Origin: Henckelia pumila
Lineage: Eukaryota; Streptophyta; Magnoliopsida; Lamiales; Gesneriaceae
Assembly (NCBI RefSeq): GCF_033568475.1
Contig: NW_027331831.1
Location: 7,440,001 to 7,504,000 of the forward strand
Direction: 5' to 3'
Length of the DNA: 64,000 nucleotides
Shown here piece by piece: positions 1 to 64,000 of this stretch. The notes beneath the pieces were generated by a model. That model did no database searches. It was not told the DNA's origin and saw only the letters and a program-made list of their open reading frames with translations. The number at the start of each line of letters is the position of its first letter. Position 1 is the first letter of the stretch. The position numbers and the translations under genes were made by a program.

Positions 1-1563
1 ACTGGGGGTGATGATTTTGTGCATGCCATGGTTGTTGCTGTTGAATCTGTTATTCACAGACCAATCCCAGAAGTAAGCATCTCTCTTTTGTGATTTTGTA
101 CCTCAAGTGTTAGGAGAGTCATCTACTGAAGCAGAGTGCTAAAGGGAATGCCCCGTTTACTTCTATCCAAGCGTGTCATCCTATCTTGAAACAGTGCATC
201 CAGTGTTGGTGATGAACTGCAGAAAAACATAATCTTCTAGAAATTAATGGTGCATAGTAATTAGATGCAGGAGGATGTAAGGTATCCTGTGACTCAGTTC
301 CCACTGCTACCACAACCCTGGGCACCATTTTATCTGTTCTCGGCACCTCTACTGGGACTTGTCATCATTTTAGTGAAAGGGCATAAATTGAATGGGGGAA
401 AGCTTTTTTAAAACCCGAACTAGCAATGTTCGTATAAATGGCCCGAGCTCCATTACTTTCCAAAGCCTTTCTCAGTCTGACTTCATGACTCCAATTCTTT
501 TGGAGTACAAACTTATGTAGCACCTTCTGTCAACTGCCAAAAGTACATTGCTTTATAGTATCGCCCTTATCTACATTTCAAACATACATTATTATTGAAA
601 ACATCTGAGTATTCAGTCGGATGATATGAACCCCTAATCAAGATGTGGATTCCCATTTCACTTCTTTCTGTTTCTTCTTTTCCTTGGTGGGAATTTGCGA
701 ATTGCCAATACATTATTTTTTTTACTTTTAAGCAGTGAGTTAGAGCTTTGGTTGGCATTACGATTAGATGGTGTTTTAAGCGGTTGAGTTGGATGATATC
801 AGATTGGTCTTTGACATAACAAACTAATCTCTTAATAAGAAAAGGAGACAAAAATGTTTAATTTCTTGGCATTGTAAACGACATGTTGAAATAAGTCTTA
901 TGTAATATGGAATATGGATACTGAGAAGAGTTAGATTCTGTGGTGTCTGATTTTCAGAAGTTGAAAGAGGCTCATACCTAGTGCTTATTAAAGAACCGCT
1001 TTTGATCTGATTTGTGAAATACCCTCAGTTTCCCCCTTGTCTTTAATGCTTCACTTTCTTAGCTAGGAATAATATATCCTGCCTGTCCGTTACCGGATCT
1101 ATAATATTTTGATGTGTAAGTATTCTGTTTTTTTTTTTCAAAATAAAAAAACCAATCGTTTATCTGGATGAATCCCTTTCTTTTTTCTTCTTGGTATCTC
1201 CTCGTTGATCTCCAGTAGCTCTCCTTTTTTATAATACAGCTACATCAGTTTATGAACCTTTTTCACTTGTATCCTTGACCAAAATTTTCGAATTTTAACC
1301 ACAAAAGTTCAACTCATTTTCTTCTGGTACAGGGTCAAGTGAAACAGAAGATCTCATCAGGTGGCAAATATGTATCAGTGAACATTGGACCTGTTCAAGT
1401 TGTTTCCAGCGAACAGGTGCTACTATCTCCTTCGCTCTCGATCATTTGTATGCATGTATATACTTGTCAGCATGCATGAATAATGTAATTGATGTGTGTT
1501 CTCCAGGTTCAAGCGGTGTACAACGCTATGAGACAAGACGACAGGATGAAATATTTTTTGTAG
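1..1563 (+). CDS. DUF493 / YbeD-like protein, 3' part (last three exons)
   Basis: Three exons are visible: 1-72 (continuing from outside the window), 1333-1416 and 1507-1563, all in phase 0 with GT-AG introns of about 1.26 kb and 90 bp; the stop is TAG at 1561-1563. The 70 visible residues include DDFVHAMVVAVESV, then SSGGKYVSVNIGPVQV, then a C-terminal AVYNAMRQDDRMKYFL. This is the end of the DUF493 (UPF0250, E. coli YbeD) fold, a small ACT/ferredoxin-like alpha-beta domain whose last helix carries the 'Y..L..d.r.k..L' pattern. Plant members are single-domain proteins of unknown biochemical role; a transit peptide, if present, lies upstream of the window. The short 3' exons and the conserved C-terminal helix make the structure secure; the function is not. 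Confidence 0.85.
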
Positions 1564-2982
1564 ATGTACATCTTTTTTTTAAATTCTGGATACAAGTCTT
1601 CTCATTCTTGTCATCACTTTTGCATATCAAGGTTAACTTTTAATTAGTTGCTTAATTTTTACAAGCGAATGGATCATAACCTTAAATATTGAATGTAAAT
1701 GAATTCTTGTTTCATTTTTCCGCTTCCATGAAGAGTTACAGATCCTTCAACAATAACACTTGTCTTACTCATACTTTTGTGCTCTGTCAACTGAAGCTAA
1801 ATAGTGAACTTTGAATTCAAATAAAACGAGTCAAATGATGACTGGAATTCATGGACAGATGCAAACATGTCAAGTATGACTAGATTCTTGTTTGTAATGA
1901 GTGGCATGTTCTTGTTCTTTACACATCAAGTTGAGAAACTCTGTCCCTAATTAGCATGATTCCAAGCATGTGAGAAATTTTATGCACATCGTTTTTACTC
2001 ATTGCCAACCTAACCAATTTGACTAAGTTGTTTGACCCTTTAATCTACACTTTTCATTGTCTTTCGTGAGTATTTAAAATCACTGGTGTTTGGTTTTGAT
2101 CGATGAATTTCAAATGTATTTTTATTGTTTAGATAATTAAAATCATAAATTTCACATATACCCTCCTTTGGATGTTTATGTTGTATTTCGTGGTAATTAA
2201 CTAAATCTAATTAATTTCAAGTTTACGGTACTTTGTATTACTAATATAATAATAGTATGTGTATATTTAACATCGTAAATAATAAAACAATGATCGAAAT
2301 CCATAGATTTCAAATATATATCTCCTCCTCAAGTATAACTTCAAAGTTCTGAATATAAAATAGTCATTAATGAGATTTTATAATGGGAATATTATCTTCA
2401 TTACAGTTTAGTACTGGTTCAAACATGTGACGTAACCCAAAAAAAAAAAAAATTGGATCATACCGTGATAGATGCTCTTTAAGTATACTTTAATGCCTCT
2501 AAATAAAATACATAAAATTTCATTGGCTGGTAGCATAATTCTGAAAGGGCATCGGTTTTCTTTGCCTATATTATTAAATAAATAATCCTACTTTGTTGGT
2601 GGAATAAATTTCAACAATAGGTAGGCCCAAACCCTTCTCTTTTAACGGTAATCACTTGCTTAAATTGTCACCATCTCCAATGACAATGATTTAGCTGCTA
2701 ACTCGTCATTATTATTAAATATTATCAAGATTAATAAATAAATTGTAACCAATTGTCCTTTTTGTATGCATTTATTTTCTTTATTTATTTTTATTAATCA
2801 CCAACTCGTTCTCGTGGCTAGGCACAAGTCGTAGATGAACCATCGTCTGATTTCAAATAAAAATGTTTAATTTTTATGTTTCTCTAAATTTTATAAAAAT
2901 TATATGTTAAAATTTAGTGATAGAATTGAATTCTTCTTCCATATCAAAAAATTCCTAACTGATTAATCTTTCCTGTTGACAT
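1564..2982. other. 3' flank and AT-rich intergenic DNA
   Basis: The 3' untranslated region of the DUF493-like gene probably covers the first 150-200 bases (T-rich, ending near 1690-1750). Beyond that I see only AT-rich sequence with short A or T runs and no coding exon on either strand. Confidence 0.6.
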
Positions 2983-2985
2983 TAA

Positions 2986-3326
2986 GGGAGTGTTTGCAAA
3001 ATATTATACTTTTGTAGAAATGTTTAAATTTATAGATTATAAAAAAATTAAGAAAAATCAAAAGTTGGTAGTGTTTGGAAACAAATGTGAAAATCTAAAA
3101 ATCAAAGTTGTATAGTGTTTGATAAATAAGTGATTAAAGTAATTTTAACATTGATCTTTTTATTAGAATCACTTTTAGAGAATCATAATCACCATATGAT
3201 TAGTTTTTCGATTTCAGTTAAGTTAAACATAAAGCTAACACATAATTTGGATTTAAAAAACACACAAAAGTGATTTTTTAAGCTAAAATCTAACAATCAC
3301 TTTTTTTAGTGATTATAAACACTCTC
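2986..3326. mobile_element. PIF/Harbinger (Tourist-like) MITE
   Basis: A 341-bp non-coding element with terminal inverted repeats GGGAGTGTTT at the left and AAACACTCTC at the right, flanked by TAA at 2983-2985 and 3327-3329. The 3-bp TWA-type target duplication and the short GG/CC-starting inverted repeats are those of PIF/Harbinger MITEs. It lies about 320 bp upstream of the start codon of the next gene, so it may form part of that gene's upstream region. Classification rests on ends and target site only. Confidence 0.7.
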
Positions 3327-3571
3327 TAAATAAAAGTTCTTGATTCGGACTTCACTTTATACAGTAATTATTATTTAAAACTTTGTGATAATTTAAATAA
3401 ATCGACAAGCCAAAGTAAATTCAATGGTGAAGCACACATCTTCATGATATAAAAATATTTAAACCAAATTATCACATAAACCTAAGCTTAATGATTCTAA
3501 GCTGTGGGTCATCTGATGTCGTCTACGGCGGCGTTTATCTATTTGTCACGTCGTTTTATCACATGTTTTCG

Positions 3572-3580
3572 TATATATAT
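3572..3580 (+). promoter_or_regulatory. TATA box of the MOCO-sulfurase-like gene
   Basis: TATATATAT lies 66-74 bp upstream of the ATG at 3646. With the usual 30-bp spacing, transcription would begin near 3605, leaving a short leader of about 40 bases. Confidence 0.5.
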
Positions 3581-3645
3581 TATTGTCTCTTCTTAGTTGT
3601 TTCCACATTTCCATTCATTTAGCAAGTGCAGATCAACTAGAAATC

Positions 3646-5145
3646 ATGTTACAGAACATCAAAGAACAGGGGAGTACTGTTCTTAATGAAGAATCCCAGG
3701 CAAGCCTCATTTTTCTCCTGGTTTATTAATTATGTGATTGTCTTTTATATTTGATATGTAATAATTCATAATTGCTTGTTTTTTTTTAAAAAAAAAAAAT
3801 TAAATTGTATGTATTATTAGAATGCAATCGAATGTGGAGAAGGAGAATCTTTGAACACATCCTTGCCCAACTCTCCAAATCAGAGCAGCAGGCCAAGCAG
3901 CATGGTGATCAAGGTAAGTTCAGCCAACCTATTATAGTTTTTCGTAGATTTTGAGGCGGTCGGAACGCAGAAAATGGAAATGGTGGCCAAATGAACGTTG
4001 AGATTATGAACTGAGGTCTAACCCCAGAAGCTAGCTCAGCGATGTGAGACGACTAATATAGTGTATTCGTTAACAAAATTTCAAATTTTTAATAATAAGT
4101 ACACCATGTTAAGAGTGTAGCTTGTTGATTGGTGTATGTTTTTTTTGGAAGGAATGTGAATTGATTTTCTAATTGCCACTGTTGTTGTTTTATGCAAATT
4201 TGTCAACAGAAACCGAATAGAGTGATTCCGCCGCACTTGATAGCGGAAGCAATATCAACTCTGCCTGGATTTGACCTGAGATGGTCAGGTCCCATAACCC
4301 CAAGAGAAATGCTATATGTGCAGCAATATGTGTTTGCAAAGTATCCTGAATACTGCAACGGTCTGGTTGAAGATTTGGAAACTGATCATAAAACAGAAGT
4401 TTGTGTCAACGAAGATTCCTCGGAACACATGTCCGACGACAAGAAAAGAGCCCAGAAAACGATCCGGGATAATTCGTTCTTTTCGCCTTCTTTTACTGCT
4501 AACAACGACATGTTTAAGGTCAAGTTAGAACCCTCGAAACTACTTGATACCCTGGCAAAAAAGACTTCTTTCCAGGGGAACTTCATCTCCATCCCCGAAG
4601 TCCAAGCCCGAAACCGAGCCTTGCAAGACTGTGGATTGAATGAAGAGGAATACTTGGTCGTCTTCACGGCAAATGTAAGAGAATCAATGGCGATGGTCGG
4701 GGAATCGTACCCTTTCTTCAGAGGGAATTATTACTTGACAATTCTTGGAGAGGAGACTGATTTAGTGAAAGTTTTTGTTTCGTCTAAAGATTCGAAAGCA
4801 ATATCTGCACCAGAGACATGGCTGGATTTGAGGATCAAAGGATCACAACTTAGCCAGTATTTTAGGAGAAAAAGTAAGTACACTCCAAAGGGACTTTTCG
4901 CGTATCGGGCGTGCACGAACGGGGCTCGATCTTCGATGCATTGGATATCAGAAGCTCATAGGAATTGTTGGCATGTGCTTGTGGACGCAAGTGGGCTGGA
5001 GTTGGGGGAAGATCGGCTGGCGTTGGCGTTGCATCAACCCGATTTCGTGACATGTGTAGTCGATGTTGCACATGCTCAGCCTTCCAAGATTAGTTGTCTT
5101 TTGGTGAGGAAGAACTCGTTTGATACCGCGGCGAGTTCTACATAA
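3646..5145 (+). CDS. Molybdenum cofactor sulfurase-like / PLP-transferase superfamily protein (short form)
   Basis: Exons 3646-3699, 3821-3913 and 4210-5145, all phase 0, give 360 residues. The first intron begins GC (CAG|GCAAGC) and ends AG; the second is GT-AG. The N-terminal third is Ser/Asn-rich and not recognisable. Residues about 170-350 carry the conserved block FQGNFISIPEVQARN, YLVVFTANVRESMAMVGESYPF, APETWLDLRIKGSQLSQYFRRK, then HRNCWHVLVDASG and PDFVTC, ending in SCLLVRKNSFD. This matches plant proteins annotated as MOCO-sulfurase-like (At4g22980/At5g51920 type, from memory), which share the aminotransferase class V fold. Here the protein stops just after the segment where the PLP lysine lies in true sulfurases, and the SFYK-type lysine motif is not seen there (the local sequence is VVDVAHAQP). 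There is no rhodanese-like or MOSC domain. Catalysis is therefore doubtful and the role unknown. Confidence 0.85.
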
Positions 5146-5893
5146 TAGTTCCATTGTCAAATGAGAAATATCAGAAAAAATGTAGTAGGGATCTTTTTTT
5201 AACTTTGTTTGTAAGGTTTGATGTTCGATTGATGGGGGAATTAACAAGATCCAAATGGAGTTTTTATAGGTTCTTCTTTCTTGTATACACATGCATGGAG
5301 AGGATAAATGTGTGTAGACACACAACTAAGTCTCTTTCACTTTAATATCATAATATATTAATGGGTGCTGTTTCAAATTTTGGTTATCGTAAAAGATTTT
5401 TTTCCAAAAAAAAAAAAAAAAAACCACACACACCAGGCAACACTATTGACACCTATCTTTTTAAAATTTAAAAAACAAAAGAGAGAGAGAAAAAATTGAT
5501 CAGGATCGTTCTGATACTACCTATGAAATAGAATATAATAAATTAGTGATCGAGACTCACGCGATACAAGTATAATATAATAAATAAAAAATTGAGGAAG
5601 ATAAGAAATAAATAAATATATGGAATGGAAACAATTTGATAAGTAGTGGATCATTTAAATTTTAAATTGAAGATAAAATAAATTCTATCAAATAGTAAAA
5701 AGAATGTAATTTGATTTCAACATCTTTACCAATATAAATGAATTAGTATTTTTATAGGTTAGATATGTACGTAATTTAACGTTGGTGTAAAATTGACGAA
5801 TTAAAGCGGTTATTATAGATATGATTTCATATGAATAGTTTTTTTTTTTTTTTGAGTGGTTCATATGAATAGTTGTTAAAGTATGGATTTAGG

Positions 5894-5895
<2 letters not shown>

Positions 5896-5943
<48 letters not shown>
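5896..5943. repeat. (AT)n microsatellite
   Basis: An uninterrupted AT dinucleotide run of about 24 units. Confidence 0.95.
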
Positions 5944-5948
<5 letters not shown>

Positions 5949-6329
5949 ATTTTTGCGCAAAATCCATGTCCCCTCTAGGCCAAAACTTCTATTTTTTTGG
6001 TCAATGATCTCAAAATCTAATAAACAACTAATTAATTAACAATCCAAATAACTATTGAAACTAGTTGACCAGAGCCAAACACATTATTAATTTATGTCAT
6101 AAGCTCAAAACTTCTCAATTTTTCCGATTAAATCTTTATTACATTGATATATAATGAATTAATGAGTACAAACTATGAATTACAAAAACAAAAACTATAG
6201 AACATAGGTATGAGAGAGTTTGAGAATTATAAATAAACACATCTGGCAAATGTTAACTTCTTCAATGGATCACGACTTCACGTTTACTATCAAACTATTG
6301 CTTCACATTACAAAACTTTAGTGTTTTTT

Positions 6330-6639
6330 AAGTGAAAAAATTTAAATTATGTGTTTGGACAAGATTTTTATAAAATATTTTGAATTTGTTTTTTTTTAAA
6401 AAGTGTTCTCTAAAAATAATTTTTAAAAAACAATTAAGAGGTGCTTTTAGATGTTTTTAGAGTGAAACTATGGAAGATAAGGATTAACAACAATGTTTTA
6501 GAAATTATAAAAATATTTTTATAGAATTGTTGTCCAAAAAAAATTTTATTCTAAAAAACAACTTTTAAAATAATTTTATAAATTTTTTTTAAAAATATTT
6601 TCATAAAAATATTTTATAAATACTTCTCTAAACGAAACC
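6330..6639. repeat. Dispersed MITE-like repeat, copy 1
   Basis: This stretch aligns by eye along about 300 bp with 49554-49891. Shared landmarks include TGTGTTTGGA near the start, a central 'aaactatg(g/a)aa...aacaac' block, 'atagaat.attgtcc' and a final 'ttttataaata...'. The right end here reads AAACGAAACC, and the inverse (GGTTTCGTTT) opens the other copy, which suggests a terminal inverted repeat. The left end of this copy is not recognisable. The superfamily is unknown. Confidence 0.5.
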
Positions 6640-6960
6640 TAATGTTTTTATTATGGATACATTTTATAAGATAATATATTCCTATAAAAATGAATTCTTT
6701 TTCACAAAAAAAAAAACAGAGGGAAAAAACCGCTTTCTTTTTCACTTAAAGGTAACAAGTAAAAAGTGTTGCGTTAAAAAATATTGCTAATAACACCAAA
6801 AAGCATAACGAAGGTTCTAAAAAATATGATGTCTGATAAAATGTTGAGATCAATTTTTAAGTTTAAACGGGTTTAATATGAGTTTAAACGTGAAAAATGT
6901 TTTAGATTTTGAATTGATACTTTATACACAAAAAATCTTCCATATATACTTCTTCCACCC

Positions 6961-7385
6961 TGTCACGGACTTAGCCCTTCTAAGATCACGTGCGGCCTTT
7001 GTTCCTTGACTACGCCCCTCGCGAGTACTAGCAAAGCAGCCTTTGTTGCGCAAGTGTGTGTGTAAGTGTTTGAGTAAGAACACAAGAGAGCTTGGAGAAT
7101 ACTTTGTATTGATTTCCAACTTCGTGGTTTACAAATGAGGGCTATAACCCTTTTATAGTTGAGCTCCCTACAATCTACATGATTCTAGATTCTTTCATCT
7201 ACACCAATCTAGAGTCTACTTTCTACAAGTTTCTATACAAATCATTTATATACAAGTGTATTCTAGAGAGTTCTACATAAGCCTATATCTTGAATATTGT
7301 AGAGACTTCTAGAAGATGCACAACATCTACCTTGCACCATGCTCTAGAATCTTCCGAAATGCGCAAGAAGGTGCCGGTTGTGACA
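6961..7385 (-). repeat. 3' LTR of the chromovirus
   Basis: 425 bp, TGTCAC...GTGACA; same length as its partner at 15211-15635 and 98.4% identical by manual comparison (seven substitutions, no gaps). Confidence 0.95.
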
Positions 7386-7399
7386 TTCTCCCCCACCTA
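7386..7399 (-). other. Polypurine tract of the chromovirus
   Basis: Read on the minus strand, a purine run AGGTGGGGGAGAA directly precedes the 3' LTR, the expected plus-strand primer position. Confidence 0.8.
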
Positions 7400-9181
7400 T
7401 TTGGCTGACGCCCTCGTCGCCTCAAATTGATGGAGTAGTTCTTTGAACTGCCACAAGTCATGTTTTGTTTCCCATGTTGCCTCGGACTCTGGCAATCCCT
7501 TCCATTTGATCAGATATTGAGTGCTGGGTTGCACTCCACGTCGCCGCTCAATGCGTTTGGCAAGCACCTCTTCAACATCTTTGTCAAAGGAAGTTGTTAC
7601 TACAGGAGGTGCTCGGTGAGAATCGCCTCGGCTAGTGTCTTCCTCATCTGGATAATAAGGCTTTAACATGCTCACATGGAAGACCGGATGAATCTTCAAT
7701 GTGTTGGGGAGGTCGAGACGATAGGATACCTTCCCAACCCTTGCAATTATCGTAAAGGGTCCTTCATACTTCCGGATTAGACCCTTGTGTACCCCTCGAA
7801 AGGCTTTGAATTGATGTGGCAAGAGCTTGATGAGTACTTCATCTCCGATGGAGTACTCTTGTTGCCTTCTCTTTGCATCGGCCCATTTTTTCATGCGCCG
7901 TTGGGCCTTCTCTAAGTGTACTCGCGCCAAGTCCATGTGCTCGCTCCAAGACTTAGCCATCTTTGTCGCGGCGGGGCTTTGCCCCTTGCTAAAAGATATT
8001 TGCAATGTATGCGGAGTAGTCGGTTGTTGCCCCATGACTAGCTCGAATGGGCTCTTCCCAGTGGCCTCACTTTGTTGTAAGTTGTAAGAGAATTGTGCCA
8101 CATCCATGAGCTTCGCCCAGTCTCGTTGGTTGGCACTCACAAAGTGCCTCAAGTAGCATTCCAACAAGGCATTTACCCGTTCAGTTTGGCCATCAGTTTG
8201 CGGGTGAAAGCTTGTAGAGAAATGCAGCTCCAACCCAAGGAGTTTGAAGAGTTCCGTCCAGAGTCGGCCTGTGAATCGGGGGTCCCTGTCGCTTATGATG
8301 TGTCTTGGTAACCCCCAGTACTTGACTACATTCTTGAAGAATAGCCTTGCAGCTTCCTCGGCAGTGCAATGCTTTGGGCATGGAATGAATGTTCCATACT
8401 TAGTGAATCTATCGATCACCACCATGATCGAACCAAACCCATCGGACTTTGGCAAGGCGCTAATGAAGTCCATAGTAATAGATTCCCATGGACGCTCTGC
8501 AATAGGTAGTGGCTCAAGCAGTCCCGCCGGTTGCTTTGTCACGACCTTGTCTTGTTGACAGACCAAGCATGTCTTGACATATAGTTCGACTTGGTCTCTC
8601 ATTTGCGGCCAATAGTATGATGCTTCCAACAAGGCCCTTGTGCGTTTTTGCCCTGGATGGCCAGCCCATTTGGTGTCATGGCACTCGCGGATTAGATCTT
8701 TCCTCAGATCCCCCCACTTTGGCACATAGAGTCGACGTCCCTTCGTATATAGAAGCCCATCTTCAAGCCAGAATTGCCTAGTCTTCCCTTGCTCGACAAG
8801 CTTGGCCAACTCCTTGGCCATGGGATCATGCTCCAATCCTTCTTTGATGTGTGCTGGCAGGTCACCTAAGGCAGCACTGATAGATGCCAACTCTGCTTTC
8901 CGACTTAGCGCATCGGCAACTACATTGGCTTTGACTGGCCGGTACTCAAGCACAAAGTCGAACTCGGCTAAGAAGTCTTGCCACCTCGCTTGCTTGGGAC
9001 TAAGCTTCTTCTGACTCTGAAAGTAGCTAGTGGCAATGTTATCGGTCTTGACGGAGAGCCGAGATCCTAACAAATAATGTCGCCACACCCTTAGGCAGTG
9101 GATGATGGCGGTCATCTCCTTCTCTTGTACCGTGTATCGCTTCTCCGTCTCGTTGAGCTTCCGGCTTTCATAGGCTATGGG
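7397..9181 (-). mobile_element. pol part of the chromovirus: end of RNase H, integrase, chromodomain
   Basis: One long open frame encodes, in order: the end of RNase H (VKTDN, then ANVVADALSRK), the integrase HHCC zinc domain (H..H..C..C around WAGHPGQKRTRALL and CLVCQQDK), the integrase core with the usual DDE pattern (ITMDFISALPKS, then ISDRDPRFTG, then HPQTDGQTERVN), and a C-terminal chromodomain (STQYLIKWKGLPESEATWE). The region is separated from the remainder of pol by the inserted composite element at 9187-12364. Confidence 0.9.
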
Positions 9182-9186
9182 GTGCC
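9182..9186. repeat. Target site duplication (left) of the composite insertion
   Basis: GTGCC here is repeated at 12365-12369, immediately outside the TG...CA ends of the inserted DNA. Confidence 0.85.
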
Positions 9187-11839
9187 TGAAACGACCCTAA
9201 CTCTATAATTAATAAATAAATATGCGGAAATTTTTTTTTTTTTTTACTAAATAAAATATGTACATATATGCCCATACATATATGCACAGAATAAAAAGAT
9301 TTAAAAATAAATAATTAAATAAATACTTAAATAAAAATGCATTCTTTAATAAAATAAATATCTGAGTCTACATTTAATTAAAATACTGTCATGAGGAAAT
9401 AATTAAAAACTGCATGCATTGAAAATATATAAGAGTAACATTCAAAAACCCAACCACTGAAAAATACTTAAAATAAATGTAACATGCTGGCATAAATAAA
9501 ACATGCAATGTGACTCAGACAACTATCACGGTCACGGGGTCACTGCATGTCCGCTCATACATCCTCGCCTCCGGTGGGTACAACCTCATCCTCAACGTAC
9601 TCACCTGCACCATACCAGTGTAGTGAGCCTAGAGGCCCAACATGCTAACATAACAAGGGTTTAAAATAATTTAAAACAATTAAATACTAATACATACATA
9701 TACATGAATGAGCATGCTTGAAAATATCATAACATAACATAACTTAACTTAACTTAAATAACATAATACATAAACATTGTTGAGCAATTAATTTTCTAAC
9801 ATCGCATGGTTGTATCCGTAGTGTAACCTTAAATCATACATTAAATACTGATCAGCGTGGAAACCAACGTACGTGGCGGTGACGAATCACCTCTTAAATT
9901 GGCAGTAAACTGCCCTTCAATAGTTCACATATGGGGACGAATCCCCCTTAAATTGTCACACTACTTCAACTTCCAACATAAAATATTTTATTATTGCTCA
10001 ACCTTAAACATTTAATTATGCATAAAATTATTTCATGAATGCATGTACTTAAATAAAAATGTGTGTCCTTCATATATATTTAATTTAATTTCTTACTAAC
10101 ATATAAATATTAAAATAACTTCAATGCATAAAAATAATTAAATATATAATCAGGACACATGCAAATTTCTCATGGATTGTCCTGGACTGCTGGCCCTAAC
10201 ACTCAAACCCAATTACTTAAATCTGGCCCATTAACACTGAGACTGGCCCATTAACACACTTAAGCCCAATAAAATGATTCTAAGCCCAATTAAAATAATT
10301 TAAAGCCCATAAAACATTCTAGGCCCAATAACAACTTAAACTGGCCCAATGGGCCCAAAAGCCCAAAGACTGGCCCAATAACTTTTATGGGCTCAAAAGC
10401 CCATAAAATTAATGGACTAACTTAATTAAAATTTTAAAAGCCCAAATAAAATTATTTGGGAGTCCAAATAATTTTATTTCAAATTAATTGGTCCAAAAAC
10501 CCATTAATTCATAAAATATTTTAAAAATAAAAAGACTCGAGCCCGGCCCACCAAACCCGGACGCGGACTCACTTAACCCGACCCACGACCCACTGACTTG
10601 ACCCGGACCCAAGAACCCGACCCGGACCCAGCCCTAACCCTAAACCCGAAACTCACCCTATCTCTTCTCGGCTGCGGCCGTGAGCAGCAGCCACTCCGTG
10701 GCTGCTGCCCTCCTGCTCCGGCCGCCCCTGGCCGGAGCGCCGCCGCCCAGACGTAGCCCACGTCTGGGCGGACCTGATCTGACCTGACCCCAGCCCCCAT
10801 GCAGCCTGGACCCTCGAACCCGAAGCCCTTATTCCCGAAACCCTAAACTGCGACTCCTTGGGACCCGATCGACTCTAGATGGTTTCCTGGCTCGTTTGGC
10901 TCGAGCCCCTCGAGCCATTCGGTCCAGACCCTCCTCACCCTACCTAGGACTCTGACCAGCAGCCATACCAGCCATGGTGGACCTGAAAACGTGATCATGA
11001 AGAAGGAAAACAAAGAACCTTACGCATAAACTGAAACAACCGAACCATCTTTTGAAAAACTTGAAAGTTTTTGATGCATACACAATCCACACAATATAAT
11101 ATCTGATAGGTACGAAAAAGTGGAAGAAAATCATGCCTTTCACCGAAATTGAAGAGAAAAACGTGCGTGGGACGATTCCGGGACAAAGACGACTTGCTTT
11201 GGACCTTCAAAAACGTGGCTATAGTGTTCTTCCTTAGGGCTGCTCGGTTGAGGAAGATGATGAATAGTGGGGGTGGCGGCTGAGAGTGTGAGTGATCGGT
11301 GGGTTTGGGGTAGATTAGGTTAGAGTTTTATTTTTAATTAAAATAGGTTTTAGGATAATTAAAAGTTTTAAATATAAAACCAAAAATTTTAAAACTCTAA
11401 ATAAAAATTAAAATATGATAATTTAAGTTAATCATATACAAAATACCGAAATTATAAATTTAGGAAATTTTAAAAATACTAAAAAGTCAATATTTTGGCT
11501 TATTTTGAATAAAAATGGACTCCTAAAATTATATAAAATTAAATACTAAAAATTTTGAGATAATAAAATTCAAAATAATATTTCAGGGCTTTAAAAAGGC
11601 TCATGAAATTAATTGGCTAGAAAGTTGTCATCTCGTCCGTCCACGGTCCCGTCTACGCGATAAAATAATTAAAATACTAAAAATCATAAAATCACTAATT
11701 ATGGGTTAAATACTTAAAAATAAATTAAATCATGCACAAATAATTCACATAATTATTTAATCCATAAATCTAAAATTTAAATAATTAAATATCCTAATTA
11801 TGCATGCGGATTTACGTATTTAAAATACCGGGTGTTACA
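9187..11839 (-). repeat. Long gypsy-type LTR (Tekay/Del-like), antisense component of the composite
   Basis: Read on the minus strand, this 2653-bp segment starts TGTAACACCCGG and ends AGGGTCGTTTCA, the usual form of long LTRs of plant Tekay/Del chromoviruses. It is AT-rich with a GC-rich centre (10530-10990) and a conserved island near 9520-9650 (reading GTGAGTACGTTGAGGATGAG on the minus strand). No coding region. No separate target duplication was found at its inner end, where it meets the U6 piece directly. The lineage is inferred from style. Confidence 0.65.
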
Positions 11840-11847
11840 ACATCCGA

Positions 11848-11879
<32 letters not shown>

Positions 11880-11920
11880 GGCCCCTGCGCAAGGATGACA
11901 CGCATAAATCGAGAAATGGT
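11840..11920 (+). pseudogene. U6 snRNA fragment (nucleotides 13-93 of about 102)
   Basis: The 81 bases run from ACATCCGATAAAATTGG through ATACAGAGAAGATTAGCATG (the ACAGAGA box) to AAATCGAGAAATGGT. From memory they match plant U6 over nucleotides 13-93 without a visible difference. The 5' stem-loop (nt 1-12) and the 3' tail (CCAAATTTT) are absent. No upstream sequence element or TATA box precedes it, so it is not a working pol III gene. Its last four bases (TGGT) are also the first four of the adjacent primer binding site. This is a reverse-transcribed copy of spliceosomal RNA, not a U6 locus. Confidence 0.93.
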
Positions 11921-12177
11921 ATCAAAGCCGACCTCTCTTAGTACGGTATGGTTCGGGGACGAACCAAGCGGAAGCTGGTGGGCATGTGACGCCCGGAGCT
12001 GAAGAGGCAGGGAGTGATCGCCGGTGCCAAGAGGTTGCACGGACAATGAGCGGCTCCTGGTAGGCTTCTAGGCGGAGGGAGACATGAATGAACTGATCTC
12101 GTGCCGGAATGAGAGGGGATTCTGAGAATGTGTAGGTATGGGACTACATAGTTGAGGAGGGCTTAAAAGATTTCATA
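11917..12177 (+). mobile_element. Cassandra-type TRIM: PBS and internal region
   Basis: TGGTATCAAAGCC (11917-11929) is a primer binding site for initiator tRNA-Met. It is followed by a GC-rich non-coding domain with 'gttcggggacgaacc', 'gagcggctcctgg' and 'ggaatgagaggggattctg', which I recognise as Cassandra internal sequence, and ends with the purine-rich GAGGAGGGC before the LTR. TRIMs of this kind encode no protein and rely on other elements for reverse transcription and integration. The LTR boundary at 12178 is approximate. Confidence 0.75.
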
Positions 12178-12364
12178 TGTACTGCTCATATCAAGAAGGT
12201 GCATCTTCTTTTCGGAAGCTCATCACATAAGAACTCCAAAGTTAAGCGTGCTTGACTTGGGGCAATTATAGAATGGGTGACCCCTTGGGAAGTTTCTCAG
12301 GGTGCGTGTGAGTGAGGACATAAGCACGCTGAAAAGACCCGTCTTGATACAGTGGGTCGTTACA
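12178..12364 (+). repeat. Cassandra-type LTR carrying a 5S rRNA-like promoter
   Basis: From a TG at 12178 to TTACA at 12364. It contains a 5S rRNA-like segment at about 12198-12308: the box A region (GAACTCCAAAGTTAAGCGTG) and the box C region (ATGGGTGACCCCTTGGGAAG) are clear, with the stem end GGGTGCGTG. Cassandra elements are defined by such pol III-transcribable 5S sequence in their LTR. Its start is inferred, since no partner LTR is available to compare. Confidence 0.75.
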
Positions 12365-12369
12365 GTGCC

Positions 12370-15172
12370 CTTCTTGCATTAGAACTCCCCCAATAGCAAA
12401 ATCAGAAGCATCTGTGTGCACTTCAAACTCTTTGCCAAAGTCTGGCAAAGCTAGGACAGGTTCCTTGCTTACCGCTGCCTTTAAGTCATCAAAGGCTTTG
12501 GCACATGCGTCCGACCATCCCCATGGCCGGTTCTTCTTAAGAAGATCCTTCAGCGGTGCCGCTCTAGAGAAATACCCTCTTATGAACCTGCGATAGTAAT
12601 TAACTAGCCCAAGGAAAGAACGGAGTTCGGTTACCTTGGTTGGCGATTCCCAATCCATGATGGCACGAACCTTGCTTTCGTCCATCTTGAGCTTCTCATG
12701 CTCAATAGTGTGCCCCAAAAATTGAACCGTCTCTTGCGCGAAAGAACACTTTTCCTTCTTCACATAGAGCTCGTTCTCTCGTAAGACTTGGAACACTGTT
12801 TGGAGGTGTTGGGCATGCTCCTCCAATGTGTAGCTATAGATGACTATGTCATCCAAGTACACCACCATGAACTTGTCAAGATAAGGGTGGAAGATCTTGT
12901 TCATGAGTGTACAGAATGTTGTCGGGGCATTGGTTAGGCCAAATGGCATGACGAGCCACTCAAAAGATCCATATCGAGTGGTGCATGTTGTCTTGGGCTC
13001 GTCCCCATCGGCAATTCGAACTTGATAGTACCCTTTTTGTAAATCCATCTTTGTGTAGTACTTGGCTTGACCAAGACGATCAAACAAATCAGCTATCAAT
13101 GGGATGGGGTACTTGTTCTTTATTGTTACCTTGTTAAGCGCCCGGTAGTCCACACACATCCTCAATGAGCCATCTTGCTTCTTTTGAAAAAGTACGGGAG
13201 CGCCATATGGTGCTTTAGATGGTCGGATACGTCCGGTATCCAGTAGCTCAGTGAGTTGTTTCCGAAGCTCCTCTAGCTCGGGTGGTGCCATGCGATAGGG
13301 TGCCATGGCGGGCGGCTTGGCACCGGGTTCCAACTCGATCTTGTGGTCGACTTCTCTCCGTGGTGGCAACTCCTTAGGTAATTTTGCCGGCAACACGTCT
13401 TGGTTCTCATCCAGAACCTTCTTGATGTTAGTAGGAACTTCCTCTAACAAAGGAGTGTCAAGGCCATCACCCGAGTGTAACGTGGCCAAGAACGTGGGTT
13501 CGCCTTTCTTCACTCCTTTGGCTACTTGCATAGCTGACAATTGCTTCATTGAGCTTGTCTCGGGTGGAGCACTTGTCGCTTGTATCATGCATGGAGACCC
13601 TTTCTCCATTATACACATAGAGTCTAAGTAAGGCATCGGAATAGCACTTACCTTTCTCAAGAAGTCCATGCCCAGCACAAAGTTGAAATCGTCAAGGGGT
13701 GCCACTGAGAGGTCCACTCGACCGTGCCACGTACCCAAGGACAGCTCAACATCCTTAGCAACTCCATGTAGTCGTCGAGCGGATGCATTCACAGTCTTGA
13801 TCCATCCCGAACCTTGAGTGACATGCAATCCCAAGCGTTTTGCTTCACTCTCAGTAATGAAGTTGTGGGTGGCTCCGGTGTCAATCATTGCCTTAGTAAG
13901 TTTGTCATTGATCTTTGCTTCCACGTACATGAGTCCCTTGCTTGATGTAGTGGTCAATGGCTTGGCTTTCAAAGCATTTAGGATTTGGACGGATCCCATG
14001 TGTTCGGCCTCCGCACCATCAACTTCACCGCCTTCAAGTATGGCCGACAAAGAACCGAGCTTTGGGCAGTTACTCATTGCATGAGGCCCTTTGCATACAA
14101 AACAACCACCTTTAGGGACAAAAGCCTTTTTCTTGTCTTCATAATCGTTGCGTTTGTCCCCGGGCCTCTTGTCGCCGGTCTTAGCTTGGAAGTAGCTCTT
14201 CTTGAACTCCTTCTTTTTTCCCCCACCTTTGCCCGAGTTGCTTACATCTTTCTTTTGCTTGAAACCATCGTTGCTACGTTGGTACTCGGACAAAGATTCG
14301 GCGGCAGCAATAGTATCATCCAAGGTTTTGAGATCTCGTCGTTGTAGCTCTTGCTTGGCCCAATGTTGTAACCCATCGGTGAAGTGGAAGATGAGATCTT
14401 CTTCATCCATCTTTGGAATTTGAAGAACAAGAGTAGTGAATTCCTTGACATATTCAGGGATTGTTGTGCGATGTTTTAGCTCCCTTAGCTTTTTACGAGC
14501 CTCATATACCACATTCTCAGGATAAAAGTGGCGCTTGAGTTCCTTTGAGAACTCTTCCCATGTATCGACTCGGCACAACCCTTTCTCTATGTCCGCATGC
14601 TTGCGACGCCACCACAACATTGCAGTATCAGTAAGATACAAAGTAGCAGTACGTACCTTGGTCGTCTCATCTTGTAATTTGAGACCTTCAAAGTAAACTT
14701 CCATTTGCCACAAGAAGTTCTCGACTTCCTTGGCATCCCTCTTTCCACCAAAGCTCATTGGCTTAGGCAACTCGATCTTAGGAGTTTTAACGGATTGGCT
14801 TCCTCCATCCATGGTAGCAACTCGTTTGCACAGCGTCACATCTTCGCGCATCCCCTCGATGCAAGCTTGGAGGGATTCCACCATCTCTTCAAGTCGAGCG
14901 ATGCGATCGTCTCGTGCTACAATTGCTTCATGGAGCCCTTAAATATCCTCCTTCACTGAGTCAAGTTCCGACAAGACATGGCCCTCCAATGTCTCCAAAG
15001 TATGCTCGGACTTCTCAACTCGTTCGGATACTTCCGCCATAACTTGCTCCCAAGTTCCTTCCCCTCGAGTCTTGCTAGCATCCCGACGCTTCTTGCCTTG
15101 GTTAGGCGCGGTATCCCTTCCGCGGTCTTTCGTCATACCAGATGAACCAGCATCTTGCCCTGCCATGATCAC
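12370..15172 (-). mobile_element. gag-pol part of the chromovirus: gag, protease, reverse transcriptase, start of RNase H
   Basis: In the element's direction: a short N-terminal gag leader, the retrotransposon gag domain (around [15 protein letters not shown] and [13 protein letters not shown]), a CCHC zinc knuckle ([13 protein letters not shown]), an aspartic protease ([12 protein letters not shown]), reverse transcriptase ([28 protein letters not shown] and the catalytic YLDDIVIYS), and the start of RNase H ([16 protein letters not shown]). The frame is open over most of its length, with about one small break near the gag start; then comes the composite insertion. Confidence 0.9.
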
Positions 15173-15196
15173 TTGCGATGAATTGAACCCAACCGG

Positions 15197-15208
15197 GCTT
15201 TGATACCA
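15197..15208 (-). other. Primer binding site of the chromovirus
   Basis: On the minus strand TGGTATCAAAGC lies two bases downstream of the 5' LTR; it is complementary to the 3' end of initiator tRNA-Met. It is the same PBS type as in the Cassandra portion at 11917. Confidence 0.85.
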
Positions 15209-15210
15209 CT

Positions 15211-15635
15211 TGTCACGGACTTAGCCCTTCTAAGATCACGTGCGGCCTTTGCTCCTTGACTACGCTCCTCGCGAGTACTAGCAAAGCAGCCTTTGTTGCG
15301 CAAGTGTGTGTGTAAGTGTTTGAGTAAGAACACAAGAGAGCTTGGAGAATACTTTGTATTGATTTCCAACTTCGTGGTTTACAAATGAGGGCTATCACCC
15401 TTTTATAGTTGAGCTCCCTACAATCTACATGATTCTAGATTCTTCCATCTACACCGATCTAGAGTCTACTTTCTACAAGTTTCTATACAAGTCATTTATA
15501 TACAAGTGTATTCTAGAGAGTTCTACATAAGCCTATATCTTGAATATTGTAGAGACTTCTAGAAGATGCACAACCTCTACCTTGCACCATGCTCTAGAAT
15601 CTTCCGAAATGCGCAAGAAGGTGCCGGTTGTGACA
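15211..15635 (-). repeat. 5' LTR of the chromovirus
   Basis: 425 bp, partner of 6961-7385. A likely TATA motif (CTATAAAAGGG on the minus strand, near 15393-15403) is present in both copies. Confidence 0.95.
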
Positions 15636-16173
15636 ACCCGCTCTAATTTTTATTAAAATTTAATTATCTTCTACTAACAAATAGGCTAAATAACACATAT
15701 ATAATAAATTTAATGGTAATGCACAATTTTTCAAAATTTTAAAAAGTACAGAAATCCCAAAATTAATATAATTTTTAATAGGGTTTACAAGCTAGACAAC
15801 ATAAAAAGTTTTTAATTATTATTCAGAACGAATAAGAGTTTTCAATGGACATAAATTTTATTTTTTTTTGAAAATAAATTAATTGTAATTTTTCAAAAGA
15901 AATCAAGTTTCATCTCGATTAAGAAACGTGTAGTATGAACTAGAGTTTACTTCATTTTCCCCTGTTTTTAACAGAATCGTAGCGTTTGAATCTCGTTTCA
16001 CCTTCAATCCAGATTTTTAGAACATTGCATGACTATAACGCGACCCTAGCAATGAAAAGACTAACAAACGCCAAGAATCGTTTTACCAAAACTGATGTGG
16101 TCTCGGGTTCATGTCACATTTGTGCGGGTAGCGTAGAGAGTTAACAGAAAAATATACGCCACCCTTGCGCATC
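15636..16173. other. AT-rich intergenic DNA, includes the 3' flank of the IRX15-like gene
   Basis: No exon is seen. About the last 100 bases before 16174 should be the 3' untranslated region of the minus-strand gene that ends there. Confidence 0.5.
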
Positions 16174-17295
16174 TTAGCAGAAGTCACTGTCCGTGGTCGT
16201 GGTCGTGGTCGCGGTCGCGGTCGTGATCGCGGTCGCGGGTGGGATCTCGAAATGCCACAACCTCCCCACGGCTTTCACCAAATACTTTTTGCATAGAAAC
16301 CTTTCGGCATACTGCCGCTCCACCTTCCGGTTTACGTCGTGCACAAATACATGCGTCACGCCTGATTTTTTCCGGTTCCTCGCCATCACCGCAGCCGAGT
16401 AAATCGCCGCCATCCTCCCCGGCGCCTGAGGGAAGTACCCCCGCGGCGCGTCCACCATTATCATGTCCCATTCCGTATCATACACTTCATCTGATAGCAT
16501 GTTCAGCGCTAGCCTACATTAATTAACCATATAAATTAATTCCCATTCAAGAAAAGTTGTACTAAATTCTCGGAATCGCAATAAAATCCATTTACAGTTC
16601 AAATCATTCAGCTAGCAAAATTAAGAAGTTAAGTCTCCTTCAATTTTTATTTAGTATGTAGTTCATACTTCATACCACCACGGAACTTTATTTATTGTAT
16701 TGTATGGATCCCAATTATAGATAATTTTAAAACACAAACAAAATTCAAGACGATACCTGCATTTGTGATTGTGGCGCAAGGAGGAATTGTGGACGGAACA
16801 GTGGGGCTCCTCCTGGTAATGGCGGAGCAGCTCATCCGCCTCCGAGAGTTGAGTTGTGTATTTCACGGTAACCGCCGACAGCGTGGGCGCGTCTTTCAAC
16901 ACAGTCTGAACCCACTGGGGATCCTCCTCCAGGAACAACGTGGTGCCTCGCGGATTCAACGCAGCCCACATCAGCGAATCGCGGCCCAGCCCGAAAACCA
17001 AGAAATTGCAAGGCGCCGCAGACCCGAGAACGTCGAACGACACGGTGATCTCGTCGAAAGACTGCTGCGGCACCACGTGCTGCGTCGCGTAGTAGCGAAT
17101 CGCTTCCATCTGGAGCGACGTCGCTTCGCCGGGATCCTTTGTTTCCCACGCGCCGCCCCCTGATCTGCTACTTGAGGTTACCTGCAGATAAGAAAAAACC
17201 AGAAACACGCCGCCGACCAATCCAACCACCAGAAGGAATGTCCTTTCAGGGATGAATTTCTTGTATTGCTGCTTTGGATGACTGATTTTATGCAT
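16174..17295 (-). CDS. DUF579 family protein, IRX15-like (copy A)
   Basis: Two exons, 17295-16757 and 16513-16174, joined in phase 2 inside an Arg codon (TGC AG|G) by a 243-bp GT-AG intron at the same site as in copy B; 292 residues. A type II membrane anchor (about 16-37, LLVVGLVGGVFLVF) precedes a short stem and the DUF579 domain: VPQQSFDEITVSFDVL, PCNFLVFGLG, TTLFLEEDPQWVQ, then MIMVDAPRGYFPQAPGRMAAIYSAAVMARNR in pieces, and VHDVNRKVE. DUF579 proteins act in the Golgi in xylan synthesis (IRX15) or glucuronoxylan methylation (GXM); the VLKDAP and PQQSFDEI patterns favour the IRX15 side. I start at 17295 because homology with copy B begins there, although the frame stays open to an ATG at 17463. 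The normally invariant GLGHDSLMW reads GLGRDSLMW (Arg105), and the tail is an odd Ala/Thr run. Confidence 0.88.
16187..16241. repeat. Hexanucleotide microsatellite inside the IRX15-like A coding end
   Basis: A run of GGTCGT/GGTCGC units near 16194-16241. On the minus strand it is read as the Ala/Thr/Ile-rich tail just before the final DSDFC. Copy B has only a short Ala/Gly stretch there. Confidence 0.85.
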
Positions 17296-19323
17296 ACTTA
17301 AAGCCGAAATCAATGGCTTCTGACTTATAAGTTCAAGTTTGGAAAGAATGAGTTTGAATTGAATTGGAGTGGAAGATAGGGGTTTAGTCAAGGTCAACGC
17401 TGGCGCATTTCCCCACGTGTGCCACAATGTGTGGATCGATGCTTGACGATAAATATTTTTCATAATGTTGTTTTGAAATATTATCTTTTTAGAGATAATA
17501 TGAAATTTTTCCTATGGGGCCATTTTTTAAAATAAAATACTTTCTAGGAATAATTAGAAGCTTTAGGATAAAACTATTGATTTCAAACTCGTTTTTGATT
17601 TATTTAAACTTTGGAGCTACTGATCGTGTATCTCAGCTTATTTGTTACAAGTACAAATAATACTTATATAACTTGTCATATTTAATCATTCGTTTTTTCT
17701 CGTCATACTATTTATTCATTTATTAATTATTTATTTTGCATCAATCAAATCATTAATCATTTATTTTATATCAATCAAATTATTGAATTTAAATTACTAT
17801 ATTACCTTATAAATAATATTATTCATATTTTATTTATTTTTAAAAATAACAAATGATAATTTATCATTTTTATATAAAATTCAATCAATCAAATCACATA
17901 AATTATAATCTATCAATCAAATCAAATAATATATTAACTATTATTTTTTATTTATTTTATATTATATTATATTATATTAGTTACTCAAACCAAACGATAT
18001 CTTATGGTAGTTATCGATTCACATATTTGATCGTCACATATTTGATCGTGATAGTGAAAGTTGACCAAGTTTTCATTACCACTTACGCATTCGTACGGAC
18101 CACTTTTCTCCTAGTTGCATGATGTTGGGTTTCATTCTTTTTATTAACATTTTCTTTTCTTTTTTTGAAAGGTAATATTTGCAATATATATATATATAAA
18201 ACAAGACAAGTATTCCAAAAAGAAAAATATTCAATTTTTCCGCCCAAAGCTTACTTTAATTAGAATATTCATCCATTAATATAAAATAATTTAAGTACAA
18301 AATTATTCACCTTTCCAATATTATATAATATAAAATTTAAATTTAAATATTTTAAAAATATATGGATGTATGGTTGAATCATTAAGGCTCTTCGATTCCA
18401 TCCACTAACAAATTTAAATTCAAATTTTCAGCAAAAGTACACCAATATATTATTATTTTTTTCTCATCTAATGATTTGAATTCTTTATATGTTACATCAA
18501 ATACGAATTTAACGTATATCAAAATTAAAAATTATAAAAAAAATAATAATATATATTAAAAATATATTTAAAAATCTGGGCATGTTCTGATAACCTCATT
18601 ATTAAACCTCTCGATTGTTGTGATAATGCATACCCAATCAAAGGTAAAATTTTTTTAAAATAAATCTTATTGATTTTTCTCTTAAAATACAATTTCAATA
18701 TAATTTAGATTTAAATAATTTATAAAAATGAAAGAGACTTATTTATCTATGCACGCATTTGTATGTAAAAAAATTACACGTATTATCTACATTTTTACAG
18801 AATTTGATCAGGCAATTTTGGGAATTAAAAGTCCTTAAAATTAAAACTAATAATTATATAATTTCGAGAATCAAAATTATTAAAATTCATAATTAAACTG
18901 ATAAATGCTATTTGACTCTTCGTTTTCTATATAATGAATCCATAAAAATATTTCTATTAAAATGTCATGGCAAAAGGAACATCACTTCGTGTTTCAAAAT
19001 CTCCATGATCACATTCAACATCTCCACCCACTAAGTTTTTTTATCCTACAGTGAATTTTTCTCCTAACCATGACACCAATATTCAGTTTGATAAGAGAAG
19101 TTTCAGCAACCAAAAGAGAATGGTCACTCAAACTTCGTCTGATTCGATGCTACCAGTTGCCTACATTTAATGGCAAACAGAATTTCAGCTTGGAATGCAT
19201 TTTTCATGATCAAAAAGTATATTTATTAATTTTTTTTTATCTCCGTACCTACAAAGCCACTTCTAACTCTCTATGTTTTCACTTTATCAAGGGTTCAAAA
19301 ATTCATGGGTCAATTAAGAACAA
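17296..19323. other. 5' region of IRX15-like A and AT-rich intergenic DNA
   Basis: The first 200 or so bases should hold the leader and promoter of copy A (minus strand). About 17690-18000 is rich in 'atcaatcaaatca' units and ends with ACTCAAACCAAACGATATC, resembling the end of the MITE at 50605-50850. The remainder is AT-rich with no exon. Confidence 0.5.
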
Positions 19324-19330
19324 TCTATAT

Positions 19331-19385
<55 letters not shown>

Positions 19386-20322
19386 AACAAAAAAAGTCCC
19401 CCAAATAGAAATAAACAACGTTTCCCACCCAAAAGACATTTTCAAAAATAGTAAAGATATCATAAAATTAAAAAATACAAATAATATATGATTTAATTAG
19501 ATAAAGATAATATTTAATATTCAAAAAATAAGATGTTATTATAAATGATAAAATATTTGATCTAAAAATTTTAAAATATAGATAAAAATATTATTTAATT
19601 TTTAAAAATTAAAATATATATTATTGTGATCAAACAAAATTTATTTTTTATTTTTTGTGTTGGTTGTTTTGCTTAATACAACGAAATTTGTACACCAAAT
19701 TTTACAACGCAAAAAATTCAATACAAGAATTTAATATATCTAAACATCATGGTAAATTAATAAAAAAATATCGCGATAAAATATCATGATATTATTGTTG
19801 TAAATATCATTTTACATGATATTTTTTATACATTTAGCATTTTTATATATAAAAACAAAAAACTCAGCTACAAATAGTTAAACTTAAATTTTGAAAATAT
19901 AAATAAAAAATATGATTGAATTAAAAATAAAAATAAAAATAGTCTTTATACAACATTTATTTTTTAATTTTTCATAAAAATACGATATAATTTTGTTTAA
20001 AAAAATTTCATTATGAATCAAAATTTAATTTAAATGTGTATATATAAAACTCAACAAATATTCAAAAAAATAATAATATTATTAGTGATATGTTATTTAA
20101 TCCAAAATTTTTAAATATACATAAAATAAGATTGTAAAAAATTTAAAAAATAGTCTTTTTTATCAAATAAAATTTAACATTTACTTTTAATATGATGATT
20201 CATTTGTTTATATGCATATATAGATACACGGAACAAATATTCAAAATACAATGATGTTACGAGTAATATATTATTTAATGTAAAAATTTAATAATGTAGA
20301 TAAAAATATAATTGAAGTTAAC

Positions 20323-20364
<42 letters not shown>

Positions 20365-21321
20365 GAATATTCAACAAAATATAATATTTTTTTATCCAAA
20401 AAATTATAAGATATGATTGAATTCAAAACTATATATAAATATAATATAGGATATTCCAGAAATATAATATTATGATTTGAGTGATATAATTTTTTATCTA
20501 AAAATTATTAAAATATAGATAAATATACGTTTTAATTTTTAAATTGTTTTTCATTATCATACTTATAATTTTTTTGTTTATTTAACTTTATATACTTTAT
20601 GTATTATTTTTTGTTAATATAAAGAATATTTTATACTAATTGTACAGAGTTTAATATAACTTATATTATCAAAAAATTATGTATCTATATTTTATTTTTA
20701 TTTTTTTTTATATTTTGCTATTTCAACTTTAAAAATTTTAAATTTTAAAAAAATTATATTTTGTTTTTGTATAGAATACAAATATTTCATGCATCAAATT
20801 TATAATTATTGGATAAATAAATTCCTTATGAAATAATAAAATTTTAAATATACAAAGATAATATGAAGCAGTAAAATATTAAAATAAGACATTTTTAAAA
20901 AAAATAGGGGTGTAACAACTTTTTTTATATAAAAACATCTTAAGAGATGTCAAATAGCTTATTTCAACTGTTTAAAACTGTTTTCTAATAGTTTTCCAAA
21001 CAAATTTACAAAACTTATAAACTTTGTCAAACACTCCTCCAACCACAATGAATTTAAATTGATTTCAATACTATAAGATTTGAAATCCGTTGTGATGACC
21101 TTAATTGTAGTGTAATAAATATCAAGATGAATTTTATTTTATTTTTTAAAGTTAGCTAAACAATGAAGATACATTTATATTGGTAGATTTCAAATCATTT
21201 AATCCAACTCAATTTTAATTTATTTGTATTTTAATTATTTATTCATGCACTCATGTTCTAATAATTTTGCCAAAAATTACGTAAAAATAATACTATGTGC
21301 ATCGCACGGGTGAAATACTAG
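19324..21321 (+). mobile_element. Putative non-autonomous Helitron
   Basis: The right end has a Helitron-type terminus: a small hairpin GTGC-ATC-GCAC followed by GGGTGAAATACTAG, with CTAG at 21318-21321 and then T. The left end is a guess: TCTATATCAATATA after an A at 19323 fits the TC start of plant Helitrons. The interior is AT-rich, codes for nothing, and contains diverged tandem repeats (19440-20560). The 3' end is fairly convincing; the 5' end is not. Confidence 0.45.
19440..20560. repeat. Diverged AT-rich tandem repeats
   Basis: At least four copies of a block 'aatattcaaaa..ataat.atgttatta..agtgata..tatttgatc.aaaattttaaaatatagataaa' occur near 19511, 20055, 20235 and 20449, plus a partial one near 19440. 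Spacing is irregular (about 180-540 bp), as in an old, decayed minisatellite. TA runs at 19339-19382 and 20328-20358 lie close by. Confidence 0.6.
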
Positions 21322-22853
21322 TATTATTAAATAATAACATTGTCTGATATTATAAGATTGACCAATCAATTCAAAAAATTAGCTAATTATATTCCCAGAA
21401 AATTGAAGAACATAAAGAAATAACAAAATGAGCAATAGTATGAGCTACAACGTACATTTGCAGATTTTCGATTATGAAACAACTTCACATTACGATTTAA
21501 ACTCGGTAATTGTCGAACTTGAGCAACAACGGAACTAATATAGCTAAGATCTTCCTCCTGATTTGTGACTGATTGCACCGTCAAACTAGAGTCTGATGAG
21601 ATCTGATGATTTGAAATCCCTATTCGATAACAATCTTCAATCCTTCACTAATGGCTACTAATGGAGATTGGATTGGAAATCGACTTTCCAAATGCAAATA
21701 ACATCTGCCCTTCAGAATTACGAACTACTCCCCCTAGCAAACATATTATACATTGTTCGTTATGCTTTGTAGACTACTACATTGAAGTCAAATGTTTAAT
21801 CTATGCACGCACTCAAAGGGAAACAATTAAATATGCTTTGTCAAGAACAAATTATTAATGTGATGGCCAACATAATTTGGCCCAAAACTAATCTTCAACC
21901 CCACCCAATAATCAGTATCTTGTTGTTGTCTGGCCCATTTATACCCACCCCCTGTCTAATTTTTTGTTAGATCGTGTTACATGTACAATAAAGTTTATAC
22001 ATTAAGTTACAAATTTGAAATTAAAAAACTAAAATGAATACACGTTTGAAAAAAAAAATTCAAATAAAATTCAAGAATAATGTTATAATTTCAAATACAC
22101 CTTACTCAATATTATACGTGTAACATTTTACTTTTTGTAGTTTTTGAGGAACCCACACGACTTAATGTTGTCCCAGTCGATGTGATAACTGGATGAATAA
22201 ATAATTATTTACGTGGTATGCATGTCACATCTAATGATAATAAATAATATCTTGAATTCCCCGCCACATGTTATGTCATTAGGTGACCATTTGTTTGAAT
22301 TTGGAAGAGGCTGATATTCAGTGGCCCCTCATTTCATATTTACCTTTCAAAATCAGAAAAATCTAGTGCATTTCTGTCTCCATGTCTAATTGTAGCCCAA
22401 AACTGATGAATTTATTCAAACATATAGGAACAAACTTATTTCGTAGCTACAAACTCATAAAGTTATACCACTCACTTGACAAAACTTTTGCATTTATAAG
22501 TGGATTATATATTTGAAATAAACAAACATGAAACATGTATACCATATATATTCCAAAACGTAAGTTGAGATTCAGCAATGAAAACAGTAAAAGTAAACTA
22601 GCTCGATTGGTCCACGTTTCCTCATATGTTTACACAACCACTATAAACCACGAGTTGACATTTGTTACCTATTTCCCTGTAAAAAAAAGTATGTTTTTCC
22701 CCCCAAGAAAAGTGAAAAAAAAGAAACCCGCTTTCCTTTCGCCAAAAGGTGTACCAAAAGCGAGTTGCAATAAGGCAACTCCATCGCGAGGCCAAAAAAA
22801 AGAAAAGAAAAAGAAAAAGAAAAAACCATTCGAGGCACACGCATTGCGCATTT
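21322..22853. other. Intergenic DNA between the IRX15-like copies, with the 3' flank of copy B
   Basis: No gene was recognised. The A-rich stretch at 22680-22830 just downstream of copy B is probably within its 3' untranslated region. Open frames on the plus strand from about 22535 to 23182 are antisense readings of copy B. Confidence 0.55.
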
Positions 22854-24588
22854 TTAGCAGAAGTCACCGCCCGCGGCCGCGGGCGGAATCTCAAAATGCC
22901 ACAACCTCCCCGTGCCTTTCACCAAATACTTCTTACACAGAAACTTTTCGGCGTACTGCTTCTCCACCTTGCGATCCACGTCGTGCAAAAACACGTGGGT
23001 CACGCCAGGTTTCTTCCTGTTCCTCGCCATCACCGCCGCCGAATAAATCGCGGCCATCCTCCCCGGCGCCTCCGCGAAGTACCCGCGCGGCGCATCCACC
23101 ATTATCAAGTCCCATTCCGTTTCGTACACCTTGTCTGATAACATGTTCAATGCTAATCTGCAAACGTACTTACGAATCTTAGATAACTAGTAGTTTCAAT
23201 AGATCTCGTGAAATCCATGGAAAAGATAATCCATTCATTTAATGAGCCACAAAAAACAACAAATGCGTCAGCAATTTGCACTACAAATTAATGATTTCGC
23301 AAACGTAGATCTACTGCGAGCTCGTACCAGACATTTTATTCGAAGGTTAGAACTTAGATGTACTAAAGTTAATGTATCCAACAATTTAAAATGAGCAAAA
23401 TGTACACGAAAGATTACACGTTGAGTTACACGTTGCACTTGAAATTAAATGAATATCTTTAATTTATTTTGAAAATATTTTTTTCAAATAAAATGGAAAG
23501 ACAATTTTGTTATTTCACGTGCATTGTGTAACTAAATCAATATATACACGTCGCATTTCCATTTAAAATTTTGTACTGGTTGGAGTACATATTTAATAAT
23601 AATATAATAATAAATAAACTATAAATCAACCAACACATGCAACGCATCTATTATATCGATTATTTAGAATATAATTGAAATTGATATTATTTTATCGATC
23701 ACAATTTCCAAATAGAGTTATAGTTGTAATTACTGCATTAAGTAATTCCATTATGTTTGCCAAATTCACATGTAGAACCGTAGGAGCCGACCTTTCCCTT
23801 CATAAATTCTAACACAAAAACTCTTACCTAAAATTCTTATATGAGACATTGTTAATTTTGTGACGAACATATCTTTTGTGAATAAGTCGGGTCGAACAAT
23901 TTCAAAATCATTTCGAAATGTAAATTGTACATAAAAATTATATATCGGATCTTCTTTTTTATATATATATATATATCACATTTGAGAAAAATAATGAAAA
24001 TTATTTCGAAAATCGAAGAACTTTAATTTGTTGGTGTTACCTGCATTTCTCGTTGCCGCGCAGGAACGATTTCTTGACGGAGCAGTCGGGCTCCTGCCGG
24101 TAATGGCGGAGAAGCTCGTCCGCCTCCGACAGCTGAGTTCTGTACTTGACGGTATCCGCCCTCAGCGCCGGCGCGTCTTTCAACACAGTCTGAACCCACT
24201 TGGGATCCTCCTCCAGGAACAACGTGGTTCCGCGTGGATTCAACGACGCCCACATGAGCGAATCGTGGCCCAGCCCGAATACCAGGAAGTTGCAAGGCGC
24301 CGCCGTGCTCAGAACGTCGAACGACAGCGTGATCTCGTCGAAAGATTGCTGGGGGACCACGCGCGACGTCGCGTAGTGCCGAATCGCTTCCATCTGAAGC
24401 GACGTCGCGTTGCCGGCTCCCCACGCGCCGCCGCGGCCACATGAGAGCAGGGAGGAGCTGGACGTCCCCAGGCGTAAGGAAATCAGAATCACGCCGCCGA
24501 TCAATCCAACCACCGCAAGAGCCAGAGACCACGTTTTCTCAGGGATGAACTTCTTGTATTGCAGCTGTTGATGATTGGTTTTATCCAT
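22854..24588 (-). CDS. DUF579 family protein, IRX15-like (copy B)
   Basis: Exons 24588-24041 and 23157-22854, split in phase 2 within an Arg codon (TGC AG|A) by an 883-bp GT-AG intron; 283 residues. A transmembrane helix at about 20-38 (SLALAVVGLIGGVILISL) after a short basic cytosolic tail (KKFIPEK) gives a type II Golgi topology. The DUF579 domain covers about 65-275: VPQQSFDEITLSFDVL, NFLVFGLGHDSLMWASLNP (His108), TTLFLEEDPKWVQ, WDLIMVDAPRGYF (about 198-210), EAPGRMAAIYSAAVMARNR, HVFLHDVDRKVEKQYAEKF, GRLWHFEIPP. All motifs usual for IRX15/IRX15-LIKE are intact. IRX15-type proteins are needed for normal xylan chains in secondary walls. It lies 5.6 kb from copy A in the same orientation, with the same intron position, so the two are a tandem duplication. 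A TATA-like ATATATTTAAA lies about 235 bp upstream (near 24820). Confidence 0.92.
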
Positions 24589-25743
24589 TTCTATCCGGCG
24601 TCGGGAAAGCCCAAATCAACGGCGTTTGAAATAGGATCCCATGGATGGGTGTTCAGATTAAGAAAATGAAAGACTCCGAGATAGAGTGGACTTTGTGATA
24701 ATAATGAAAATGGATTTCAAAATCTTTTCTTTAAACTAAAAAAGATGAGGTTTAATTTACAGAAGATGTTAATTGGGTTCACGTTCAAGAATGAAATGAC
24801 TTTGGGATCCTAGCTTTAAATATATGGTGGGTCTACGAAAGATCCGTGTGAACCAATCCAAGGATTATGCTCACAAATACGTACAAAATATCATTTTTTA
24901 AAAAAAATAAAATAAAAATAAAAAGACTGGTGAATTTCAAATGTAATATTCAATTCCATTCTACCAAACTGGATGTAAATTGTTACTTTTTTCCGTGACA
25001 TGCACCTCAAATGGGTCACGAGGGCTCTACAATGTAGATGCTAGTTGTGCTGTAAATAAAACAAAATAAAAGGTAGAAAAAACGTTAGATATACAGTAAT
25101 ACTCACACATCGTAACACATCGCTGAATATATAGAGTTGTATTTTGAAGTTATGAGAAAAAAAATCTCCGAGTAATTCTCTAGCTAGTAATATATTTTAG
25201 TAGCACAGTGTACATACATTAATTACGGCTGCATTACTTTACTTGCAGTATTAATTAAAACCAGTTACTGATCTATTTTAGATCAGTGCTAATCAAGTTG
25301 TTGCTCGCATGCCCAGATATATATCATCCCCTTGCTACGGTAGAGAAGCATTGGGAATTAGAGATTCTCTCCACTAACTAAAATGATTGTCATTTCGTAA
25401 TGAAATCATTGCATCCTATACACAAAGTCAAGTGATTGTTGGTGCTCTCAATGGTGTCAATAGCAATTAGCATATATATATATATATATATATTTGGGAA
25501 CTAAATCATTAAATCAAAAACGAAAAAAGGAATGACAAATGTTTTACATAGACACAAAACTCTATTACGATTTCACAGATCGATTTTATGAGATTGATAT
25601 TTGACATGATGCGAATCGTAAAAAAAAAAAAAAAAAAAAAAATTTACTATAAATATGGATCAAAACAATTCATCTCATTATTAATGACAATTGACATAAC
25701 CTAGTTCGTCTCACCAAAGAATTACATATAATCATAATGATCA
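24589..25743. other. Upstream region of IRX15-like B and intergenic DNA
   Basis: Expected to contain the leader and promoter of copy B. AT-rich, with an (AT)n run at 25466-25491 and an A-run at 25620-25641. No exon was recognised. Confidence 0.5.
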
Positions 25744-26300
25744 TGGGCGGATCTATTAAGGGGCAATGGAGGGCAGATGCTCCTCTTTGACTTTTGATAT
25801 CAAAGTACTAGTATGTTTTTAGATTTTAAAATTAAAATTATGCACATAAAATTAAGCCAATGATTTAGAAGCCAAAGGTTACCACTCCTTATGTCATTTA
25901 AGAATCGTCTTCGTAATGCAATGATAAATAAATATTTGAATTATAGTTCAATTACGTGTATTGAAAATGAGATATTACTTATTTTGTTTGTGTCTCGATT
26001 ATATAGGTCACATTTTTCTCAAATATATAGGCTTATATAATATATTTAGTGATCTTGTTTCTACTCTTTTACTAGTATATATACTCCTATTAAATAAGTT
26101 CTGAAAAAAGTGTAACCATTTTTGAATTAATTGAGTAGGATAAAATATGAATTTTGTGTGTAAATTTATTTTTTCAATGATTTTTCTTAATTTGTGAGTT
26201 TGAAAATTAAACATGTTGTCTATATAATTGAAACATATGAACTATTTTTTTTTCTTTGGTTCTTTGTCCTCCCTCAACAAAATTCCTGGATTCGCCCCTG
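25744..26300. mobile_element. Putative MITE with degenerate inverted ends
   Basis: The left end GGGCGGATC...GGAGGGCAG and the right end (inverse: GGGGCGAATCC...GAGGGAGG) mirror each other over about 40 bp. TAATGAT occurs just outside on both sides (25735 area and after 26300), possibly the target duplication. The interior is non-coding. The superfamily is unknown. Confidence 0.45.
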
Positions 26301-27287
26301 TTAATGATACATATAATTTATTACTATATATGTTACTTGATCATTCTATCTAAATATAAAAATAATGTTGTCAGCCAAGACTAATAATTTTTCGCCAAAC
26401 TTTATAAAAGAAAATACTTATAAGTATTAATGTATTCAATATTTTCACTGATCGCATTAAAATATTTGAAAACAATATAAAATAAATACATAATTAAACG
26501 AAAAATATTTTTGATTTCTTTTTTTAAAATTACATTTTGAAGATTGACCGCTTAATTCGGTTATCTAGCAAGTGCACTAGGTCAAGTAATAGTAAAATGG
26601 ACAGAGAGTCCAAGTATCTATCCCACAGGGACTGCAGTCAATTCTCAAGATTTAATTATTTTACTTAATCTAGACAAAATCATAAAGAGCAATTTGATTT
26701 TAATAAAATAAAAATTTAAAATAAAAAACTGCTTAAGAAATAAGAATTAAAATAGTTGAAGAAAAAATTAATTAAATTGAGACAACCAAGACACACACAG
26801 GTACCAAAAAAATTATGCAAATAAGTGGCAAATCTAAGATCCAGATTTAATCTTTAATCACGGTGAATTCTTCTAATTTATTTAACAGTCTATTTTTAGA
26901 ACAGTGAAACCTATTCAAATATTGACGGATCAATCTTTCGTAATTCAAATCAAATTCGAATGCATTGAGAATCGTGAGAATTCAGTTTTCACATAAAACC
27001 ACATACTGAAACCGAATACTATTTCTAGTCGGTTTAACCATATGTCAATTATTGAAGTGATCGAAATCAATTCCTAACCTTTCGACTCGGAATCAATTAA
27101 CATGCAAGTAAATAATTGACCAGGTTATTCACAAGAACAAAATATAAATCCAGCAATCAATAATTTGAAGAAAGATCCAAAAATCATAAATAAACATTCA
27201 AATATTCAACAAAAAATTGTTGGCTCAATCTCGTGGTATTAGTTGAATAAAAATTACTCAAATAATAAAATATAATTCAAACAAAAG

Positions 27288-28959
27288 TGTTATAACCTAG
27301 GGGGGGATTTAGGTTCTATTGACAACTTTAGCAATTTAAAGCAATTATGCTAGTACGCAAGCGGAAGACTTAAAGCAATCAAATATAAGTGCGGTAAATA
27401 AATGCGTAATGTAAATAAAGCAGTAAAAATGATAAGAGATGTTTATGGAAGTTCGATGAAAAATCGTCTACGTCTCCCCTTCTTGGTTAAGATCGATTAA
27501 CCAAGGATCCACTAGCACTTCAACGTCTTGACCTTGATGGCTCCAAAGATAGCCGTATAACTCAACACGATCACCGCGCCGATACAACTCGAACACTTGG
27601 CCTTAAGGGCTCCAAGGATAGCCTCAACACAATACACTTGGATTCACACTCAAGTGTTTACAAATATAACACAACACACTTGACTTCACACTCAAGTATT
27701 TACAACAATAGCACAACCAACTCACAAACTATTTTTACAAACACTCTCAAATATTTGAATATATCACACACACACTTTGATAGAGAAGATAGCTTGCAAA
27801 TGAGAGAGGAAATGAGTTGGGATGTCTCCAAATGACCTTGGATAACCTCTATTTATAGTTGGCGAAGATTTGAATCTGATTTGAGTGTATGGAGCATGTG
27901 TTGAGAAGTCAAGGAGTTACAAAAAGTGTTCGGCGCCGCTGCCTACTTTTTCCTAGCACTGAGCGGATTTTGTGGAAAAATCATATCTCACAATCTAACC
28001 GTTGGATTTATATAAAATTTAAACCGAAGCTTTAAAACACCTGGATCTTCATTCGGAACGGTGAAGATTTGATTTAAACAAATCAATCATGCCCAATATT
28101 TTTCGGAAGTCGCTTCATCATGTTTTCAAACTTGTTCTATGCAATAAATTTGAAAAATTCATATCTCCCAATCCATCCGTTGGATTGATTTGAAATTTGG
28201 ACAGAGGTTGTAAAACATCCTAAATCTAAATTGGATTGGTGGAAATTTGATTTGTATAACTCAATCATTCCCAGTTACTTTTTGAATTTGATTCTTCATC
28301 ATTTGCTTCATATTCTGCAGAAATAGGTATTGTGCAACTTTTGTGGAAAAATCATAACTCCATATCTAGCCGTTGAATTGATATGAAATTTTGATATAAG
28401 TTTGAAAACATCCTGATCTTGATGTTGATCGGTGGAGATTTTATTTGGTTGTCTCAAGCACGTCCAGTAATTTTCATAAGTTGATTCTTCATCCTTCGCT
28501 TCAAGTTCTGCAGAAATAGGTACTGCACAACTTTTGTGGAAAAATCATAACTCCCTATCTAGCCGTTGGATTTCTCTCATATTTTGACAGTACATGTAAA
28601 AATTCCTCATAAATATTATGACTGGTGAAGATTGGATTTCAATGCCTAGAAAATGCCCAGTAATTTTCGGAAGTTGTTGCTCCATACTTTGGCTTCTTCT
28701 TGTCTTTTTCTTCATATCTCTTAACATTGTTTCATCCATTCAATGAGCAATACAAGACTTTATAAATACATGTATAGCTTCAAAATAGCTTCCAAGAATT
28801 TAATCATCAATAAATCTAATCTGTAAAATCTCACTTTATATGGTTAGTAACAATTAACCGAGTTTTGTAATCATCAAAACATAATATTATTAGACTTGTT
28901 AATGCATTAAAAACATTAATCTCATATCACAAGATTTTGTATGCGTTTAAGGCGTAACA
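27288..28959 (-). mobile_element. Solo LTR, probably Ty1/copia (SIRE/Maximus-like), nested in repeat copy 1
   Basis: A 1672-bp segment starting TGTTATAACC and ending GGCGTAACA, flanked by AAAAG on both sides (27283-27287 and 28960-28964). On the minus strand it has a TATA motif (CTATAAATAGAGG near 27848-27860) and ends with a C-run and TAGGTTATAACA, as SIRE-like LTRs do. No internal region or partner LTR, hence a solo LTR. It contains four tandem units of about 190 bp. Confidence 0.8.
27970..28640. repeat. Four tandem units of about 190 bp inside the solo LTR
   Basis: Each unit contains 'aaaaatcata(a/t)ctcc..atcta.ccgttg' followed about 35 bp later by 'aaaacatcctgatctt' and then 'cggtg(a/g)agatt'. 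Starts are near 27975, 28150, 28343 and 28539. Confidence 0.8.
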
Positions 28960-29171
28960 AAAAGTTTAATAATAAAAAGAATAAAGAAAGAAAAACTCGA
29001 ATGGATCGTTCTTCAATCTCCAAGCCTCCTAGTCATCGCCTCTCTAATGCGATTCGAACCCAAATCTGCTTTTTTATCTTCTATTTATATGGCTTGAAAA
29101 GCCCATGAAATAAAGCCCGGCAAATCAAAAATTTTAATTTTCAAAAATTCTATATTTTCTGATTCTGCGAC

Positions 29172-29286
29172 ATGCACGAACCCTGAACATGGGTTCGTGC
29201 ATAGGTTCGTGCATTAAACTGGAACGCCGATATTTTTACGAAGATGCACGGACCCTTATCAAGACCCATACACGGGGTCCGTGCAT
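29172..29286. repeat. Two adjacent 12-bp-stem hairpins
   Basis: ATGCACGAACCC at 29172 pairs with GGGTTCGTGCAT ending at 29202 (7-nt loop). ATGCACGGACCC at 29244-29255 pairs with GGGTCCGTGCAT at 29275-29286. Both stems are perfect and differ from each other at one compensated position. Confidence 0.9.
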
Positions 29287-29959
29287 ACCTCCCTGCAGTG
29301 CAAATCATATCTCGAGTTCTAGCCGTCGGATTGAGCTGAAATTTGGAGAGCAGATTCAAAACATCTTGAATTTAATTTGTACGGTGGAGATCGGATTTGG
29401 GCCTATCTATCATTAAAAATAAATTTTTGACCATTTTTGCTTCGTAATTCATTCTTGTGGCTCTACTCTTGTTCCAAATTCTTGATTTCTACAATATTTC
29501 CTTCAAATAAAACCTCGAGAGTGAAATGCACATGCATGAGATTATTTATAAATAAAATATATAAAAACACACATGAATAAATATGAATGCATGCCAAATA
29601 TACATGAAAATAACACAAAATAATGCAGACAAAATGCACTTATCAAACATACTGTCTATTGAGAATACAAATTACATTTAAATATCTGCATTAATATCAT
29701 CATTTCATTTAATTTCAATAAAATTTTGGAACTGTGTTAATTTTATATATTTAGTTTCCACTAATTTTTAAAATATTAAATAATTTTTTTAGTTAATATT
29801 ATGTTTTACAACTTTTTAGCGAAGAGCCGTGAATTTATGGTATATTGACTATCTATGAATTGATAATATTGTTATGTATCTTAATCAAAATTTAATATAA
29901 AATATTTTATTTTAAATGTTCTCAAATTTAATTAAATTTTAATAAAAATATATTCATCT

Positions 29960-31533
29960 TGATGATTGACCGCTTAATTCGGTATTAAAAATAATTACTG
30001 ACAAACGTATCGGGTCAAGTTATAGTAAGTGAACAATGAGTCAAAGTATCGATCCCACATGGACTGTTGTCAATTTCCAAGATTTGATTATTTTACTTAA
30101 TCTAGACAAAATAATAGAAAGGATTTTGAATTAAAAAAACAAGAATTTAAAAATAAAAACTGCTTAAAAATAATAATTAAAATAACCGAAGATAAAATTA
30201 ATTAAAACGAGACAATCAAGACACATGCAGGTACCAAACAAATTATGCAAACAAGTGGCAAATCTAGGATTCAGATTTAATCTTAAATCACGGCGAATTC
30301 TCATAATTTATTTAAAAGTCTGTTTCTAGAACAGTTAAACCTATTCAAATATTAACGAATTATTTTTTATAATTCTAATCAAATTCAAATGCATTATGAA
30401 TTATGAGAATTCAGTTTTTACCTAAAGCCGCATACTGAAACCGAATATTATTTCTATCGGTTTAACCATGTGTCAATTGTTGGAGCGATCGAAATCAATT
30501 CCTCTTCTGTCGACTTGGAATCAATTAACAAGCAAGTAAATAGTTGATCAATTCCTCCTCTGTCGACTTGAATGCAAATTCAAATGCATTATGAATTATG
30601 AGAATTCAGTTTTTACCTAAAGCCGCATACTGAAACCGAATATTATTTCTAGTCGGTTTAATCATATGTCAATTGTTGGAGCGATCGAAATCAATTCCTC
30701 CTCTGTCGACTTGAAATCAATTAACAAACAAGTAAATAGTTGATCAGGTTATTCACAAGACATAATTTAAATATAACAATCAATAATATTAACAAAAATC
30801 CTAAATCCTAAATAAACATCCAAACATTCAACATAAAATTGTTTGACCCAATCTCGCGGTCTTGGTTGAAGAAAAACTACTCAATAGTTGAAAACAAAAT
30901 TCAAACAAGTTTAATAATCAGAATGGAAGAAAGGAAGAAAAACTCGATTGGAGCGTTCTTCAATCTCCAATCTTCCTAGCCGCCATCCACTCTCTCTGAT
31001 GTCGTGCGATTCGAACCCCAAATCTGTTCTTTTATCTTCTATTTATATGGCTTGTAAAGCCCATGAAATAAAGCCCGAAAAATCAAGGACTTTAATTTTC
31101 GAAAATTCTATTTTTATGATTCTGCGACATGCACGAGCCCTGGAGCCGAAATTTTCTTTTATTTATATACCTCTCTGCCAGGGCACAATTTTTTTGAAAA
31201 AATAATATCCCGAGTTCTAGTCGTCGGATGGAGCCAAAATTTGGACAGCAACTTCAAAACATCTTGAACTTGATTTTGAACGGTGGAGATTGAATTTGAT
31301 TCTCTCTAGCATTAAAATAGATTTTTGACTAGTGTTGCTCCGTAATTCATGCTTGCGGCTCTTCTCTTGCTCAAAAAATCATGATTTCTTCAATATTTCT
31401 ACAAAAATAAATCCGAAGAGTGAAATGCACACACATGCAATAAATCATAAATAAAAATTATAAAAAAACTATGAATGAATGCAAAATAAATATAAAAACA
31501 ACACCAAAATATGCACACAAAATGCATTTATCA
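29960..31533 (-). mobile_element. LTR-like repeat, copy 2
   Basis: Second copy of the 26541-29645 repeat, without the nested solo LTR, starting TTGATGATTGACCGC and ending GCATTTATCA. It carries an internal tandem duplication of about 200 bp. The two copies lie head to tail, about 310 bp apart, with many substitutions between them. Confidence 0.6.
30372..30770. repeat. Tandem duplication of about 200 bp inside repeat copy 2
   Basis: 'caaatgcattatgaattatg' and the following 150 bases, including 'taaagccgcatactgaaacc' and 'gagcgatcgaaatcaattcc', occur twice (starting near 30372 and 30580). Copy 1 has the block once. Confidence 0.85.
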
Positions 31534-32329
31534 ATGATTGACAAGAATTTTGAATTTTTAAAAAATATTTATTCATTTTTATAAATTTGATAGATAAAAA
31601 TAATATATGATTGATTAAATATATCTTTCTATTGTTTTATTATTATCAGCTGCAACGGTAAGAAATATATTTAACAACAAAATATTGTTACCTTCATTTG
31701 AAAATTATCTTAAATAATATAAATAATTTCAATATAATAATTTTTAAAATCTGAATATATTCATGAATAATAATAATTATAAATAATGATGCAAACACTT
31801 ATAGTTATTTGATGGGTATCACACATTTAATTATTTTAATTTTAATATAATTCTAATTAAAAATTAATAGAAAAGTTAAGTGACACAAATGGGTTCCCCC
31901 TAAAAGGGCTGAATGATAAAAATTAGTCCTATAGAGGTTTCACGTGATTTTAAATCCATCTCAATTTGTATATACATGACACTCAAATTCTCAATTTGAG
32001 GTAAGTGATTTTTTTAATATTCAAAAGCTTCGTACATCTGTTTATTTCAAGAGCTGATCGTTGACTTTAGCGTCACGAGATTTTGTCGGAGGATTAACCG
32101 ACGTTTTTAATGTTCATTTGTGAAGCAAATGACATCCTTAAAGAGATCAAATATTGAATTTCAAATCTCGTAGATGATCCATTAAAAAAGAAAATCATTC
32201 GAATTCCGGACCTTCTGATTCAATGCACCACCCGAATTCCAATGATATTCGAGGAGTTAATTTATTGCCCTCGTCATTATTAAATATACCATCAATAAAA
32301 TAATACTTCATGTACACAGATCAAATATC

Positions 32330-32374
<45 letters not shown>

Positions 32375-32822
32375 GAGGTTGATATGATTTGCAATGTCAA
32401 GTCACTCAAGCTGTGTGGGCGGGATCTATTATTATTGCCATTTGAGAAGACAGCTGGAGTATAAGAAAACAATACTCGATACAATGACTGAGTAATTCCA
32501 TATGCAGTCGTCACATCTGGGGCTCCATAATTTTTTTCAACTATTATCGTACATAATCCATGGTTAATAAGACAGTACTGTATTAATAATAATAATAATA
32601 ATAACAATAATTAATATAATAATAATTATTATAAAATAAAACATGGTTTGGCGTGGATGATCATAAGGATGTGATTGTTTTTCTTGTCATCCATTTGATA
32701 CAATTCTTGCGAATTATTTTGAAAACCAATTCTTATGAATTTGGATAGTCTAGAAAGCGCAAACAAGATCCTCATCGTTGATGTAATAATTGATTTTCCC
32801 GTCAACTTGTCTCGTTTTGACT
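31534..32822. other. AT-rich intergenic DNA with TTA microsatellites
   Basis: A (TTA)n run at about 32336-32371 and a (TAA)n run near 32584-32608. No exon was recognised. Confidence 0.55.
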
Positions 32823-33043
32823 AGGGCTGACATATCGTACAAAAATATCAAATTATATCAATATCGTACCGAATTTTTTTCGATGTACTTACATTTTTTC
32901 GGTATATCGACTTTTTTGATATTTATACGATATCAATATGGATTTTTTTTCATACCAAAATTTCAAAATTTTGATATCGATACTAATATAAATATTTTTG
33001 ATATCGATACTTTTGTTACGATATAGCGAAAAATCACCCTAAT
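32823..33043. mobile_element. Putative hAT-like MITE
   Basis: The left end TAGGGCTGACATATCGTAC and the inverse of the right end (TTAGGGTGATTTTTCGCTATATCG) share TAGGG and an ATATCGTA block. The interior repeats 'gatatcgatac' in both directions. The 8-bp flanks (GTTTTGAC and ATCTTGAA) match at only five positions, so target duplication is uncertain. Confidence 0.4.
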
Positions 33044-33793
33044 CTTGAATATATGATAACGAATAGTACTGTAATTGATAAATCCCTATTGTTACCCCAT
33101 CTCCGATTAAGTAAAATTTTCGGATCAATGGATGTTGGCCAACATCAATGGCCCAAATCATATTTGCAGATCAAATCAATTGATCTGCAAAGAAATCCGG
33201 TCCAGTTAATTGCTCTTCGGGTGGTATTAGATCGCCTTTGGGGCAGCCATCCGAAAGGCAACATGAACTTATCCCAAATTTTCTTCAACATTACATCTCA
33301 TATTAAATACGGGGAGAAAATAAAGCAAAACCCATTTCTTTTAGAGTCGATGTGTTGAAATATAAGAGTATATATTATATTTATTACAATGTTATGTTAA
33401 TTTTAAGTTAAAACTGCACTAAATAGTACAATGAGTTTGGAGGTGACCTAATATAACTATTGCAATAAAATATATTTGTATGTATATTTTATTATTTTGT
33501 ACTATAATTTAAATTAAAATCAATAACTTTTTTTTAAATTAAGAATTATTTAAAATTTTCGTAAGTTGCAAAACTTTTCTTCTTCATTTTGAAGTTCGAA
33601 ATTCTAAGTCATCCTATATTTTGCCAGCTCTTAAAATTTGAACAATTAACTTTGGTTAATAATTTTCATTTGATGCTATGTAGTTTCCTACATGTAATTT
33701 TGATTATATCGTTCAATTTTTTTGATAATTTAAATCATTTATATTTCAAAACTAGTATTGACGTGATACTACATATTATTATCGCATAATCGG
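33044..33793. other. AT-rich intergenic DNA
   Basis: No gene seen. The stretch at 33120-33290 is less AT-rich than its surroundings but shows no recognisable domain. Confidence 0.5.
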
Positions 33794-34005
33794 AGGTGAT
33801 TCTATGCTACATCGGGTGAAATACTCTCTAATTTTTTTGAGATGTTCGCGCGAACATCTCTCTAAATGACAAAAAATATCATGCTAAATGACAAAAAAGT
33901 ACAGGCGGGGTCCACATGATTTTTTTTCAGCAAGATATTCGCGCGAACATCTTAATAAAAAACATAAAAGGAGTGTATCTCACCCGATGTAGCATAGAAT
34001 CACCC
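33794..34005. mobile_element. Short MITE with long inverted repeats and two internal palindromes
   Basis: AGGTGATTCTATGCTACATC at the left is mirrored by the right end for about 34 bp. Flanks CATAATCGG and CATAACCGT match at 7 of 9 positions, hinting at a 9-bp Mutator-type duplication. Inside lie two near-identical palindromes (GATGTTCGCGCGAACATC and GATATTCGCGCGAACATC) near 33840-33858 and 33934-33952. Confidence 0.7.
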
Positions 34006-35125
34006 CATAACCGTCACACTGGCACATATTGGAAAAGGATATATAAGTATATATATATATATATATATATATATTCACTGATGGTTCTTTGTGAACCCAT
34101 GTCCGGTCTAGCAGTGTGGAATATATATAATATTAATATGTGAAAATTCATGCAAATAAAGTTTTGATGGAAGCGACAAAGATTAACGATAACCAACGTC
34201 GTAGATTCAATAGCCGAGGCGGACCTAACAATACTACACCATTATGCCTCATCTATGCGACAGTTTCAAAGCTTCACCAAATAAAATATGTCTTTTGTAT
34301 TTGTAGCTGCAAGAGCTGTGGGTTTCCATTTCAGTTATTGCCACCAATTATTATTCCCAACTCTCAACTTTTCCATGTAATTCGATCTTCAAACTAAAAT
34401 TAAATGTGATTTAATTCGATTTTGCAAAATATATGAGATTATCCAATTTCATAGCATCTGGGTAATCAGTCGATCTGGATAGACAAACTGCATGTTACTC
34501 CAACAACTTTTGAGGAATAAATTTTGTGACTCGTCACTTGCATCATGAATAACTATTAGATGATTCAAAAGTTTACCCAACAAAAACCTTTCGACAATCA
34601 AGTCAATGTCACACACAATGAAGTTCAAGTTTTAAAAAAATCTTGAAATATAATTTACGCCGAAAATATCCTATTTGTATGATTACCAAGGGCTTAATGG
34701 GCTTTGGACGTACATAGATGGATCACTAAATCTCGCTGCTTGACGTGTATATTAAAATTTTGATTGATTATTCATTTTTACTTGTTAAATATTTGGTTCA
34801 AGATCTACAAAATATTAATGTCATGCACATTTTTTTTCCCCAAAATATGTTATTTTATCATGTATCTATCATCATTTCATGCACGATCAAGCCGTATCTA
34901 AATATAACCAAGTCCAATTTAATTTGTTTGAATAGACTTAAATAATTTATACTATAGCCAATCAAATCTCAATTTTCAATAGAAAAAAAAATTTCATTTT
35001 AAATTCAAATTTTGATTCGAACCTAGCCCATTTTAGGAAAGGTAATTTTCAATACTGGTGATTTGTTTTTTTTGAGAGGATGATTTTTTTTTAAATTTTC
35101 CCTTTCTTTATAGAAATATAGACAC
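34006..35125. other. AT-rich intergenic DNA
   Basis: Contains an (AT)n run near 34049-34073. No gene recognised. The last part leads into the promoter of the zinc-finger gene. Confidence 0.5.
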
Positions 35126-35170
35126 ATGTCATCGCCACGGTGTCATTTTTCGAAGTCATTACTCCGTTCA

Positions 35171-35376
35171 TGGGCCGGCCTGTCCTATTTGACATGTCTA
35201 GATATATTACTTTTAGCAAAACCAAATAATAAGGGCCTCGAGGCCCATCTTGTTAGGGCCCGTTTTAATAGTGGGGATATCGTATATCATATTAGAAACG
35301 TTGTTAACTGGGGTGCTTGCGTTGCGTCACTTTCTTACCCTAACGTCGGGCTCGCTCGATCCCGTGGCAAAACCCT
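35171..35376 (+). promoter_or_regulatory. Site II elements and telobox upstream of the zinc-finger gene
   Basis: TGGGCC at 35171-35176 and GGCCCA at 35242-35247 are site II motifs (TCP targets); AAACCCT at 35370-35376 is a telobox. The ATG follows at 35434. This combination is typical of plant genes for growth and RNA or protein metabolism. No TATA box is obvious. Confidence 0.6.
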
Positions 35377-35433
35377 CGATACAAAGCAAGAAAATTTTCT
35401 CGTCTTCTTTAATTATTCAGATTTATTCATACA

Positions 35434-38400
35434 ATGTCTCAGGTGATTCGATTTTTTTCTCACTTTGATTTTTTTTTCTCCCGAATCAATTTCGTTTAGT
35501 AACATTTTGTTTTGTAGAAACTGTTCGTTTAATCTATTGGTTTTGTGCTAGTTTTCGCCACTAGTTCTGATGAGTTGATTTGGTGTTTCGAATTGTTTAA
35601 ATTTTTTTTTTGTGTGGATAAAATGGCTACGAGAATCTGTGTTGCGAAATTTGCCCATGGCTGCGTTGATTTCTGATAAAAAATAATAATTTTTTTGGTT
35701 ATATTTACAGGTTGATAACAGAAATCCTTCAGCATCTAAGCGAGCCCGAACTGATGGTATAAGTTTTATGTCTTTGATTTGTCATGATTTTGTTTAAGGT
35801 TGTATTGGCGGACCAAAAGTGCCTGTGGAAATCCAAACAAGGCATTTCCAATATGTAGATTAGTCATTAGAGCACCTGAAGTAATTTGAACGGCGTTTAT
35901 AATCTATTTTATTTTTGCATATCATACATGCACATGTTATGTTTATGCTCAGGCAGTGAGCAATTGTCTATGGTGTCTGGAAATTTGGTTCCCTTGTTAT
36001 TAGTTGATATTGTTGTCAAAGAGGAGAAGTCATTATTGGATGGTTTCTCTTGTAGCGAAGTTTCATATGTTATGAATCTCCAATTGTATGTGAGTCGTGA
36101 CATATTTGTTTAGAAATACAATGTTCTAAAAGGCGGTAGGTGGTAGGTGGGCAGTCACCCACCGCCTAATTATCTAATTCTTTTTGTTCATTTCGATATT
36201 TCTCCAATAATTCCTTTTTGTCGAATTCAAACTCAAAGTCCACCTGCGCACGGGTTAATATGTCAAATAATCTTTAATAAAACTTCAAAATTTTGGAAAA
36301 ATAAAAATATGCTATGCATTAATCTAGGCAGCCGATTAATATAGCAACACTCAGAGGCATCAACGGTCTCAAAGGCGAAGCGGTGGGCAACCGCCTAGCC
36401 GGTTCCTTTTAGAATACTAAGAAATCTCAAAACAATTGTGAGCTGTCTGGCCAGCGTTGTCTTTTGTACAATTGAGACTCTAATGTTTGAATATATGCAT
36501 GTGAGCGAGCGTAATTACTTTCTTATTCTTTGGTGGCTAACATCTACCTGTCTGAAATTTACCTTGGTTTTTTAAATGGTATCGATATAATATTCTTTGG
36601 TGGCTAATCTACCTGTCTGAAATTTACCTTGGTTTTTTAAATGGTATCGATTTAAACCCATGTAAGATTATTACCTTTAGGATAGTGTTGTGTCAATTAC
36701 AACTAAATTATCTCAAAATCTATTTTTGTATCTCTGATGTGTAGTATTAGCCTTGTTGAGTAGCTGGACTAAATTTTCAGGAATGTTACAAATGATTCTG
36801 GTACTCATCAGAGCCTGTTGTGTTTTTAGGTGGCCGGAGGGAAGATGATTGGACCTGTCCTAGCTGTGGCAATGTGAATTTCTCGTTCAGAACAACTTGT
36901 AATATGCGTAACTGCACCCAGCCTAGGCCAGCTGATCACCACGCTGTAAGAACTGCATATCTGAAAGGAATCTGTGATCATATGTGTGCAGGAAGAAGAG
37001 ATGATTGTCTTAGTACCATAAATTTTAGTTGATTTTTCCGTCTGGTGCACTACTTCGTACTGTTTTCTTCTTGTATCACAGCTGTATTTGGCCTTGAATT
37101 TTTTTTATTACAAAAACGTGAACACCTTCATGTTACCCCCCTCCTTTTTACCAAGAGAATAAATTCTCGTCAAATCTTTCAGTACTCTACTTCTCCGCCT
37201 GAAACAGGGTGTGCATGCAAAATAACATCGATTATTTTAGATATTCTTTCAGGCCCACATAATATCATGAACAAAATAGCTTTTTCACTATGGATTCGGT
37301 CTATGTATCTGTTGTTGCGGGGGCCAGTTTTACTCTTTTGAATTTGATTGCTTTCACTGTATCTGTAAACTTTTGTTGCCTTTATATTATTTACTTATGG
37401 AAGTATCTGTTTCAGAAATCTGCTGTCAAGCCAATGCAAGTACCTCAGGGATACTCATCTGCTGCACCCTATGTGGGCTCTGGCACACCCTCAATGTATA
37501 TGGGTCTATCACCTTATGGTTCTTCTATGTTCAATGGACCATCTATGCCTCCTTATGATGTTCCATTTTCTGGGGGCTCGGCATATCATTACAACTATGG
37601 CAGTCGTCTGTCTGGTGGCAGCCCATATCGACCCTTGCATTTATCTGCCCCCCCTCCATACACTAGTGGATCATTGATGGGAAATGGTAATCTGTTTTTT
37701 TATCGGCATCCTTGTAAATTTGATAGCAACCATGATTGTATCCTCATGTGCTTGTTGTGGATTTGTTGCCCTTTTCCTTTATTTCCTTGTATTATCATGC
37801 AGTAATAGCATTCTTTGATGATTGGTGTCCTAATCATTCTCCAGGTGGAATGTATGGCGTGCCTCCGCTGATGGACCGATATGGTTTGGCTTTACCTATG
37901 AGCCCTGCCATGGTAATTTATGTTTTTGAACCATCTCTTTTACTTCTATCTACAAAAGTTATCAAGGGTTTATTATGCGACACGTGTCTGGCTAGTTTGG
38001 GCATTGGTAGACGCCTTCTATTAATAGCCATGTTGTATCGAGATCTCTCATTATGATGGTTAATAAGAGGCATGCTGGATGGTGATTTTTGTTCTGATTA
38101 CCTGTTTCCTTCCTGGGTAAAAAAACCAGTGATAATACTTGTATTTTGGAAACTAAACTTTGGGATAATGATCTGTTGTAGGGGCCTAGACCTGGGTATT
38201 TCCCTGAAGATAGCTCTCAAAGGAAACCTAGTGGTATGAGATGCTCCTTGTAAATCTTGAATCTGGTTTCTGAATTAATTTTGTATTCATTTAATAACCA
38301 CATGTTTTTTTATCATCTTAGATGGAACTCGTGACAGTGACTGGGCTTGCCCAAAATGTGGCAATGTCAATTTTTCGTTTAGATTGGTTTGCAACATGAG

Positions 38401-39158
38401 GAAGTGCAACACACCTAAACCTGGACAGGTTGAATTCCTACCTTTTGTCGCATGCTACCCATGAATGTTTGTCGTATCACCTGTTAACCTTTGAATTGCA
38501 TATGTTGATACTAGAATTAGTTATCTTTTGAGTTTTGACAGGATTGGATTTATATGAATTTTTGTTCTTATTTGTATTTTTTTGGTTTCGAAAGTAACTT
38601 GGGAATTCCTTTATGCAGGGTACCAAATATAACAAAAATGCAAGTATGTATAGCATAGTTTTCCCTTTGTTCAATAAATCCAAAATAATGATTATAATAG
38701 TAATGGTAAGTAATGATTCTGTTACCCTTATGTATTGGTTAATTTTGCGATTTAGAACAAGATATGCCTGAAGGAAGTTGGAAATGCGAAAAATGCAACA
38801 ACATAAACTATCCATTCAGAAGCAAGTGTAACAGACAGAATTGTGGAGCTGATAAACCCTCCGATACAGTGAACTCCCCGCCCGAGGTAGCTGGTTCAGA
38901 TGATCAGGTCTGTCGTGCGCTATGTCTAATGTGTATGACTGCTCCTTCAAAATTGCTTGTTTCATCTAGTACTCTCCAGACATGTATCAAATTCGGAAAC
39001 CACTCAGAGTGGCAATTTACACGCGAACACTACTTTTGTTGGCAGCTCTTGCTGAATTTTTATCTCCGGTTTATTTTGGTTCTTAAGTGTTTACTTGTAC
39101 ATTTTAGTTTGTTTTGTGTCCTTTCATCAATTAACTAAAGTTGTCTACTTTCCAGTGA
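35434..39158 (+). CDS. RanBP2-type zinc finger protein with three fingers (At2g17975-like)
   Basis: Ten exons: 35434-35442, 35711-35756, 36830-36945, 37416-37686, 37845-37912, 38182-38233, 38322-38428, 38619-38643, 38756-38907 and 39156 onward, where TGA is the first codon of the last exon. All introns are GT-AG and the product is 282 residues. It starts MSQVDNRNPSASKRARTDGG. Fingers of the form W-x-C-x2-C-G/N-N-V/I-N-x6-C-x4-C lie at about 26-47 (WTCPSCGNVNFSFRTTCNMRNC in pieces), 195-216 and 240-261. Between fingers 1 and 2 is a Gly/Pro/Ser/Tyr-rich linker (YMGLSPYGSSMFNG, PPYDVPFSGGSAYHYNY). RanBP2-type fingers with this N-W-C pattern bind single-stranded RNA in other proteins; plant members are thought to act in RNA handling, though the role of this one is not shown. 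The match in ends, linker and spacing to the Arabidopsis protein (from memory) is strong. Confidence 0.92.
36124..36414. mobile_element. Putative MITE within intron 2 of the zinc-finger gene
   Basis: TTCTAAAAGGCGG at the left is mirrored by CCTTTTAGAA at the right, with inner blocks 'acccaccgcctaa' and 'cggtgggcaaccgcctag' forming a further imperfect inverted repeat. No clear target duplication. Confidence 0.45.
36525..36653. repeat. 67-bp tandem duplication in intron 2
   Basis: ATTCTTTGGTGGCTAA and the following 50 bases occur twice in direct succession (unit 1 36525-36591, unit 2 from 36592). The units differ by a 2-bp gap and are otherwise nearly identical. Confidence 0.93.
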
Positions 39159-41033
39159 GTACTAGGCATGTTGAGAAGGTCCAGAGTTGTCGTCCAGCGT
39201 TGCTCAGTATGGGTGTCTGAAAGTCAGTCATGTCATCTTCCTGTTGCAGCGGTTGTCAAGTTACCATGCCTTCTCCCAATTCGTGTCAAATTGTGTATTA
39301 ATTCTAATGAATCCTAAGGTCTATATCCTTGTGAAGTTGCAACATGTGTCTGCAAGATTGTCTTTGCTAGATTTACATATCGGTTGCCATTCTCTAGAAT
39401 TGCGTATTTAGTTTATGAAGACATGCATTTTCAGCTATATTCTGTTGGCCAATTCGGTTTGAATAGTCTCTGTTTTGTTGAAGAGTTCTTTGTTCTAGAA
39501 ACAGGTCCCATCAAAGTCTTCTATAATTTTAACCAGGCCTTTCTTGTCGAGTGAAAGTTTCATGGCCATTGTATCAACAGCTGGCACTTGTTTGAACCTT
39601 CCATGTTGTCTATCTCAAACTTTTTTTAGCTCTTGTATCTTCGTGGTAGCTTTCTTGGCGTGTTTCCCCAGTTTTCATTCTGAAATGTGAATCGATCCGT
39701 TCCATGAATCGAGCTGGCTGCGCCTTATCTCTCCTTTGATTAGGAGTATAGTGAGAGTACCTCTGTTTCCATAAATAATGGTGTTGTCCAAGTATGAACT
39801 TCGAGCAGAGTTCTCTTTTGTGTCATGGGTGCCACCACTTAAATAGATCAATGCGTATAGGTGATTCAGTAAACTTTCAGGTTTATTTGTTACTTTCATG
39901 CTGGTGTCCTAATGCACGAGGGCTTCTTGAATCATACCTACTTTTTCGTACGTAAGTGAAACTTTTGGGGTGCAAAATTTATCAGTCGACGCACTTCTCG
40001 CTGTGGGGGGTTTAATATGGCCTGGTTTTTGAGGAAAATTTGATTCCTCGATGCATTTTGAATTTGGTACCATCCCATTACTTGATTACGTGGAAAATTT
40101 TGCTTTGTTTTTCAACTAATTTACTATTTGGTATTGGTTGGCAATAAATGCCCATATGGTTTCTCTGTGCCCGCTAACCTCTACTTGTTTTCCCCAACGC
40201 TTGACATGTTTTCCCCAACGCTTGATAAACAAAAATACAAAATTTCCGATTTGAATTTATTAAAAGTTTTGTTCGTGGCTGGTGGTTGTCGCAATACCCT
40301 GCATGTGAATTAAAGTCGGCTTGGCTGTATTATATTAAAGCTGGTGGAACTACCAATGTACTTGAAAGAGGAGGCCCCATTTGTTCAAAATTTTTCCCTT
40401 GCCGACATAAGCTTGATGTGTATCATACATTTATATGCCATCGTTTTTAAATTTATGGTATGGGACGCGATAGTGATTGAAATGGAAGAAGACAGGAAAG
40501 CGCAGCAGGCGTACACGTGAGAATTCATCTGTTTATTCAGTTTATTTGTAAGATATTTAATGTGGCTTAGTGTATCCGGTGTATGTTGAAAATTTTTACA
40601 GGTGGGGGTCTTCCATGATATCTTGTAAAATCACTGACATTATATTAATTTATTCCCTGAAGAGATATGAGCTTCATTCCAAGTAAATAACATTTTTAGG
40701 AGTATCTATAACACAGCTTCTCTCGCAAATTTTTTCTTCATTTTTCTTTAAAATGTATGTTAAAAAGTGAATGGCATTCTAGAGAGGAGCGGTAAATCAA
40801 GCCTTTCTCTGCTTGTAATGTAACAAGACGCGGGTTGTCTAATACAATAAAAATATTAAAAACAGAAGTCTGTTGGAATCAAACTGCTAAAGAATATGAG
40901 GCGCGAATTCCAGATGATAAAGTAAGGAACAATCCCTACAGTCGCAATTTGTTCAAGACTAACAGAGAAGCCGTAATTTAAATTCTACGGGAGGCGATGA
41001 AAAGGTTGCGATGCTTGAATATGCTGCTACCCA
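39159..41033. other. Convergent intergenic region: 3' ends of the zinc-finger and SBP-box genes
   Basis: The zinc-finger gene's 3' untranslated region probably extends several hundred bases past 39158, and that of the SBP-box gene (minus) lies left of 41034. A short tandem duplication (TTTTCCCCAACGCTTGA twice near 40188-40224) is present. No further exon was recognised. Confidence 0.5.
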
Positions 41034-42530
41034 TCAGTTCAAAACATTCGGGTAGAAGTCGGCTTCATACGGAGATCTGAAAACGGGGAATTCCTGAAAG
41101 TAGTTGGCGGGCACACGAGGATGCAGTCCGGTCATCCAGAATTCTGAAGAAGGGAGAGGCAAGGCTTCTGGTTCACCTGAACCCCACGAATTGCTTGACA
41201 GAAGAGAGAGAGCATGATGATATTCCGGTGCAGCATCTGTGTGGGAAGTGATCTTGGAACCTGAATTATTGAAACTGCATAAATTATGTGAACATCATTC
41301 ATTATAGTCTGGCCCGTGAAACAGGAAAACCAACCTGAATTCAAAAACCCTGAAGTGGAATTCTTGGGGGCGCTACCGTGTAGAGCATCAGTGCCTCCGT
41401 CTCCAAGAGACTTGGAAGCATATCCTTTAGTGATGGTGAACTCCGAGCTATCCCCCATGGAATTTGCAGGGATTCTAGGATTAATAAATGGGGCACTGTT
41501 CAGTAGAAAACTTACCTGTTGCCTTCTGTCTGTGCCTGGAAATCGAAATCAAACAGAACCCTATTAATTGAGCAAATTTTTGACAGAATTCAAAACATAA
41601 AGTTTTAAGTACACCATTACCATGAAACGGGGATGAGAGCCTAGCTGAATCAAATCGGACGGTTTCGTGCTGTGGCTTGCGGCGCCTAGCGTTATGATCA
41701 GAAAGCCTTCTTCGACAACTGCGTTTCTTTTCATCAAATTCAGACAAACTATGGAACCTGCAAACAGAAACAAGAATTCTACACTTTAAAAAATCTTCCC
41801 ACATTCGCTACACAAAACATGTGCAAGAAACTGACGAGAGACATTTTGGGATATGGAAGTTATTGTACCTGCTACACTGCTGGCAAAATCGACGTTCATG
41901 GCCTCCAACATAAACCTTAGGGCATTTGGAATGGCTTTCACAAACCCTATGCTTTTGGTGATATTCTTTAGCCATCGAGAGATCAAGATTGCAGTCCTCG
42001 ACTTGACAACGCGGTATTGGAGCATTCTGGCCAGAAAATTTAGTTTTCTTGGGTATGGCTTTATTACTGGATGGAGAAGGCATCGAAGATAAGGATGCGA
42101 TCTTACCATTTCCTCCACCTCCACTATTCTCAAAATAAGTCCGTTTTCCGAGTTTCAGACCAATCAAAGGTTCCACAGAGCCAACTGTAGCTCCCATAGG
42201 TGGAGAAATCCCAGAAACCCCGGCTACTTTCATTTCCATTTTCTGGCTAAAGTTTCCATTAGAACAATCAAATTTCATGAACCTGAAGCTATCCTTCGTA
42301 GAAGAGTCGGTAGAAGCAGATGCGGAGCTCTTTGCTGAGGATCCATGACCACCATCAGAGCCAGATGCAACACTATTCCCCCCGCCCCATGAGAGATTGA
42401 ATGATCCAGCATCGATTTCTCCATCATCAACAATCATCCAATCTGCTAATTGGAGCTTCTTGGGACTGTCAATTGGTTTCGAACAAAAAGCAGCAAAGTT
42501 CTCGCAATCCCACTTAGTATTCCAATCCAT
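41034..42530 (-). CDS. SBP-box transcription factor (SPL family, miR156-targeted)
   Basis: Exons 42530-41869, 41757-41621, 41535-41335 and 41260-41034, all GT-AG, give 408 residues. The N-terminus MDWNTKWDCENFAAF and the motif EPLIGLKLGKRTYFE are typical of SPL proteins. The SBP domain lies at about 173-249: zinc site 1 begins CQVEDC and includes YHQKHRVC; zinc site 2 is in [22 protein letters not shown]; the nuclear localisation signal is KRSCRRRLSDHNARRRK. The SBP domain is split after CQQCS by the family's usual intron. SPL proteins bind GTAC-core DNA and control phase change and development. I chose the ATG at 42530 (context GAGATGG) over the in-frame ATG at 42548 because homologues start MDWN and the context is stronger. 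A four-codon upstream open frame (ATGTACAAGAAGTAA) lies in the leader near 42574. Architecture resembles the SPL2/10/11-like group; exact orthology is not resolved. Confidence 0.93.
41196..41215 (-). promoter_or_regulatory. miR156/157 target site in the SBP-box coding sequence
   Basis: On the minus strand the site reads ATGCTCTCTCTCTTCTGTCA in the last exon and encodes ALSLLS (residues about 350-355). It differs from the canonical target GTGCTCTCTCTCTTCTGTCA only at the first base, opposite the 3' end of the miRNA, where mismatch is tolerated. Confidence 0.95.
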
Positions 42531-44240
42531 CTCAGAACAATAGCTCATCAATCAGTTTACTTCTTGTACATGGAGAGCATTATAAACTGACTCATGATCA
42601 GAGAATGAAAATTAGAGCACGATCAGAAAATGCTCAAAAAGTATGAGACAAAGCAATAATTCGCATAACTAACACGACACTGAGATACAATATTTTTGGA
42701 AGCATGACTTATTAAAAAGGAGATTCAAGAAATTATCAGGTAACTTTTACTCTCGAAACACACGATTTAACGGATAAGTAGCAAGAAAAATCAACACTCA
42801 CCATACATAAAACCACAGGTTCTATTAAACACCATCATAATCAAACAAAAATCAACTAACAAATTCCACAATTCAAAGTGACCAAATAAATAAATAACTC
42901 CAGAATCGATGGAATGCAAAAATACTCCAGCCACCTTCTCTCTGTTTGTTTGTATATGTGTGTGTGTGTGTGTGTCGCTGATGGCATACCTTATCATTTA
43001 AAGCAGAGCATTTCTTGTTTTGATAATAGGTACGCCAAATGAAATAATGCTTGAAAGTTGGGAAAGAATTTTACCATTCACTGTGTATCAAGTAACATCT
43101 TATATACAGTAAAGGAACTGTGTCATTCTTTCTAGCACGAGAGCGATTGATTAAGACCCACCAAAACCACAGAAGAATAGAAAAAAAAAAATAAATAACG
43201 AAGAAGCTTATCTTCGTCCATTAAAGTAATCAAAAAAGATGAAACTATGAGTCCAACAACATACGTCAAAGTCCCCCCCACCACTAAATCTGATTAACAG
43301 TTAAATACAAAGAAAATAAATGGCTAAAAAACAAGGTGTTTGTCTATAACATTAATTAACTCACTTAATAAGAAAGATATATACCAATAAAATAAAAATG
43401 GTCCCCCCACCTAGGGTTTGTTAGTGGAATCAGGCAACCTAAAAATAGAAGGAAAAGCTTTTCAGTTCCACGCAGAATGTCTTTTCGGAACGATAAACAA
43501 AACAAAAACACCATTAAAGGACACCGTTGCCACAAAACCCACAAGCTCAACTACGTGGAAACACCTCAGACACCACCATCACCACCAAAAACAGAAAAAC
43601 AAAAAATAAAATCCAAAGAACAAATTTTTCCCCTTTTCACAGAAAACCCTTCATTAAGAACCGAATTTATCTCCATCCTCGAAAAAAAACAAAACCATTT
43701 CATTTCCCCATTATCATCACGGCAACAGAGGGGTTAGTTAATCGGCTGTACACGAATATAAAAAGCGAACAGACAGATTAAACGAAAAGGAGAAGAGAAT
43801 TTTTACCCGATAAGGTATGGGAATGGATTAGAATAATAAAAAAAAAATTAAAAAAAGGGAAGCGAGAACCAAAATCTGCGAAGGCAAGGGGAAAAGGAGA
43901 ATGTGCAAAATGATTTGCTTTACCAAATGAAGAAAGTGAGAGTGAGTGAAAATATAATGCGAGTGAGGGTGTGAGCTGTGTTTTTACTGTGGGGACCATT
44001 TCATATTAATTAATAACAATAAAGAACATGTCTTGTTATTTTGACACACACATAAATATTCAATTATAATAACAAATTTATTCATCATAATAAATTCTCT
44101 TTAAAAATCCACACTGAACCCGTATTTTAATATTTTTTATCCAGTAAAATAAAACCCAATTTGTAAATATTAGTTGATTACATTTTTTTTTTTACTATTT
44201 TCATGTTAAAGTATTAATTTTATTTAAAAACTATTATTTA
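42531..44240. other. Leader, probable 5' UTR intron and promoter of the SBP-box gene
   Basis: Minus-strand upstream region. A (GT)n run lies at about 42956-42975 and CT/GA-rich sequence at 43900-43960 may mark the transcription start area. A leader intron is likely for this family, but its sites cannot be fixed here. No other gene was seen. Confidence 0.5.
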
Positions 44241-44429
44241 TGTTATAAATTTTGTGGAGAAAAATGAGAAAGAAAATCAAAGACTACAGAAATACAATAG
44301 AGAAAAAGATGAGTGGAATCAATTAATTCTCATTTCAACTATACACCTCTATTTATAGGGTAGAGGAAATGTTACACAAAAAGAATTATACAATCAAACC
44401 AATCACCTAAATATCATCTATATATAACA
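44241..44429 (-). repeat. 3' LTR of the copia element
   Basis: 189 bp. A TATA motif (CTATAAATAGAGG on the minus strand) is shared with the partner. Confidence 0.93.
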
Positions 44430-47400
44430 CTCCCCCTTAGATGATTGGTGGAGATTCTAATGTTGCCTCGTTAAAATCTTGTCAGTAAAACCCAGTGAAA
44501 AAAACCTGAACGAAGGAAAAAAAGTACAACATTTGATACTTCCCCTGATTTCAATCACCGAATGTCCTTTGATTGATGCATCTCTATCTTGTGCACCAAT
44601 TTCTTGAATATTGATGTTGGTAATGCTTTTGTGAATAAATCAGCTACATTGTCATTGGAGCGAATTTGTTAGACATCGATATCACCTTTCTTTTGAATTT
44701 CATGCATGTAGAAGAACTTTGGCGAAATATGTTTCGTTCGATCGTCTTTAATATATCCTTTCTTTAATTGTGCAATGCAAGCAATATTTATCTTCGAATA
44801 TAGTCGTCAGAATATCTCTCGTTGTTGGTAGTCCACATGATTCTTGAATATGTTGTGTTGCGGACCTCAACCACACACATTCTCGGCTTGCTTCATGCAT
44901 TGCAATGATCTCTGAGTGATTTGATGATGTCACTGTTAAATTTTGCTTTGTCGACTTCCATGATATAGTAGTGCCCCCTCGTGTAAACACATAACCTGTT
45001 TGGGATTTGGCTTTATGTGGATCTGAGAGATAACCTGCATCTGCATATCCTAATAAAGAAAAATTTGATTTTTTCGAATAAAACAAACATATGTCAGTTG
45101 TACCACGAAGGTAACGAAAAATGTATTTTACACCATTCCAATATCTTCGGGTTGAAGAAGAACTATATCTCGCTAGAAGGTTAACAAAAAAAGATATATC
45201 TGATCGGGTACAATTTGCAAGATATGATAATGCACCAATTGCACTCAGATATGGTACTTTTGGACCAATGATATTATCTCCATCTTCAAGTGGACTAAAA
45301 GGATCTTTCTTAGTGTCAAGTGATCTAACAACCATTGGTGATGCTAATGGATGTGCTTTATCCATGTAAAATCGTTTTAATATTTTTTATGCGTATGAGG
45401 ATTGATGAACAAATATTCCTTCTTGTAAATGTTCAATTTTCAAGCAAAGACAAAATTTTGTCTTTCTCAAATCTTTCATCTCAAATTCACTTTTTAAATA
45501 ATTTGCAGTTTTGGTATGTTCTTTGGGAGTTCCTATGAGATTTAGATCATCCACATATACTGCCACGATTGCAAAACCTTCATCCGTATTTTTCGTAAAA
45601 ACGCATGGACAAATAGCATCGTTTGTGTAACCTTCTTGTAATAAATACTCACTAAGGCGATTGTACAACATGCGCCTGGATTTTTTTAATCCATATAATG
45701 ACTTTTGCAGTTTTATTGAGAACATGGTCTTAGGGATTGTATCACTTGCTTCTGATGGCTTAAATCCTTCAGGGATTTTCATGTATATGTCGTTATCAAG
45801 TGAACCATATAAATATGCAGTAACCACATCCATAAGTCGCATGTCCAATTTTTCTGATACAACCAAGCTAATCAAGAATCGAAAAGTGGTGCCATCCATT
45901 ACAGGTGAGTAAGTTTCCTCATAGTCAATTCCAGGTCTCTGAGAGAAACCTTGGGCTACAAGTCTGGCTTTATATCTTACAATTTCGCCATTTTCATTTC
46001 TTTTTCGTACGAACACCCATTTGTATCCTACAGGGATTATATTTTTAGGTGTTTGAACTAAGGGCCCAAACACTTTACGTTTCTCTAAAGAATCTAATTC
46101 AGTTTGTATAGCTGCCTTCCACTTTGGCCAATCATTTCTTTGTTGGCAATTTTTAACAGATTGTTGTTCGGGATCATCATTGCCTTGCATAATATCAAGG
46201 ACTGCGTTTAAAGTGAAAACATCATCGATGTTTGTATTACTTCGATCCCATATTTTACGAGATATCAAATAATTTGTCGAAATCTCAATATTTTCATGTG
46301 ATTGTGATTCTTCATGAATCATGTTTTCCACATCTGTTTCATTTATTTCTCTTGTTGTATCATGTAAAGTTGCTTATTCTGGAGCTGTAACTGCGTCTTT
46401 ATCTTGCATATTTCTTTTTCTAGGTACTGTATCCTTCGAACCAATTGGTCGACCACGCTTCTGGCGTATTTTAGATTCGTTTGCGGGTAAAGTATTACAT
46501 GATCCTACATGGACATCAATCTTTACTGGAGTATTCTCTACTTGTGTGTATGATTTTGTCACATTTTTTGTATTAACAAAAGCATCGGGTAATTGATTTG
46601 CAATTCTTGGCAAATGAATAATTCTTTCAATTTCTTGCTCACATTGATTGTTTCGAGGATCATAATGAGATAATATTTTCTCATTCCAACAAATTTTTCG
46701 TTGTTCCTCAGGATACAACTTTGCTCCCCCTAGAGTTGGAAAATCAGTTTCATCAAAGTGGCAGTCTGCAAATCTTGCAGTAAATAAATCATCTGTTAAA
46801 GGCTCCAAATATCTAATGATAGATGGTGAATCATATCCCACGTAAATTCTAATTCTACGTTGTGGACCAATTTGGTCCGTTGTGTAGGTGGAATAGGGAC
46901 TTGTACCGCACAACCAAATACTCGAAAATGAGAAACTTCAGGTTCTTGACCATATGCAAGTTGCAAAGGTGAGTATTGGTGGTAATTAGTTGGTCTCACA
47001 CGAATCAATGATGCAACGTGTATTATAGCATGACCCCAAGCTGCAGATGGTAGTTTTGTTTTCATGAGTAGCGGTCTAGCAATCAATTGAAATCGTTTAA
47101 TAAATGATTCTGCAAGACAACTGAATGCTCAACTGAAATCCCGATCGACATACAAAATTCATCAAATGCTTGTGATTTGAATTCAACAGCATTATCAAGA
47201 CGAATTGCCTTGATTGAGTGATCAGGAAACTGAGCTTGTAATTTAATTATTTGCCCAAGTAATATAGAAAAAGCTATATTTCGAGATGCTAACAAACTAA
47301 CATGTGACCACCTAGTTGAGACATCAATCAATGCCATGAAGTATCAAAATGGCCCACATGATGGGTGTATAGGCCCACAAATATCCCCATGAATTCTTTG

Positions 47401-48419
47401 TAAGAAGGTTAAAATTTCAATATCAACCTTTGTTGGGGAAAGTCTTATAATTAATTTTTCTTGTAAACAAGCCACACATGAAAAATCATCATGTAAGAGA
47501 ATCTTCTGGTTCTTTAAGGGATGTCCACGAGAATTATTTATTATTCTTCACATCATTGAACTCCCAGGGTGACCAAGTCGGTCGTGCCATAATACAAAAT
47601 CTTTCTTGTCAACAAACTTGTTGTTTGTGACTGTATTTGCTTCAATTGATTTTATTATTGTGTAATACATCCCAGAGGGAAGTACACATAATCTTTCTTT
47701 TATCTTCTTTTGGCTAGATATAATGGATGTAATGCAAAGATATTCAAAATTATTTGCATTCAATGTTTCAATATGATATCCATTTTGGCGGATATCTTTA
47801 AAGCTAAGAAAATTTCTACTGGATTTGCTTGCATATAGTGCATTTTCAATATACAGGCTTGTCTCATTTGGTAAAATGACTTTTGCCTTACCATGAACTT
47901 CAATAATTTTTTATGCACCCGAGATATTTATAACATTATTTTCAGCTAATGTTAATTCCAAAAAATACCTTTTGTTTTGAAGGATGGTGTGTGTTGTACC
48001 ACTATCAGCTAGACATTCATCATGATATTTCTTCATTAATCTAAAAATAAATGTATAATTTAGATAAGTTATAGCTCAAAGATAATTACATCCAAGACAT
48101 ATATAATTTAATTATGCAACAAAATAATATAACTTATATAATTATTTTTATGAAGGATGTGAATATCTAAAAGATTAAATAATGATCTACCCAAAAAAAT
48201 AATAAGTTAAATTTATCTAAGGTATAAATCATGATTTGTGCAAAAAAAATATAAATAAACATGGTATCATGTAGAATATGAAAATATATATAAACTTGTC
48301 ATGTTGCTATAGTTATTAATCCATCAAATATAATATATTAGCAACTTGTTAAATCAAAAAATTTAAGAATGCAAATAATAAGAAAGCATGTCAAGATATG
48401 ATGAGGAAATTTAAATTAA

Positions 48420-49080
48420 ACAAGAATATATTTATAATTCATATTGAATTAATATTATTTAAGAATATTGACAAATATTGAATCTTTAATCAAAATTCTG
48501 CAGGAATATTGATATATATTAGATCTCGAATCAATATTATTTGTTAATATTGATAAATATTATATATTTTTGGCGATCTAATATCAAAGTCATTATCGTT
48601 TTGGCAATCTTCAAAATTCTTATAGAATTTTGGCGAATATCGGAAGATTTGATTCTTCATAAATATTGACAAATTTTATATCTTGGATCAATATTCCATC
48701 AAAAAATATTGATAGTTATACCAAAATATGGACAAATCTTAAATTTTGAATCAATATTCTTCAGGAATACAAACAATCTCTTATTTAAATATTAAATCAT
48801 AAGTTGCTATTTTTTTAAAATCAAATCAATATTCTTCCGAAATATTGTTGAATATTAATATATCATTCTATCAAATCAATATTCTTCAGAAATATTGTCA
48901 AATCTTAAATTATCTATTAATATCGATAATTTTTATATCTTGTATCAATATTCTTCGGGAATATTGATAAATATTGTATCCTTAGATCTATCAAATATCA
49001 ATATAAAATCATGTTGTGTTTCATCAAGAACATCAATACAAAATCAAACGCTGTGCTTCTTCAGGAGCATCAATGATTAA
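48420..49080 (-). repeat. Tandem AT-rich repeats in the copia leader
   Basis: The block 'atcaatattcttc(a/c/g)g(g/a)aatattg' recurs at least seven times with 40-110 bp spacing between the protease segment and the 5' LTR, where the leader and gag would normally lie. Confidence 0.8.
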
Positions 49081-49227
49081 CTAGAAGTATACACATAAAA
49101 GTAAAATTTATGCGATTTCGAGGAGCATCAATATAAGATCGAAATATTGTGCTTCTTCGAGAGCATTCATACGAAGATAATAATATATATATTTTTCCTA
49201 CCTTGAAGAGCACTCGTGCTGATAACG

Positions 49228-49415
49228 TGTTATAAATTTAGTGGAGAAAAAGGAGGAAGATAATCAAAGACTAGAAAAATACAATAGAGAAAAGATGAGT
49301 GAAATCAATTAATTCTCATCTCAACTATACACTTCTATTTATAGGGTAGAGGGAATGTTACACAAAAAGAATTATACAATCAAATCAATCACCTAAATAT
49401 CATTTATATATAACA
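49228..49415 (-). repeat. 5' LTR of the copia element
   Basis: 188 bp. On the minus strand it is followed by CGTTATCAGCACGAG, the likely primer binding region (not the initiator-Met type seen in the gypsy elements). Confidence 0.93.
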
Positions 49416-49553
49416 ATTTATAAATTATTAATTATATTTTGATTTGTAACAGATGAATCTAACTTACCTTTTCTTTTTCTTTTCTTTTTTTTTTCCCAAA
49501 AAAATTGTGTGAAATTGAGAGAAGAAGATGTAATAGCATGCAAATCATATAAA

Positions 49554-49891
49554 GGTTTCGTTTGAACATGTATTTTAAAAATGTTTTTAGTGTTTAATAA
49601 TTGAAAAAAAAATTAAAGTATGTGTTTGGATAGATTTTTGTAAAATATTTTGGATTTCTAAATATCGTTATTCAAGTATAGTTTTTAAAGAACAAATGAG
49701 AGATGTTTTTATAATTAAACTATGAAAAACAGAGATGAACAACATTACCGTTGAAATGTTAAAATGTTTTTTATAGAATAATTGTCCAAACATATATTTA
49801 TTCTTAAAACAATTTTTAAAATATTTTTTTAAAAAAATTTAAAAAAACACTTTTATAAAAACATTTTATAAATATATCTGCCAATGAGACC
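49554..49891. repeat. Dispersed MITE-like repeat, copy 2
   Basis: Partner of 6330-6639. It starts GGTTTCGTTTG and its right end inverse is GGTCTCATTGG, so terminal inverted repeats of about 11 bp with mismatches are plausible. Non-coding. It lies just beyond the copia element. Confidence 0.55.
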
Positions 49892-50604
49892 AAAAGGTGC
49901 AAAACAACTTATGTATAATAAACTCTTTCAAAGAGGTGAACTCTTGGCCGCTGACGTTTATCTATTTGTTCACCAGCTCAGACTTGATACATAATCTATT
50001 TGGCCGCTGACGTTTATCTATTTGGTTAAATTGATTAATTTTTATAATAGCAAGCTGGAACGTCTCTCTTGATAAATAAGAGAGATAGACACACATAATA
50101 AGAGGCATGACGAGTGATGTCCAATGGATTTCCAAGCTTTCTCGGATGATATTTAATAAGATATTTTATATATTAGAATTTTAAAACCTTTTTTTGAAGA
50201 AAAAATTGCATTAATCTAAATTATCCGCAGATACAACTTCTTGTACGTAAATATACAAACATCAATCCATTCCATGGATTATGAACTTGAGCATGCGAAT
50301 TTTGCCATGATAAAGTCCAGTAAATTATCTAGCGTCCAGAATTGTAAGCCTGTAGTTTGATCATGAATCTGTACTGCTCCACTTGGCCCAAAAAAATCCG
50401 AATCTGAAGTATCAAGTAACTGATTGAACAACAGCCACTGAATCAAAGAATATCCCAATAATTACCTTAGAGATATTGAGTCTTTTACAGCTAGAATATA
50501 TAATAAACCGTGCAATAAGGCCCACTAAGCCTCATAAATAAAATTACCCTCTAAGCCTCAACATCCAACCGAAACTGTCCTTGTCGAGGTTTCATCTGCA
50601 GACA

Positions 50605-50850
50605 CCATTTGGTTTGAGTGATAGGATAAGTAATCTATAGATAAGTAATATAATGTAAATTAAAAATAAATAAGAAAAAATAGTTAATACATTATTTGAT
50701 TTGATGGAGAGATTATAATTTATTTGATTTAATTGATGTAAAATTATTAATTTATAAATAAATAAATAATATGACGAAGATAAAGCGAAATTAATTGGGA
50801 TAAGTTATACATAGATTAATAATATATCAAACCAAACAATGCCGATCATA
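50605..50850. mobile_element. Short MITE with 'GTTTGGTTTGA' inverted ends
   Basis: ACCATTTGGTTTGAGTGATA at the left is mirrored by TATCAAACCAAACAATGC at the right. About 245 bp, AT-rich and non-coding. The right end of the 17690-18000 stretch has the same motif. The target duplication was not identified. Confidence 0.55.
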
Positions 50851-53249
50851 ACCATGAGATGTCATTAATAATTAAACTCAGCAAACAACAAGGAAGCATG
50901 CCCACTTAACATGCATAGGCAATTCGTCAATAAAGACTCATCATGCTTTCGCCGACAAAGTTCACCCCAAACCGCCGTCGAGCTAGCTTCTACCTGAGGC
51001 AAGTCCCGGAATCCATGCATCCTTAAAAGCTGCAATATTCTTACCATCACCCATGCACTCTCCATCCAATCCCTTTACCAATAAGCTCCCTATCAATTTA
51101 TGCAATTGCAAGTGTGATTGTGGTATATTTCAAATACACCCAAACTTGTATTGCTTGAAATCCATCCGCAAGTTAATTCTCAAATCAAATCTCGTTCAAT
51201 CTAAATAAAATCAATCAATTCAAATGCAACCTCATATATATTCGTCGTTCAGAGTCAAGTTATTTCTAAAATAATAGACTTATAGCAATTTATGCATATA
51301 TTTTTATTATATGTGATGTATTTATTATGTAATCCAATCAGATTAAAACAAAGATGAATGAGGGTGAAGCGCAGTTTTATGGGATTATGTGATTCATTTG
51401 GTTATCATTCTGCGACGCATTACCTTAGTCGCGTCGCCACAAGACACAAAAAAACGGGAACATTTGGTGACGCAGATAATATTAATCGTTGCCAAAAGGG
51501 TACATTCAGCGACGCTTACCGCGCAACACGTTGCGAAAAGTCATGATTCTTGTGGTGCCAATTCGAAATTAGAACTTGCTTTAATTATAAATAAATCAAT
51601 AGATGATATAATCTAAAATTATTTAAATTAGTTAGTTGAAACCAAATCGATCACACTTTTGTCTCCAATATAGTGAACATCAAGTAAAAAGAAGATAATT
51701 GGCCAAAGCCTAAACTTATAAAAACAACTTTATAAATTTATAAATTATATAAGTGGTTTTAAAAGCTTAAGTATTTTCTCACAAAAGCTCATAATTGTAA
51801 GTTTATATTTTCAAAATAATTTGTTCATGTATTTATTAAAAAAAACAAGACAATGAATTTTAAACATGTTGATGTGTTTTATATTATAAGAGTTTTTAAT
51901 ATGAAAATTATCATACCCGACCTAACATTATAAAAAAAATACAATAATTAATTTAACACATTAATTATTAAATATAATTATAATAATTATTAAAAATAAT
52001 ATTATATATTAATATTTATATTCATAATATTTTAATAATCAATATAGTAGTAAATAATAATTATAATTTTATATTAGTAATAATATGATAAAATAATTAT
52101 TATAGTAATATAATTAATTAAATATGTATAAACTAATTATAATCATAATCATAAATGAATATATAGTCACTTAATTTAATTGAAAAATTAATAATATTAA
52201 TATTAATAATGATATTATTCATAATACTAATATAAATATAATAATAATAATAATTATTATTTGAAATTAACTTGTATGATATATTATACCAGGGTAGATT
52301 TGAGATAATATTAAAATTGATAAAGAGATGTTTCAGAAAGACTTTATAAAATACTTTAAAACAATTTATAAATAGTCAAACGACTTATTTTGACAGCATA
52401 TATATTTTTTAATAAAAAATGTTTCCAAACAAAAAGTTGAAGACACCATTTTTAGTTAAAAAATAAGTTGATTATTAAAAACAGATTTTTTTAATTCCTT
52501 TTTCATTTCTTCCCGTACCAATAATTGAACACAAAAACTCAAGTGAGATGGTTTGAAAGTTTAATTTTGTAAGACAAATCTCTTACTTGTGTCACTCATT
52601 AAAAATATTACTTTTTATTCCAAAAAATTTAATTTTTATTTTAAATATGAACATAAATTACCCATCTCACGTTATAAAGATCCGTGAGACAATCTCACAA
52701 GATACAAAATCATAATTGAAATAAAATTAGACTATCATTGTATCTCCTTTCATGTTTCATTCCAATGTTTGATTCAATTAGTTACTGTTTGATTTATATG
52801 TGAATGTGTTATAGTTGGTACCACACGAAATTGAAAGGTGGAAGAGGGGGTCCAAAGTATAAAAAATAAGGAGGATAAAAAAAATAAACAGAGTTATTTT
52901 GAGAATTCTAAAAATTATACCGATCACCATTTTGTTTATATTATGCCTAAAATATTATATAGCAGTATACTAGTATTAGTATATCATAATTTTTTTTTGT
53001 CGATAATGATTGTTAACTATTAATTTTTTGCATGTATTTTTTTATTATTAATATTGTTTTTAAAGTCTAAGAGATAAATTGATAATCATCATTTTGAAAA
53101 TAATTGTAAAACTTTATGGTACCGTACATGATATATATATATATATGTATGTATAAATTAAAAAAATTTTATATACTATGAAATTTGTTGATATCGTTCT
53201 GAAAAATAAATCGTGTTTTCAAGTTCAATAAATCTTGCTTAAAATAAAA
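50851..53249. other. AT-rich intergenic DNA
   Basis: No gene recognised. The stretch at 51400-51550 has repeated GCGACGC / GTTGCG units (gcgacgcattacc, cagcgacgcttacc) and may be a fragment of a DNA transposon. 51950-52270 is almost pure A/T with short ATA repeats. Confidence 0.5.
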
Positions 53250-53955
53250 ATCTAATGACTCTAACGTGCATAAAATATTTGAACAAAGAATGCAACCTTA
53301 CAGACAATGTTTGGCTCTTATACGGGCACGCCAAAAACTACTACTTACAAAAAAATCTTGCGCGACAATTAAAATCTTAAAAAGGCAGACGAAACGTGAG
53401 TTTCGATAAAATAAACTTAGGACGAAAAATAATTTACAAGAGTTCGTGAAACTGAACATCAAATTCTCATAATGAACTAAACAACATAAAAACTTAAAAA
53501 CTTAAAATCATTAAAACTTATCATCATGAAGCCGTCAATGAAAATACTAACTCTAAAATTTTATTTAATACTGGCTTTTAAAGGTCACACATAAAATAAT
53601 GTAACAACAAAATATTAGTAAACATATGCAAAAATTTTCGCTTTAAAACGTTAGAGCTTCGAAATCAGTCGTGACATGTAATACCTTCACCTCTTAGACT
53701 CTTCAGTCTTTCCACCAAATCTTTTAATTCACTTACATCTCAAATCTAATTGTATCAATCAAGTATAGTGAGTCTAAAGACTAAAAAAGAATATGCAAAC
53801 ATAACTCGTGTATAAACTTGAAACTTTAAAGAAATGACATATCATGAACATATTAAAATAACTTATCATTTAGGAGTGATGAAATACATGCATTTGTGGC
53901 AACCGGCGTTATGAGCGCATATTTTGAAAAGGTCATCTCCGGAGCTCATCCCTTA
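53250..53955 (-). repeat. Possible long-LTR fragment (Tekay/Del-like, antisense)
   Basis: 'agtatagtgagtctaaagac..aaca.aatatgcaaacataac' near 53763-53812 resembles 'agtgtagtgagcctagaggc..aacatgctaacataac' in the long LTR at 9187-11839 (near 9618-9652). The order and orientation agree. Only this block is convincing. Confidence 0.4.
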
Positions 53956-55312
53956 ATGGATTAAGAGATTAAATTGAATTTAATTAAAAAAATTGGAAAA
54001 TGGACACGTAGGAGATCGGAGCGTCCGAACTGGGTTTGGAACATCCGATCTAGTTAGGCCATGCATTCTTGAGGTGTCAAATTTTGATCGACACGTGGTA
54101 GAGATCGAAGCATCCGATAAGGATATCAGACCGTCCGATGAGGTGGCAGAACAAGTTTCAACGAGATCGTGACACGTGGCTGGGGCCAGCAGATCGGAAA
54201 GTCCGATCTAGTGATCGGAGCGTCCGATCGTTGCCTATAAATAGGCCATCCGAGATTCACATTTTCACACCAATTTCACACTTTATCTCTCGGTTATTGG
54301 ATGTTTTAGGGGCTTCCTAGCCTTAGTTATCTAGGGGCGGGGCCTTGGCGAGGCGTCGAGAGGTCGCAGCGGAGTAGTGGTCAAGTTCTGGGCCCATCAT
54401 CTTCAAAGTGCTGACGACGGACAGAGGTATTCCTAAGTTCCCTATAAATAGTTAGGGAGTATGAAATAGAATAGTTAAGGCTTTTAGAATAATATTATGA
54501 TGCATGAGTATTTTTCATTGTAGTGCGGACTATAGTCTTGGACATAGAACTGATGTAGCTTGCGTAATAGAATTAAGGTACGAAAGTACTGTTCGAGATA
54601 ACCTGACTAAGTATGCATGTATTATGTTTTGAATTATTTATATGACATGATTTATCTGCATATATTATGACATGTTATTATGCTACATTTCATGAGCATC
54701 TTGAGCTATATCCTTGGGATATCCGGAATTAGGGTTTTGACCCTATCTTGTTAGTTGATGATTGGACATGATGATCAGTGTCAGGTCACCGGTATTTGGT
54801 TGGACACATGGACTCATGTCAGGACACCGGTATTATTTCCACTGTCGGGTATGTGAGCCACCTCTTGGGGCAACGACGCAGAGTGCTACATCACCCAGGG
54901 CCCATGTTTGATCTCGATATTCTTTACTTCATGTCTTGGTAACCCGTACACTTGCATACATGCACATATAATATTGCATACTCATACTCTCGCACTGATC
55001 GTTTTATGCTCACATCCTTGTACTATTTTTTTGACACCCTATTCCACGGGGCATGTCACAGACTTGATGGAGCAGGAGGCTTTGGGAGACCGTAGTTGCA
55101 GGATGGCAGTAGTGGTGGACTTAGGTTCCAGTGGTCTCTTCAGTGTTTTGTTTTGAAACAGTGATTTCGATTTGGTTGTATAACTTTAGTATGTACATAT
55201 TCCTTTCCTTGGGAATTGTATTTTGTTATGTTTTTCGCTGTTTGATTCTGATCTCTGTTTATTTAAGTTATAATGCATGCTTTAGTAGGTGATCACGGTG
55301 CGGGTCACTATA
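53956..55312 (+). repeat. Left LTR of the Tekay/Del-like element
   Basis: Aligns with 60411-61747. A TATA motif (CCTATAAATAGG) lies at about 54234-54245. A conserved island with 'gacttgatgga.ca.ga.gct' lies near 55063. Confidence 0.8.
54024..54232. repeat. Array of GATCGGA...TCCGATC half-palindromes in the LTR
   Basis: Variants of GATCGGAGCGTCCGATC recur about six times just upstream of the TATA motif (near 54024, 54044, 54105, 54126, 54193, 54214). The partner LTR at 60469-60665 has the same kind of array. Confidence 0.85.
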
Positions 55313-56031
55313 TTGATGGTATCAGAGCATGCATAGAAATCTTGGGATCTAGATTTTGCATTGGGATTAACCTTTTAATCATCGTGTAGATGACGGGATA
55401 TAATGATGATAGTAGCCATGGTACGTGGGTGGACGCTGGGGCATTGCATACGATCGCGAACATCATCGCCATGATGATCGTAGATGCTTCAGTATGCATC
55501 GATTATGCAGATATGTCCTAAGTCGTTGGCTGGAGGTGAGTATTCGGAAGATGCAGAGAACATGCTAGAATGCATGGAGAACTATTTTCGAGAATTTAAT
55601 TGCACAAAGGAGAAAAATATGGAGACAATCAGTGTTTTGGTTGATTGGACTGCTAGGAAATGGTGGATATCTACGTCTGCGCCTATCATTTGAGCACGAG
55701 GAGTTGTTACCTTGGCAGATTTTCGCACATCTTTCCATAATTTGTATTTTTCTCCAGCACTCCGACAGGCAAAGGCCAGTGAATTGCTGAGTTTGAAGCA
55801 AGGCTCGATGTCAATTGACGAATACCAGCATAAGTTCTTAGATCTGTTGCCTTATTGTCCTCAGATTTATGACAACACTAAGGCAAAGTATAATCTATTT
55901 CTCCAGGGTTAATCCGAAAATCTATGACAGAGTAGCTGTGGGCGATGACATGACTTACGAGAGATTGGTTAGTCTATGTCTCCAGGCAGAGGACAACATT
56001 CGTTGTAACAGGTTTTTTCCTTTGTCTAGAC

Positions 56032-56475
56032 TAGGGGTGCAAACGAACCGAATTGAGCCGAATAATGGTAAAATTTAAGGTTCGAATTTGGCTCGATAAG
56101 AGTATATTCGAGTTCGAGCTCGATTCTAAGTTCGATAATTTCAAATATTTTGGCTCGAGTTCGGCTCGAAATGAAGTTCGAGTTCGAGTTCGGTTCGAAA
56201 TATTCGAACTATTCGTGAACTATTCAGATATTATGGTTTGAAAGCTCGAAATGTATATATATATTATTATATAATTATATTATATTAATTAAATATTAAG
56301 GCTCGCGAACTATTCGCGAACTATCGAACAGAGTAATTTCGGATCGAGCTCGGCTCGAAAAAAAGTTCGAACATGTTCGAATTTGGCTCGAGTTCGATAA
56401 GCTCGAATACGAATCAAATATTTATCGAGCGGACTCGTAAAGCTCACGAACAGGTTCGGTTCGTTTGCACCCCTA
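56032..56475. mobile_element. hAT-type MITE inside the Tekay/Del-like element
   Basis: 444 bp with terminal inverted repeats TAGGGGTGCAAACGAACCG / CGGTTCGTTTGCACCCCTA and an exact 8-bp target duplication GTCTAGAC on both sides (56024-56031, 56476-56483). The interior is full of 'ggctcga' and 'ttcgagttcgag' units in both directions and encodes nothing. The 8-bp duplication and TAGGG ends are those of the hAT superfamily. It lies in the gag region of the host element, so it is younger. Confidence 0.92.
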
Positions 56476-59400
56476 GTCTAGACCCACGAGTTCTTTGGGT
56501 CCCTGCAGTCAGTCTTTCAAGAAGTCAGCTTCTTCTTCTTCTTCTTCATCCAGATCTGTGGGAGTGATGTGTTTTGGAAGCAAGGGTTAGTGTAACCATT
56601 GTGGAAAGAATCATCCATCTGACAAGTGTCGGAAAGCTTCAGGATCTTGTTTCCTATGTGGGGAGATTGGTCATATTAAGAGGGATTGTCCACAGGCTGG
56701 GGGTGTAGGTTCTGGTTCTGGTTCCCAGACAACATTGAAACAGAGACCACCAGAGCAATCATCGAGAGGTTCCAATCTGATACCTCATGCTTCTGGTCAG
56801 GTGTTTGCTTTTAGGAATGACCAGGCAATGGAGGAGAATGAGAGGGTTATCGCAGGTACTTTTCTTTTATGCGGTATACTTGCTTTTGTACTTATTGATT
56901 CTGATGCATCTCATTCCTTCATATCTGCATGATTTGTCAACCACAATAAGTTATCATACATTAACCTAGATGTAGTAATTTCTGTTTCTACACCGACGGG
57001 ACAGTTTGCGTTGGCTAAGCGTCTAGTGGTTGGTTGTCCTTTAAAGTTCGAAGGTAATGTTTTGAAAGCGAATCTTATGATATTAGAGATGGAGGATTTC
57101 AATTGAATTTTGGGAATTGATATGTTGAACACGTACCGAGCTTCAGTAGATTGTTACAAGAGATTGGTATAGTTTCACCCGGTTGGTGGTGATAGATGGT
57201 TTTTCTATGGTGAGAGAGCGCGAACCCCGATGCCACTGGTATCAGCTTTGAGAGCCTGTCATGCTCTGGAGTCTGGCGGGGAAGGCTACCTCATCTATGC
57301 GATTGATCTGTCCACTGAGAGTGTTGGTATAAGGGATCTGCCAGTTGTGAATGAATTCCCTGATGTTTTTCCTGATGAGATTCCGGGTTTTCATCCTGTC
57401 AGGGAAGTCGAGTTTGGTATTGAGTTAATGCCAGGGACTTCGCCTATATCACGAGCACCGTATCGTCGGGCTCCGTCAGAGATGCGTGAGTTGAAGCAGC
57501 AGCTTCAGAATTTGTTGGACAAGAGTTACATTCGTTTGAGTGTTTCTCCTTGGGGAGAACCAGTTATTTTTGTGAAAAAGAAGGATGAGTCTATGCAACT
57601 GTGCATTGGCTACCGACAATTGAATCGCGTGACCATTAAGAATAAGTATCCTTTGCCTCGTATAGATGATTTATTTGATCAGTTGCTGGGTACTTCAATC
57701 TATTCCAAGATTGACTTGAGATCTGGATATCACCAGATGCGAGTCAAGGATCAAGATATATCCAAGACTGCATTTAGGACCAGGTATGGGCATTATGACT
57801 TTTTGGTGATGCCATTTGGATTGACTAATGCGCCGACTGTATTTATGGATATGATGAATCGATTAGATAATTTTTGGACAACTTTGTAGTTGTCTTCATT
57901 GATGACATCTTGGTGTATTCACGTGACGTGAATGAGCATGCTTATCATCTGACGATTGTGTTGCAGACTCTGAGAAATAGTCAGTTGTACGCTAAGTTGA
58001 GTAAGTGCAAATTCTGGCTGGATCGAGTGGTATTTGTTGGCCCCGTTATATCCAGAAATTTAATTGCTGTAGATCCGAGAAAAATTGAGGTTGTATTGAA
58101 CTGGTCACGTTCGACGATGGTAGCTGAGATCCGTAGTTTTTTGGGTCTGGCTAGATATTATCGTCGTTTCATCGCGAATTTCTCGCAACTAGCTCGACCC
58201 ATGACACAAATTACTCTCAAGGGCGTAACTTTTGAGTGGTCCTCAGATTTTGAAGAAAATTTTTGTGAACTTCGTCGACGGTTGACTTCTGCACCTGTGT
58301 TGGCATTATCGTCAGGATCTGGAGGTTATGTGGTGTATACTGATTCTTCATTACAGGGGTTGGTTTGGGTTGTGTCCTGACTCAGAATGGGCATGTGATC
58401 GCATACGCTTCTGGGCAGTTGAAGGTTCACGAGGATAATTAACCAGTGCATGATCTTGAGCTAACAGCTATTGTTTTTGCATTGAAGATCTGACATCATT
58501 ATATGTATGGTGAGAAGTTTGAGATATTCACAGACCATAAAAGTCTCAAGTATTTGTTCACTCAGGCAAAATTGAACATTAGACAGAGACGTTGGATGGA
58601 TTTTCTAAAGGATTATTATTGTGAAATTAAATATCATCCAGGAGCTGCTAATCTCACCGCTGATGCATTGAGTCGCAAGGTGAGAATATCGGTACTTCAA
58701 ACCTATCTGGTATCCAATGCGATTGAAGATTGTTGTTCATCAGGGTATACCTTCAAGCATAAGAAAGGTATGCAGAGTATCCAGATGTTTGCGATTTTAT
58801 CTGAGCCAGCTTTGCATTCTTGGATTCGAGATGTTCAGATGTCTGATCCGAAGACCCAGCGTTTGGCTCGTCTAGCCAACGAGGGTAGTATATCTAGATT
58901 TCACTATCAGTAGAATGGTTTTCTTTATTTGTCTGGCCGTATTGTAGTTCCAAAGGATGATACTCTGAGGGAGGAAATTTTGTCCCAGGCTCATCAAACT
59001 AAGTTGAGTATTCACCCAGGGAGAAACAATATGTACAAGGACTTGCGTACTCGGTTCTGGTGGAAAGGAATGAAGCGTAGTGTGTATCAGTATGCTTCGA
59101 AATGTTTGGTGTGTCAGCAGGTCAAGGTAGAACATCGATGACCTGGAGGTTTGCTTCACATTTTGCCTATTACTGAGTGGAAATGGGAGTTTATTACGAT
59201 GGATTTTATGACTCATTTGTCGGTATCCTCGAGGAATTGTGATGCTATCTGGGTTGTGGTGGACCGACTAACCAAGTCAGCGCATTTCATTCCGTGTAGC
59301 CGAGACTATAGTTTTGACAGGATGGTTCGCTTGTACATCCAGGATATTGTTCGACTTGACGGAGTGCCTGTGAGCATTTTCAGCGATCGAAACCCGAGGT

Positions 59401-60357
59401 TTACTTCTAGATTCTTGGGGAGTTTGCAGCGCACTATGGGTACTACTCTTAGTATGAGTACTGCTTATCACCCTGAGACTGACGGGCAGTCGGAGTGCAC
59501 TATTCGTACTCTTGAGGATATGCTTAGAGCATGTTCTATAGATTTTGGTCCGACTTGGCAAGATCAGTTGTCATTGATTGAGTTCGTGTACAACAACAGT
59601 TATCATCACAGTATTGATATGACACCTTTTGAGGCGTTTTATGTGCGACGATGTCGAACTCTAATGTTCTGGGAAGAAGTTGAGAAGGGACATGTGGAGG
59701 GACAAGAATTAGTCCAACATGCTTCTGATATCATTGGACAGATTAAGAAGCGGATTAAGACTACACAGGATCGACAGGCTAGCTATGCTAATGTCAAACG
59801 AATACCTTTGCAGTTTGAGGTAGGCGAGAAGATTTTCTTGACAGTTTTTCCATTTCGCAGGATTCTGAGATTTGGTCTCAAGGAAAGCTATTTTCTAGAA
59901 TCATTGGTCCGTTCGAAATTTTGGAAAGCGTTGGAGATTTGGCTTACAGATTGGCTTTGCTGCCGTACTTGTCTAATATCCACGATGTGTTCCATGTATC
60001 ACTGTTACGACGGTATGTAGCAGATGAGTCACATATCTTGCAGCCGTCTAAGGTCCAGTTAGATACAGATTTGACATATGTGGAGAGACTTTTGCGAATT
60101 TTGGATCAGAAGGTGAAGATGTTGCGTACTAAAGTTATTCCTCTTGTTCTATTTCAGTGGCAGAACCAAGGCACTGAAGAATCCATTTGGAAACTTGAGA
60201 GTCGTATACGTGCAGATTATCCAGAGTTGTTCTGATTGTTTTGTATTGCAAATGTATCTAGTAAAATATCTAGTTTGAATAAAGGATGTTATTCAGTATC
60301 TTGTTTTGAGTACTTAAGATGTAATTTCGGGATGAAATATCTTAAGTAGGGGGATAA

Positions 60358-61747
60358 TGTAGTAGTCCGATTCAATTTTACAATATTAATTGGCTTATTA
60401 TGACTAAGAAATGGATTAAGGGATTAAATTGGATTTAATTAAAGAAAATTAGAAATTGAATCGGAAGAGATCGGAGTGTCCGAACTGGGTTCGGAACGTC
60501 CAATCTAGTTAGGCCATGCATTCCTGAGGTATCAAATTTTGATCGACATGTGGCAGAGATCGGAGCGTCCGATCAGGAGATCGAACCGTACGATGAGGTG
60601 GCACAACAAGTGTCAATGAGATCATGACACGTGGCTGGGGCAAGCAGATCAGAGCGTCCGATCGTTGCCTATAAATAGGCCATCCGAGATTCACATTTTC
60701 ACATCAATTTCACACTTTTACTCTCGGTTCTTGGATGTTTTAGGGGCTTCCTAGCCTTAGTTATCGAGGGGCGGGGCCTTGACAAGGCGTCCAGAGGAGT
60801 AGTGGCCATGTTCTGGGGCCATCATATTCAAAAGATTGACGACGGACGGAGGTATTCCTATGTTCCCTATAAATAGTTAGAGACTATAAAATAGCTTAGT
60901 TAAGACTTTTAGAATAATATTATGATACAAGAGTATTTTTCATTGTAGTGCGGACTATAGGCTTGGACATAGAATTAGTGTAGCTTGCCTAGTAGAATTA
61001 AGGTACGAAAGTACTGTTCGAGATACCCTGACTGAGTATGCATGTATTATGTGTTCCATTGTTTATATGACATGATTTATCTGCATATATTATGACATGT
61101 TATTATGTTGCATTTCATGAGCATCTTGAGCTATATCCTTGGAATATCCGGAATTAGGTTATTGACCCTATCTTGTTAGTGGATGGTTGGACATGATGAT
61201 CAGTGTCAGGTCATGGGTATTTGGTTGGACACATAGACTCATGTAAGGACACCGACATTATTTCCACTGTCGGGTATGTGAGCCACCACCTGGGATAACG
61301 GCGCAGAGTTTTACATTACCCAAGGCCCATGTTTGATCTCGATATTTATGACCTCGTGTCTTGGTAACCCGTACACTTGCATACATGCACATATAATATT
61401 TTATACTCATACTCTCGTACTTAGCGTTTTATGCTCACGTCCTCGTACAAATTTTTGGACACCCTATTCCACAGGGCAGGTCTCAGACTTGATGGATCAT
61501 GATGCTCTGGGAGACCGTAGTTGCAGGATGACAACAGTGGTGGACTTAGGTTCCAGTGGGGTTTTCAGTGTTGTGTTTTGATACAATGATTTTGATTTGG
61601 TTGTATAACTTTAGTATTTACAAATTCCTTTCCTTGGGATTGTATTTGGTTATGTTTTCCGCTGTTTAATTCTGATATCTGTTTATTTAAGTTATAATGC
61701 CTGCTTAAGTTCTTGATTAGTAGGTGATCACGGTGCGGGTCACTATA
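60358..61747 (+). repeat. Right LTR of the Tekay/Del-like element
   Basis: Starts TGTAGTAGTCC directly after a purine-rich tract (AGTAGGGGGATAA) and ends GGGTCACTATA. About 1390 bp. Confidence 0.85.
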
Positions 61748-64000
61748 ACAAAAAAGGTCGTCCATCCGAGGTTCTCGACGATATTCACGAACTGTCGTTG
61801 ATGACTTCTAGGAGATAGTCAAGAACCAACGATCGACTTTTGAAATTTTTTATTTTTCTTTTCTATACTTTTCCGGATCTGAAAATTTCTGAAAAGTTTA
61901 TACACGATTAGTTTTAAAGGAAACGATATAATAAAAGTAATTATAAAACAAATAGAATGCTGGAGATTTATGAATCAAAGAACAACATAGCTCTAATACC
62001 ATTGTCAGCTTTCTTTGGAACCCGAATAAAAAACGCAATGGAAATTCAAAAAAAATTTCGACCTATCGTTCCCGAAGACAATGGTGGATTTACTTTGAAT
62101 CATAACATGCATAAAATACTTTAGATGCACAAATAGACATTATGAAACGAACTTGGTTGTAGATGGATACTCCTGTCTTGTCCCACTTTGACCCGAATTT
62201 GGACTTTTCTGCAACCATCAAAAATTTGGTCCACCATCAAATGGATCTACCACGGATAATGGGCACTAGACATCTATTCTAATTCTACGAACAAGAAATC
62301 TAATTCCGTAAGAAAACCATCGTCGAAACGGTACATAGATTATATTATGAACAAAAAATAAATTCTCAATTTCTTGGAGAAGGCACTCGAGATTTTCTTT
62401 CGTAAAGCGAATCCCCATTTTTGAAATTCTCATTCTAGTTTTCGAAAATTGCATTGATTAAAAATATTTGATTTCAAAATAATCAAACATATTTTTACAT
62501 TTTTATTATTCATATATGCTTATGTAGATACTCCTAAGATAAGAAAATAAAATCCTTCCATTTCCTTTTCTTTATCTTGTTTGTTATGGTATATTTGTTA
62601 AAATTTTATTTAATTTAATACTATCTAAATAGTATTTCAGTTACACAATTAATTAAAATACTTATCGCAAAATATTTCATAACTCTCATATTGTAGTTAA
62701 GAAAAAATAAATCAAATGTATTTTCCCAACAAAAATTTCGTGCTAGTTACTACAATACTCATGTCAATGTTTTCAATTTTCAGACCTTCTAAATATGGAA
62801 ACATTTCAAAAATAGAAATTTAATTCGAATTTTTTGCCAATTTAAAATTAGCCCATAATCAATATTGTAATCTTAATTACTAATATAATCATATTGAATT
62901 TATAACTCTTAAATTAAACTCATTGAATTTAATTATCTTTTTCGGGTATATTACAATTAGTATTTGTGTTCCTCAATAGTTCAGATGTATGCTAGTAATG
63001 AGATCACAAATAATTACTTTAGATTAAAAACATTTAATTTTTTGTGGAGATACCTTAATTGTTCGTATCAATTAATTAAACTATATCAATTAACGATGTC
63101 TGAAATCATTTCAATTTAACCCAATGAATCATGATTAGCACCTATAAACGTCGCGTCACGATCTCTTGATACAAACTGATAGTGATTACAATAACCTTCA
63201 GTTACTGTTAACATGCAATACGATCCATTCAGCTCATATGTCCCGATTGTATCTTGGAAATTAATTGGTTTGTCGAGACCCAAATTGATTTCAATAACTA
63301 TGTGTATGTTTCAGCATGACATATCTCGTTGCATGTACTAGAGAAAATCTTATCTATAAAACATATATTCTATTATGGCTAGAGATTCCTTGAAATATTC
63401 TTTTGATAAAACACATTGGACGTCTACTAAAATAAGTGTGTAGCTGAATTCTAAACTACAATGCACAAACTCCTATCCTATTTACAATACACTGAACTTG
63501 CCAACTTATGATCCTCAAGGAATTGGAAAACAAGTCACAATGCAGTTCTCATCAAATAGAGCTACAATGGTGTATTGGGTTGTGAGGATTAATGGTGCAC
63601 AACCATAACTATAAATTCTCTACTCGACCAATGGTAACAACTTAGAGAAATTAGAGAGGGTAGTTCGGTGTACTTATCCAATAAGCACTTATTTGAGTAT
63701 ACAGATGTCCCTACATCCATGCTGATGAAACATAACATCTACATAATATGAATACCAGTCTCGATCGAGCTTATCAATATACATTTCTTTGAGAGCTCAT
63801 TTACCAGAAACTAATTTATAGAATACATTCACTTCTAAGATATTTGATCATTAGTTCAGAATCTATTATTTGGGATCATTCCGCACAATATCATGTTTCC
63901 CAATTAATATCTACACTGAGAAAGACAAAGCTCAGTTGATATAGTGACCCAACATTGAATCACCTACTAACTGGCAACTATGACATGCATTAAACTTAAT
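61748..64000. other. Unassigned, probably LTR-derived sequence
   Basis: GCTCTAATACCAT at about 61990-62002 is the inverse of a tRNA-Met-type primer site, followed at once by TGTCAGCTTTC, which could be the start of an LTR read on the minus strand. If so, an LTR runs rightward from 62003, perhaps past the window end. No open frame or partner LTR supports it. I see no host gene here. Confidence 0.4.

Follow-up and report, generated by a model that had tools for sequence, protein, structure and literature searches.

In the genome of Henckelia pumila, Cassandra elements without a 5′ LTR are joined, at the edge of their primer binding site (PBS), to X-group gypsy sequence, in some cases through a piece of U6 snRNA sequence, and each of the five composites that were traced to both ends entered the genome as a single molecule. 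One of them occupies positions 9187-12364 of the window, the whole stretch of 64,000 nucleotides analysed here (Table 1), and lies inside the RNase H region of a minus-strand gypsy element. An earlier note on this DNA had claimed a single GTGCC duplication outside TG...CA ends, which was borne out: GTGCC flanks TG (9187) and CA (12364) directly on both outer sides, and excision in silico of the insert and one GTGCC leaves the RNase H frame of the host open, with no stop across 395 joined bases. The composite must be younger than its host. The host itself is a young element, judged by the likeness of its LTRs (7 of 425 bases differ); it has stop-to-stop frames of 890 and 599 codons and gag, protease, RT, RNase H, integrase and chromodomain domains. 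CACCC and ACCCG adjoin its LTRs (window 6956-15640), and there is no perfect 5-bp duplication. A further LTR-like pair in the window (53955-55312 and 60410-61747) is 87.6% alike, with an iMet-type PBS at 55317 after the first member.

Table 1. Features of the composite insertion and of its host element in the window
Feature	Positions	Strand	Remarks
Target-site duplication GTGCC, left copy	9182..9186	.	
Gypsy family X LTR, 2653 bp, antisense to Cassandra	9187..11839	-	Ends read directly; orientation from PBS/PPT of L010 and PPT beside X LTR of L108
U6 snRNA, nt 13-93	11840..11920	+	Rfam match; 0/81 differences from own-genome U6 gene L041
AAATGGT common to U6 and Cassandra	11914..11920	+	
Cassandra primer binding site (PBS) TGGTATCAAAGC	11917..11928	+	
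Cassandra internal region, PBS included	11915..11984	+	
Cassandra 3′ LTR, 380 bp	11985..12364	+	5S-like region 12197-12310 within
Target-site duplication GTGCC, right copy	12365..12369	.	
Host Ty3/gypsy element with chromodomain	6961..15635	-	LTRs 6961-7385 and 15211-15635; RNase H broken by insertion

The left part of the composite had been read in the earlier note as a 2.65-kb LTR in antisense. This reading holds, because the related element at locus L010 has a correctly positioned PBS and PPT on the strand that shows its LTR as TGTAACACCC...CGTTTCA. In the window, the U5 end of the X LTR (TGAAACGACCC, read on the plus strand) is outermost and its U3 end (GTGTTACA, likewise read on the plus strand) abuts U6. 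The X family is abundant in the genome, with 1756 first-look X-group LTR candidates, and was seen here as LTR ends, many of them in pairs 6.5-7.5 kb apart. Five X LTR ends about 6.85 kb apart at G000 C4:133955116-133982715 suggest a tandem X array. In the X-related element of L010 (4595-10600, with L037), two 2.87-kb LTRs of 99.58% likeness enclose just about 265 bp of internal sequence; it is a non-autonomous relative with very long LTRs. The X-group partner at L011 has gag, RT/RNase H, integrase zinc-binding, SH3 and chromodomain sequences in four of the six separate broken frames searched.

U6 was also correctly placed by the earlier note between the two LTR sources, and, at 84.8 bits, is the only Rfam match in the window to reach its gathering score. 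It is not a complete gene: the first 12 nt (5′ hairpin), the last 12 nt and the T run are missing. The U6 genes of the same genome (e.g., L041 and L043) have, by eye, a TATA-like box and a T run. The seven nucleotides AAATGGT, which U6 has in common with Cassandra, comprise the final A of the absent Cassandra 5′ LTR, the AA spacer and the first four bases of the PBS. The inner junctions, given earlier as 11830-11850 and 11910-11930, can be corrected to 11839/11840 and to a point within 11914-11920.

The PBS of the right part differs by one change from the Cassandra TGGTATCAGAGC, and the same variant is found in ordinary copies of the genome; we take it to be of the initiator-Met tRNA type. In five ordinary Cassandras of the same genome, the LTRs are about 380 bp long (self-match lengths 376-382) and an AA spacer stands ahead of the PBS, from which the limits of the LTR and internal part in Table 1 were set. 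The 5S-like stretch scores 27.0 bits, under the Rfam gathering score of 38, and AGTTAAGCGTGC and AGAATGGGTGACC in the LTR fit by eye the box A and box C motifs published for Cassandra (PMC7215508). The claim that the right part is a Cassandra LTR therefore stands for Cassandra and falls for an LTR alone, since an internal region and a 3′ LTR are both present. The 5′ LTR is absent from the composite, and none was seen at the left boundary of the insert; ordinary copies with two LTRs exist in the genome.

Searches of the genome (884,658,702 bases in 133 contigs) used three queries: the joint region, a pattern representing the U6-Cassandra joint, and the U6 model of Rfam. The U6 model gave at least 22 matches, at least 20 of them over the cut-off, with 48 candidates scored. 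U6 and Cassandra are joined at no fewer than four loci, namely the window, L009 (C2), L010 (C4) and L011 (C3). A one-mismatch pattern match at C2:29052502 (L039) has no likeness to the insert and was dropped from the count. In all four loci, U6 has the same orientation and the same AAATGGT junction with Cassandra, and an X-group gypsy part lies on its 5′ side. The 5′ limit of U6 varies, from nt 13 in the window to about nt 7 in L009, about nt 4 in L010 and nt 1 in L011, where U6 shows 4 differences from L041 over 93 nucleotides. If U6 RNA was copied from its 3′ side, just such a combination of a fixed 3′ limit and a ragged 5′ limit would be expected. Three related U6 copies on C3 (L056, L057 and L059, at 36 Mb) also leave U6 after AAATGGT, the same point of U6 as in the Cassandra joint, and continue as GACATAAAG.

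The fifth composite, L108, is an antisense two-LTR X element joined straight to the Cassandra PBS edge without U6. All five carry one 5-bp duplication each, at their outermost TG...CA ends only: GTGCC in the window, GGTTC in L009, TTAGT in L010 (with L037), TCAAT in L011 (with L038) and ATCTA in L108/L123. These five loci, with their distinct outer duplications, support the reading of the earlier note that the chimera already existed when it integrated, as one molecule. The composites of the window, L009, L011 and L108 have a U5 end on either outer side, and L010 has one U3 and one U5 end. The Cassandra side of the joint is nearly constant: its first base is the final one of the absent LTR, one of the AA spacer or the A ahead of TGG. 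On the partner side, the X U3 end is complete in the window and lacks about 6 nt in L009; the joint of L011 lies inside gag. L010 joins by a U5 end plus AT, which in that element separates the LTR from the PBS, and L108 by a U3 end plus the AT adjoining the PPT of that element (L124). Integrase normally removes such terminal dinucleotides before insertion, so the ends in L010 and L108 look as if they were joined before processing, and the AT in these two of the five joints looks like an untrimmed dinucleotide of gypsy cDNA; its chance odds are 1 in 16 at each of the two loci, and the window, L009 and L011 are without it. L108 has the topology of the window composite with a two-LTR X element, and the single X LTR of the window may therefore result from later recombination between LTRs.

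We further examined places in the genome where the Cassandra PBS is followed by the start of the internal region. At 592 of them the nucleotide at -4 is C, the state of ordinary copies, and at 79 it is not. Three of the 79 are loci with U6 (a base change keeps L009 out of the set), and 60 of the other 76 were examined. Thirty-four of the 60 count as having a Cassandra 5′ LTR (33 by script and L070 by eye), in some cases shortened, as in L065. Among the remaining 26, six were set aside: L087, L101 and L120, in which the end of the Cassandra LTR lies about 30 nt farther upstream; L109, which has a partial 5′ LTR and matching AATTC flanks; and L073 and L074. This leaves 20 loci judged to be without a 5′ LTR. 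No small RNA at Rfam gathering score was found in 17 of these 20 plus L073, L074 and L109, so U6 is the only small RNA seen at the PBS edge in the sequences read.

Eight of the 20 loci (L062, L071, L083, L088, L095, L108, L113 and L114) follow X-group LTR sequence. In those other than L108, which is the non-U6 locus checked at both outer ends, Cassandra similarly starts without U6 at 0-3 nt from the PBS edge. The X-group match comes to 5 nt or less from the PBS in five of the eight, to within 7 nt in L071 (via likeness to L088), and stops 43 nt short in L113 and L114. Within 480 bases upstream of the PBS, X-group LTR sequence occurs at 8 of the 20 loci judged to lack a 5′ LTR versus 2 of 34 ordinary left flanks of equal length (P = 0.003, Fisher's exact test), in a rough, post hoc comparison with classes drawn by the analyst and with near-copies, L113 and L114, as two of the eight. 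When any X-group match is counted, internal region included, the proportions are 8 of 20 and 7 of 34 (P = 0.21, not significant). The four U6 loci, having prompted the search, are not part of these counts. The LTR comparison is suggestive of a preference for X-group LTRs at the PBS edge; X-group LTRs are abundant, and the choice of partner may reflect this abundance.

Other loci of this set have different neighbors. In L063, L075, L102, L104 and L116, the Cassandra internal part follows a common LTR-like end GGGGCGTGACA, and in L081, L098, L099 and L117 it follows another, GGGTCACTACA / GGGTCACTACATTTT. The Cassandra parts in the GGGGCGTGACA and GGGTCACTACATTTT groups were possibly captured and then copied on within those elements. 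L066, L089 and L106 each stand alone. At L062, a unit of Cassandra PBS, internal part and LTR is bordered on one side by a G11-type gypsy LTR and on the other by a PBS-like stretch, which by eye resembles the start of the X10 internal region; such an arrangement would be expected from two exchanges at the PBS edge between Cassandra and gypsy strands.

One ancestral U6-Cassandra fusion, arising for example when Cassandra recombined into a U6 gene and was co-transcribed, could have been followed by separate joining of X-group cDNA. The identity of the U6-Cassandra joint in all four loci would fit such an origin, as would the retention of U6 from nt 1 in L011, and an AU test did not reject a single clade (P = 0.156). 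We regard it as unlikely, because every U6-Cassandra locus among the matches listed has an X-group partner, and because the U6 loci do not cluster in a tree of the Cassandra parts (51 rows): they require four changes, are united in 0% of 200 bootstrap trees and have, in all four cases, a Cassandra without U6 as the nearest row. Support is low throughout this tree (5 of 48 inner branches starred), and it did not settle between one and several origins. Furthermore, Cassandras without U6 likewise begin at the PBS edge, so the U6-Cassandra joint needs no common ancestor. Repeated formation of this joint is favored, although not proven.

It could also be proposed that an X-U6-Cassandra chimera transposes as a family, given that the window and L009 agree in order and orientation and differ in their duplications. 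The earlier note took multiple loci with different duplications as the mark of such a family. A search with the inner junctions did find such loci; the transposing family did not hold, because the partner joints differ. Between the window and L009, the X-U6 joints are not the same (GTGTTACA/ACATCC versus CCGGGT/CGGGGACATCC) and the likeness of the X parts, compared piece by piece, is 74-92%; the topologies of L010 and L011 are different again. Five different partner joints argue for repeated formation of the chimera and not for one transposing chimera, and we consider the latter very improbable. Sequential insertion, first of X (GTGCC) and then of U6-Cassandra at its very end (duplication TTACA), could draw on the GTTACA at 11834-11839 and 12359-12364 and is still less credible, since GTTACA is the usual Cassandra LTR end in the copies examined, no such inner repeat is present at the L009, L010 and L011 joints, and the five composites have outer duplications only.

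Repeated formation of the chimera before integration could be explained by a failed strand transfer, sometimes followed by extension on U6, then by joining to gypsy cDNA and integration of the whole, a course of events that we consider probable. From the positions, orientation and microhomology of the joints, we infer a cDNA stalled at the PBS, its extension on U6 RNA, its joining to gypsy cDNA and a location in a particle. Within a gypsy particle, the minus-strand cDNA of Cassandra would reach the PBS and fail to pair with its own plus-strand strong-stop DNA in the second strand transfer. Its 3′ end (...ACCATTT) could instead pair with AAAUGGU near the 3′ end of U6 snRNA, and reverse transcriptase would then, in some cases only, copy U6 to or near its 5′ end. 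The resulting single-LTR Cassandra cDNA would have one end unusable by integrase. That LTR-less end would be joined to an end of X-group gypsy cDNA, which provides the missing LTR terminus, by end joining or by end-to-end template switching, and integrase would insert the entire composite, generating a 5-bp duplication. For the window composite and L009, the partner may have been a single LTR when it was joined, or may have been reduced to one afterwards. More tentatively, failure of the second strand transfer could be a recurrent event in which U6 acts as a stray acceptor through the match of its AAAUGGU to the LTR/PBS edge and cDNA of the particle-forming chromovirus rescues the dead-end product for integration, and the partners would then name the autonomous helper of Cassandra.

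Composites formed before integration record which cDNAs met. They also record failure of strand transfer in plant LTR elements and represent a route by which a copy of a host snRNA enters the genome with LTR-type target duplications. A 2024 paper states that nothing points to an autonomous family mobilizing Cassandra (PMC10886601). X-group gypsy is the partner in all five composites traced to both ends and is a candidate helper, which makes the question of the helper testable by particle sequencing.

No description of a Cassandra-U6-gypsy structure was found in the titles and abstract starts listed from the open-licence literature, a literature search by sequence strings gave no title on Cassandra, and the literature consulted contained no report of U6 in plant particles. 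The Cassandra PBS pattern was absent from the viral contigs and the bacterial and archaeal genomes scanned, and the whole insert from the plasmids scanned. Reshuffling of Cassandra, reportedly seen in beet, is already known, as are U6-LINE chimeras and recombination during reverse transcription.

Cassandra TRIMs have a 5S-like LTR with box A and box C and an iMet-type PBS beside the 5′ LTR, and occur in tandem arrays (PMC7215508, PMC10853983). The window part shares the 5S-like LTR, both boxes and the iMet-type PBS, and the unit repeats here too (L013). Unlike in an ordinary Cassandra, U6 and a gypsy LTR take the place of the 5′ LTR at the edge of the PBS, and the composite integrated once and whole. 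The chimeric U6-LINE retrogenes reported from mammals and Magnaporthe, which are ascribed to reverse transcription by LINEs (PMC4476161, PMC2104539), are likewise chimeric retrocopies, with template jumping named as the mechanism and U6 pseudogenes treated in the mammalian paper; our composites differ from them in having LTR termini, 5-bp duplications and U6 between the cDNAs of two LTR elements. Similarly, retroviral patch repair with packaged host RNA uses host sequence as a microhomology splint in reverse transcription (PMC4997597), whereas the event described here recurs in a plant TRIM, always at the edge of the PBS. Recombination of plant LTR elements in transposition bursts also yields chimeras between LTR elements (PMC5668417), among members of one family according to its title, whereas unrelated elements are joined here, together with U6.
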